This document shows, piece by piece, positions 1 through 40,663 of a stretch of DNA of 40,663 nucleotides; the first letter of the stretch is position 1; each line of letters begins with the position of its first letter. This stretch comes from an uncultured Clostridia bacterium (GTDB lineage Bacteria; Bacillota; Clostridia; Oscillospirales; Ruminococcaceae): positions 1 through 40,663 of the forward strand of contig CANQNK010000020.1 of NCBI GenBank assembly GCA_947625195.1. The letters run 5' to 3'. The position numbers and the translations under genes were made by a program. The notes under the pieces were generated by a model. The model was not told where the DNA came from. It did not search any database and worked only from the letters and a program-made list of their open reading frames with translations.

Positions 1-1479
1 CTTGATACGACTTGTGAGCAGTCGGCAGAGTGGGATCTTATTCTGCCCGACTATTATCCTGATATTTTCAGAATACTCAAATGCAGCTTCACGCCTGCTA
101 TCACCTCACGGAGCATAAACGGAAGCCGATTTTCCTATGAGCTTACGGTAAACATTAAAATACTGTACTGCTCTGCGGAAAACAAAAAGGTAAACTGCGT
201 AGAGCAAAAGCAGGTTTTTACAAAAACACTCGATTTAAACGGCGATGTTCAGAACCCTGAGATTCACCTTTGCCCCAGAACCGACTACATAAACTGCCGC
301 GTACAGAATCAACGGCGACTCGATATACGGGGCTGCGTATCAACCAGAGTAAAGATCATCGGAGAAGAAACAAGCGAGCTTCTTATAGGCGCCTCGGGCG
401 GAAAGATACAGCTTCGTCGCGAAGAGGTATCGGTTTTGACAAAGCGCATAAGCTTTTCAAAGCGCATAACAATATCAGAGGAAATAGAGCTTAGCGAGCA
501 AAAGCCGGATATGGATTCAATAATAAAAGCATGCTGTGATATAGAAATGACAGAATGCAAGGTGATCCCGGATAAAATGGTAGTAAAGGGAGAAGCAAAG
601 GCATATGTTCTTTACAACACCTCTGACGATTCCTGTGACAGCTTAAAGTTTTCGCTGCCGTTTTCAAATATTCTGGACATAGAAGGCGCGGACGAAAGCT
701 GTAAGGTTTTTACCGAAATAGAGTCGCCGTTTATTGAGATAATTCCTAAAAACAATTCCCAGCGTGAATACACCTGTGAAATTTCTTTTACCGTGTGCGT
801 ATACGCCTTAAAATACGAAAATGAACATCTTGTTTTGGACGCATATTCAACCGCATACGAATGTGAAAACGAGGCGTCTCAAATGAATCTTGAGCTTTGT
901 CCGGAAGAAAAGACAGTAAGATTTGACTGCACGGGAACGCTGAAAAGCGACGATGCAAAAATAAGCGAGGTTATTGACGCGTCCGCCGAGTGCTACAACG
1001 TACAGTACCGAACTGAAAACGACAAGCTGATGGTTTTCGGAAGCATTGACATTTCTCTATTGGCCAGAGACTCCGACGGCTGTCCTATGCTTCTTTCAGA
1101 CACCCTCGCGTTTGAAAAGCAGATAGACTGTAAGACTGACGATATTTCTTCCGTTGATTTGTGCGCGAAAATATGCTCTGTTGACTATATGATAAAATCT
1201 GCGGACTGTGCAGAAATCACTGTATCCGCAGAGGTAAAGGCAAACATAAAGAGATGTCTTAAAAACAACGCGCTGAAAAACATTAAGCTCAACGAAGGAA
1301 GCAAAAAGTCCTGCAACACAAATTGTGCCTTAAAGCTTTACAACTGTGAAGAAAACGAATCCCTGTGGGAGGTTGCAAAGAGATTTAACACTACTCCGTC
1401 GGCAATAGCTTGCGAAAACGACATCGGGGATACCGACACTCTTCCCATCGGAATGATACTTATTCCCATAACGGATTAA
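1..1479 (+). CDS. SPOCS/LysM spore coat assembly protein, SipL-like (5' partial)
   Basis: The reading frame is open from the first base of the window to the stop at 1477-1479, so the gene begins upstream and 492 C-terminal residues are visible. The ATG at 436 is internal. The long beta-rich part has the character of SPOCS (DUF3794) repeats. The C-terminal ~50 residues form a LysM domain (ESLWEVAKRFNTTPSAI, ending near LPIGMILIPI). SPOCS plus C-terminal LysM is the architecture of Clostridioides difficile SipL, which binds SpoIVA and tethers coat to the forespore. The next gene, 13 bp downstream, is spoIVA, which supports a SipL-type role. In the family, SipL and SpoIVA act in the mother cell. 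The promoter is outside the window. The SipL assignment rests on architecture and position. Another SPOCS/LysM coat protein is possible. Confidence 0.85.
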   Translation, partial: LDTTCEQSAEWDLILPDYYPDIFRILKCSFTPAITSRSINGSRFSYELTVNIKILYCSAENKKVNCVEQKQVFTKTLDLNGDVQNPEIHLCPRTDYINCRVQNQRRLDIRGCVSTRVKIIGEETSELLIGASGGKIQLRREEVSVLTKRISFSKRITISEEIELSEQKPDMDSIIKACCDIEMTECKVIPDKMVVKGEAKAYVLYNTSDDSCDSLKFSLPFSNILDIEGADESCKVFTEIESPFIEIIPKNNSQREYTCEISFTVCVYALKYENEHLVLDAYSTAYECENEASQMNLELCPEEKTVRFDCTGTLKSDDAKISEVIDASAECYNVQYRTENDKLMVFGSIDISLLARDSDGCPMLLSDTLAFEKQIDCKTDDISSVDLCAKICSVDYMIKSADCAEITVSAEVKANIKRCLKNNALKNIKLNEGSKKSCNTNCALKLYNCEENESLWEVAKRFNTTPSAIACENDIGDTDTLPIGMILIPITD

Positions 1480-1492
1480 GGAGGTTTATTTT

Positions 1493-2965
1493 ATGAGTTC
1501 AATATACTCTGATATTGCAAAGCGTTCGGGCGGCAATATCTACATAGGAGTGGTAGGCCCCGTGCGCACGGGAAAATCCACGTTTATACACAGGTTTATG
1601 GAAACCGTTGTAATACCGAACATAAAAAGCGAGTTTGCCAAGGAGCGGGCAATTGATGAGCTTCCCCAGTCCTCCGGCGGAAAAACCATAATGACAACAG
1701 AGCCAAAATTCATTCCGGAAGAGGCAGTTGACATATGTATTGACGACAACTCAAGGCTCAGCGTAAAGATGATCGACTGTGTGGGATACGTTATCCCCTC
1801 GGCAGTCGGGTACTTTGAGAACGAAGCACCCAGAATGGTAAAGACCCCATGGTTTGAGGACGAGATTCCGTTTAATATGGCCGCTGAAATAGGCACGCAG
1901 AAAGTTATAAACGAGCATTCCACAATAGGGCTTGTTATAACCACTGACGGCAGCATAACCGATCTTCCGAGAGATGAGTACGAAGTATGCGAAGAACAGG
2001 TCATAAAGGAACTCAAAGCGCTTAACAAGCCTTTTGTAGTTCTTATGAACTCTGTCTCTCCTGAAACAAAGGAGTGCGAGGAGCTGTGCCGCAGCCTCAA
2101 GGAAAAGTACGACTGCTGTGTTATGCCGGTAAACTGTTTGGAGCTTGGCGAGGAAGATATAAAAGCTATTCTTTCACAGATTCTCTACTCATTCCCGATA
2201 AAGGAAATAAGCTTTAATATGCCCCGCTGGATAGCAAAGCTTAACAAAGGCCACTGGCTGAAGGACAATATCTTAAGCTGTATAAAGGATTCCGCAAACG
2301 AGATTTATATGATCCGGGACATAGAAAAAATGGTAGATTGCATAAGTAAGAACGAATATGTGCTATCCGCAAACATACAAACTCTTGACTTCGGTTCGGG
2401 CTCGGCTATTATTTGCGTCAGTCTTGACGAAAGCCTGTTTTATAAGATAATAGCTGAAAAGACTAACCTTAATGTCTCTGACGAATCCGACCTTATGAGT
2501 ATGATACTTGAGCTTACTAAGGCAAAAAGCTCGTATGAGAAGTTTGAAAGCGCTTTAAATCAGGTAGAAGCCACCGGCTACGGAATAGTTATGCCTACCT
2601 TATCAGAGCTAAGGCTTGATGAGCCGGAAATAGTAAAGCAGAGCGGAAAATACGGCATAAGGCTTAAAGCAAGCGCTCCCACGATACATATGATTAAAGC
2701 GCAGATCTCGACTGAGATAAGCCCGATAGTCGGAAGCGAGGAGCAGTCAAACGAGCTTATATCGTATCTTCTAGGCGACCTTGAAGAAAGTCCTGAAAAG
2801 ATATGGGATTCAAACATCTTCGGCAAGTCCCTTTATGAGCTTGTAAATGAAGGCCTGAACGCAAAGATATTAAGGCTTGGAGCAGACGCAAGAGAAAAGC
2901 TGAGAGAGGCGGTAGAAAGGATAGTAAACGAAGGCTGCAACGGTCTTATATGCTTTATACTGTAA
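1493..2965 (+). CDS. spoIVA: Stage IV sporulation protein A, coat-anchoring ATPase
   Basis: This 490-residue protein matches the usual SpoIVA length (~492). The P-loop is GPVRTGKST at residues 22-30, with K28 as the ATP-binding lysine. A DCVGYV motif lies where the Walker B/switch region of this TRAFAC-type ATPase is expected. The C-terminus ends NGLICFIL, the hydrophobic tail that SpoIVA uses to dock on the forespore surface. SpoIVA polymerises after ATP hydrolysis to form the basement layer of the coat and is needed for cortex formation. Start at ATG 1493, with AAGGAGG ending 8 bp upstream. It lies 13 bp after the SipL-like gene, so the two are very likely co-transcribed in the mother cell. 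A strong terminator follows the stop. Confidence 0.97.
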   Translation: MSSIYSDIAKRSGGNIYIGVVGPVRTGKSTFIHRFMETVVIPNIKSEFAKERAIDELPQSSGGKTIMTTEPKFIPEEAVDICIDDNSRLSVKMIDCVGYVIPSAVGYFENEAPRMVKTPWFEDEIPFNMAAEIGTQKVINEHSTIGLVITTDGSITDLPRDEYEVCEEQVIKELKALNKPFVVLMNSVSPETKECEELCRSLKEKYDCCVMPVNCLELGEEDIKAILSQILYSFPIKEISFNMPRWIAKLNKGHWLKDNILSCIKDSANEIYMIRDIEKMVDCISKNEYVLSANIQTLDFGSGSAIICVSLDESLFYKIIAEKTNLNVSDESDLMSMILELTKAKSSYEKFESALNQVEATGYGIVMPTLSELRLDEPEIVKQSGKYGIRLKASAPTIHMIKAQISTEISPIVGSEEQSNELISYLLGDLEESPEKIWDSNIFGKSLYELVNEGLNAKILRLGADAREKLREAVERIVNEGCNGLICFIL

Positions 2966-2974
2966 ACAAAAAAA

Positions 2975-3015
2975 CTCCTTATCACCGGGCAAACGATGAT
3001 AAGGAGATATTTTTT
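2975..3015 (+). terminator. Intrinsic terminator of spoIVA
   Basis: A perfect 10-bp stem (CTCCTTATCA with TGATAAGGAG) is followed by ATATTTTTTC, just after the spoIVA stop. An A-run on the left side means it could also work on the minus strand. Confidence 0.85.
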
Positions 3016-3137
3016 CACTTAAGCTTAAAATACTCTTCGTCCGAAACAGGCTCACACCACTCAGTACCGCCGTTTTCAGCGGGAACCTCAATTGCAATGT
3101 GAGAAAACCAGCTTTGTGCCGCCGCGCCGGGCCAAGA
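3015..3137 (-). pseudogene. C-terminal remnant of a cupin-domain protein
   Basis: On the minus strand a 40-residue stretch reads SWPGAAAQSWFSHIAIEVP, then GGTEWCEPVSDEEYFKLK and a stop. This matches, as I remember the family, the last part of small cupin proteins related to carboxymuconolactone decarboxylase (typical: KHWHGAAPDSWFSHLAVEVP...EPVSDEEYGKL). The frame has no start codon, and the beta-barrel half with the metal-binding histidines is absent upstream. A ribosome site with ATG at 3154 opens a different frame (MTREES...), so no functional product is expected. It is most simply the tail of a deleted gene sitting between convergent spoIVA and the prepilin gene. Confidence 0.7.
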
Positions 3138-3210
3138 CTTTCTTCTCTCGTCATAAATATTCCTCCCTAAAATTGCGTTCAAAAAGACTGACAGCTACTG
3201 CCGGTATTTA

Positions 3211-4278
3211 TTACTCACTTTCCCAATCCGTGTTTATACCTGACAGTATATTATCGTAAATGCTGCGAATATCGTATGCGGTTTTTGAATCATCGATATC
3301 TTTCAAGAAATACGCCTTACTGTAATCCTCATTCCATATGCAATTTGCATTAAACGCGATGTCTGAACCGTCTTTGAAATTATCGTCTAAGTTTTCGCTG
3401 TTGAAATAACTATCAAGCCTTGCGTTTCTCAGCCCAAGGATCATAAAGCCGTCTTTTCCCATAACGACCGAACCGCTTCCGCCATCGCCGTAAATATTGT
3501 CGTCAAGACCTCCTGCATATGCCACTATCGGCATATATCCGGCACCGCCGTAAGACCTGTAAAACGCATTTTTGTAAGCTTCCTTTTCGTTTATAATAAC
3601 CGTAAGGCACATACTTAATGCTAAATTCTTTTTTGTGTCGGCGTCTGAAACCCCCAACGAGTTGATGCAGGTTTTAACCGCATTAAATTTATCGGCATCT
3701 ATCTTGGTAATCTTTGTAACCTCTGAGATTATACTGTCAACTCCGTTAGCGTAAGCTGTTTTAATAATTTCAGCATTTAAAATTTCATTCTTAATAATAT
3801 CCGCAAGAGACGCTCTTTCAGAGTCCGCAGGACTATTTTTATAACCGCAAACAAACTGATTCTTTCCGACATTTCCGTCCTGACATCTGGCGGTTACCTC
3901 AACATCAAATCCCGTCTGTACTTGATCGTCTTTAACGTCACTGATCTCCCACGAAACGTAAACCGTATTTTGATCATTGCAGAAGTTGTTAAGCTTTAAT
4001 CCAAAGCTTGTTGCGGGAGTATCTTTTACACTGTCGTCGAAGGTTGAAACGGCGCTTATTATGTCTGCGGATACTCCCACAGAGCTGTTATACCGCTCTA
4101 CTGCGCAGGTGGTCTGTATTTTTGAAAGAAGGCTTTCAAGCGCCAGAGTGCAGTTTTGCTCTTTATGCCTTGATACATAACCTACAATGTTCGGTACAGC
4201 GATAACAGCCGCAATTATTATTATAACAAGCACTGCAATAACTTCCACAAGTGTAAAGCCGCATTTATTCTGCTTCAT
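3211..4278 (-). CDS. Type IV prepilin-like protein with class III signal
   Basis: This 355-residue protein starts with a textbook prepilin leader: short basic MKQNKCG, then the cleavage site G7/F8, then FTLVEV with the conserved Glu at mature position 5. A ~20-residue hydrophobic helix follows (VIAVLVIIIIAAVIAVPNIV). A prepilin peptidase should cut it and the helix would pack into a pilus or pseudopilus. The rest (~320 residues) is a large polar domain I do not recognise, longer than most major pilins, so it may be a minor pilin or a stand-alone surface pseudopilin. No pilus ATPase, platform protein or peptidase gene is in the window. It follows the PII-like gene by 23 bp and is probably the last gene of the prmA operon. 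The prepilin call is firm; its machine is unknown. Confidence 0.85.
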   Translation of the reverse strand: MKQNKCGFTLVEVIAVLVIIIIAAVIAVPNIVGYVSRHKEQNCTLALESLLSKIQTTCAVERYNSSVGVSADIISAVSTFDDSVKDTPATSFGLKLNNFCNDQNTVYVSWEISDVKDDQVQTGFDVEVTARCQDGNVGKNQFVCGYKNSPADSERASLADIIKNEILNAEIIKTAYANGVDSIISEVTKITKIDADKFNAVKTCINSLGVSDADTKKNLALSMCLTVIINEKEAYKNAFYRSYGGAGYMPIVAYAGGLDDNIYGDGGSGSVVMGKDGFMILGLRNARLDSYFNSENLDDNFKDGSDIAFNANCIWNEDYSKAYFLKDIDDSKTAYDIRSIYDNILSGINTDWESE

Positions 4279-4301
4279 ACAATGATCCCCTTTACAAAAG
4301 G

Positions 4302-4646
4302 TTATTTATCATTTTTGTCGGCGCCGTCAACAAAGCTCAGTGGAATTCCCATAAGTATGCCAGTATTCGGCTGATTTAGGTCTCCGAACACCTCGCTTAC
4401 TATTTTTCTTACCTCTTCGACTTTATCTTCGTCCACTCCGAAAAGAATAGTCTTAGAGCTTTCATTCTGATTTTTTACTATTTCTTTGAAAACATCAAAC
4501 ATCGGCATTCCGTCAACGTTAGCAAGACTTTTAGCCATACCGGTGCTTTCAAGCACAGTTCCGCCCTTTACGCCGGCTATTGCAAGACGCTTCATAAGCT
4601 CATCTATAAGTTCTTCCTTTTTTGTAAAAAATATAAGTAACTGCAT
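4302..4646 (-). CDS. PII-like (GlnB-fold) small protein
   Basis: I chose the ATG at 4646 (MQLLIFFTKK) because TAGGAGGATAC lies directly upstream, inside the end of prmA. The longer frame from 4691 has no such site and overlaps prmA. The product is 114 residues, the usual size of PII-like trimers. It has the beta-alpha-beta opening (QLLIFFTKKEELIDELMKRL) followed by a glycine-rich turn (AGVKGGTVLESTGMA). This resembles P-II family nitrogen regulators, but I see no conserved uridylylated T-loop tyrosine. It is therefore better described as a PII-like sensor of unknown ligand. It is the middle gene of prmA - PII-like - prepilin. No glutamine synthetase or ammonium transporter gene is near. Confidence 0.7.
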   Translation of the reverse strand: MQLLIFFTKKEELIDELMKRLAIAGVKGGTVLESTGMAKSLANVDGMPMFDVFKEIVKNQNESSKTILFGVDEDKVEEVRKIVSEVFGDLNQPNTGILMGIPLSFVDGADKNDK

Positions 4647-4656
4647 ATGTATCCTC

Positions 4657-5649
4657 CTAACTCTTGATAATATTAACCGTATTCCTCTCAAAAACCGCCG
4701 ATACCCAGCCTTCTCTTTCCCTCAAATCTGAAAGCCCAAAGCCGCATTCTTTTATAATCCCTATCACTTCATCCCTGCGCTCTGAAATTATTCCTGAGAC
4801 TATCAGGATCCCTTTATCTTTAAGAAAATCCGAAAAAACTCCGCTCATAGCAATAAGTATATCAGACACAATATTTGCACATACAATATCGTAACCGCCG
4901 CCTATCAAGCCCCTTATATTCTCGTCGTCTATTACATTTCCGCACAAAGCCTTAAAACAGTCAGCCTTTACGCCGTTTTGCAAAAGGTTTTCGGATGCAA
5001 TTTCAACTGAGTTCTCGTCAATATCCACAACAGTAAGCTCGCTTGCTCCGAGCAAGAATCCCGCAGCGGACAAGATCCCACTGCCGCAGCCGAGATCGAG
5101 CATCCTGTCGCCGGCTTTTATGTACCGTTCGATATTTTCAAGACAAAGCTGTGTGGTATTGTGCTGGCCTGTGCCGAAGCTGGGCGCAGGGTCTATTTCC
5201 AGTATCTTTCTGCCTGTGCTCCCGTCAGGAACCTTCTCCCACGTAGGCTTTATCAGAAGTCTTTCGCCTATTTCGATCGGTTTAAAATACTGCTTCCAGT
5301 TATTTGCCCAATCTTCCTCGCTGATATTTGCAAGAGAAACCTCAAGCCGGCCGAATTTTCCTTCATTGTCTCTTTGCTTAAGCTCTCTAAGCTCCTCTTT
5401 TATAAGCAGCAAAAGCTCAGCACCCTGTTCGTTCTCTGGAATATAAACCGTAACGCTTGTTTCGCAATCCTTAAGTCCCAACAAGTCGTCGTCGATATAA
5501 TCCCAGTTTGCTATTTTATTGTCAAGGAAATCCTCAAACACCTTTGAGTCCTTTATCTCAAATCCGGTAATATTAAGACCTATCAGGCAACCGCAGACTA
5601 TGTCCGCTCCCTCAGTTGTAGTATAAATGCAAGCCTCCGTCCAGTTCAA
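4657..5649 (-). CDS. prmA: Ribosomal protein L11 methyltransferase
   Basis: The 330-residue protein has the PrmA layout. A substrate-recognition N-terminal domain contains WANNWKQYFKPIEIG and LLIKPTWE. The class I SAM-methyltransferase fold follows, with PAPSFGTGQH, motif I LDLGCGSGILSAAG, acidic motif VVDIDENSVE and the catalytic-loop segment VCANIVSDIL. It trimethylates ribosomal protein L11 in the cytosol. The start at 5649 has GGAGG a few bases upstream. A consensus promoter lies at 5686-5714. The downstream PII-like gene uses a ribosome site formed by the end of prmA, so the two are translationally close. In many Firmicutes prmA sits beside dnaJ or rsmE; here it does not. Confidence 0.95.
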   Translation of the reverse strand: MNWTEACIYTTTEGADIVCGCLIGLNITGFEIKDSKVFEDFLDNKIANWDYIDDDLLGLKDCETSVTVYIPENEQGAELLLLIKEELRELKQRDNEGKFGRLEVSLANISEEDWANNWKQYFKPIEIGERLLIKPTWEKVPDGSTGRKILEIDPAPSFGTGQHNTTQLCLENIERYIKAGDRMLDLGCGSGILSAAGFLLGASELTVVDIDENSVEIASENLLQNGVKADCFKALCGNVIDDENIRGLIGGGYDIVCANIVSDILIAMSGVFSDFLKDKGILIVSGIISERRDEVIGIIKECGFGLSDLREREGWVSAVFERNTVNIIKS

Positions 5650-5685
5650 TAAAGCACCTCCGATAATGCACAGTGGTCTAGTGAT

Positions 5686-5714
5686 ATTATAACATAAATA
5701 CTAAAAAAAGTAAA
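5686..5714 (-). promoter_or_regulatory. Sigma-A promoter for prmA operon
   Basis: Minus-strand TTTACT, 17-bp spacer, TATAAT, ending about 37 bp before the prmA start. Confidence 0.65.
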
Positions 5715-6010
5715 GTCGTTTACCCTGTTCTTTTCATGACAATGAGAGGTTATATAATTTGCCTGTCAAAATTTACAGCACTACTTATGTCCGTTCAGAG
5801 TTACTTTTAGAAAATATTACAATATGTAAACTTTTCTGTTTATATCGACAAAAATTTTCCATTGAAATTTCAACAGGTTATTTAAGTCGCTCCGCTGAAT
5901 CATTTAAATACTGTCTTTTGTGACACTTTTGCAAAACCGATTTGTTAATTTTTTATTACAAAATCAGGATAAAAGTTACAAATTAGTTACATTTATTTTT
6001 AGTTTTAATC
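5715..6010. other. Long AT-rich intergenic region without a gene
   Basis: About 300 bp lie between the divergent prmA and rsmD promoters. I find no credible coding frame, tRNA or terminator. A 12-bp perfect palindrome TTGAAATTTCAA sits at 5862-5873 and could be an operator or chance in AT-rich DNA. The short word GTTAC recurs three times without regular spacing. Confidence 0.5.
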
Positions 6011-6039
6011 TAGACAAACGTTATTTTATGTAGTATAAT
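6011..6039 (+). promoter_or_regulatory. Sigma-A promoter for rsmD-coaD
   Basis: TAGACA (6011-6016), 17-bp spacer, perfect TATAAT (6034-6039). Transcription should start near 6046, giving a ~107-nt leader before rsmD. Confidence 0.75.
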
Positions 6040-6045
6040 AGTTCT

Positions 6046-6152
6046 ACGCCCCTGAAAAAAGGGAAATGTTTTAATAATAAGGGAGCCTTTTGCTTCCCGT
6101 GTTTTTCAGGCTGAAAGCGTATTAGGCCTGAGTGAAAGGAATGATCGTAATA
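6046..6152 (+). ncRNA. Structured 5' leader of rsmD (unclassified)
   Basis: The predicted leader opens with a closing stem CCTGAAAAA (6051-6059) pairing with TTTTTCAGG (6102-6110). Inside it is a second hairpin, GGGAGC with GCTTCCC (6081-6098). No U-tract follows, so this is not a simple terminator. I do not recognise a known riboswitch or ribosomal-protein leader. It could control rsmD translation or only protect the 5' end. Confidence 0.4.
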
Positions 6153-6704
6153 ATGAGGGTTATTACCGGTTCAGCGAGAGGTAAAAAGCTTAAAACGCTT
6201 GACGGGCTTGATGTACGCCCTACCTCTGATATGGTAAAAGAGGCTATATTCTCAATAATACAGTTTGATGTGCCGTCCTCATCGGTACTTGATTTGTTTT
6301 CAGGAAGCGGACAGCTTGGAATTGAAGCGTTGAGCCGCGGAGCGTCTCATTGTGTATTTGTTGACAAAAGCAAAAGCTCACTTGAGGTAACTAAAGACAA
6401 CCTGACGCATTGCGGATTTTTATCGCAGTCAAGGCTTTTAAATATGGACAGCATAGAGTATTTGAAAGTCGGTAAAAAAGGTATTGACATAGCTCTTTTG
6501 GATCCTCCTTATAATCAGGGACTAATAATGCAGTGTCTTTCAGAAATTGAGCATGTTTTAAGTGACAGCGCAATCGTTGTATGCGAACATGAGGCAGTGC
6601 TTACTCTACCCGAGAATGTGAAGGGACTTAAGCTTTCTAAAAGATACAAATACGGAAAAACAGCTTTAAGCGTTTACAAAACCAAAGACAGCGGCGAGGA
6701 ATAG
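6153..6704 (+). CDS. rsmD: 16S rRNA (guanine-966-N2)-methyltransferase
   Basis: I chose ATG 6153 (MRVITGSARGKKL) because RsmD proteins begin with this MR(V/I)I-G-GR-L block. GTG 6132 and ATG 6141 are upstream and in frame, but AAAGGA abuts 6141 and sits 12 bp before 6153. The 183-residue protein has SAM motif I VLDLFSGSGQLGIEAL at residues 45-60 and the catalytic N2-methyltransferase motif DPPY at 117-120. It methylates G966 of 16S rRNA during 30S assembly. coaD follows after 3 bp, the common bacterial pairing. Both sit behind the promoter at 6011-6039 and a structured leader. Confidence 0.95.
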   Translation: MRVITGSARGKKLKTLDGLDVRPTSDMVKEAIFSIIQFDVPSSSVLDLFSGSGQLGIEALSRGASHCVFVDKSKSSLEVTKDNLTHCGFLSQSRLLNMDSIEYLKVGKKGIDIALLDPPYNQGLIMQCLSEIEHVLSDSAIVVCEHEAVLTLPENVKGLKLSKRYKYGKTALSVYKTKDSGEE

Positions 6705-6707
6705 ACA

Positions 6708-7196
6708 ATGGAAAGAGTTGCAGTTTGTCCGGGAAGCTTTGATCCCGTTACATACGGACACATTGATATAATCAGACGAGCGTCTAAGCTGTTTGACAAG
6801 GTTATTGTAGCTGTGTCGGTAAATTCGCAGAAGAATACAAGCTTTTCGGTTGAAGAGCGTGTCGATATGATAAAAAAGGTTACCGCTGATTTTGACAACA
6901 TTGAAGTCGATATATGCACGGGACTTTTAGCCGAATACTGTAAAAAGCTTAATGCATCGGCAATTGTCAAGGGACTAAGGGCTGTATCCGACTTTGAGTA
7001 TGAATTTCAGCAGGCGTTGGCGAACAAAACGCTCTACCCTCAGGGCGAGACTGTATTTTTAATAACGCGCGCCGAGAATATGTACCTCAGCTCAAGCGTT
7101 GTAAAGGAAATCGCACGCTACGGCGGAGACATTTCAAGTCTCGTGCCAAAAGAAATATTAGACGAAATAGTCGCAAGACTAGTGAAGAATATATAA
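6708..7196 (+). CDS. coaD: Phosphopantetheine adenylyltransferase
   Basis: The 162-residue protein has the nucleotidyltransferase signature GSFDPVTYGHIDI (residues 9-21, with the T-x-GH ATP-binding motif at 15-18). The second conserved motif is YLSSSVVKEIA near the C-terminus, where ISSS-VRE is usual. CoaD makes dephospho-CoA from 4'-phosphopantetheine and ATP, the penultimate step of coenzyme A synthesis, as a cytosolic hexamer. It starts 3 bp after the rsmD stop and is clearly co-transcribed. Length and motifs are normal for the family. Confidence 0.97.
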   Translation: MERVAVCPGSFDPVTYGHIDIIRRASKLFDKVIVAVSVNSQKNTSFSVEERVDMIKKVTADFDNIEVDICTGLLAEYCKKLNASAIVKGLRAVSDFEYEFQQALANKTLYPQGETVFLITRAENMYLSSSVVKEIARYGGDISSLVPKEILDEIVARLVKNI

Positions 7197-7216
7197 AAAT
7201 AAAGGAGTAAGGAAAA

Positions 7217-7696
7217 ATGGCAAAGATTGAAGAAATACTGGATTTAATGGACGAAATGATCGACAAGGCTTCGAGTGTTCCTTTTACTAACAAAAAGGTT
7301 ATCGACATCGAAAAAATGAGAGAATATATCGACAGTATCCGATACAACCTCCCTACTGACATCAAGAAGGCTAAAGAGCTTCAAAACGACAAGGCCATAA
7401 TAATGACTGAAGCTAACAAAAAAGCAGAGGTCATCGTGAAGAAAGCTGAAGAACGCGCTCAGATTCTTGTTTCTGAGGATGAAATCACCAAAGCAGCACA
7501 GATTCAAGCGGCCGATATTCTCAATCAGGCTTATGCGGCTGAAAAAGAGATAAGGGTCGCTATGGCCAAAAAGCTTGAAGCTGCTCTTACCCAGGCAGAA
7601 AACGTTCTTACAAAGAATCTTACCGACGTAAAGCAGACCAAGGAAGCCATTATCGCCGTAGCTGAGCCAAAGCAGCCTATCACGCAGGAAAAGTAA
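7217..7696 (+). CDS. Coiled-coil protein of unknown function (coaD-linked)
   Basis: A 159-residue soluble protein, rich in Ala, Glu and Lys, with long amphipathic helices through residues ~45-145 (for example EANKKAEVIVKKAEERAQIL) and no membrane segment. The pattern resembles DivIVA-like or ATP-synthase-stalk coiled coils, and such genes are sometimes labelled ATPase for that reason. I see no P-loop or catalytic motif, so that label is not supported. The N-terminal ~45 residues (MAKIEEILDLMDEMIDKASSVPF) form a separate helical segment that could hold a binding site. AAGGAG lies well placed before ATG 7217. It is third in the rsmD-coaD operon and ends at a terminator. Confidence 0.75.
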   Translation: MAKIEEILDLMDEMIDKASSVPFTNKKVIDIEKMREYIDSIRYNLPTDIKKAKELQNDKAIIMTEANKKAEVIVKKAEERAQILVSEDEITKAAQIQAADILNQAYAAEKEIRVAMAKKLEAALTQAENVLTKNLTDVKQTKEAIIAVAEPKQPITQEK

Positions 7697-7712
7697 TCAG
7701 TGAAAAATATAT

Positions 7713-7750
7713 ATCCGCAGCCTGTTAATTCTAAGCTGCGGATTTTTTAT
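7713..7750 (+). terminator. Terminator of the rsmD-coaD operon
   Basis: Stem ATCCGCAGC / GCTGCGGAT followed by TTTTTTAT, shortly after the stop at 7696. Confidence 0.85.
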
Positions 7751-7762
7751 ATATTAAGCGAT

Positions 7763-7793
7763 GTAAAAAGCGGAGAGCAAATGCTCTCCGCTT
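7763..7793 (-). terminator. Terminator of the first solute-binding lipoprotein gene
   Basis: Perfect stem AAGCGGAGAGC / GCTCTCCGCTT with a 4-nt loop. On the minus strand it is followed by a run of T, just after the stop at 7807. Confidence 0.85.
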
Positions 7794-7806
7794 CAATAAT
7801 TCCATT

Positions 7807-9228
7807 CTACTTTTCAAGGAATTTCTTTATCTGTGCATTGGCTTTTTCAAGTTCCGAATCAACCAAAGGTGAAAACTTCTCCCTTGCCTGAGTCCAGGTG
7901 TAAAGATTACCCTGCTGATCAGCCTCTGAAGTGCTTGCATAGATCCTGTTGGTCAAAGAAACTCCGGCCTCAAAACCGCTGTTGTCATCACCCATAAGAG
8001 CCGAAACACCATATGCAGGCTCAAACAGCATAACAACATTTTCGGGATTTGATACCTCCTTCATAAGCTCGTAATCCTCAGCAGACCAGTTCGGGTTATC
8101 CTCAAGCCACTTATCCTTTGCGTTCTGAAGATACTCTGAGTCGGTCTGAGCAACTCTGTAACACTCGAAAAATGCTCTCGCAGCGTCCTTCTTTTCAGAT
8201 CCCTTAACCCACATAAACGAGTTGATGCTTGCGGTTGTGATAGGCTTTTCGCCCTCGTAGCTCGGATCAGCCGGGAAAGGAACTATTCCCCACTCATCGC
8301 CGTCCTTAGGCCCTCCGGTACCAGTAGCAGCCCAATCTCCCATAGCATAGAATAATACGTTCTGGTTGAACGCATCCGCAGCACTGTTAAAGAAAGTGCC
8401 GCTCAGCACATATTCCTGCTTACGCCAATCAGCAAGTCTTTCCTCAGCAGCAGCGATCTTTGGGCTGTCCATATTAGACTTATAAGTTGCGTTGTCATCA
8501 GTAGTAACGATAGTCTCACCGGTCTGCTGAACATACTGAGGAGCATAATAGCCGGTTATTCCGTATCTCTTCTCATCTCCGTTTGCGCTGTTTACATAAG
8601 AGCTCATAAGGTCGTCCATGGCATCATAGTCCCACTTTCCTTCATCATAAAGGGTTCTCGGGTCCTCAAAGCCGTTCTCAGTCATAACCTTCTTGTCATA
8701 GAAAATATATGATGATGGATAATACTCAATAGGCGCAACGTAATGCTTGCCGTTAAGCGAATACTGGTCTGCTGTTTCCTTAACAGCCTCCCACATCGGA
8801 GTGTTAAAGTCTATTATCTCGTCAAGCGACTGATAAAATCCCTGAATTACCTGACACGGAAATGCCAGCGCGCTGTATGGGAATAAATCGGGAAGATTCT
8901 TTCCCGAAGTAACCGCAGCACCAAGCTTTGTAAACTGGTTTGATGATGTAACTCTCTGCCACTTGATTTTTCCGCCCTTTTGCTCAAACAGACTCAAACC
9001 GACCGTCTTTTCCGCATTGCCGGACGGATTAAGGTCATAAATCGCCATCCATAAAAGAGTGTTTTCAGCCCCCTCAGGGATGCTTTTAATGTCGTCGGTA
9101 GTTGCAACATCCACGACATCTTTTTTAGAAGATTCTTTAGAATCTCCCTCGTCCGAACCGCATCCGGCAAAGGCAAGCGCAGTAACGACAGCCAATGCAC
9201 CGGCAAGAAATCTTTTAATATTTTTCAT
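7807..9228 (-). CDS. Extracellular solute-binding lipoprotein, paralog 1
   Basis: A 473-residue ABC-type family 1 solute-binding protein. It has a lipoprotein signal with lipobox AFAG and Cys23, then a Ser/Asp/Lys-rich linker, then the bilobed binding domain. Conserved blocks shared with its two neighbours include FPCQVIQGFYQSL, GKHYVAP, YGITGYYAPQYV-QTGET, MWVKGSEKKDA and YGVSALMGDD. It should sit on the outer face of the membrane and hand a substrate, perhaps an oligosaccharide, to an ABC importer; the ligand is not readable from sequence. RBS GGAGGAG lies before the ATG. No permease or ATPase gene is adjacent. It is the most downstream of three tandem copies and has its own terminator and a weak promoter candidate. 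Confidence 0.9.
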   Translation of the reverse strand: MKNIKRFLAGALAVVTALAFAGCGSDEGDSKESSKKDVVDVATTDDIKSIPEGAENTLLWMAIYDLNPSGNAEKTVGLSLFEQKGGKIKWQRVTSSNQFTKLGAAVTSGKNLPDLFPYSALAFPCQVIQGFYQSLDEIIDFNTPMWEAVKETADQYSLNGKHYVAPIEYYPSSYIFYDKKVMTENGFEDPRTLYDEGKWDYDAMDDLMSSYVNSANGDEKRYGITGYYAPQYVQQTGETIVTTDDNATYKSNMDSPKIAAAEERLADWRKQEYVLSGTFFNSAADAFNQNVLFYAMGDWAATGTGGPKDGDEWGIVPFPADPSYEGEKPITTASINSFMWVKGSEKKDAARAFFECYRVAQTDSEYLQNAKDKWLEDNPNWSAEDYELMKEVSNPENVVMLFEPAYGVSALMGDDNSGFEAGVSLTNRIYASTSEADQQGNLYTWTQAREKFSPLVDSELEKANAQIKKFLEK

Positions 9229-9285
9229 TCATACTCCTCCACTCATTAAGTATTTAATAAAGGGATCCAGCCCATTATTTTATAA

Positions 9286-9314
9286 ATTATCATATAGATA
9301 TAGTGTACTGTCTG
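9286..9314 (-). promoter_or_regulatory. Candidate promoter for solute-binding paralog 1
   Basis: Minus-strand CAGACA (4 of 6), 17 bp, GATAAT (5 of 6), about 58 bp before the start codon. The match is modest. Confidence 0.35.
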
Positions 9315-9377
9315 TTAAGAGATTATTTCTTTGTTTTTCTGACATTTATTAGCATTTTTTATGTTAAAACTTAAATC

Positions 9378-9406
9378 GAAAGGACATCGCATAGCGATGC
9401 CCTTTT
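9378..9406 (-). terminator. Terminator of solute-binding paralog 2
   Basis: Hairpin GGGCATCGC / GCGATGTCC with a 3-nt loop and one G-U pair on the minus strand, then TTTCGATTT. The U-tract is short and interrupted. Confidence 0.55.
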
Positions 9407-9419
9407 CGGTAATAAAATT

Positions 9420-10856
9420 TTATTTATTAGAAGAAATAAACTTCTGAATAGATTCGTTAAGCTTCTTAAGCTCACTTTCAACTGTAGTTGAATGCTTTTC
9501 TCTTGTCTGAGTCCATGTAAAGGTTTCACCCTGCTCGTTAGGCGCAGAAGTGCTCTTGTAAATCCAACCGACAAGAGATACACCTGTCATAAATCCGCTG
9601 AAGTCGTCTCCCATAAGGCTGGATACACCATATGCGGGATCAAATATCATAAGATTCTTTTCAGGATCGGCAGCATCTCTGATAACCTGATAAGCTTCTT
9701 CGCCCCAGTTCGGATTATTAGCAAGCCACTTTTCCTTCTGGTTCTCAAGATACTTTGTATCCGTTTGAGCAACTCTGTAGCACTCATAGAAAGTCTTAAC
9801 AGCGTCCTTCTTTTCAGAGCCCTTGACCCACATTACAGAATCATCAGACATGGACGCGCTTGAAATCGGCTTATCGCCCTCGTATGTAGGATCCTTCGGG
9901 AACGGAACTACACCCCATTCGTCGTCAGCACCCGGAGTATGGCTGTCAATAGCAGCCCACTCTCCCATGCAATAGAAGAGAATATTGGACTCAAAGGCTG
10001 TCGGAGCATCTCCGATCCAGTCAAATTTTACGTATCCCTGCTTCTGCCAGTCACCAAGTCTCTCCTCGGCAGCAGCGATCTTCGGGCTGTCAAGATTAGA
10101 AGTATACGTGATGTTGTCATCGGTTTTAACGATAGTCTCGCCTGTCTGAGCAACATATTGAGGAGCATAGAATCCGTTGATTCCATATCTTTCCTCATCG
10201 CCGCTTGCTCCCTGACAATACTCGCTCATCATGTCGTCAAGTGCGTCGTAATCCCACTTACCCTCATCGTAAAGCTCAAGCGGGTCTTCAAAACCGTTTT
10301 CGTTTATTACCTTCTTATCGTAAAACATAAGGGAAGTCGGTTTGTATCCGAACGGTGCTACATAGTGCTTGCCGTTAAGAACAAACTGGTCTGCCGTGTC
10401 CTTGATTCCTACCCACATAGCGGAATCAAAATCTATAATGTCGTCAAGAGGCTGATAAAAGCCCTGTACGACCTGACAAGGGAAAGCAAGCTGACTGTAA
10501 GCAAACAGGTCAGGAACATCCTTGCCGGAAGTTACCGCCGCACCAAGCTTTGTATACTGGTTGGTTGAAGTAACTCTCGACCACTTGACAGAACCGCCCT
10601 TGTCCTCAAAAAGGGTAAGTCCAACGGATCTCTCAGAATTTCCCGTAGGATTAAGATCTCCGATTCCCATGTACAACAGTTCCTTATCAGCGCCATCGGG
10701 AATAGCTGCAATATCGTTTGATGTAGCGACTTTAACAGTATCCTCCTTCACGGAAGAACCTTCACTGCTGTCCTTGCTACCGCCTTCGCAGCCCGCAAAA
10801 GAAAATGTTGTAACAATTGCCAAGCAGCCTGCGAATAATCTTTTAAGATTTTTCAT
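9420..10856 (-). CDS. Extracellular solute-binding lipoprotein, paralog 2
   Basis: A 478-residue family 1 solute-binding lipoprotein, colinear with its neighbours. The lipobox is AFAG-type (SFAG, Cys23), followed by a Gly/Ser-rich linker. Shared blocks include FPCQVVQGFYQPL, GKHYVAPFGY, GKWDYDALDDMMSEYC, RYGINGFYAPQYV, MWVKGSEKKDAV and YGVSSLMGDDFSGF. By eye it is closer to paralog 3 than to paralog 1, which also keeps the DDFSGFM block. It should be lipid-anchored outside the membrane and deliver its ligand to an ABC transporter encoded elsewhere. A strong RBS (TAAGGAGG) and a good promoter (10888-10916) show it can be transcribed independently of the upstream copy. Confidence 0.9.
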   Translation of the reverse strand: MKNLKRLFAGCLAIVTTFSFAGCEGGSKDSSEGSSVKEDTVKVATSNDIAAIPDGADKELLYMGIGDLNPTGNSERSVGLTLFEDKGGSVKWSRVTSTNQYTKLGAAVTSGKDVPDLFAYSQLAFPCQVVQGFYQPLDDIIDFDSAMWVGIKDTADQFVLNGKHYVAPFGYKPTSLMFYDKKVINENGFEDPLELYDEGKWDYDALDDMMSEYCQGASGDEERYGINGFYAPQYVAQTGETIVKTDDNITYTSNLDSPKIAAAEERLGDWQKQGYVKFDWIGDAPTAFESNILFYCMGEWAAIDSHTPGADDEWGVVPFPKDPTYEGDKPISSASMSDDSVMWVKGSEKKDAVKTFYECYRVAQTDTKYLENQKEKWLANNPNWGEEAYQVIRDAADPEKNLMIFDPAYGVSSLMGDDFSGFMTGVSLVGWIYKSTSAPNEQGETFTWTQTREKHSTTVESELKKLNESIQKFISSNK

Positions 10857-10887
10857 TATAATCCTCCTTACTTAATTATTTATGTTT

Positions 10888-10916
10888 ATTATAATGCTTT
10901 TGTTCAAAAAAGTCAA
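10888..10916 (-). promoter_or_regulatory. Sigma-A promoter for solute-binding paralog 2
   Basis: Minus-strand TTGACT, 17-bp spacer, perfect TATAAT, ~32 bp before the start codon. Confidence 0.75.
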
Positions 10917-11018
10917 CTAACACGTGAATAAGACAGACTATTTTTGTGTATACCGCACAAATAGTAACCGGATAATTATGCATAATTGCTAAAATAATAT
11001 TTGTATTTTATTAAAATC

Positions 11019-11052
11019 AAAAAAAGAGAGCACTGCAACCGGCCGCGCTCTC
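11019..11052 (-). terminator. Second terminator after solute-binding paralog 3
   Basis: GAGAGC / GCTCTC stem enclosing a GC-rich loop, followed on the minus strand by TTTTTTTGA. It backs up the hairpin at 11102-11143. Confidence 0.7.
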
Positions 11053-11101
11053 ACATTTTAATCTTTATTTTTATGTAATAGCTTCTCATTATATAATATG
11101 T

Positions 11102-11143
11102 CAAAGCCGAGTGTTATGCTGAAAAGCTGACATCTCGGCTTTG
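11102..11143 (-). terminator. Stem-loop directly after solute-binding paralog 3
   Basis: Perfect 10-bp stem CAAAGCCGAG / CTCGGCTTTG nine bases beyond the stop. On the minus strand the following bases (ACATATTATATA) are only partly T, so it may act as an RNA 3' stabiliser together with the hairpin at 11019-11052. Confidence 0.55.
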
Positions 11144-11152
11144 ATTTTATAT

Positions 11153-12577
11153 TTACTTATCGGACTTTAAAAACTTTTGAATCTGCGAGTTTATGGACTT
11201 TATCTCACTGTCAACGGTTGTAGAGAATTTTTCCTTAGACTGTGTCCATGTATAGGTTTTACCCTGCTCGTCAGCAACAGCCGTGCTCTTATAGAGCCAG
11301 TTTGCAAGACACACTCCCGACATAAATCCGCTGAAGTCGTCGCCCATAAGACTTGAAACGCCGTATGCCGGATCAAACATAAGAATGTTGTCGTCGGGAT
11401 TTGAGATTTCCGCCATAAGGTCAAAATCCTCTTCTGTCCAGGTCGGACTTGCAAGCATAGCTTTTTCCCTGCCGTTTGCCGCATAATCCGGATCTGTCTG
11501 AGCAACTCTGTAGCACTCAAAGAACGCTCTTACGGCGTCCTTCTTTTCAGAGCCCTTTACCCACATATATGTCGTAATGGTAGCGGATGAAATAGGCTTT
11601 TCTCCCTCATATGTAGGATCCTTCGGGAACGGAACCATTCCCCAATCCCCAGCTTCCGGGGGACCGCTTGTGCCCATTGCAGCCCATGTACCCATCGAAT
11701 AGAAGAGAATATTTTTCTCAAATGCCTCTGACGCAGAACCTATCCAGTTAGGCTCAATATAGCCTTCCTTCTTCCAGTTTGCAAGTCTGTCCATAGCAGC
11801 GGCTATCTTCGGGCTGTCAAGGTTTGATCTGTAAGTGATGTTATCGTCTGTCATAACGAGTGTTTCGCCCGTCTGCTGAACATATTGAGGAGCAAACCAA
11901 CCGTTTATGCCGTATCTTACCTCATCGCCCTCTGCTCCCTTGCAGTAATCACTCATCATATCGTCGAGTGCGTCATAATCCCAGTTGCCCTCGTAATAAA
12001 GGTCAATAGGATCGTCAAAGCCGTTTTCATTTATAACGCTCTTGTCGTAGAATAAAAGCGCCGTTAATCCGTACTCAAGCGGTGCAACATAATGCTTTCC
12101 GTTAAGTACAAACTGGTCAGCAGTTTCCTTAACTCCGCTCCAAAGCGGATCGTTAAAGTCTATGATATCGTCGAGAGACTGGTAGAATCCCTGTACGACC
12201 TGACACGGAAAAGCAAGAGTGCTATACGTAAACAGGTCAGGAGCGTCCTTACCCGCTGTTACGGCAGCGGCAAGCTTTGAGTACTGATTGCTTGAAGTAA
12301 CTCTCTGCCACTTGATTTTTCCGCCCTTATCCTCAAACAGGGTCAGACCAACAGTTCTGTCGTCGTCGTTGGTTGGGTTTAAATCGTAATTTCCCATGTA
12401 AGTAAGTGTGCCGTCCTCTCCGTCTGCAATAGGTGCGATGTCGTTTTCGGTAACAACCTTTACGTCTTCATCCTTTTTGGAAGAAGACTCTTTTGCACCG
12501 CCTTCACCGCATGCAGCGAAAGAAAGCGTCAAAAGCACCGCCAGCGCGCCTGCAAGCAGCCTTTTTGCGTTTTTCAT
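11153..12577 (-). CDS. Extracellular solute-binding lipoprotein, paralog 3
   Basis: A 474-residue family 1 solute-binding lipoprotein and first in the row of three. The signal peptide ends SFAAC with Cys23 as the lipidated residue. Shared blocks are FPCQVVQGFYQSL, GKHYVAPLEYG, GNWDYDALDDMMSDYC, RYGINGWFAPQYVQQTGET, MWVKGSEKKDAVRAFFECYR and YGVSSLMGDDFSGFM. The three proteins align end to end without large gaps, so they arose by tandem duplication of a whole gene. RBS TAAGGAGG is present. Upstream is an extended -10 promoter candidate. No sugar-transport permeases (MalF/MalG type) follow; the next gene on this side is rnhA on the other strand. Confidence 0.9.
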   Translation of the reverse strand: MKNAKRLLAGALAVLLTLSFAACGEGGAKESSSKKDEDVKVVTENDIAPIADGEDGTLTYMGNYDLNPTNDDDRTVGLTLFEDKGGKIKWQRVTSSNQYSKLAAAVTAGKDAPDLFTYSTLAFPCQVVQGFYQSLDDIIDFNDPLWSGVKETADQFVLNGKHYVAPLEYGLTALLFYDKSVINENGFDDPIDLYYEGNWDYDALDDMMSDYCKGAEGDEVRYGINGWFAPQYVQQTGETLVMTDDNITYRSNLDSPKIAAAMDRLANWKKEGYIEPNWIGSASEAFEKNILFYSMGTWAAMGTSGPPEAGDWGMVPFPKDPTYEGEKPISSATITTYMWVKGSEKKDAVRAFFECYRVAQTDPDYAANGREKAMLASPTWTEEDFDLMAEISNPDDNILMFDPAYGVSSLMGDDFSGFMSGVCLANWLYKSTAVADEQGKTYTWTQSKEKFSTTVDSEIKSINSQIQKFLKSDK

Positions 12578-12686
12578 AGTGTTTTATCCTCCTTACAAAG
12601 CTTATATTTAAAAGCATAAATATTAAAGCGGAAAACTCAACCGTTGTTTTAGTCTGCTAAATCAATGGTTGAATTTACCCACATTT

Positions 12687-12695
12687 ATTATAGCA
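12687..12695 (-). promoter_or_regulatory. Extended -10 promoter candidate for solute-binding paralog 3
   Basis: Minus-strand TGCTATAAT is an extended -10 element with a perfect TATAAT. I see no convincing -35 at the right distance. It would give a ~100-nt leader. Confidence 0.45.
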
Positions 12696-12793
12696 CAAAT
12701 AAAAATACATTACTATGTGCATTTTTTACTGTTTTGCACTAAGATTTTCAGTAATATTCAACAAAAGGTACTTTTAAGCCGATACAAAAAGGA

Positions 12794-12822
12794 TTGAATT
12801 TGAAATAAATGTGTGATATACT
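12794..12822 (+). promoter_or_regulatory. Sigma-A promoter for rnhA
   Basis: TTGAAT, 17-bp spacer, TATACT. It ends 29 bp before the chosen rnhA ATG and excludes the upstream start at 12813, which would overlap the -10. Confidence 0.7.
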
Positions 12823-12851
12823 TAAATAAAATTTTTTATTCGGAGAAAAAT

Positions 12852-13304
12852 ATGAAAGAAGTCTTGATGTATACAGACGGCGCGTGCTCGGGAAATCCCG
12901 GCCCCGGCGGTTACGGAGTAATACTAAAATACGGCAAAGCTGAAAAGGAGCTGTCCGGGGGAAACGCAGCCACAACTAACAACCGTATGGAGCTTTCGGC
13001 GGTAATAGCGGGACTCTCTGCGTTGAAGGAGCCATGCAAAGTAACTGTATATTCCGATTCAAAGTACGTGGTCGACGCGATAACGCTAGGGTGGGCAGAG
13101 AACTGGAAAAAGTGCGGCTGGATTAAAAGCAACAAAGAGCCTGCTTTGAATGTCGATTTGTGGGAGAAGCTGTTAACCTTGATTAACATACACAAGGTAA
13201 CTTTCGTTTGGGTTAAAGGTCACGCCGGACACCCGGAAAACGAGCGATGCGACGCTTTGGCGGTGGCAAAGAGCAAAAGCTATGCGGCGCACAATGTTTT
13301 ATAG
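12852..13304 (+). CDS. rnhA: Ribonuclease HI
   Basis: ATG 12852 ([12 protein letters not shown]) is chosen because the promoter -10 lies at 12817-12822 and CGGAGA precedes the ATG; the longer frame from 12813 would start inside the promoter. The 150-residue protein has the RNase HI core: [16 protein letters not shown] with D9, NNRMEL with E47, [11 protein letters not shown] with D69, the basic-protrusion tryptophans ([10 protein letters not shown]), and the [14 protein letters not shown] block with the last catalytic Asp. It cuts the RNA strand of RNA:DNA hybrids and needs Mg2+. Its length is typical of bacterial type 1 enzymes. It is monocistronic, with nifS behind its own promoter. Confidence 0.96.
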
Positions 13305-13306
13305 GC

Positions 13307-13335
13307 TTGCAAAATAATCAAAAAGATCGTATAAT
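13307..13335 (+). promoter_or_regulatory. Sigma-A promoter for the nifS-nifU pair
   Basis: TTGCAA, 17-bp spacer, perfect TATAAT, beginning 3 bp after the rnhA stop. I see no clear IscR-type operator. Confidence 0.75.
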
Positions 13336-13369
13336 TAAACTCAGAAAAATCAAAAGGGACTGATCTTTA

Positions 13370-14569
13370 ATGGAAAAAAGGTTTATCTACTGCGACAATG
13401 CGGCTACGACCGCAGTAAGCAAGAGAGCTCTTGACGCGGCTATGCCGTACTTTTGCAGTGAGTTCGGAAACGCATCGAGTATATATATGCACGGACAGAA
13501 TGCGGCAAAGGCAGTACTCTCCGCCCGTGAAAAGATAGCCGGGATACTTGGCTGCAAGACGGGTGAAATTTACTTTACCTCAGGCGGCTCTGAGGCCGAC
13601 AACTGGGCGATAAAGGGCGCGGCTCTCCTGGGAAAGGCTAAGGGCAAAAACCACATCATCACCTCTGTTTTCGAGCATCACGCAGTTCTTCACACCTGTG
13701 AGTTTCTTGAAAAGCAGGGCTTTGAGGTAACATACGTTCCGGTTGACGAAAACGGACTTGTACGTCCAAAGGACATTGAGGATGCTATAAAGGACACTAC
13801 CTGCCTTGTAACGATTATGTTTGCAAATAACGAGATAGGTACAATTCAGCCTATAAGGGAAATCGCTGAAATCTGTAAAGCGAGAAAGGTGTTTTTCCAC
13901 ACAGACGCCGTTCAGGCAGTAGGCAATGTAGAAATAAACGTAAAGGATATGGGCATTGATATGTTGTCTCTGTCGGGACATAAGATACACGCTCCCAAGG
14001 GAATCGGCGCGCTCTACTGTAGGGCGGGAATTTCACTTCCAAATCTTATACACGGAGGAGCTCAGGAGAAAAACAAGCGCGCTGGTACTGAAAATGTTCC
14101 TTTTATCGTTGCGCTTTCGGTCGCGCTTGAGGACGCCTGCTCCGATATTAAGGCTAAGCAGGAAAGGCTTTCTAAGAAACGCGACAGACTTATAGACGGC
14201 ATTTTAAAGATCCAGCAGACCCGACTCAACGGCGACAGGCAAAAGCGGCTTTGCTCAAACGTAAACATTTCTATAAGGGGTATTGAGGGCGAAAGCCTGC
14301 TTTTGATGCTTGATATGTACGGCATATTAGCCTCAAGCGGCTCTGCCTGCACCTCGGGAAGCCTTGATCCCTCTCACGTGCTTCTTGCAATAGGCCTGCC
14401 GCACGAGATAGCTCACGGCTCTCTCAGGCTTTCGATTTCAGATGAAACCACTGACGAAGATATAGATTATATACTTGAAACAGTTCCAAAGGTAGTTGAC
14501 CGTCTTCGCTCAATGTCCCCCCTCTGGGAGAGGATATGCAGGGAAGAGGGCCTTGTGGGAACGATATAG
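13370..14569 (+). CDS. nifS: Cysteine desulfurase (NifS/IscS family)
   Basis: A 399-residue fold-type I PLP enzyme. The N-terminus YCDNAATT is typical. The PLP-binding block is [12 protein letters not shown], the Schiff-base lysine is K205 in [11 protein letters not shown], and the catalytic cysteine is C327 in [10 protein letters not shown]. The SGSACTSGS loop is of the long, mobile IscS/NifS type, not the short SufS type. It takes sulfur from cysteine and passes a persulfide to the scaffold encoded 23 bp downstream. The pair is therefore the cell's Fe-S assembly unit or one of them. No IscR, HscA/B or ferredoxin gene follows, in line with the minimal clostridial NifS-NifU arrangement. Confidence 0.95.
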
Positions 14570-14592
14570 ATTTTTTAAGGAGGACTATATAA

Positions 14593-15027
14593 ATGATTTA
14601 TTCTGAAAAAGTGATGGATCACTTCGCAAACCCGAGAAACGTCGGCGAAATAGAAAACGCTGACGGTATCGGCGAGGTCGGCAACGCCAAATGCGGCGAC
14701 ATTATGAAAATGTATCTCAAGATAAACGGCGGCATTATTGAGGATGTAAAGTTTAAAACCTTTGGCTGCGGTGCTGCGGTTGCGACCTCTTCCATGGCAA
14801 CCGAGCTTATCAAGGGCAAAAGCATCGAAGAAGCTTTAAAGCTTACTAACAAGGCGGTCATTGAAGCGCTGGACGGACTTCCGCCGGCAAAGATACACTG
14901 CTCTGTTCTTGCAGAGGAGGCTATGAAGGCTGCTATTGCCGACTACTATACCAGGCAGGGCCTTGATCCCGAGCTTTATGTAGGAAAGGTAAGTCACAAC
15001 TGCGATGCCTGCGAAGGCTGTAAATGA
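14593..15027 (+). CDS. nifU: Fe-S cluster assembly scaffold, NifU/IscU type
   Basis: A 144-residue IscU-fold protein with the three cluster-ligand cysteines in the standard places: C34 (NAKCGD, followed by D36), C59 (TFGCGAA) and C103 (KIHCS). The N-terminus MIYSEKVMDHFANPRNVG is the typical scaffold start. It builds [2Fe-2S]/[4Fe-4S] clusters from sulfur delivered by the desulfurase encoded just upstream. It lacks the middle ferredoxin and C-terminal Nfu domains of full NifU. The C-terminus instead carries three extra cysteines in CDACEGC (C137, C140, C143). RBS AAGGAGG precedes the ATG. Confidence 0.95.
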   Translation: MIYSEKVMDHFANPRNVGEIENADGIGEVGNAKCGDIMKMYLKINGGIIEDVKFKTFGCGAAVATSSMATELIKGKSIEEALKLTNKAVIEALDGLPPAKIHCSVLAEEAMKAAIADYYTRQGLDPELYVGKVSHNCDACEGCK

Positions 15028-15136
15028 TTTTTTTGTTTATCTTTTAACAGACAGCTATCATTAAAATGGCGCACAAATGTACATCTATTAAAACCAACCT
15101 GTATTTATTCACAGATTTTTTACATTTGGTCAACAA

Positions 15137-15167
15137 AGTCTTGCCCTTTTTAAGGCAAGGCTTTTTG
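15137..15167 (+). terminator. Terminator of nifS-nifU
   Basis: Stem AGTCTTGCC / GGCAAGGCT (one T-G pair), followed by TTTTTGC. It lies 110 bp after the nifU stop; nothing else recognisable lies in between. Confidence 0.75.
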
Positions 15168-15271
15168 CTTTTTAGTCCTATTACGTCCTAATCAAAGGAA
15201 CGCCGTATTACCTGAATATTTTACGATGTTGCGGAAACTATATCCTTAAAAATATAAAGGGATGATGAAAT

Positions 15272-16285
15272 ATGTCAAGACTAAGCGGAAGAACATATAT
15301 ACACGATAAGCCGCCGTCGGTGATCTCCTATGCCTGCGTGGGCGGAAAAAAAGAGGGCGAAGGTCCTATGAGGGAGTATTTTGACAAAATATCCAACGAC
15401 CCGTATTTCACTACCGAAAGCTTTGAAAAAGCCGAGAGCGAAATGCAGAAGCAGGCAATACTGCTTGCACTGAGAAAGATAGGTAAAAAACCTGAAAATA
15501 TTGATTTTATGCTTGGCGGTGACCTTTTGAATCAATGTGTTGGAACAAGCTACTCCTCAAGAGATATGAACATTCCGTTTCTGGGAATATACGGTGCATG
15601 TTCCACTATGGCTGAGGGGCTGCTTATTTCCTCCCTGCTCGTTTCCGGAGGAGTCGGAAAAAACGTAATAGCATCGACCTCATCGCATTTCTGTACCGCA
15701 GAAAGGCAGTACCGCTTCCCTCTTGATTACGGAAACCAGCGGACTCCAACCGCTCAGTGGACAGCTACCGCAGCAGGCGCCGTAGTAATTTCGGACGCAG
15801 GCCAAGGACCGTATGTAAAAGGAGCAACAATCGGAAGCATAGTTGATCTGGGCGTTACCGATATAAATAATATGGGAGCTGCGATGGCGCCCGCCGCCTG
15901 TGACACAATAAAGAACTTCTTTGACGACACCGGCAAAAAGCCCGACGATTTTGACCTTGTTGTTACGGGAGACCTCGGACTTGTTGGAAGCTCGATTTTA
16001 TATCAGCTTATTTCAAATGAGGGCTATAATATCAAACCAAGGCACAAGGACTGCGGTCTGATGATATACGACGCAAAGCGTCAGGATATGCACGCGGGCG
16101 GTTCCGGCTGCGGATGCGCTGCAAGTATGCTGACCGGTTATTTTCTGCCGAAAATCAAAGCCGGCAGGATAAAAAACATTCTTTTTGTCGCCACGGGCGC
16201 GCTTATGTCGCCGACTGTAAATCAGCAGGGTGAAAGCATACCGAGCGTTGCACACGCAGTGTGGATTTCAAACGAGAGGAGTTAG
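15272..16285 (+). CDS. spoVAD: Stage V sporulation protein AD
   Basis: The 337-residue protein is a thiolase-fold SpoVAD: GRTYIHDKPPSVISYAC near the start, the GACSTMAEG segment at the thiolase-like active-site position, SSHFCTAERQYRFPLDYG, and TPTAQWTATAAGA. SpoVAD binds dipicolinic acid and, with SpoVAC and SpoVAE, moves Ca-DPA into the forespore during sporulation and out at germination. Start at ATG 15272 after AAAGGGATGATG. It overlaps the regulatory space of spoVAE by position only, with a 2-bp gap between stop and next start. The family is expressed from sigma-G in the forespore, but I could not read a convincing sigma-G promoter in the 100 bp upstream. SpoVAC, usually just before it, is missing here. 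Confidence 0.96.
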   Translation: MSRLSGRTYIHDKPPSVISYACVGGKKEGEGPMREYFDKISNDPYFTTESFEKAESEMQKQAILLALRKIGKKPENIDFMLGGDLLNQCVGTSYSSRDMNIPFLGIYGACSTMAEGLLISSLLVSGGVGKNVIASTSSHFCTAERQYRFPLDYGNQRTPTAQWTATAAGAVVISDAGQGPYVKGATIGSIVDLGVTDINNMGAAMAPAACDTIKNFFDDTGKKPDDFDLVVTGDLGLVGSSILYQLISNEGYNIKPRHKDCGLMIYDAKRQDMHAGGSGCGCAASMLTGYFLPKIKAGRIKNILFVATGALMSPTVNQQGESIPSVAHAVWISNERS

Positions 16286-16287
16286 TT

Positions 16288-16644
16288 ATGGAATACGTTT
16301 ACGCTTTTTTGGTAGGAGGCGTTTTATGCGCCATCGGACAGGTGCTTATTGATTATACAAAACTCACACCCGCGCGGATATTAGTAGCATATGTGGTTGC
16401 CGGAGTTTTTCTGGGAGCAGTGGGAGTGTACAAGCCTTTAGTAGAATTTGCAGGCGGAGGCGCTACCGTTCCGCTGACAGGATTCGGGTATCTTCTGTCA
16501 GACGGTGTAAAAAGCGCCGTTGACAAGGACGGATTTATAGGGATATTTACTGGTGCTCTGACAAGCGGCGCCGCTGGAATAACCGCCGCTATGGTATTTG
16601 CTCTTATCGCAGCGCTGATTTTCAAAAGCGGAAACAAAGACTAG
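16288..16644 (+). CDS. spoVAE: Stage V sporulation protein AE
   Basis: ATG 16288 (MEYVYAFLVGG) is chosen: GAGGAG lies 7 bp upstream and the family starts this way. The frame from 16261 overlaps spoVAD. The 118-residue product is almost wholly hydrophobic with several membrane helices and the conserved segments IDYTKLTPARILV and PLTGFGYLLSDGV. It is the membrane partner of SpoVAD in the Ca-DPA channel of the spore inner membrane. It directly follows spoVAD and is surely co-transcribed. The short product corresponds to the SpoVAE/AEb-type protein. Confidence 0.95.
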   Translation: MEYVYAFLVGGVLCAIGQVLIDYTKLTPARILVAYVVAGVFLGAVGVYKPLVEFAGGGATVPLTGFGYLLSDGVKSAVDKDGFIGIFTGALTSGAAGITAAMVFALIAALIFKSGNKD

Positions 16645-16715
16645 CCAAAATACTGAATTTATACTGATATCATTTGCCAAATTATGTAATATACGTAAAA
16701 AAAGTGAAAAAGCTC

Positions 16716-16744
16716 TTGCAAGAAGTCCGAAATACTGGTATAAT
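16716..16744 (+). promoter_or_regulatory. Sigma-A promoter for the phosphohexomutase gene
   Basis: TTGCAA, 17-bp spacer, perfect TATAAT. The two hexamers equal those in front of nifS. Confidence 0.75.
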
Positions 16745-16837
16745 AAAAAGTACTTTTTAAAGGTGTGATATGAAATTTATTTTTGAGCGCGATCCCCGGT
16801 CATAATGGGAAAAACGTTCAGAAAGGATCGGATAGAT

Positions 16838-18556
16838 ATGACTTATAACGAGCTTTATGACCTATGGTGCGAAAATGCAACGGACGATAAGGATCTTCTG
16901 CCGGAGCTTTTGTCGATAAAAGGCAATGATAAGGAAATTGAGGATAGATTTGCAGTTTCTCTAAAGTTTGGAACTGCCGGCCTGAGAGGAGTAATCGGCG
17001 CAGGCACTAACAGAATGAATGTTTACACGGTCAGACAGGCAACACAGGGGCTTGCCGATTATTGTAACGAAGATTTTGAAAACCCGAGTATTGCTATAGC
17101 ATACGATTCAAGAATAAAGAGCGACGTTTTTGCAAAAGAGGCTGCTGCCTGCCTTGCGGCAAACGGAATAAAGGTATATATATACCCCGAGCTTATGCCT
17201 ACTCCCATGCTTTCGTACGCAGTAAGGGCACTGAACTGTGATTCCGGAATAGTCATTACGGCGTCTCACAACCCCGCAAAGTACAACGGATATAAGGTAT
17301 ATGGCCCTGACGGCTGTCAGATGACCATTGACGCCGCGAACAAAGTGCTACAAAACATCGAGAAAGTTGATATATTTACAGGCGCAAAAACAATGGACTT
17401 TGACCTGGGCGTTGAAAGCGGAAAAATAGAATACATCGGAAAGGATATTTACAACGGATACCTGAAAGCCGTAAAGGAGTGCGGTATTCACACCGACTGT
17501 ATTGCCGAAAGCGGTATGAAAGTGGTTTTTACGCCTTTAAACGGTACGGGAAACAAACCCATAAGAGATATTCTTAAAATGATAGGCGTAAGAGATGTAG
17601 TGGTAGTTCCCGAGCAGGAAAATCCTGACGGCAACTTCCCTACCTGTCCGTTTCCAAATCCGGAGATTAAAGATGCCCTTGCTTTAGGCATTGAGCTTTC
17701 AAAAAAGGAGCATCCCGACCTGTTGCTTGCATCTGATCCGGACGCTGACAGAATGGGCATTGCCGTTCCGGATAAAAACGGTGAGTTCGTACTGTTTTCC
17801 GGAAATGAGGTGGGAGCGCTGCTGCTTGAGTACATCTGTAAGGAAAGAACGACTCTTGGTACTATGCCCGAAAATCCGATTACCATTAAAACGATAGTTA
17901 CCACCGACATAATCAAAAAAATCGCCGACGAGTACGGAGTTGAGATGATAGAAGTGCTTACCGGCTTTAAGTTTATAGGAGAGCAGATAGGACTGCTTGA
18001 GAAAAAAGGAGAGCAGAACAGATTTATCTTCGGATTTGAAGAAAGCTACGGATACCTGGGCGGCTCCTATGTAAGAGACAAAGACGCGGTAATTGCCTCT
18101 ATGCATATCTGTGAAATGACCGCTTTTTATAAGACCAAGGGAATATCTCTGATAGAAGCAAGAGCAAATATGTACGCAAAGTACGGAAATTTTGTTCACA
18201 CACAGAAAAGCTTTATCTGCGAGGGCGTAAGCGGCATGGAGAAAATGGCTGAGATTATGGACGGCCTTAGAAACAATCCGCCAAAGGAGATATCCGGACT
18301 TAGGGTATTAGAGTTTTCCGATTATCAGACGAGCGTAACGCTTGACTGTCTGACAGGTAACAAAAGCGAAATTACTCTTCCCAAAAGCAATGTTTTGTCA
18401 TTTGTACTGGAAAACGGCGCAAAGGTAATTTTGCGTCCGTCGGGAACCGAGCCGAAAATCAAGGCCTACTACACAACGATTGCCGACAAACGTGAGGACG
18501 CCGAGGCGCTTGAAGAAAAAATTTCAAAGGATTTTGCCGCACTTATCGGATTTTAA
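16838..18556 (+). CDS. pgcA: Phosphoglucomutase/phosphomannomutase
   Basis: ATG 16838 (MTYNELYDLW) is preferred because AAAGGA lies ~11 bp upstream; the earlier in-frame ATG 16805 has no ribosome site. The 572-residue protein belongs to the alpha-D-phosphohexomutase superfamily, long form. It has FGTAGLRGVIGAG near the N-terminus, the phosphoserine loop TASHNPAKYNGYK with S143, the Mg2+ loop DPDADR with D300, D302 and D304, the sugar-binding GFEESYGYL, and the phosphate-binding RPSGTEPKIKAY. It interconverts glucose-1-P and glucose-6-P (and perhaps the mannose pair) for glycogen and cell-wall sugars. It is monocistronic with its own promoter and two terminator-like hairpins. Confidence 0.94.
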   Translation: MTYNELYDLWCENATDDKDLLPELLSIKGNDKEIEDRFAVSLKFGTAGLRGVIGAGTNRMNVYTVRQATQGLADYCNEDFENPSIAIAYDSRIKSDVFAKEAAACLAANGIKVYIYPELMPTPMLSYAVRALNCDSGIVITASHNPAKYNGYKVYGPDGCQMTIDAANKVLQNIEKVDIFTGAKTMDFDLGVESGKIEYIGKDIYNGYLKAVKECGIHTDCIAESGMKVVFTPLNGTGNKPIRDILKMIGVRDVVVVPEQENPDGNFPTCPFPNPEIKDALALGIELSKKEHPDLLLASDPDADRMGIAVPDKNGEFVLFSGNEVGALLLEYICKERTTLGTMPENPITIKTIVTTDIIKKIADEYGVEMIEVLTGFKFIGEQIGLLEKKGEQNRFIFGFEESYGYLGGSYVRDKDAVIASMHICEMTAFYKTKGISLIEARANMYAKYGNFVHTQKSFICEGVSGMEKMAEIMDGLRNNPPKEISGLRVLEFSDYQTSVTLDCLTGNKSEITLPKSNVLSFVLENGAKVILRPSGTEPKIKAYYTTIADKREDAEALEEKISKDFAALIGF

Positions 18557-18576
18557 CGTAAAACTTTTTCATACAT

Positions 18577-18607
18577 AAAGGGGATACCAAGATATGGCAT
18601 CCCCTTT
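18577..18607 (+). terminator. Stem-loop after the phosphohexomutase gene
   Basis: AAAGGGGAT with ATCCCCTTT, loop including ACCA/TGG. The stem is strong but no T-run follows, so it may stabilise the mRNA while 18613-18646 terminates. Confidence 0.5.
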
Positions 18608-18612
18608 CTGAT

Positions 18613-18646
18613 ACAAAAAACACCGGACGCGCCGGTGATTTTTTTG
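18613..18646. terminator. Bidirectional intrinsic terminator
   Basis: CACCGG / CCGGTG stem with A-run on the left and ATTTTTTT on the right. It serves both the phosphohexomutase gene and the convergent membrane-protein gene. Confidence 0.85.
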
Positions 18647-18650
18647 TATA

Positions 18651-19199
18651 TCATCTGAACTGCTTATATAAAGAATAGAATATAAGATTATATCTTTCTG
18701 TGATCTCCTCTTCCTCAAAGGCAACGGTGGGCTTCATATCGACAATAAGCCTTGAATCCTTTAAATAAACTATATCAAAGGTTGCGTGCTCAATAAGCAC
18801 TCTTTTTGAATCGAGCTTATCAGAACCTTTCGCCCTGTGCTCCCCGACAAAAAAATCTCCCCCGTCTGTTTTTAATATGTACTTTACGTCTCCGGTGAGT
18901 CCGTCCTTCATATAAAGATTCATAGTCTTGTCGAAAACCAGCTCATCTATCTCGATAGAATCGGAAATAAAATTCTCACTGCTTATATCCTTGCTTGCTT
19001 TAACATAGCTTATTATCGGCTTTATAAGCAATACCATAATCACGGCATACACCAGCAGTATCAAAAGATTCCATACCTTAAAGCCGTTTATTATCAGCGC
19101 CGCAACAATGCACACAGCAAATACGCCCGTGACTATAAGTGCGATCTGCATTATATCCTTATAGTAAATACTTGCGTTTTTTGTATACTTATCCTTCAT
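18651..19199 (-). CDS. Two-helix membrane protein of unknown function
   Basis: ATG 19199 (MKDKYTKN) is used because GAGGAGG is 9 bp upstream; the frame open from 19289 would start upstream of the promoter. The 182-residue protein has a short cytosolic start, two membrane helices (about IALIVTGVFAVCIVAALII and LLILLVYAVIMVLLI, residues 17-60), then a ~120-residue soluble domain with alternating hydrophobic strands ending LIFYSLYKQFR. The layout recalls small YcxB-like or bacterial-PH-type membrane proteins, where such a tail folds as a beta domain. I do not recognise a family with confidence. It has its own promoter, divergent from rpmE, and shares the terminator at 18613-18646. Confidence 0.75.
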   Translation of the reverse strand: MKDKYTKNASIYYKDIMQIALIVTGVFAVCIVAALIINGFKVWNLLILLVYAVIMVLLIKPIISYVKASKDISSENFISDSIEIDELVFDKTMNLYMKDGLTGDVKYILKTDGGDFFVGEHRAKGSDKLDSKRVLIEHATFDIVYLKDSRLIVDMKPTVAFEEEEITERYNLIFYSLYKQFR

Positions 19200-19227
19200 A
19201 TCAAATTCCTCCTCGCCGTTTGAAAAA

Positions 19228-19256
19228 AGTATATCATATCTTACAATTATTTTCAA
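19228..19256 (-). promoter_or_regulatory. Sigma-A promoter for the two-helix membrane protein
   Basis: Minus-strand TTGAAA, 17-bp spacer, TATACT, ~29 bp before the start codon. Confidence 0.7.
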
Positions 19257-19289
19257 GTGTAAAAAGACAATATTTTTTTGTAAAAACAC

Positions 19290-19318
19290 TTGAAATTTTT
19301 TTTATTGTGTGGTATACT
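19290..19318 (+). promoter_or_regulatory. Sigma-A promoter for rpmE
   Basis: TTGAAA, 17-bp spacer, TATACT. The hexamers match the divergent promoter at 19228-19256. It predicts a leader of ~97 nt. Confidence 0.7.
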
Positions 19319-19324
19319 TATTAA

Positions 19325-19421
19325 GCTTAAAATGATAAATCCATAGAACTACTGTCTAAACTGAAATGATGGGCTTCTATGTGAGTCATAAATTTTGCGT
19401 TTAGAGAGGAGGAAAACTTAA
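19325..19421 (+). promoter_or_regulatory. 5' leader of rpmE with hairpin
   Basis: CATAGAA (19342-19348) can pair with TTCTATG (19375-19381), enclosing a ~26-nt arm. Ribosomal-protein mRNAs often carry autoregulatory leaders and several L31 leaders are known in other phyla. I cannot match this one to a named family. Confidence 0.35.
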
Positions 19422-19622
19422 ATGAAAAAAGGTATTCATCCGGCTTACGAGGAGACTACTATCACCTGCGCTTGTGGAAACGTTATCAAAACACGTTCGA
19501 CTAAGAAGGATATTAAGGTTGAAATCTGCTCAAAGTGCCATCCGTTTTTTACAGGAAAGCAGAAGCTTGTTGATACTGGCGGAAGAGTTGACAGATTCAA
19601 GAAAAGATACAATCTTGACTAA
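19422..19622 (+). CDS. rpmE: Ribosomal protein L31 (zinc-binding form)
   Basis: A 66-residue protein with the L31 pattern [11 protein letters not shown] near the start, zinc ligands C16 and C18 (TCACGN) and the [12 protein letters not shown] block, ending [10 protein letters not shown]. Presence of the four cysteines marks the zinc-containing C+ form, in contrast to the zinc-free YtiA type expressed under zinc starvation. It binds the 50S central protuberance. RBS AGAGGAGG is strong. It is transcribed alone from 19290-19318 and ends at a clear terminator. Confidence 0.97.
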
Positions 19623-19631
19623 GCCTTTACG

Positions 19632-19660
19632 GAGCGGATTTCGTCCGCTCTTATTTTTTT
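19632..19660 (+). terminator. Terminator of rpmE
   Basis: GAGCGGA / TCCGCTC stem, 5-nt loop, then TTATTTTTTT. Confidence 0.85.
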
Positions 19661-19682
19661 AATCAATCTGTGAGGACAACTT

Positions 19683-20303
19683 ATGAGCTACAAAACAGTT
19701 AAAGGTGAAGCATCGGGAAGCTTTACTGAAAAAAAGAGCGAATTTATCGGACATATCGCCCATGTAAAAACAAACGACGAGGCTGTTGAGTTTATTAACA
19801 AAATAAAATCACAAAACAGAAAGGCCAGGCACAATGTATACGCATATATTCTGAAAGAATCAAATATCACCCGATACAGCGACGATTCTGAGCCTCAGGG
19901 CACAGGCGGCGTTCCCGTGCTTGAGGTTTTGCAAAAAGAGGGACTTTTCGATGTATGCGCGGTCGTGACAAGATATTTCGGCGGGACTTTGCTGGGTACG
20001 GGAGGACTGACCCGAGCGTATTCAAAGGGCTGTAAGCTTGCGGTGGATGCTGCCGAGATAATGGAGATGCACCTGGCACACGAAGTAACTGTTACGACTG
20101 ACTACAGTTTGTTCGGAAAAGTAAACGCTCTTTTACCGGAATTTGAGGTGAAAACACTGAATGAGGATTTCGGCAGCGAAGTAACACTTACGCTTCTGGT
20201 AAAGGCGGATAAAGTAAAAGCTTTTGAAAGTAAGCTGATCGATGCAACTTTTGGTTCTGCAAAAATAAGAATTTACGACGAGATTTACGGAGATTTTGCA
20301 TAG
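19683..20303 (+). CDS. yigZ: YigZ/IMPACT family protein
   Basis: The 206-residue protein has the UPF0029/IMPACT N-terminal domain: EKKSEFIGH, ARHNVYAYI, SDDSEPQGTGGVPVLEVL and the hallmark VVTRYFGGTLLGTGGLTRAYS. A smaller C-terminal beta-alpha domain of the DUF1949 type follows. The eukaryotic relative IMPACT binds GCN1; bacterial members have no settled function, though a role near the ribosome has been suggested. The length is the usual ~205. ATG 19683 follows GTGAGGACAACTT, a fair ribosome site. Confidence 0.93.
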   Translation: MSYKTVKGEASGSFTEKKSEFIGHIAHVKTNDEAVEFINKIKSQNRKARHNVYAYILKESNITRYSDDSEPQGTGGVPVLEVLQKEGLFDVCAVVTRYFGGTLLGTGGLTRAYSKGCKLAVDAAEIMEMHLAHEVTVTTDYSLFGKVNALLPEFEVKTLNEDFGSEVTLTLLVKADKVKAFESKLIDATFGSAKIRIYDEIYGDFA

Positions 20304-20418
20304 GCTTTGTGAATAATCTGTTAATTTTTTCAAAAAATAAAGGTGAATCGGCACTAAAAAAAGTATATAACATTAGAATAACAAGCAACCAGCTTTTTAG
20401 ATTTTAGGAACAGAGAAT

Positions 20419-21402
20419 ATGAATCCCAGAGAAATAACCGAACATTTTGAGGCTGAAATTTTATGCTCATACGCCTGTCTTTCAAAAGACACCAAGGGCA
20501 GAAGGCGTGAGCAGGAAAAGTGCTCTCTTCGCACTGAATTTCAGCGCGACCGCGACAGAATAATACATTCAAACTCCTTTCGCCGTTTAAAGCACAAAGC
20601 GCAGGTCTTTTTGTACCCCACGGGAGATCATTACAGAACAAGACTTACTCATACTCTTGAGGTTGCTCAGATCGCAAGGACAATTTCAAGAGCTCTGAGG
20701 CTAAACGAGGATTTAACAGAAGCTATCTCCCTTGGGCACGATTTGGGACATACGCCTTTCGGACACGAGGGTGAAAGAGTGCTTGATATGCTTAACCCGA
20801 ACGGCTTTAAGCACTATAAACAAAGTATAAGAGTAGTGGACTACATAGATAAACTGAATCTCACCTATGAAGTGAGAGACGGCATTTTAAAGCACACCAA
20901 CCAAACCGCCGAAACCAGAGAGGGCTGCGTTGTCAGGGCGGCGGACGTTATAGCATATATAAATCACGATATCGACGACTCCATACGCGCGGGTGTGATA
21001 AAGGAAACCGATCTTCCCGAGGAAGCGACGAATATTCTGGGGCACTCTAAAAGCGAGCGCATAACTACTCTTGTAAATTCAATTGTAAAAAACGGAGCTG
21101 AGAGCATAAAGATGGACGATGAGGTAAAGTATGCTCACGACAAGCTTCACAAATACATGTTTGATTCTGTGTATACAAATCCCAAGTGCAAATCTGAGGA
21201 AAAAAAAGTAAAGGACCTTGTAGGAAAGCTTTACGAGTATTACATAAAGGACGTTGACAGACTTCCCGAGGATTACAGAGAGCTGTCATATGAATTTGAC
21301 AGGGAAACCGCCGTGTGTGACTACATAGCAGGTATGACAGACTCGTTTGCAATAAGAACCTTTGAGGAGCTGTTTATTCCAAAGGGCTGGAACGCGCTTT
21401 AA
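20419..21402 (+). CDS. dgt: Deoxyguanosinetriphosphate triphosphohydrolase-like HD protein
   Basis: A 327-residue HD-domain phosphohydrolase of the dGTPase family. The metal-binding residues are visible as H78 (RLTHTLEV), H107-D108 (GHDLGH) and H111/H116 (HTPFGHEGE). SNSFRRLKHKAQVF near residue 51 is the family signature. It releases triphosphate from dNTPs and so tunes the dNTP pool. In many Clostridia dgt sits just before dnaG-rpoD, and that order is kept here with a small lipoprotein gene inserted. The start at ATG 20419 has GGAACAGAGA upstream, a moderate site. I see no terminator between it and the next genes, so the group is probably one transcript. Confidence 0.93.
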   Translation: MNPREITEHFEAEILCSYACLSKDTKGRRREQEKCSLRTEFQRDRDRIIHSNSFRRLKHKAQVFLYPTGDHYRTRLTHTLEVAQIARTISRALRLNEDLTEAISLGHDLGHTPFGHEGERVLDMLNPNGFKHYKQSIRVVDYIDKLNLTYEVRDGILKHTNQTAETREGCVVRAADVIAYINHDIDDSIRAGVIKETDLPEEATNILGHSKSERITTLVNSIVKNGAESIKMDDEVKYAHDKLHKYMFDSVYTNPKCKSEEKKVKDLVGKLYEYYIKDVDRLPEDYRELSYEFDRETAVCDYIAGMTDSFAIRTFEELFIPKGWNAL

Positions 21403-21433
21403 TAAATCTTTAATAAATTAAGAGGAGAAATTT

Positions 21434-21889
21434 ATGAAAAAGATCTTATCATTACTTTTAGTGTTTATTATTTGCGCTGCTATGTGCGGTTGTGAAGATA
21501 AGAAAAAAGAAAAAGTTGATTCGTTTCTGGTAGGAGGAGTGTGGGAAGCCACTGTTCAGAACAACGATGAGTCCAAACCCTTTCTTCTGGCATATCAGTT
21601 CAAAGACGACGGCAGCTACGTTCAATACAATAACATAATTGCAATATCCGGCGGTTACTTCGAGCAGGACGGTGAGGATCTGACGCTAATAAGCCCCGAT
21701 CGCACTCAGACAGCAGAAATATCCTGTACCTATGACAAAGATAAAGAGATTTTATCTCTTACAGGAAAAATCGGTAATCAGGAAAACTCTCCTGAGGCTA
21801 CTATAAAATTCAAAAGAATCGACGAGGGCGATGAAAAATATTACCAGGAAAATAATACCGTAAGTGTGGAAATTAAAAAGAAAAAGTAG
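21434..21889 (+). CDS. Small lipoprotein of unknown function
   Basis: A 151-residue protein with a lipoprotein signal peptide: MKKILSLLLVFIICAAM, then CGC with Cys20 as the likely lipid anchor (Cys18 is the alternative), followed by a Lys-rich linker (EDKKKEKVD). The mature part is beta-rich (GGVWEATVQ, YQFKDDGSYVQY, GYFEQDGEDLTL, SCTYDKDKEILSLTGK). This is the pattern of small calycin-like or DUF5640-type lipoproteins. RBS AGAGGAG precedes the ATG. It lies between dgt and dnaG in the same direction, without visible separate control. I cannot assign a substrate or partner. Confidence 0.8.
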   Translation: MKKILSLLLVFIICAAMCGCEDKKKEKVDSFLVGGVWEATVQNNDESKPFLLAYQFKDDGSYVQYNNIIAISGGYFEQDGEDLTLISPDRTQTAEISCTYDKDKEILSLTGKIGNQENSPEATIKFKRIDEGDEKYYQENNTVSVEIKKKK

Positions 21890-21943
21890 CACTTTATATA
21901 TCATCATTTTAAATAGCTTAAATAGCGCAAGGAGGAGTAATGC

Positions 21944-23704
21944 TTGGCGTTTTCACAGGATTTTATTGACAGGCTAAAATACGCAAATAGGATTGAAGAC
22001 GTCATGGGAAGTTACGTTCAGCTCAAAAGAGCGGGTTCATCGTTAAAATGTCTCTGCCCCTTTCACTCCGAAAGAACACCGTCCTGTACCGTATATCCGG
22101 ACACCGACAGTTTTTACTGTTTCGGATGCGGAGCAGGCGGAGATGTTGTTACATTTATAATGAAGATAGAAAACCTCGACTACTACGAGGCGGTGAAGTA
22201 TCTCGCCGAGCGCAGCGGCATTGCAATGCCGGAGGATGAGCGTTTCGGGCAGGGCGCCGATCTTAAGAAAAAGCGCCTTTATGAGATGAACAGGCAGGCA
22301 GCAAGGTTTTTTTACAGAAATCTGAAAACTCCCGAGGGTAAGAAGGGGCTTGAATATCTTTTGGGCAGAGGACTTAAGCTTGAAACTATAAAAAAGTTCG
22401 GGCTGGGCGTAGCGATCGACAAATGGTCAGCGCTGAAGGATCATCTTCTTTCTCTCGGCTTTTATGAAAATGAGCTGGTGGACGCTTCACTTCTCGGAAA
22501 AAACTCTCAGGGACGCACATACGACTTCTTTAAAAACAGAGTTATGTTTCCGTTTTTTGACCTTCGGGGAAATGTAATAGCCTTCGGCGGGCGACGGCTT
22601 GACGAAAGCGATTCAAGAAAGTATTTGAATTCAAAGGAAACCGCCGTTTTTAAAAAGAACAGAACACTGTTTGCGCTTAACTTTGCAAAGGAAAGTGCAA
22701 TAAAAACAAAACAGCTTTTGCTGTGCGAGGGAAATCTGGACGTAATATCAATGCATCAGGCAGGCTTTGACAATGCGGTTGCTACATGCGGAACGGCAAT
22801 TACATCAGAACACGCCAGAATGATGCTGCAATACTGCGACGAGGTTATTATATGCTACGACTCTGACGAGGCCGGACAGAAGGCCAGCAACAAGGCTATA
22901 AACACCCTGTCTGAAGTAGGTATAAAAACCAAGGTAATAAAAATGGATGACGCAAAGGATCCGGACGAATATATAAACAAATTCGGAAGTGCGCGGTTTC
23001 AAAAGCTTATCGACAAATCTCAGGGTGCGATACTTTACGAGCTTTCAAAAGCCGAAAACGGCCTTGATATTTCTAACCCGCTTGACAGGATAGATTATCT
23101 TAAAAACTGCTATAAAGTACTTGAAAAAATTGCAGATCCGGTAGAGCGCGAGGTTTATATCGATCAGGTATCAAAAAAGACGAATGTCAGCAAGGACGAG
23201 ATAAAAAACGTAATTTCTCAAAGGCTTAAGAGGCAACGATTCAGCGAGCAGAAAAACAACTGGCGAAAGCAGGTAAACTCGACCGTTACAAGGCGTGATG
23301 ACCTAAATCCTCTGGCGGCGAAATTTCCAAAAGCCGCAAAAGCAGAAGAAGGACTAATCTCATACGTTTACACAAATCCCGACAAATGCGCTGAGGTATG
23401 TTCTCTTATAAGCGCAGAAGAATTTGTAACCGATCTGAACCGACGTATTTTTTCTTCTATTACAGAAAAAATACTTTCGGGCGCAGATTTCTCCACTTTT
23501 TCGCTCGGAAGCGAATTTTCTGCCGATGAAATGGGTAAAATATCTAAGATAATTGCAACGCGGAGAAATATGGCAGTAGACTCAAAAACGGCAATGGATT
23601 ATATCGGCGTTATAAAAAACACAAATCCCGGCGGCGGCGAGCCTGACGTACTTAATGACCAAGAGCTTTTGAATTTTATTCAAGGCTTAAATAAAGGACA
23701 GTAA
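21944..23704 (+). CDS. dnaG: DNA primase
   Basis: A 586-residue DnaG (family ~600). The start is TTG 21944 with AAGGAGG ~10 bp upstream; the ATG five bases before it is in another frame. The CHC2 zinc finger is at residues 38-62 (CPFHSERTPSC...YCFGCGAGGDVV). The TOPRIM core contains LLCEGNLDVISMHQAG and the acidic ICYDSDEAGQKA and MDDAKDPDEYI. The C-terminal third is the helicase-binding region, ending NFIQGLNKGQ. It makes RNA primers at the fork and docks on DnaB. rpoD follows after 20 bp, the classic macromolecular-synthesis pair; rpsU, seen in E. coli, is absent. Confidence 0.97.
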   Translation: MAFSQDFIDRLKYANRIEDVMGSYVQLKRAGSSLKCLCPFHSERTPSCTVYPDTDSFYCFGCGAGGDVVTFIMKIENLDYYEAVKYLAERSGIAMPEDERFGQGADLKKKRLYEMNRQAARFFYRNLKTPEGKKGLEYLLGRGLKLETIKKFGLGVAIDKWSALKDHLLSLGFYENELVDASLLGKNSQGRTYDFFKNRVMFPFFDLRGNVIAFGGRRLDESDSRKYLNSKETAVFKKNRTLFALNFAKESAIKTKQLLLCEGNLDVISMHQAGFDNAVATCGTAITSEHARMMLQYCDEVIICYDSDEAGQKASNKAINTLSEVGIKTKVIKMDDAKDPDEYINKFGSARFQKLIDKSQGAILYELSKAENGLDISNPLDRIDYLKNCYKVLEKIADPVEREVYIDQVSKKTNVSKDEIKNVISQRLKRQRFSEQKNNWRKQVNSTVTRRDDLNPLAAKFPKAAKAEEGLISYVYTNPDKCAEVCSLISAEEFVTDLNRRIFSSITEKILSGADFSTFSLGSEFSADEMGKISKIIATRRNMAVDSKTAMDYIGVIKNTNPGGGEPDVLNDQELLNFIQGLNKGQ

Positions 23705-23724
23705 AAACTATTGAGGTGTAAATA

Positions 23725-24828
23725 ATGAACAGTGAAAAGAAAGCAATTCTCGACAATCTTCTTGAGCAGGGAAAGGTAAGCGGTAAGCTTACAACTAAAG
23801 AGATAACCGACGCACTTGAAAAGCTCGATTATGACGTTGAACAGATGGATTCGTTTTACGATGCCTGCTCTGCAAATAATATAGAGATCATAGACGACGT
23901 TAATCCCGACGATGCTATTATTCTTTCCGCGGCGGAGGACGACGCTATCGATGACAGCGTTGACATATCAATATCTACTGAGGGCATTTCTATTGACGAC
24001 CCTGTAAAAATTTACCTTAAAGAGATAGGAAGAGTTCCGCTTCTTACTGCCGAGGAAGAAATTCAGCTGGCGGAACAGATGGCAGGAAGCAACGAAAAGA
24101 AGGCCAGTGAGGCGAGAAAGCGTCTTGCAGAGGCAAATCTTCGTCTTGTGGTTTCTATTGCAAAGAGATATGTCGGAAGAGGCATGAGCTTTTTAGACCT
24201 TATCCAGGAGGGGAACTTAGGACTTATCAAGGCGGTGGAAAAGTTTGACTACACAAAGGGCTTTAAGTTTTCTACCTATGCTACATGGTGGATAAGGCAG
24301 GCTATTACAAGAGCTATCGCCGATCAGGCCAGAACGATAAGAATTCCCGTTCATATGGTGGAGACGATAACAAAGGTAAAAAAGGTTTCGTCTCAGCTGC
24401 TCCACCAAAACGGTCGTGATCCGAGCCCTGAGGACATTGCAAAAGAGCTTAATATGCCGGTTGACAGGGTTCGTGAGATTATGAGAATAGCACAGGATCC
24501 CGTATCACTTGAGACGCCTATCGGCGAGGAGGAGGATTCTCACCTTGGCGACTTTATCCCCGATGAAGACGCTCCCGCTCCGGCTGAAGCGGCATCACTC
24601 GTGCTTTTAAAGGAGCAGATAGATCAGGTGCTCTCGACCCTTACCGACAGGGAGGAAAATGTTCTGCGGCTGAGGTTCGGCCTTGTTGACGGCAGATCTC
24701 GTACCCTTGAGGAGGTAGGACAGACTTTTAACGTAACCCGTGAAAGAATAAGGCAGATAGAAGCAAAGGCTTTAAGAAAGCTGAGACATCCTAACCGCAG
24801 CAATAAGGTAAAGGATTTTATCGACTGA
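23725..24828 (+). CDS. rpoD: Housekeeping RNA polymerase sigma factor SigA/RpoD
   Basis: The 367-residue protein has a short region 1.1 (residues ~1-75, acidic near its end), region 1.2 with [22 protein letters not shown], and region 2 with [27 protein letters not shown]. The -10-recognition helix is [21 protein letters not shown]. Region 3 and region 4 follow, the latter with the -35-binding helix [30 protein letters not shown]. It is the primary sigma factor; the many TTGACA/TATAAT-type promoters in this window are its expected targets. A weak AGGTG site precedes ATG 23725, in keeping with transcription and translation linked to dnaG. Confidence 0.97.
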
Positions 24829-24863
24829 TTGTGTAACTACATATCAGTCAAACGGATATAAAA

Positions 24864-25670
24864 ATGTCTAACAATGAAACGAGATATGAAATAATCAGAG
24901 ATACACCGGGCAAAGCCGAAGCTTTGCCAAAGAAAAAGAGAGGCAAGAGGTTTGTTTTCTGGTGTATATTCACCTGTGCGGCCTTTGTGATTTCTGATAT
25001 TGTTCTTCTGCTTTTCTTCGGGAAAATATGGTTTGTGAACCCAATGAAAAAAGAGTACCGCATTATGGGAATAAACGTAAGCTCTGAGCAGGGAAAAATC
25101 GCGTGGGACTCAATAGCAATGCAGAATATAGACTTTGCCTTTATAAGGGCAACCGAGGGCAAAAGCTTGAAAGATACTCACTTTACGGAGAACTATAAAA
25201 ACGCATACGCCTCGGAAATTGACGTTGCTCCCCTGCACGACCTTACCTTCAGCGCAAGCGGCGCGGAGCAGGCAGAGGCGTTTATAAACGCCGTAGGAGA
25301 AAAAAAGGACAGTCAGCTTCCTCCGGTGGTACAGATAAGACTTTACGGCAAATACGTTGCTGTTCCGCCGAAAAGGCAGGAGGTTACAAATATTCTAAAG
25401 GAATTTTGTGAAGCTATTAAAAACAGGTACAACTGTTCTCCAATAATAATGACCGACGAGGAGCTTTACGAAAAATACATTTTTGGCGACTACTCCGACT
25501 CAAAGCTTTGCATACGTTCGGTATACTCTAAGCCGGACGCAAAGAATCAAAGCTTTATGTTCTGGCTTTATAATCCGAAAACCAGACTCAACGGCTGTGA
25601 AACAGACGAATATATGGACAAGATTACAATATTACAGGACGAAAAGCAGTACTATGATATGCTTATTTAA
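24864..25670 (+). CDS. Membrane-anchored GH25-fold protein with missing catalytic acids
   Basis: The 268-residue protein has a basic N-terminus (KKKRGKR), one membrane helix (residues ~30-55), then a GH25 (muramidase) fold outside the cell. Recognisable landmarks are GINVSSEQGKIAW, FAFIRATEG (E98), ENYKNAY, LPPVV, the SPIIMTDEELYEKY segment and a late FWLYNP. Active GH25 enzymes have DVS in the first motif and D-x-E after the LPP motif. Here these are N71, Q157 and R159, so all three key acids are replaced. The GxYHF motif is also degraded (VAPLHDLTFS). I infer a non-hydrolytic protein that may bind peptidoglycan. It follows rpoD by 35 bp and ends at a terminator. Calling it an active lysozyme would be wrong on this sequence. 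Confidence 0.8.
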   Translation: MSNNETRYEIIRDTPGKAEALPKKKRGKRFVFWCIFTCAAFVISDIVLLLFFGKIWFVNPMKKEYRIMGINVSSEQGKIAWDSIAMQNIDFAFIRATEGKSLKDTHFTENYKNAYASEIDVAPLHDLTFSASGAEQAEAFINAVGEKKDSQLPPVVQIRLYGKYVAVPPKRQEVTNILKEFCEAIKNRYNCSPIIMTDEELYEKYIFGDYSDSKLCIRSVYSKPDAKNQSFMFWLYNPKTRLNGCETDEYMDKITILQDEKQYYDMLI

Positions 25671-25700
25671 GCGGCGAATTTATATCGCCGCTTATTTTTG
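25669..25700 (+). terminator. Terminator after the GH25-fold gene
   Basis: AAGCGGCGA / TCGCCGCTT stem overlapping the stop codon, then ATTTTTG. Confidence 0.85.
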
Positions 25701-25793
25701 TTCTACAAACCTCCGTTTTTTATATAATTATTTATAAGGGGCGCTTTTCCCTTTCTATTTTTCTGAAAGCGGTGGTCATACATAAAGCTTTTA

Positions 25794-26378
25794 ATGATTA
25801 TCTTCTGTGCATTATCCATCATAGCGGCGGTGGCAAGCGGTAAGACTGACGACTTATCCTCTTCAATGATTTCTGCCTTTGAGGACAGCGTTTCTCTGTT
25901 TTTGTCGCTTTTGGGGGTGATGGCGTTCTGGGGAGGAGTTATGAACATTGCAAAAAAGTCGGGGCTTACCGATAAAATATCCCGTCTGCTCTCCCCCGTT
26001 TTAAAGCTTATATTCAAAGGCGTAAGCAAAACTTCGGCGGCTTTTTCCGCAATAACACTCAACATAACCGCAAATATGCTCGGGCTTGCAAACGCCGCCA
26101 CTCCACTTGGTATAGAGGCTATGACAGAGCTTAAAAACGCAGAGGGCGGCAGAGAGACTCCGACAAAAAATATTGCCCTGCTGACTTTATTCAACACAGC
26201 GTCAATACAGATAATCCCCACCACCATCGCCGCCATAAGGGGAAAGTACGAAAGTGCAAACCCTATGGAGATAATTCCCTCAGTGCTTATAACCTCGTTT
26301 CTGTCACTGATGGTAGGAATTGCGGCGGTAAATATTCTTTACATAAACAGAAAGAGAAAAAGATATGAGCGTAACTGA
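25794..26378 (+). CDS. spmA: Spore maturation protein A
   Basis: The 194-residue membrane protein matches SpmA (nucleoside-recognition, Gate domain) with SLLGVMAFWGGVMNIAKKSGL, the conserved NITANMLGLANAATPLG and LFNTASIQIIPTTI. In Bacillus subtilis SpmA and SpmB are needed for proper spore core dehydration; the mechanism is not known. ATG 25794 is the only start in the frame after the TGA at 25764, and it has no good ribosome site, so translation may be weak. spmB overlaps its end by 14 bp. A terminator lies upstream at 25669-25700, so its promoter must lie between 25700 and 25790, but I could not identify one. Confidence 0.92.
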   Translation: MIIFCALSIIAAVASGKTDDLSSSMISAFEDSVSLFLSLLGVMAFWGGVMNIAKKSGLTDKISRLLSPVLKLIFKGVSKTSAAFSAITLNITANMLGLANAATPLGIEAMTELKNAEGGRETPTKNIALLTLFNTASIQIIPTTIAAIRGKYESANPMEIIPSVLITSFLSLMVGIAAVNILYINRKRKRYERN

Positions 26379-26880
26379 TCTGATACTTCCCGGATTTTTT
26401 CTTTTGATATGCGTTTTCGGGCTGTATAAAAAAGTGGATATATTCTCCGCCTTTTTGCAGGGCGCAAAGGAAAATGTAAAGGTTGCGTTTGATATTCTGC
26501 CATCGCTGGTTCTGCTTATAACCTTGATAGCAATGCTCAAAAGTTCAGGTGCTCTTTCGCTTATAACAGAGCTTTTATCGCCGATTGCTCAGGCTGCCGG
26601 AATAGATAAGAACTGCTTGCCGCTTGGTGTAATGAGACCGTTTTCTGGCTCAGGCGCGCTTGCGATGTTTGACAGCGTGATAAAGGAATTCGGCCCCGAC
26701 ACCTCAACCGGCAGAATTGCAAGTATTATGATGGGTTCTACCGAGACCACCTTTTACACTATCGCGGTATATTTTTCCGCCGCAAAGATAAAACCTACCG
26801 GAAAAATAATTGCCGCTTGTCTGCTTGCCGATATTGCAAGTGTAATAATAAGCTCTAATATAGTTGATATTATGTTTTAA
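26365..26880 (+). CDS. spmB: Spore maturation protein B
   Basis: The 171-residue membrane protein is SpmB: LILPGFFLLICVFGLYKKVDIFSAF, GAKENVKVAFDILPSLV, LPLGVMRPFSGSGALAM and MMGSTETTFYTIAVYF are all family hallmarks. Its ATG overlaps spmA by 14 bp in another frame, indicating translational coupling and an SpmA-SpmB complex. The next gene, a SpoVB-type flippase, starts 14 bp after the stop, so three spore-envelope genes form one operon. Confidence 0.94.
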   Translation: MSVTDLILPGFFLLICVFGLYKKVDIFSAFLQGAKENVKVAFDILPSLVLLITLIAMLKSSGALSLITELLSPIAQAAGIDKNCLPLGVMRPFSGSGALAMFDSVIKEFGPDTSTGRIASIMMGSTETTFYTIAVYFSAAKIKPTGKIIAACLLADIASVIISSNIVDIMF

Positions 26881-26894
26881 AAACTGGAGATCGT

Positions 26895-28580
26895 ATGAAA
26901 AAACAAGGCTTTCTTTTAGGCTCGGCAATTTTGATGTTTTCAATGCTTGTTACAAAAATTCTCGGGCTTTTTTATAAAATTCCTCTAACTAATATTCTGG
27001 GCGGCGAGGGTATGAGCTATTACTCATCTGCCTATTCGATTTTTATGCCCGTTTTTGCAATTTCTGTTTCAGGACTTACAACGGCGCTCGCAAAGACGGT
27101 TTCTGAGAACTTAAGCTTTAAAAGATACAAAAATGCGCTGAAGATAAAAAGAATATCTATGCTTTTCTTTTCCCTTACAGGACTTATCTTTACGCTTTTA
27201 ACGCTCGTAATAGGATACCCCGTTTGCGTTTTCATTCTTCATTCAAGGGACGCATTCCTATCAGTTGCGGCAATATCCCCAAGCATATTTTTTGCAAGTG
27301 TTATGTCTGTGCAAAGAGGCTTTTTTGAGGGCGGACGCAATATGCTTCCGACCTGCATTTCAGAGATAATAGAGTCTGTTTTGAAGGTGTCCTTCGGGAT
27401 AGGAGGAGCTTATCTTGCGCTTTTTATGGCGCAAAACGAGTTTGAAAAATACGGCACCGTTTTTGACAAGGCAGTCCGCTCTGCCGATGAGATAATTCCC
27501 ACGGCGCTTCCGTATATATCGGCTTTTTCTCTTTTGGGCGTTGCGCTTTCAACAGGCGTTGCTACTGTGTACCTTTTTATAATATCAAGAAAGCGCTCAT
27601 ACAGAATAAGCAAGGAGCAGATAAACCTCGACAAGGTTACAGACAAACGCCGCAATATAATAAGCTTTCTTGTTGCTTTGGCTGTTCCTGTCGCGCTCAG
27701 CAGCGTTATCACAACTGTTACCTCAGTCGTTGACACACTAACCATTCAGCCGATATTAAAGGGGCTTATAGATAAATTCGGCTCTGAGCTTTCTTTTGTA
27801 AAAAGCTTAAGCGATGTTGACATAAACGACATTCCCGCATTCTTGTACGGATCTTTCACAGGTCTTGCCCTTACAGTTTTCTCGCTTGTTCCCTCTCTAG
27901 CTTCGATGCTCGGAAAATCAGCTCTGCCTAACATCGCGCACCATTACGCAAGAGGCGACCGTGAGGCAATAAACCGAAATTCGCAAAGTACTGTGTTTGT
28001 AACGCTGATAATCTCACTTCCGGCAGGACTTGGCATAACCTTTTTCTCCAGAGAGATTTTAACAACCCTTTTTTACGGGAGAACGGCAGAAATAGACGCC
28101 TGCTGGCAGTCGCTATCGATCCTTGGGATAGCAACGGTATTTATTTCGCTTACAGTGACCTCATTTTCTCTGCTGCAGAGCATCGGTAAAGAAAAGGTGC
28201 CGATATATATTCTTCTCGGGGCGGTAGTTATAAAGCTTATACTGAATATTGCTCTTATAAGAATACCGTTTTTAGGTGTTTGCGGCGCGGCAATATCCAC
28301 CACGGTTTTTTACGTAGTGACCGCAGTCGTATCTACAGTGTACTATTTTAAAACGGTCGGCTGCAAAATAGATTTATTCGACAACCTGATAAAACCATTG
28401 TATGCCTCGGCAAACTGCATTATGGCGGCAATTATTTCAAACAACTGGTTAATAAATTATGTCAGCTATATAACAAGTTTTCTGATTTCTGTAATAATTT
28501 CTGTCATTATATACATTTTAAGTCTGACAATATTATTTAAAATCAACAAAAAGAATTTTATGTGTAGATTTTTGTCATAA
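26895..28580 (+). CDS. spoVB: SpoVB/YabM-type polysaccharide flippase (MOP superfamily)
   Basis: A 561-residue polytopic membrane protein of the MATE/MOP exporter superfamily. The start is FLLGSAILMFSMLVTKILGLFYKIPL, followed by LGGEGMSYYSSAYSIF, the family opening of SpoVB and MurJ (Amj-independent lipid II flippases). RGFFEGGRNMLPT and GALLGSALPNIAHHYARGD-like segments (SALPNIAHHY) are also typical. SpoVB supports cortex peptidoglycan synthesis; YabM is its vegetative paralog. In B. subtilis yabM stands directly before mazG (yabN) and yabO. Here the same position and the link to spmAB fit either name. GGAGAT precedes ATG 26895. Confidence 0.88.
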   Translation: MKKQGFLLGSAILMFSMLVTKILGLFYKIPLTNILGGEGMSYYSSAYSIFMPVFAISVSGLTTALAKTVSENLSFKRYKNALKIKRISMLFFSLTGLIFTLLTLVIGYPVCVFILHSRDAFLSVAAISPSIFFASVMSVQRGFFEGGRNMLPTCISEIIESVLKVSFGIGGAYLALFMAQNEFEKYGTVFDKAVRSADEIIPTALPYISAFSLLGVALSTGVATVYLFIISRKRSYRISKEQINLDKVTDKRRNIISFLVALAVPVALSSVITTVTSVVDTLTIQPILKGLIDKFGSELSFVKSLSDVDINDIPAFLYGSFTGLALTVFSLVPSLASMLGKSALPNIAHHYARGDREAINRNSQSTVFVTLIISLPAGLGITFFSREILTTLFYGRTAEIDACWQSLSILGIATVFISLTVTSFSLLQSIGKEKVPIYILLGAVVIKLILNIALIRIPFLGVCGAAISTTVFYVVTAVVSTVYYFKTVGCKIDLFDNLIKPLYASANCIMAAIISNNWLINYVSYITSFLISVIISVIIYILSLTILFKINKKNFMCRFLS

Positions 28581-28585
28581 AGTGC

Positions 28586-28614
28586 TTGCAAATAAAAGAT
28601 AAATATGTTATTAT
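28586..28614 (+). promoter_or_regulatory. Sigma-A promoter for mazG-hup-rqcP
   Basis: TTGCAA, 17-bp spacer, TATTAT, directly after the flippase stop. It indicates that mazG and its followers can be expressed apart from the sporulation genes. Confidence 0.65.
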
Positions 28615-28653
28615 GTATAAGAAATATTTGCTTTTTTGTTTCAGAGGTATTTT

Positions 28654-29397
28654 ATGGTAAAGTTTGAGTTTAAGGATAAGTACACACTTGATGACCTTTT
28701 GAAAATAATGTCAATTTTAAGAGGTGAGGGCGGTTGTCCTTGGGACGCTGTACAGACTCACTCCTCTATTAAAATGGATCTTATTGAGGAAGCGTATGAG
28801 GCTTACGATGCCGTGATTCAAAACTCAAGCGAAATGCTAAGGGAGGAGCTTGGAGATCTGCTGCTTCAGGTGGTTTTTCACTCACGCATTGAGGAGGAGC
28901 TCGGCAGCTTTGATTTTTCTGATGTTGCCGATGAGATTTGCAAAAAGCTTATCGTGCGCCACCCTCACGTTTTCGGAAACGTAAAGGTAAATGACGCAAA
29001 TGACGTTTTGAAAAACTGGGACAGCATAAAAAAGGAAACCAAGGAGCAAAAGACCTACGGCGACACGCTTAAGGCTGTTCCAAAGGTGTTTCCGGCGCTG
29101 ATGAGATCGGCAAAGCTTGGCAAGCGCGCTTGCCGTGCCGGTGTTGACGACAGCGGGGAAGCGTTGAAATCTGCTTTGTCTCAATCTCTTAAAAATACTG
29201 ATGAGGCTGATATTGACACTCTGAGCGCCGTTTTATTTTATACGGCAAATTTGATCAGGCTTAAAGGCACCGATCCCGAAGAGGCGCTTAACAGCTTTAA
29301 CCAGCGCTTCATTGAAAATTTCTGCAAAGCCGAGAATAACGATGAGCTTAAGGGGAAAAATTTATATACCCTTAGCATAGATCAGTCCGCAGACTGA
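28654..29397 (+). CDS. mazG: Nucleoside triphosphate pyrophosphohydrolase
   Basis: ATG 28654 (MVKFEFKDKY) is used; AGAGGT lies 9 bp upstream, and the promoter puts transcript start near 28621, too close for the frame start at 28636. The 247-residue protein has the MazG catalytic block: GCPWDAVQTHSSI, LIEEAYEAYDAV, REELGDLLLQVVFHS with the E-x2-E/E-x2-D metal ligands, then VRHPHVF and LKNWDSIKK. It hydrolyses abnormal or excess NTPs. The second MazG repeat (residues ~150-230) looks diverged. It matches the position of B. subtilis yabN but lacks the methylase fusion found there. Confidence 0.93.
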   Translation: MVKFEFKDKYTLDDLLKIMSILRGEGGCPWDAVQTHSSIKMDLIEEAYEAYDAVIQNSSEMLREELGDLLLQVVFHSRIEEELGSFDFSDVADEICKKLIVRHPHVFGNVKVNDANDVLKNWDSIKKETKEQKTYGDTLKAVPKVFPALMRSAKLGKRACRAGVDDSGEALKSALSQSLKNTDEADIDTLSAVLFYTANLIRLKGTDPEEALNSFNQRFIENFCKAENNDELKGKNLYTLSIDQSAD

Positions 29398-29432
29398 CTG
29401 CGGAAGACGTAAAATTTACAGGAGGTTTTATT

Positions 29433-29708
29433 ATGACGAAAGCAGAACTGATCGCAGCGATCGCTGATGAGGGAGATTACTCAAAGAAAGACGCGGAAAA
29501 GGCACTTACAGCAGTTATCAAAGCTATCACAGATTCACTTAAAAACGGAGAGAAAATTTCTCTAGTAGGTTTTGGAACATTTGCGGTTAAGGAGAGAGCA
29601 GAAAAAACTGCTATCAATCCCAGAACCAAGGAGACTATAAAGGTTCCGGCAAAGAAGGCGCCTACTTTCAAGGCAGGCAAGGCTCTTAAGGACGCTGTGA
29701 GCAAGTAA
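29433..29708 (+). CDS. hup: DNA-binding protein HU
   Basis: The 91-residue protein is a standard HU: MTKAELIAAIA start, VGFGTF turn, then the DNA-clasping arm with RNPRTKE-like INPRTKETIKVPAKKAPTFKAGKALKDAV. HU dimers bend and compact DNA. AGGAGG is optimally spaced. The gene sits between mazG and the S4-domain gene, where several Clostridia, but not B. subtilis, carry hup. Confidence 0.97.
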   Translation: MTKAELIAAIADEGDYSKKDAEKALTAVIKAITDSLKNGEKISLVGFGTFAVKERAEKTAINPRTKETIKVPAKKAPTFKAGKALKDAVSK

Positions 29709-29764
29709 ACAAACACCAAGACCTGTCGCTGTTTGCGGCAGGCTTGATTTTTCTGGAGGTTTTA

Positions 29765-30007
29765 ATGAGAATAGACAAATACCTTAAGATAATAAGAATA
29801 ATAAAGCGCCGAACTGTTGCGAACGAAGCTTGCGACTCAGGAAAAATCTCTGTAAACGGCAGAGTTATAAAGGCTTCTTACGACGTAAAGGAGGGCGACA
29901 TTATTGAAATCAATATGGGAAATAAGCCACTTAAGATCAGAGTTTTAAACGTTGTTGAATACGCAAAGAAGGAAGACGCCGCTCAAAACTATGAGGTAAT
30001 AGAGTAA
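29765..30007 (+). CDS. rqcP: S4-domain RNA-binding protein, RqcP/YabO
   Basis: ATG 29765 (MRIDKYLKIIRIIKRR) is chosen because TGGAGG is 6 bp upstream and the family begins here; 29744 has no site. The 80-residue protein is a single S4 domain with a short tail: RRTVANEACDSGKISVNG, then IKASYDVKEGDIIEI. RqcP works with RqcH at the stalled 50S subunit to add poly-alanine tails in ribosome quality control. In B. subtilis it is yabO, next to yabN/mazG. Here yabP, yabQ, divIC and spoIIE do not follow; a terminator ends the operon. Confidence 0.92.
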   Translation: MRIDKYLKIIRIIKRRTVANEACDSGKISVNGRVIKASYDVKEGDIIEINMGNKPLKIRVLNVVEYAKKEDAAQNYEVIE

Positions 30008-30041
30008 AGCCCCGGGAATTGAAATTCTCGGGGCTTTTATC
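30006..30041. terminator. Bidirectional terminator after rqcP
   Basis: AAGCCCCGGGAATT with AATTCTCGGGGCTT (one mismatch), then TTAT on the right and an A-rich left side. It separates rqcP from the convergent lipoprotein gene. Confidence 0.8.
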
Positions 30042-30059
30042 GTTGTGGATTTAAAAAAC

Positions 30060-31994
30060 CTATTCGTTTTCTGAAACTTCGGTTTCTATCTCTTTTTTAA
30101 GATCATCCATTTTTTCCGCGGGATAAACCTTTTTGGCATCAGCTAAAAATTTATCCATATCAAACTCAACAAAATCGTCGTCATAATAATCCCAATAATC
30201 AATTCCGTAATCATCATACAGCGCATCAAGATTCGGAGTGTTATTCAGATAATATTTATATTCTTCTTCAATCTGCTCTTTCAAAGCGTCCATTTTTTCA
30301 GCAGGATAAACTTTTTTCGCGTCTGCTAAAAACTTATCCATGTTAAACTCGGTATAATCGTCGTCATAATAATCCCAGAAATCGACGCCGTAATTGTCCA
30401 TAAGATCGTAAAGCGGTTCGTTGTCGTAATCTATATCCGAATATTCGTCGAACGAATCGTCATAATAGCCTAAGCCGGACTCAATCCACTCGTCAATCTT
30501 TTCATTAAGATCCACGCCAATCACTTTTGAAATTTTTTCAATCCACGATGTAAATTTATCATCTGAAAATTCCGAAGCAGCATCTTCGTCCGATACGCAC
30601 TCGCTGTCGTCTGGAATCTTAATATCACTTGCATCGGTCTTCTGAAAACTGTAATCATAGCTTAACAGATTTTTTTCTTTTTTGTTTTCCTCAACAAGGA
30701 CCTCTCCGCTCTCCTTCTGAGTGCGATCGTCTCCTTTGCATTTTGCTCTGACGGCGCAATGCATCGGCTGCTCGCCCTCACCGATCGAAATTGACGCACC
30801 GGCTTCAATTTCTGCATTATAAGTTCCTGTATCGCTATTGACAATTTCAAAATCGTTGATTTTTATAATAAGCTCGTTATCGGAAAACAACGAAACCGCC
30901 GTATCATCGCCCATACTCATGTTAAACGAGATATCAAGCTTTTCACCGTCCGGAATCGCGGTAAGCGCTATTTCATCTTTATTGCTATTGTCGTAATCGG
31001 ATTTATAAACAAACATATATCCGTCATCAGTATCGGCCGAAACAAAATAGTTACTGTCGTCTACTCCAAAGCCGGAGAGCTTATCATCATAGTAGAAAAA
31101 AATAGCGTTATCAGATTCTGAATGTGCGTCTTCATCCTCAGCATAAATATCCAAATAATCCGATTCAAACATATTATTTACAAGCTCTTCATAGTCGGTC
31201 ACCTGTGAAACAACAGCTTTGATGTTTTCGGCCTCTAAAAGAGCTTCCTTTGCCGCAGCGGTGCACTTGCTGTCGACTTTTTCATCATTAAATGAAAACT
31301 TCTCAGTTTCAAAAACTGCCTCAATTCCGTTTTTCTTTACAGTTTTCTTACCCGACTCCTCAGCCTCAGGCAAAGCTTTGTCCACAGCGGTTATGACCGA
31401 GTCAACATCGGAAACTATTCCGCTTATATCGGCGCTTTTCAGCACACCAACGGCCTTATCAAAAACCGCATTTACAGATTCAGCGCCTTGCGGCATTACA
31501 AAATCGATATCCGACATACTTTCAAGGTCTGAAAGAATGCTTTCCGTCTCATCTTCTCTTAAAGAAGTCTTTATGTACTTGTCGCTTAACCCCACTATTT
31601 TGTAGTACATATTCTCAGATTCACCGTCATAAACCGTATCTATATCAGCAATACCTTCGCCGTCGTAGCTAAGAGACATTCCCGCGCCTGCAACTTTGCC
31701 CTTGAGCTTTGCGTCCACATCAAGCGAAATTTCCTTTATGTCGCTGCCGATAAGCTCGTCAAGATAATCGCCCGGTTTGATCGTAACATTAGCCTTGCCG
31801 CCGCTTTTTAATTCGCTTGGGGAATCACTTATCAGGTTCAGATAGTTCTTTACGGTTTCCGAACTGGTCTTAGCGATGTCTACAAGCATTTGCTTTGCTC
31901 CAGATTCTGACGATTCGCCACACGCGCTCAGTACAGATGCCACAATCACAAGAGACATTGCTCCGGCAAATATTCGATATATTGATTTTTTCAT
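30060..31994 (-). CDS. Large lipoprotein with duplicated acidic C-terminal unit
   Basis: Start ATG 31994 (MKKSIYRIFAG) is used: AAAGGAGG is 8 bp from it but only 2 bp from the ATG at 32000. The 644-residue protein has a lipobox VLSAC with Cys25. The central part is beta-rich and resembles DUF6583-like clostridial lipoproteins in style only (KSGGKANVTIKPGDYLDEL, YYKIVGLSDKYIKTSL). I do not recognise a family. The C-terminus contains two nearly equal 44-residue units, each WDYYDDD...MDKFLADAKKVYPAEKMD, 61 residues apart. The acidic, Tyr-rich units suggest a binding or Ca-dependent surface role, which is inference. It is monocistronic, with a consensus promoter. Confidence 0.8.
   Translation of the reverse strand: MKKSIYRIFAGAMSLVIVASVLSACGESSESGAKQMLVDIAKTSSETVKNYLNLISDSPSELKSGGKANVTIKPGDYLDELIGSDIKEISLDVDAKLKGKVAGAGMSLSYDGEGIADIDTVYDGESENMYYKIVGLSDKYIKTSLREDETESILSDLESMSDIDFVMPQGAESVNAVFDKAVGVLKSADISGIVSDVDSVITAVDKALPEAEESGKKTVKKNGIEAVFETEKFSFNDEKVDSKCTAAAKEALLEAENIKAVVSQVTDYEELVNNMFESDYLDIYAEDEDAHSESDNAIFFYYDDKLSGFGVDDSNYFVSADTDDGYMFVYKSDYDNSNKDEIALTAIPDGEKLDISFNMSMGDDTAVSLFSDNELIIKINDFEIVNSDTGTYNAEIEAGASISIGEGEQPMHCAVRAKCKGDDRTQKESGEVLVEENKKEKNLLSYDYSFQKTDASDIKIPDDSECVSDEDAASEFSDDKFTSWIEKISKVIGVDLNEKIDEWIESGLGYYDDSFDEYSDIDYDNEPLYDLMDNYGVDFWDYYDDDYTEFNMDKFLADAKKVYPAEKMDALKEQIEEEYKYYLNNTPNLDALYDDYGIDYWDYYDDDFVEFDMDKFLADAKKVYPAEKMDDLKKEIETEVSENE
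30078..30209 (-). repeat. Repeat unit 2 of the lipoprotein C-terminus
   Basis: Encodes 44 residues starting YGIDYWDYYDDD and ending KEIETE. It matches unit 1 at 30261-30392 in most positions, with an identical FLADAKKVYPAEKMD core. The DNA copies differ at many third-codon positions, so the duplication is not very recent. Confidence 0.85.
30261..30392 (-). repeat. Repeat unit 1 of the lipoprotein C-terminus
   Basis: Encodes 44 residues starting YGVDFWDYYDDD and ending EQIEEE; partner of 30078-30209, offset 183 bp (61 codons). Confidence 0.85.
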
Positions 31995-32020
31995 ATCCAT
32001 ATCCTCCTTTGACGCCAGTA

Positions 32021-32049
32021 AGTATAACACTTTTGCCGCAAGATGTCAA
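32021..32049 (-). promoter_or_regulatory. Sigma-A promoter of the repeat lipoprotein gene
   Basis: Minus-strand perfect TTGACA, 17-bp spacer, TATACT; predicted start near 32014, just before the ribosome site. Confidence 0.8.
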
Positions 32050-32050
32050 T

Positions 32051-32086
32051 AGAAAAGGAGCACGAAAAATGTCGTCCGTGCCCCTT
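32051..32086 (-). terminator. Terminator of the pdaA-like gene
   Basis: Minus-strand AAGGGGCACG / CGTGCTCCTT (one G-U pair) followed by TTCT, eight bases past the stop at 32095. It overlaps the promoter zone of the next gene only at its edge. Confidence 0.7.
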
Positions 32087-32094
32087 GTTTTTTA

Positions 32095-32910
32095 TCAGTT
32101 AAATTCATATCCGGCTTCTCTTATTTTGTCTATTGCGTTTCCTAATATATTTGCATTTGTTTGTGATACGGAATGAAGCAGATATATTGCGCCCTCGTGA
32201 GCAGCTCCTACAAGCTTTTCTTCGGCCCAAGCTTCATCCGGCTGATTCTCGGTGTCCCAGTCCTCATACGCAAAGCTCCAGAAAATTGATTTATATCCGC
32301 AGTTTTTCACAACACCCAAAGCCTTTTGAGAGTACTCCCCTTTCGGAAAACGAAACAGAGTCATTTCGTAGTTATATGTGTCCTTCATATAGTTGTGAAC
32401 GTTCATTATTTCCTCTGTCATCTCTTCGGCAGATATTTCAGGAAACGACGGATGAGAAGTCGAATGGTTTGCCACTGTATGTCCCTCGTCTATCATTCTT
32501 TTTATCAAATCAGGATTCTTCTCGGCATAATCAAGCAGCACAAAAAATACAGCACTTACATTTTTCTCTTTAAGAGTATCAAGTATCTGAGCGGTGCATC
32601 CGTTTTCATAGCCCTGATCAAAGGTAAGTGTTATCTTTTTATCGTTCGGTGAGTAAGCGTAAGCGTCAAGCTCTTCGTATTTTTCATTAAACTGCTTGGC
32701 TCCCAGCGGCAGATTGTTTTCGTCAACCTCAGTTCCCTGACCGTAGCCGCAAAGCGTATTGTCAAGTGACTCAATATCGGTTTTAGTCGTATCCGGAATT
32801 TCCTCTACTGTCTTGTTGGCCGCGGCAGAATCATCATCCGGATCTACGTTGTTCGCCTTACAACCGCAAAACAGCAATATCGGAGCCAGTATCAATGCAA
32901 GCTTTTTCAT
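32095..32910 (-). CDS. pdaA: PdaA-type peptidoglycan N-acetylmuramic acid deacetylase, lipoprotein
   Basis: The 271-residue protein has a lipoprotein signal (ILLFCGC, Cys17), a ~60-residue polar linker, and a CE4 polysaccharide-deacetylase domain. The catalytic Asp is D98 in LTFDQGYENG, zinc ligands are H149 and H153 (HSTSH), and FRFPKGEYS and YLLHSVS form the remaining motifs. TFD-x-GYENG and FWSFAYEDWD are specific to PdaA, the enzyme that makes muramic-delta-lactam in spore cortex. B. subtilis PdaA has a normal signal peptide, so lipid anchoring here is a difference. AAGGAGATG precedes the start. The spore role is inferred from family and from the sporulating host. Confidence 0.9.
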   Translation of the reverse strand: MKKLALILAPILLFCGCKANNVDPDDDSAAANKTVEEIPDTTKTDIESLDNTLCGYGQGTEVDENNLPLGAKQFNEKYEELDAYAYSPNDKKITLTFDQGYENGCTAQILDTLKEKNVSAVFFVLLDYAEKNPDLIKRMIDEGHTVANHSTSHPSFPEISAEEMTEEIMNVHNYMKDTYNYEMTLFRFPKGEYSQKALGVVKNCGYKSIFWSFAYEDWDTENQPDEAWAEEKLVGAAHEGAIYLLHSVSQTNANILGNAIDKIREAGYEFN

Positions 32911-32983
32911 AAAAACATCTCCTTTTTAAATATCCTTTGTAAGCGAGATTTTTTTATGCTTGGAAAATATTTCGCGGATCAAC

Positions 32984-33018
32984 AAAAAACGGCTTTCAGG
33001 AATAACCCCAAAAGCCGA
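32984..33018 (-). terminator. Terminator of ireB
   Basis: Minus-strand CGGCTTT / AAAGCCG stem followed by TTTTTTGTT, starting 17 bp after the ireB stop. Confidence 0.85.
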
Positions 33019-33034
33019 AATGAATTTTATTTTG

Positions 33035-33280
33035 TCACTCTCCGAGATAAGACTTGACCAGCGCCTGCAAAAGCTCATCTCTATCTATATGACGGATTAG
33101 ACTTCTTGCATTGTTGTAAGTCGTTATGTAGGTCGGATCTTCTGACAGAATGTAACCTACTATCTGATTGATCGGATTGTAACCTTTTTCTTTCAGAGCC
33201 TGATAGATTGTCTGCAAATTGTGCTTAAGCTCTGTTTCCTTGTCGTCCTTTACCTTAAAGGTCATCGTCTGGTCGTACAT
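33035..33280 (-). CDS. ireB: IreB family regulatory phosphoprotein
   Basis: The 81-residue protein matches IreB/YrzL (UPF0297): MYDQTMTF start, [25 protein letters not shown] and a C-terminus [12 protein letters not shown]. In Enterococcus faecalis IreB is phosphorylated near its N-terminus by the Ser/Thr kinase IreK and affects cephalosporin resistance. Threonines at positions 5 and 7 here sit in the matching segment. In most Firmicutes ireB lies between alaS and ruvX; here it stands alone, with its own promoter and terminator. AGGAGG precedes the ATG. Confidence 0.95.
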
Positions 33281-33331
33281 AATCTAATCCTCCTTTTCAG
33301 ATTTTAGTAAAAATAAATACCGCTTAAAGTT

Positions 33332-33360
33332 ATTATAACGCAGTTTTACAAAAATAACAA
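33332..33360 (-). promoter_or_regulatory. Sigma-A promoter for ireB
   Basis: Minus-strand TTGTTA, 17-bp spacer, perfect TATAAT, ~50 bp before the start. Confidence 0.7.
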
Positions 33361-33416
33361 GTCCTTTTTGTATTTTTTTATAAAAGATTTTACTGCTTTT
33401 ATAATATTTTTCGCAC

Positions 33417-34946
33417 TTAACTGTCGTAAATTGTCGATTTGCGCCGTTCTTTTCTTTTTCTGATAGTATCAGACAATTGCTTTATACCAAACGCCGCCAA
33501 TATAATAAACATCGGAGTGAAATTGACAAGATATCTTGACCTTGCCTCCCATATCAAAAAGAACAGAAATACACCTAATACTATTATTCTTATAAGCGTA
33601 ATTTTGCTTTTTTCACTCTGTCTGATCCCGGCAATATAAGATATAAGGATCATCACAAGCAGCAATACATGATAAGCCAGCGCATAAAGATAAAATATCT
33701 TACTTTCAGTAAAAAAGCTTCTTAGAAAGTTGTCTTCACCTTTTTCAAGGTACTGCCTGATAAAGTAAGTTCCGTCGTCCCACGTGTAGCCTATCTTTTT
33801 TGCCAAATGCTTTATCATTCCGAAAATGCCATAATCGGATATTCTCTCCTTTATCATTTCAATATCCGCCTGCTTTTTTTCTTCATAATTTCCAGCATTT
33901 TCCGTGTACCAGAAGTCTTTGTCGCAGTAGCCTCCCCTGTCGTGAAGCCCCATCATTATCCAGTGCGTAATAGGAAATTCATATGCGTTTTTTTCCTCCT
34001 CACTGGCAAGCTGAAAGGCGTTTATTCCCGCTGACAGCATACCCGCTGACAAAACACAAGTAATTATGATCACTGCTGCTTCTTTAAGCCGCCTTTTAAT
34101 TTCTGCCCTGTTAACAATGTATATTATATATGCCAGATACGCTATGGGCAGTATAATAACGCTGCCCTTTATTTTGTATCCTATGATGGCCAAAACGCTG
34201 CTTATTGCCAGAAACGCCGTCATAGATCCGGTTTTGCCGCTAGAAACTCCTTTCAGAAATAACAGTACAGAGCCCATTACAAACGGCATACTCATAGCAT
34301 CGGTGTAATAAAAAGGCGTATAAGTGTAAAAAACACAAAACAAAGCGCCTAAAACAGCCGTGTAAAGCGGAGTTACCTTATCAGAAAAAATCCTCTTTGA
34401 AATAAAGTACATCAGAATATAGGACAGATTAAGCCCCAGCGTGTTTATAAGTATCGGAGCAATTACCGGCATTGTACCGAACAGCTTATCGGTCACATAA
34501 TAAATCAGTGAGACTATTATCAAAATAGCGTGATTGTTCGGGTATCTTGCAAAATAAACCTGGTGCCTTTCGGGAAGATTTTTGTACAGGTCATTCTTGT
34601 CCCAAGACTGAGAAAACTCTCTGGCAGCGCTGTCTACATACTTAAGATCGTGCACAGAGTCGCCTTTGAGCATAAAGGCGCAAATTATCTGAATTGCAAG
34701 TACAAATAAAGCTAATATCCAGAATATCTTGTTTATTTGTGTGGGCGTCAGAATATCGACATGTTTTTTCAGAAAGCCGTAAAACCACACAGCAAGCACC
34801 GAAAGCGCTGCTCCCACTACTAATACCGCTATTACCTCCCACGCCGCTATCTTTACGAATCCTCTCATTATTGATAAAACTATTGCTGAGAAAAATGCAA
34901 ACGCGGCGAATCCATGAATTATTTTAGAGGCTTTTATCACAAACAA
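33417..34946 (-). CDS. Polytopic GT-C-like glycosyltransferase
   Basis: A 509-residue membrane protein with about 11-13 hydrophobic helices. The first large loop (residues ~95-145) reads KGDSVHDLKYVDSAAREF followed by YFARYPNNHAIL. This resembles the acidic first loop and YPP/YPNN segment of dolichyl/undecaprenyl-phosphate-sugar GT39 and GT-C enzymes. I infer transfer of a lipid-linked sugar to a wall polymer or protein on the outer face; acceptor and donor cannot be read. A TTG start at 34946 fits GGAAGTGAC upstream; GTG 34940 is the alternative. It follows pheT by 53 bp, with no clear terminator between, so it may be read through from pheST. Confidence 0.75.
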   Translation of the reverse strand: MFVIKASKIIHGFAAFAFFSAIVLSIMRGFVKIAAWEVIAVLVVGAALSVLAVWFYGFLKKHVDILTPTQINKIFWILALFVLAIQIICAFMLKGDSVHDLKYVDSAAREFSQSWDKNDLYKNLPERHQVYFARYPNNHAILIIVSLIYYVTDKLFGTMPVIAPILINTLGLNLSYILMYFISKRIFSDKVTPLYTAVLGALFCVFYTYTPFYYTDAMSMPFVMGSVLLFLKGVSSGKTGSMTAFLAISSVLAIIGYKIKGSVIILPIAYLAYIIYIVNRAEIKRRLKEAAVIIITCVLSAGMLSAGINAFQLASEEEKNAYEFPITHWIMMGLHDRGGYCDKDFWYTENAGNYEEKKQADIEMIKERISDYGIFGMIKHLAKKIGYTWDDGTYFIRQYLEKGEDNFLRSFFTESKIFYLYALAYHVLLLVMILISYIAGIRQSEKSKITLIRIIVLGVFLFFLIWEARSRYLVNFTPMFIILAAFGIKQLSDTIRKRKERRKSTIYDS

Positions 34947-34978
34947 GTCACTTCCTTTATCACCTATACGCCGTACCT

Positions 34979-34999
34979 AACGGCATAACTGCTGCCGTT
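34979..34999 (-). other. Hairpin directly after pheT
   Basis: AACGGCA / TGCCGTT stem next to the pheT stop. No T-run follows on the minus strand, so it is probably not a full terminator. Confidence 0.4.
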
Positions 35000-37405
35000 T
35001 TAACCTCTTAGCTCGGCACCCAGCTCAGAGAGAGCTTTTACCACCTTTTTCATAGCATTATCAGCCTGCTCATCGGTAAGTGTTTCGTGGTGAGAACGCA
35101 TAGTTATCGAGTAGGATATGCTCTTTTTGCCCGATTCTATCTGCTCCCCCTGATACACGTCAAACAATGTTACGCTTTCAAGAATTTTGCCCACTGCCGC
35201 GCTTATTGTCTTTTCAAGCTTTGCCGCAGGAATATCCTCATCGCAGACAAAGGATATGTCCCTGGTGGTAGCCGGGAACTTTGGAAGCGGCTTATACACC
35301 TTTTGGCTGTTTGAAAGCTTAAGTGACTCATCAACGTTGATTTTTGCGCAGTAGCATCTTGTTCCGACACCGTAGTTTTCCAAAACGTCCGGGTGCAGCT
35401 CGCCGAAGATTGCGATCTCTTCGCCGTTCTTTACAATAACAGCGCTTCTTCCCGGATGAAAAGCCGCTGACTCATCAAAGCACTTGCTCTCCACCGCTCT
35501 TATAACCTCATAGCCGCTTATTCCGGCTGTTTCCAAAACCGTTTCCACAACGCCCTTAAGCGCAAAGAAATCCACTTTGCCGTCAGTGTCATACATTCCT
35601 ATAACGAGCCTTGATAGCTCATCGGGAAGCACATCGTCAGTCTTTATATATTCGGTAGCTATCTCAAAAATTCCTGCTGACGCATTTCTGTAATTATAAT
35701 TTCTTGCCAGAACCTCGCAAATGCTAGGAAGTGCGGAGGTTCTCATAACAGATGTGTCTTCACCCAGCGGATTTGAGATTACAACAGGATCTCTGAGTTT
35801 GCTGTCAGCGGGAATATTGAGCTTATCTAAGCTTTTGGGTGAAACAAAAGAATAAGTAGCAGTTTCATAAAATCCCTGTGCCACCATAGCGGATTTTATT
35901 TTAGCCTTAAACCTCTGCATAGGCGTTTTCTTTGCGTTTGCAACTCCCGTAATAATGGTAGAAGGAATGTTGTTGTATCCGTAAATACGTGCAACCTCCT
36001 CGGCAATATCCGCCTTGCACTCTATGTCTATCCTGTCATACGGAGCAATGACCTTGCCGTCCTTGACGGTAAAGTCCAGACTTTCAAGGTATTTTATCAT
36101 ATCCTGCTCGGGAATATTAGTTCCCAGAAATCTGTTTATCCAGTTGTGATCAAACTCAGCGCTGCGCTCCTTGTTCTCTCCGTAGTCGCAATCTATTACC
36201 GTATTTAAAACCTCACCGCAGCCAAGCTCTTCCACAAGCTCGAACGCCCTTAATATCGCAGGCATACAGTTTCGTGGATCAAGCCCCTTTTCAAACCGGG
36301 AAGAAGCGTCCGTTCTCATACCCAGCTTTTTGGCATCTCGCCTTACGGTAGGGCCGTCAAAGCAGGCAGCCTCAAAAACAACCGTTTCAGTGTCGTCCAT
36401 AATGCCGCTAAACTCTCCGCCCATAACTCCGGCAACTGCGACAGGCTTGTTCTCATCGGCAATTACAAGCATATCGCTTGTAAGCTCTCTCTCAATGCCG
36501 TCAAGAGTTATGATCTTTTCACCGTCCGCAGCATTTCTTACAATGATCTTTGCCCCGTCAACATATCTTAAATCAAACGCGTGCATAGGATGACCGTATT
36601 CCAGCATTACATAGTTGGTAATATCTACAAAGTTGTTTATCGGTCTTACTCCGCTTGCGCGAAGTCTTTCTCTCATCCATCTCGGAGACGGGCCGATTTT
36701 TACGTTTTTAACGATTCCGCCGATGTACCTGGAGCAAAGCTCCTTATTTTTTACTTCAACGCTTAAAAAATCGTTTATGTTGCCGTCAACGCCCGTATAT
36801 GTCGGCTCTTTAAGCTTGCTTTCACGACCGAAGGTAGCGTGCGCTTCCCTTACAAGTCCCCTTACAGACATACAGTCCGGTCTGTTTGAGGTTATTTCAA
36901 ATTCTACCGTTGTATCGTTTAAGCCGATAGCTTCCTTTATGTCTTTTCCAAGAGTCAGATCGCAGTCGTCGCCGAGAAGAAAAATTCCGTCCTCTATCGC
37001 ATACGGAAAATCGTGTGTAGTTAATCCGAGTTCTCCTAACGAGCAAAGCATTCCGTTGCTTTCTTTTCCTCTGAGCTTGCCCTTCTTGATTTTTACTCCT
37101 CCGGGAAGTGTCGAACCGTCAAGCGCCACGGGAACATAATCTCCCGCCTTTACATTCGGCGCACCGGTAACGATCTGCAAAGGCTCATTTCCGCCTACAT
37201 CTACCATACAAACCACAAGATGGTCTGAATCCTCGTGGGGAACAACAGACAAAAGCTTTCCTACTACCACCTTTGATATCTCAGCGCCCTCGGTATCATA
37301 TCTTTCTACCTTTGAGCCGGTCATAGTCAGATCGTAACAGAATTTTTTTATATCGATATCGGAAACGTCTATATAGTCATTAAGCCACTTCATAGATAAA
37401 TTCAT
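35000..37405 (-). CDS. pheT: Phenylalanyl-tRNA synthetase beta subunit
   Basis: The 801-residue protein is a full-length bacterial PheT. The N-terminal MKWLNDYIDV block is followed by the EMAP/tRNA-binding OB domain (residues ~40-150; LQIVTGAPNVKAGDYVPVA). The B3/B4 editing domain contains ITSNRPDCMSVRGL and NFVDITNYVMLEYGHPMHAFD. B5 and the catalytic-like core (ETATYSFVSPKSLD, NPLGEDTSVMRTS) come next. The C-terminal anticodon-binding FDX-ACB domain has FPATTRDISFVCDE and YSITMRSHHETLTDEQ. It forms the (alpha-beta)2 synthetase with the product of pheS, 17 bp upstream. Both are under the T-box. Length and domain set are normal. Confidence 0.97.
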   Translation of the reverse strand: MNLSMKWLNDYIDVSDIDIKKFCYDLTMTGSKVERYDTEGAEISKVVVGKLLSVVPHEDSDHLVVCMVDVGGNEPLQIVTGAPNVKAGDYVPVALDGSTLPGGVKIKKGKLRGKESNGMLCSLGELGLTTHDFPYAIEDGIFLLGDDCDLTLGKDIKEAIGLNDTTVEFEITSNRPDCMSVRGLVREAHATFGRESKLKEPTYTGVDGNINDFLSVEVKNKELCSRYIGGIVKNVKIGPSPRWMRERLRASGVRPINNFVDITNYVMLEYGHPMHAFDLRYVDGAKIIVRNAADGEKIITLDGIERELTSDMLVIADENKPVAVAGVMGGEFSGIMDDTETVVFEAACFDGPTVRRDAKKLGMRTDASSRFEKGLDPRNCMPAILRAFELVEELGCGEVLNTVIDCDYGENKERSAEFDHNWINRFLGTNIPEQDMIKYLESLDFTVKDGKVIAPYDRIDIECKADIAEEVARIYGYNNIPSTIITGVANAKKTPMQRFKAKIKSAMVAQGFYETATYSFVSPKSLDKLNIPADSKLRDPVVISNPLGEDTSVMRTSALPSICEVLARNYNYRNASAGIFEIATEYIKTDDVLPDELSRLVIGMYDTDGKVDFFALKGVVETVLETAGISGYEVIRAVESKCFDESAAFHPGRSAVIVKNGEEIAIFGELHPDVLENYGVGTRCYCAKINVDESLKLSNSQKVYKPLPKFPATTRDISFVCDEDIPAAKLEKTISAAVGKILESVTLFDVYQGEQIESGKKSISYSITMRSHHETLTDEQADNAMKKVVKALSELGAELRG

Positions 37406-37422
37406 TTTAACTGCCTCTTTAA

Positions 37423-38442
37423 TTAAAACTGACGTAAGAATCTGAGGTCGTTATCATAAAGCAGCCTCAAATCATTTATGTTGAATCTTCCCATTGTAAG
37501 TCTTTCAAGACCCAGACCGAACGCAAAGCCCGAGTACACCTCTGGGTCTATTCCGCATTCCTCTAAAACCTTCGGGTGAACCATGCCTGCGCCAAGAAGC
37601 TCAACAAAGCCCTCCTGCTTGCACATACTGCAACCCTTTCCTCCGCAGTTAAAGCACAAAATATCAACCTCGGCAGACGGCTCTGTATACGGAAAATGGT
37701 GCGGACGAAGTCTTATCTTGCAGTCCTCGCCGTACAGGCGCTTCATAAGCATATCAAGCGTTCCGACAAGGTCGCTCATAGTAATGTCCTTGTCTATTAC
37801 AAGCCCCTCAATCTGGTGAAAAATCGGCGTATGTGTAGCATCCGCCGTGTCAGAGCGGTAAACTCTTCCCGGCGAAATAATTCTTATCGGCGGCCTGGTT
37901 TTTTCCATCGTTCTTATCTGAACCGAAGATGTCTGCGTTCTTAAAACCGTGTTTTCGTCGATATAGAAGGTGTCCTGCGTATCTCTTGCGGGGTGATCCT
38001 TAGGCATATTAAGCGCTTCAAAGCAGTAGTGATCAGTCTCAACCTCCGGGCCTTCAACAATGTCAAAGCCCATGCCCATAAATACTTCCTCAATTTCGCT
38101 CATAACGATGTTGAGCGGATGAAGCTGCCCCCGGCTTATTTTCTTTCCCGGAAGCGTAACGTCAAGAGTTTCACTTTTTAAGCTCTGCTCTCTCATTTTT
38201 TCCTTGATCGTTGCCTGAGCTGTTGAAAGAGCCTCCTCAATATCGGCTCTTACCTTGTTTGCAAGCTGGCCCATCTTCGGGCGCTCCTCTGCTGAGAGCT
38301 TACCCATCTGCTTCAAAATTGCGGTGATCTCTCCCTTTTTTCCAAGATACTTTACCCTGATCTCCTCAAGTACCTTTGAATCCCTGGCGTCTTCCAAAGC
38401 CGCCATTGCGCTTTTCTGAATTTTCTCAAGTGCTTCTTTCAT
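37423..38442 (-). CDS. pheS: Phenylalanyl-tRNA synthetase alpha subunit
   Basis: The 339-residue protein has the N-terminal coiled-coil arm (residues ~1-90) and the class II catalytic domain. Motif 1 is HPLNIVMSEIEEVFMGMGFD, motif 2 is RTQTSSVQIRTME and RVYRSDTADATHTPIFHQIEGL, and motif 3 is FAFGLGLERLTMGRF. Between them are F-P-YTEPSAEVDI and four cysteines in CFNCGGKGCSMC, a variation seen in several Firmicutes PheS proteins that may bind a metal. It charges tRNA-Phe together with PheT. The start at ATG 38442 has GAGAGGAC upstream. Expression is controlled by the T-box leader directly upstream. Confidence 0.97.
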   Translation of the reverse strand: MKEALEKIQKSAMAALEDARDSKVLEEIRVKYLGKKGEITAILKQMGKLSAEERPKMGQLANKVRADIEEALSTAQATIKEKMREQSLKSETLDVTLPGKKISRGQLHPLNIVMSEIEEVFMGMGFDIVEGPEVETDHYCFEALNMPKDHPARDTQDTFYIDENTVLRTQTSSVQIRTMEKTRPPIRIISPGRVYRSDTADATHTPIFHQIEGLVIDKDITMSDLVGTLDMLMKRLYGEDCKIRLRPHHFPYTEPSAEVDILCFNCGGKGCSMCKQEGFVELLGAGMVHPKVLEECGIDPEVYSGFAFGLGLERLTMGRFNINDLRLLYDNDLRFLRQF

Positions 38443-38479
38443 TGTAACCGTCCTCTCATAAAAAAAGTAAAAAATAGTT

Positions 38480-38737
38480 TACAAAATAAAAAGTCCTGCC
38501 CTGATAAGGACAAGACGTAATCTTGCTTAACCACCTTAAGGTAAAAGAGCCAACACTCCTCAAGACCAATAACGGAGTCTTAAACCAGCCGTCTGCGCTT
38601 ACAATTTTTGCCAAGCAAAAACTTCGGCGAAGCCGCTCGTGAGTGAACTTCAGCGAATTCGGCCTGAAAAGCTTTCACCATGCGCTTTTCTCTCTGAAAA
38701 GGAAGAAATATCCGCCTACTCTCTCAGTCATCGCGTT
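38480..38737 (-). promoter_or_regulatory. T-box leader (tRNA-Phe) of pheST
   Basis: Read on the minus strand. The leader opens with a stem I segment GAGAGAGTAGGCGG. The specifier-loop region has GAATTCGC, in which TTC (38655-38657) is a phenylalanine codon. The T-box bulge AAGGTGGTTAAGC (38526-38538) carries TGGT at 38530-38533, complementary to the ACCA end expected for tRNA-Phe. A terminator stem GTCTTGTCC / GGGCAGGAC (38493-38516) with TTTTTATTTT follows. Uncharged tRNA-Phe would stabilise the antiterminator and let transcription enter pheS. The order promoter - stem I - T-box - terminator - pheS is complete. The exact stem I fold was not computed. Confidence 0.9.
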
Positions 38738-38743
38738 TAGAAA

Positions 38744-38773
38744 AGTATAACACACCAATATAAATTCTGTCAA
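38744..38773 (-). promoter_or_regulatory. Sigma-A promoter of the pheST T-box transcript
   Basis: Minus-strand perfect TTGACA, 18-bp spacer, TATACT. Confidence 0.8.
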
Positions 38774-38828
38774 GAGTTTTTTACCATTTTTTGTGACCGG
38801 GTAAGTTTTATAATTAAATGCGAAAGGA

Positions 38829-38857
38829 AAAAGCGTAGCAAAACGCAGCTATGCTTA
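38829..38857 (-). other. Hairpin between pheST promoter and DUF2726 gene
   Basis: AAGCGTAGC with GCTATGCTT (one mismatch on the minus strand), followed there by TTTTTCC. It may be a backup terminator for the DUF2726 gene. Confidence 0.4.
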
Positions 38858-38881
38858 ATCGCTTAATTGCCCCTTGCGCAT

Positions 38882-38941
38882 AAAAATACTGATGTCAAGG
38901 GCGGCGAAGCCGTATATTTTACCCTTTACATCAGTATTTTT
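38882..38941 (-). terminator. Long inverted repeat, terminator of the DUF2726 gene
   Basis: AAAAATACTGATGT (38882-38895) pairs with ACATCAGTATTTTT (38928-38941), extended inward by AAGGG/CCCTT. An inner GC hairpin CGGCGAAGCCG sits in the loop. On the minus strand it ends in TTTTTA just after the stop at 38948. The stem is unusually long and runs through on both strands. Confidence 0.7.
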
Positions 38942-38947
38942 TATGTG

Positions 38948-39520
38948 CTATTCTTCAGATTTGCGATTAAGGATATTTTGGATTTTGTTTTCTAATTCAT
39001 CTGAGTTTCTTACTCTCAGAAGCTTATATCCTGTGTTTTGTAATACTTCATTTTTAAAATTGTCGCTTTCAATTGCTTTCCTCGTATTGTGTGTGTAATC
39101 GTCTAGCTCAATTATGAGTTTTACTTCTAAATCTTCTCTGCTTGCTAGAGCAAAATCAATATGTTTAGATTTAATTCTTCCAAATAGTCTATAATATTCG
39201 CTGTTGTCTTTATAGTTTTGGATTTTTATTAAATCGGCAAGCCTTACTTTTGATAGTACAACAAGATTAAGCTTCTCAGATATTACATTTAAGCTTTTAT
39301 AGAAAATCAGTTCTTTTTTGCTTAATAAGCCTTTTCTTATGTATTTGCTTTCATAATCTCGTTTTGATTCGATTTCCTCAACTTGTTGATAATTATAAGA
39401 TTTATATACTTGTTTTTCTCTTTCTCTTTTTCTAACAATCAGATTTTTTTCAATTTTAACTAAAATTAAAATTAGTAGAATTATTATTATCACTGATAAT
39501 ATGATTTCCAATTTTAACAC
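38948..39520 (-). CDS. Membrane-anchored DUF2726 (PD-(D/E)XK-like) protein
   Basis: Up to 190 residues from GTG 39520. TTG 39511 (187 residues) is favoured because GGGG stands 8 bp before it and transcription should begin near 39522. One N-terminal membrane helix (residues ~4-21, almost all Ile/Leu/Val) is followed by a basic stretch (RKRERE). A DUF2726-type domain covers residues ~70-180: LVVLSKVRLADLI, HIDFAL (D122), KLIIELDDYTH (E138) and LQNTGYKLLRV. D...ExD with a following His is the PD-(D/E)XK nuclease-like layout of this family, whose function is unproven. The gene is AT-rich, unlike pheST, and faces away from the phage-like genes. It may be cargo or a defence or replication function of the acquired element. 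Confidence 0.8.
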   Translation of the reverse strand: MLKLEIILSVIIIILLILILVKIEKNLIVRKREREKQVYKSYNYQQVEEIESKRDYESKYIRKGLLSKKELIFYKSLNVISEKLNLVVLSKVRLADLIKIQNYKDNSEYYRLFGRIKSKHIDFALASREDLEVKLIIELDDYTHNTRKAIESDNFKNEVLQNTGYKLLRVRNSDELENKIQNILNRKSEE

Positions 39521-39528
39521 CCCACATA

Positions 39529-39557
39529 ATTATATAATTTTGTTATTTTTTTGTCAA
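39529..39557 (-). promoter_or_regulatory. Consensus sigma-A promoter of the DUF2726 gene
   Basis: Minus-strand perfect TTGACA, 17-bp spacer, perfect TATAAT. The predicted start lies 2-11 bases before the possible GTG/TTG start codons, so the leader is very short. The -35 overlaps that of the divergent promoter. Confidence 0.8.
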
Positions 39558-39579
39558 CATCAGCTTATGCTGATTTAAT
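39551..39579 (+). promoter_or_regulatory. Candidate promoter of the inovirus-like genes with operator-like palindrome
   Basis: TTGTCA (39551-39556), 17-bp spacer, TTTAAT (39574-39579). The spacer is filled by a 16-bp inverted repeat ATCAGC-TTAT-GCTGAT (39559-39574). A protein bound there would block this promoter and touch the divergent -35. Confidence 0.5.
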
Positions 39580-39604
39580 AAATTTAATTAAAGGAGTTTT
39601 AAGA

Positions 39605-39880
39605 ATGATTAAAGTTGTAGGTTTCGAAACAAAAAAGGGTAGTTTCACTAATCAGCAGACAGGTGAGGTTATTGATTATGATAATCTTATAATTTATTAT
39701 GTTAGTGATCTAAAAGAAGAAGTTGAGGGCTTATATTCATCAGAAATTAAAATTAAAAGCAAAGACATTAAAAAGATTCTCGGCGATATAAAGCCTTCTG
39801 AGATGATTAATAAGGAAATAATTCCTTATTATATTCCTGTGGGTAATAGTGTAGTTCTTAATCGCATTGACCTTGCATAG
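39605..39880 (+). CDS. Probable inovirus-type ssDNA-binding protein
   Basis: ATG 39605 (MIKVVGFETKKG) is used; AAAGGAG lies 10 bp upstream, while the upstream frame start at 39551 coincides with the promoter. The 91-residue protein is rich in short beta strands: MIKVVGFE, SFTNQQTGEVIDYDNLIIYYV and EIIPYYIPVGNSVVLNRI. I see no membrane segment. In filamentous phages a small OB-fold ssDNA-binding protein (gpV of M13) precedes the coat genes, coats the single-stranded genome and is displaced at assembly. The size, fold character and position directly before tiny membrane proteins and the coat gene support that role. The assignment is by context and pattern; a homolog search would settle it. Confidence 0.6.
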   Translation: MIKVVGFETKKGSFTNQQTGEVIDYDNLIIYYVSDLKEEVEGLYSSEIKIKSKDIKKILGDIKPSEMINKEIIPYYIPVGNSVVLNRIDLA

Positions 39881-39892
39881 TTGGTGTAAAAA

Positions 39893-40039
39893 ATGGATTC
39901 AGAGTCAATTGAAATTCTAAATAAGATATACATCCTACTAGTTAATTTCTTTGGTTTTTTCAAGGGTGTATTTTACATAATTCTTATATTTTGTATATCT
40001 TATTTCCTTGGTAAGTTTATTTACAATTTAATCTGGTAA
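39893..40039 (+). CDS. 48-residue membrane protein, possible inovirus minor coat protein
   Basis: ATG 39893 to TAA 40037-40039 encodes MDSESIEILNKIY followed by a long hydrophobic segment (ILLVNFFGFFKGVFYII, then LIFCISYFLG) ending KFIYNLIW. It lies between the ssDNA-binding-like gene (12 bp after its stop) and the major coat gene. In M13 and relatives genes VII and IX, each 32-33 residues with one membrane helix, occupy exactly this place and form the end of the virion that emerges first. The ribosome site is weak (GGTG), so translation may be coupled to the gene before it. The position and composition are clear; the minor-coat role is inferred. Confidence 0.6.
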   Translation: MDSESIEILNKIYILLVNFFGFFKGVFYIILIFCISYFLGKFIYNLIW

Positions 40040-40090
40040 AAATGCATTTTTATAAAGTAGTTTTTTGTTTCATTTAGAAAGGAGTTTTTT

Positions 40091-40270
40091 ATGGTAAGTT
40101 TATTTGCGGTAGAAGGCGCTGACACCTCTGCAATAACTACAGCTATTACTTCTATGGTTACAGAGGTAAAAGAAGTTATTTCTGCAGTTCTGCCTATAGT
40201 GCTTCCGGTGGCTGCTATTATTGTAGGCGCTACTATTGCGGTTCGCCTTTTCAAGAAATTTTCCAAGTAG
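40091..40270 (+). CDS. Major coat protein of a filamentous phage (gpVIII-like)
   Basis: A 59-residue protein with an excellent ribosome site (AAAGGAG, 6 bp before ATG 40091). The N-terminal third (AVEGADTSAITTAITSMVTEV) is acidic and amphipathic. A hydrophobic helix (LPIVLPVAAIIVGATIAV) comes next, then a basic tail RLFKKFSK. M13 mature coat protein begins AEGDD and ends VIVGATIGIKLFKKFTSK, so the helix end and DNA-facing tail are nearly the same here. There is no long signal peptide: only about five residues precede the A-x-EG segment, so the product may be inserted as made. It would insert in the membrane and wrap the ssDNA in thousands of copies. A 10-bp hairpin follows, as after M13 gene VIII. 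Confidence 0.88.
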   Translation: MVSLFAVEGADTSAITTAITSMVTEVKEVISAVLPIVLPVAAIIVGATIAVRLFKKFSK

Positions 40271-40280
40271 GAGGCAGTTA

Positions 40281-40306
40281 ATGTGCCTGAGCGATGTCAG
40301 GCACAT
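40281..40306 (+). other. Hairpin directly after the major coat gene
   Basis: ATGTGCCTGA pairs with TCAGGCACAT (10 bp, 6-nt loop), beginning 11 bases after the coat stop. No T-run follows. It covers a possible upstream ATG (40281) of the next gene. In M13 a terminator stands at this place and keeps coat mRNA high relative to gene III. Confidence 0.75.
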
Positions 40307-40340
40307 AATAGTGTCCCCTAATATAAAAAGGAGCTTATCT

Positions 40341-40663
40341 ATGTTTAAGAAGTTTTTAATAATTCAGTCTGTGATAATTATTTTATTTCTTAATATAACA
40401 AGCTCCTTTGTTTATGCCGGATTTTTTTCGGACAATATTGAAACTCATACTGTCCCTGCTCCAACCGTCCCCTCAGACGGCAATCTGTTATCTAATGATG
40501 AATTAGTTACAGAGTTCAACGAAGAATATTTTAATGACAATCACCTTGTCGAAGACGAAACCGAAGCAGGGGAAACTTTCGATGAGAAAGCAGAGTTTCA
40601 TACTACTGAAAATTTATCAGGATTGCCTAATTCGTCAAAATCAACAAACGACGAGCTGAGATC
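40341..40663 (+). CDS. Secreted gpIII-like phage protein (3' partial)
   Basis: The frame is open from ATG 40341 (AAAAGGAG upstream) to the window edge, 107 codons. It starts with a signal peptide: MFKKFLIIQ, a hydrophobic core (SVIIILFLNITSSF) and a likely cleavage after VYA. The mature start is GFFSDNIETHTVPAPTVPSDG, then a long acidic, Ser/Thr/Asn-rich stretch without secondary-structure pattern. A large secreted protein after the coat gene is the place of gpIII/pIII-like attachment proteins and of its ortholog in other inoviruses. The in-frame ATG 40281 has AGGAGG in front and would add 20 residues before the signal peptide, but it sits in the hairpin. The C-terminal anchor and most of the gene are outside the window. 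Confidence 0.65.
   Translation, partial: MFKKFLIIQSVIIILFLNITSSFVYAGFFSDNIETHTVPAPTVPSDGNLLSNDELVTEFNEEYFNDNHLVEDETEAGETFDEKAEFHTTENLSGLPNSSKSTNDELR

What the first reader, a model, noticed from the sequence alone, without database searches (positions are those of the whole stretch)
39605..40663. Cryptic filamentous phage (inovirus) structural module in a sporulating Clostridia
Four consecutive plus-strand genes follow the conserved inovirus order: small ssDNA-binding-like protein, tiny membrane protein, 59-residue major coat protein, and a signal-peptide protein cut by the window edge. Three of the four are too small or too truncated for usual gene callers. The stretch is AT-rich next to higher-GC core genes (pheST). 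Established knowledge: inovirus prophages in Gram-positive bacteria are known but poorly described, and few Clostridia examples are characterised. How an inovirus leaves a thick-walled host without an outer membrane secretin is an open question.
Basis: partly seen in the sequence, partly recalled or inferred. Interest (0 to 1): 0.92.

Follow-up and report, generated by a model that had tools for sequence, protein, structure and literature searches.

The report
Gut Clostridia filamentous prophage with transposon ends
The end of this contig is the left part of a real filamentous (inovirus) prophage that inserts into bacterial DNA like a transposon; a second, different filamentous prophage sits in the same genome, and in a close relative the two such prophages carry the same stretch of their presumed host-recognition gene.

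Summary
Confirmed. Window 38800-40663 is the left 1.86 kb of an inovirus prophage ("A"), cut by the contig end. Its coat protein passes Pfam's cut-off for inovirus gp8. Two same-genus genomes hold the whole element (about 6.7 kb): OB-fold-like protein, small membrane protein, coat, pIII-like protein, 74-aa protein, Zot/pI ATPase, Rep_trans, IS30 transposase. The phage ends are imperfect inverted repeats bordered by a different exact 15-bp duplication in each of three genomes, so the transposase integrates the phage itself. The copy here is damaged.

Beyond the finding: (1) a second inovirus ("B") lies in a dif-like palindrome in the leader of the host's xer-like gene; xer homologues lie in 11 of 44 inovirus genome loci. 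(2) In relative G001, A and B share a 221-aa pIII domain (1.0 of 122.7 synonymous sites differ) while Zot differs at 115.2 of 148.8; in this genome all four phage contig ends bracket that domain. (3) A minus-strand gene at the left end encodes a membrane-anchored nuclease-like protein behind a perfect promoter match.

Inoviruses of gut Clostridia are already known; this is a new variant.

The parts
38785..38799 (.). 15-bp target-site duplication CATTTTTTGTGACCG, left copy (right copy at about 3887-3901 of contig C15)
   Evidence: exact repeat beside both element ends; G001 and G013 have different exact 15-bp repeats at the same two places. An earlier count gave this one base too low.
38800..38833 (+). 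left end of prophage A, imperfect inverted repeat with core AAATGCGAAA; TATAAT 9 bp from the end
   Evidence: same end in own, G001 and G013 copies; right end on C15 carries TTTCGCATTT
38876..38948 (.). 29-bp-stem hairpin, candidate packaging or minus-strand origin signal, or two-way terminator
   Evidence: fold z-score -9.5 in A and in B; 3 of 29 pairs compensated between A and B, 2 pairs lost in B; only two independent lineages
38948..39520 (-). 190-aa protein: N-terminal membrane helix plus DUF2726 nuclease-like domain
   Evidence: PF10881 82.5 bits, cut-off 24.7; hydrophobic peak; own/G001 omega 0.06
39529..39557 (-). TTGACA-17-TATAAT, 12 of 12 consensus match before the DUF2726 gene
   Evidence: 17 promoter-like sites in the region, 8.3 expected; this is the only 12 of 12
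39605..39880 (+). 91-aa protein, OB-fold-like, probable ssDNA-binding protein (gene V position)
39893..40039 (+). 48-aa membrane protein
   Evidence: open and same length in G001 and G013; no family
40091..40270 (+). 59-aa major coat protein
   Evidence: PF19199 over cut-off, PHROG 1646
40341..40663 (+). start of the pIII-like adsorption protein, signal peptide, cut by the contig end
   Evidence: 645-aa homologue in L024 7195-9132; 94% DNA identity of 40440-40663 to prophage B

Best explanation
Window 38800-40663 is the left part of a temperate filamentous phage integrated about 26 bp from the predicted pheST promoter. Shown from sequence: the order ssDNA-binding-like, small membrane protein, coat, pIII-like, 74-aa protein, Zot/pI, Rep_trans, IS30 transposase; and the phage's own ends are transposon ends, with imperfect inverted repeats and 15-bp target duplications that differ from genome to genome. 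Inferred life cycle: the transposase makes a circle, Rep drives rolling-circle replication, the OB-fold protein covers the ssDNA, and the Zot ATPase drives it through the membrane while coat protein is added; no secretin was found in the host genome, so the filament would leave through the wall without one. Also inferred: a TTGACA box 6 bp from the right end and a TATAAT box 9 bp from the left end come together on the circle as a promoter. The copy in this genome looks defective.
For: Coat over Pfam cut-off. Zot 24.3 bits (cut-off 20.3) and Rep_trans 128.3 bits (cut-off 29.6) on C15; transposase is NCBIfam IS30, 219.7 bits, cut-off 80. Whole element contiguous in G001 and G013. Exact 15-bp duplications at the same element ends in three genomes; a 16-bp repeat around an Anaerotruncus colihominis IS30 inovirus (L090) whose left end shares TTAAATGCGAAAGG. 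Low omega for coat, Zot, Rep and DUF2726 (0.06-0.24, own/G001). Secretin profile silent in the own genome while 6 of 14 control genomes ring.
Against: The element was not seen whole in this genome: about 0.9 kb of the pIII-like gene is missing, and joining C20 with C15 rests on relatives and on the matching 15-bp repeat. Rep has an in-frame stop after 44 codons and the transposase tail differs from both relatives. No virion, circle or expression data. Of six IS30 inovirus insertions looked at (own, G001, G013, L068, L072, L090) duplications were found in four; the left end of L068 lies outside the locus, and for L072 neither a duplication nor the end motif was found, nor the motif in viral contig L104.
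Confidence: 0.9

Rival explanations
1. The structural genes are a decayed or domesticated remnant, and the IS30 element is an unrelated selfish insertion beside them.
For: Rep stop and altered transposase tail in this copy. Roux et al. 2019 write that selfish and domesticated transposases cannot be told apart from sequence alone (PMC6813254, passages).
Against: The duplications flank the whole phage, not the transposase gene, in three genomes; rep is uninterrupted in G001 and G013; coat, Zot, Rep and DUF2726 show low omega.
Confidence: 0.07
2. The shared pIII domain of prophages A and B in G001 is an assembly artefact (merging of two similar copies) and not an exchange inside the cell.
For: G001 is a metagenome-derived assembly (record title, identity); assemblers may merge near-identical repeats (recalled).
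Against: Synonymous sites of the rest of A and B are near saturation, so merging could hide only the last few differences of an already shared domain; in the own genome the four phage contig ends stop at the same two positions that bracket the domain, and own A is closer to own B than to A of G001 at those borders (33/33 against 27/33; 81/83 against 73/83).
Confidence: 0.12
3. The two prophages acquired the same pIII domain separately, each from outside, because only phages with that domain can enter this host.
For: Selection for a matching receptor would favour it; A of G013 has an unrelated domain (51 of 162 residues).
Against: The domain was found in no other of 15 genus genomes except a weak 42-residue tail in G013 and in none of 50,697 phage records, so a common outside donor was not seen; near-zero synonymous change needs a recent common source.
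Confidence: 0.3

Closest known systems
Enterocloster gut inoviruses (PMC10061712; abstract, outline and passages seen)
   Same: Inovirus prophages of Gram-positive gut Clostridia; particles shown there
   Different: Sequences not compared here; the words Xer, transposase, integrase and adsorption do not occur in that main text
Inovirus catalogue of Roux et al. 2019 (PMC6813254; passages seen)
   Same: Zot/pI plus coat gene content, wide host range, transposases noted, superinfection exclusion genes shown in Pseudomonas
   Different: Transposases there were left as 'integration or selfish element'; here target duplications tie the transposase to the phage ends
Spiroplasma vespertilioviruses (PMC6668415; passages seen)
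   Same: Inoviruses with IS3 or IS30 family transposases
   Different: Those are said to lack Rep and to replicate by transposition; prophage A's lineage has Rep_trans as well
IS1630 of Mycoplasma fermentans (PMC3317919; passages seen)
   Same: IS30-type element with long target duplications (16, 23, 25 and 26 bp reported)
   Different: An insertion sequence, not a phage; duplications there vary in length
XerS/difSL and XerL/dif with mobile element LME-1 (PMC5357621 passages; PMC9765430 abstract)
   Same: Single recombinase; for XerS the site is adjacent to the gene; for LME-1 a mobile element carries a dif mimic
   Different: For prophage B the recombinase falls below the XerC, XerD, XerA and XerS cut-offs and the repeat takes in the recombinase's promoter
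Bajarodino and porcine 'Inovirus sp.' genomes in GenBank
   Same: Zot 28-37% identical over 55-87% of the protein; circular 4.2-8.8 kb inovirus records from faeces
   Different: Distant; no close record in the phage collection

Membership tests
Inovirus (Tubulavirales) | major coat protein of the gp8 kind | tested here: met
   PF19199 over cut-off, PHROG 1646, PH75 coat E 0.0088
Inovirus (Tubulavirales) | Zot/pI morphogenesis ATPase in the same element | tested here: met
   PF05707 over cut-off on C15; contiguous with the coat gene in G001 and G013
Inovirus (Tubulavirales) | ssDNA-binding protein of the gene V position | tested here: inconclusive
Inovirus (Tubulavirales) | rolling-circle replication initiator | tested here: met
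   PF02486 Rep_trans 128.3 bits; interrupted in the own copy
Inovirus (Tubulavirales) | filamentous virion with circular ssDNA | not testable with these tools
   needs culture
IS30-type transposable element | IS30 family transposase | tested here: met
   NF033563 219.7 bits, cut-off 80
IS30-type transposable element | terminal inverted repeats and target duplications around the whole element | tested here: met
   three genomes, 15 bp each; L090 16 bp; not found for L072
XerC, XerD, XerA or XerS (recombinase beside prophage B) | NCBIfam equivalog cut-off | tested here: not met
   199.1 of 335.15, 192.5 of 329.6, 199.5 of 220, 151.6 of 267 bits
dif-like Xer site (prophage B) | 11-6-11 palindrome linked to the recombinase gene and occupied by the prophage | tested here: met
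   leaders of 14 of 14 genomes examined (two occupied by B), some with a mismatched pair; one site in the own genome at up to 2 mismatches
dif-like Xer site (prophage B) | recombination by the recombinase at the site; chromosome dimer resolution | not testable with these tools
   needs a recombination assay

The most novel reading that the evidence does not exclude
Two inoviruses with different integration machines living in one cell exchange a receptor-recognition cassette: recombination in the conserved parts of the pIII-like gene replaces the variable middle domain of one prophage by that of the other, so both carry the key that fits the current host while the rest of each phage stays distinct. 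Beside this, clostridial inoviruses exploit a Xer recombinase whose dif-like site lies in its own leader, and the phage att site carries a spare xer promoter, so that integration does not silence the recombinase needed for excision.
Probability: 0.5. Interest if true: 0.78.

Novelty: new variant of a known kind. Interest (0 to 1): 0.6.

Why it matters
Inoviruses of Gram-positive bacteria are poorly described, and transposases in their genomes could not be told from stray insertion sequences. Here target duplications show that a filamentous phage itself is the transposon. The shared pIII domain of co-resident prophages is a concrete, testable case of phages exchanging their presumed host-recognition part inside one cell. 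The xer-linked insertions point to a dif-like site in several genera of Clostridia that can be tested on plasmids. The lack of a secretin in the host makes the exit question directly addressable in named carriers such as Anaerotruncus colihominis JM4-15 or Marasmitruncus massiliensis.

Tried and rejected
Rejected: that prophage A uses Xer; its ends are transposon ends. Rejected: that the tyrosine recombinase beside prophage B is a phage gene; 15 of 15 genus genomes have it at 75-100% identity. Rejected as a general rule: that co-resident inoviruses share the adsorption domain. Of five co-resident pairs compared, one shows it directly (G001), one is only consistent with it (own genome, middle unassembled), and three do not: Anaerotruncus colihominis L068/L090 are 91-97% identical over four long blocks but mostly differ between about 4.9 and 7.0 kb, where I presume adsorption genes; L061/L072 and L070/L073 share little DNA.

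ORF1 homologues at E 0.003-0.004 (L100, L106, L058) and those from loci the structure tool does not list (L007, L024-L027) were left out of alignment A2. Alignment A3 holds 20 of the coat rows. L086 (xer at 24%) is not counted in the 11 of 44. L056 among the 11 is G001 itself. G003 was left out of the leader comparison because its xer gene is cut by a contig start. Of the 12 xer loci tested for palindromes, five (L058, L059, L060, L063, L075) did not reach 10 of 11 pairs.

Full report
Observation. The last runs off position 40663, the physical end of contig C20 of the genome G000. The stretch is conserved in two other genomes of the genus, the genes are open there, and change in the coat gene is mainly synonymous. 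GC falls from 0.44-0.48 over pheST to 0.26-0.36.

The rest of the phage. Zot, Rep_trans and an IS30 transposase lie at the start of contig C15. In G001 (L024) and G013 (L026) the part matching the window and the part matching C15 form one element of about 6,653 and 6,736 bp. Order: ssDNA-binding-like, 48 aa, coat, pIII-like (645 aa in G001, split into two frames in G013), 74 aa, Zot (246 aa), Rep (316 aa), transposase. The Zot gene begins about 2.2 kb after the coat gene.

Integration. The element ends are the same in the three genomes, apart from one base at the right end of G013: GGTAAGTTTTATAATTAAATGCGAAAGG at the left, TTTTTTCGCATTTACTATTGACATTTACG at the right; each insertion has its own exact 15-bp duplication. 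In this genome the left copy is 38785-38799 and the right copy is on C15, which also ties the two contigs together. A related inovirus of Anaerotruncus colihominis (L090), with a 47%-identical transposase, shares TTAAATGCGAAAGG at the left end and is flanked by a 16-bp repeat. For L068 the left end lies outside the locus, and for L072 no duplication or end motif was found. Roux et al. 2019 (PMC6813254, passages) left transposases as 'integration or selfish element'; the duplications decide it for this lineage. Relatives of the transposase occur in 47 phage records, for example Faecalibacterium phage Lagaffe at 53%; the tally lists three Spiroplasma records. A TTGACA box lies 6 bp from the right end and a TATAAT box 9 bp from the left end; abutted in a circle they would have promoter geometry, if a base or two separate the ends. 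That is inference.

State of this copy. The rep frame on C15 has an in-frame stop after 44 codons, and the last part of the transposase differs from both relatives; copies with uninterrupted rep exist in G001 and G013. This copy is probably defective.

Second prophage. Contigs C19 and C9 hold the two halves of another inovirus, B: ssDNA-binding-like protein, coat, Zot (80% identical to A's) and Rep, no transposase. The complete B of G001 has the same arrangement. B is flanked by a repeat of 59 columns (exact in G001, 96.6% in the own genome) that holds a TTGACA-TATAAT promoter and the left arm and centre of an 11-6-11 palindrome, directly before a tyrosine recombinase gene. That gene is in 15 of 15 genus genomes; its leader has the palindrome, sometimes with a mismatched pair, in 14 of the 14 examined, two of them occupied by B; the own genome has it once at up to two mismatches. 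The recombinase falls below the NCBIfam cut-offs for XerC, XerD, XerA and XerS, and the next best match to it in the own genome is 37.9 bits, so a single-recombinase system is likely. In 11 of 44 genome loci found by Zot a homologue at 38-94% identity lies in the fetched stretch; at an assumed one per 2 Mb about 0.26 would be expected in these 529,425 bases. In 7 of 12 loci (the 11 plus viral contig L120) a palindrome of at least 10 of 11 pairs lies upstream, against 0.125 in shuffles. Both ends could be compared in L056, L060 (Marasmitruncus massiliensis) and L067 (Angelakisella): exact shared blocks of 59, 51 and 23 bp; in L056 and L060 the similarity takes in a TTGACA promoter. L058 has two tandem prophage copies (5,450 bp apart, 99.98% identical), as recalled for CTX-type phages.

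Shared adsorption domain. Between A and B of G001, pIII residues 109-329 are 221 of 221 identical with 1.0 synonymous difference in 122.7 sites, while Zot differs at 115.2 of 148.8 synonymous sites, coat at 30.9 of 46.3 and Rep at 147.3 of 183.3; the neighbouring pIII parts are intermediate (5.7 of 27.0 and 26.0 of 67.2). The longest exact block is 664 bp. A of G013, 94-95% identical to A of G001 over the two blocks that flank this domain, has another sequence there (51 of 162 residues). The domain was found in no other of the 15 genus genomes searched except a weak 42-residue tail in G013, and in none of 50,697 phage records. In the own genome both left halves and both right halves stop at the same two positions, which bracket the domain, and there own A resembles own B more than A of G001 (33/33 against 27/33; 81/83 against 73/83). 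The simplest reading is recombination between co-resident phages. Three other co-resident pairs do not show it, and merging by the assembler cannot be excluded for the last few differences. That this domain binds a receptor is inferred from its place in a pIII-like protein; no family matched it.

Minus-strand gene. The gene 38948-39520 joins a membrane helix to a DUF2726 domain and has a 12-of-12 promoter match. Other inovirus loci carry DUF2726 (L055, L119, L120, L121) or NERD (L057, L090, L028) proteins with a membrane helix; L113, L069 and L066 carry relatives without one (L055, L069 and L066 were not scanned with Pfam). L090's is on the same strand as Zot. I infer a lysogenic-conversion gene, perhaps acting on incoming DNA; this is a guess.

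Hairpin. 38876-38948 folds into a 29-bp stem in A and a closely similar one in B (z -9.5 each), with three compensated and two lost pairs between them. A packaging signal, a minus-strand origin and a two-way terminator are all possible.

Exit from the cell. No secretin in the own genome (control 6 of 14). How the filament passes the wall stays open. Enterocloster species do secrete inoviruses (PMC10061712, abstract and passages).

Verdict. The finding is right. As an inovirus of gut Clostridia it is a new member of a known kind; the phage-wide transposon ends with constant long duplications, the Xer-type partner in the same genome and the shared adsorption domain make it a new variant.

Noticed in passing
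contigs C19 (L007 1-1878) and C9 (L013 6296-9437) of the same genome; G001 L025/L056: A second inovirus inserted in a dif-like palindrome in the leader of the host xer-like gene; the flanking repeat includes a TTGACA-TATAAT promoter.
   Followed up: yes
L024 7195-9132 and L025 7513-9456 (G001): Co-resident prophages share a 221-aa pIII domain almost exactly while the rest is strongly diverged.
   Followed up: yes
L058 5144-16066: Two tandem inovirus prophage copies, 5,450 bp apart and 99.98% identical, beside a xer homologue.
   Followed up: partly
window 38948-39520; L119, L120, L121, L057, L090, L028: Recurrent inovirus cargo: nuclease-like proteins of two families (DUF2726, NERD) with a membrane helix.
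   Followed up: partly
window 38503-38740, minus strand: T-box leader of pheST: 85.2 bits, just under the gathering score of 93, E 4e-19.
   Followed up: partly
L007 1230-1487 and L025 10324-10593: Prophage B has different HTH repressors in the own genome and in G001 (52% identical), as if immunity types differ.
   Followed up: no
L026 3175-11546 (G013): Prophage A of G013 sits between relatives of the same two host blocks (C15 flank and pheST side) but at another target and in another relative orientation.
   Followed up: no
window 7807-12577: Three consecutive paralogous genes, 71-75% identical DNA, that look like solute-binding lipoproteins (by eye).
   Followed up: no
L068, L090, L063, L080: Two or three tandem coat-like genes in some clostridial inoviruses.
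   Followed up: no
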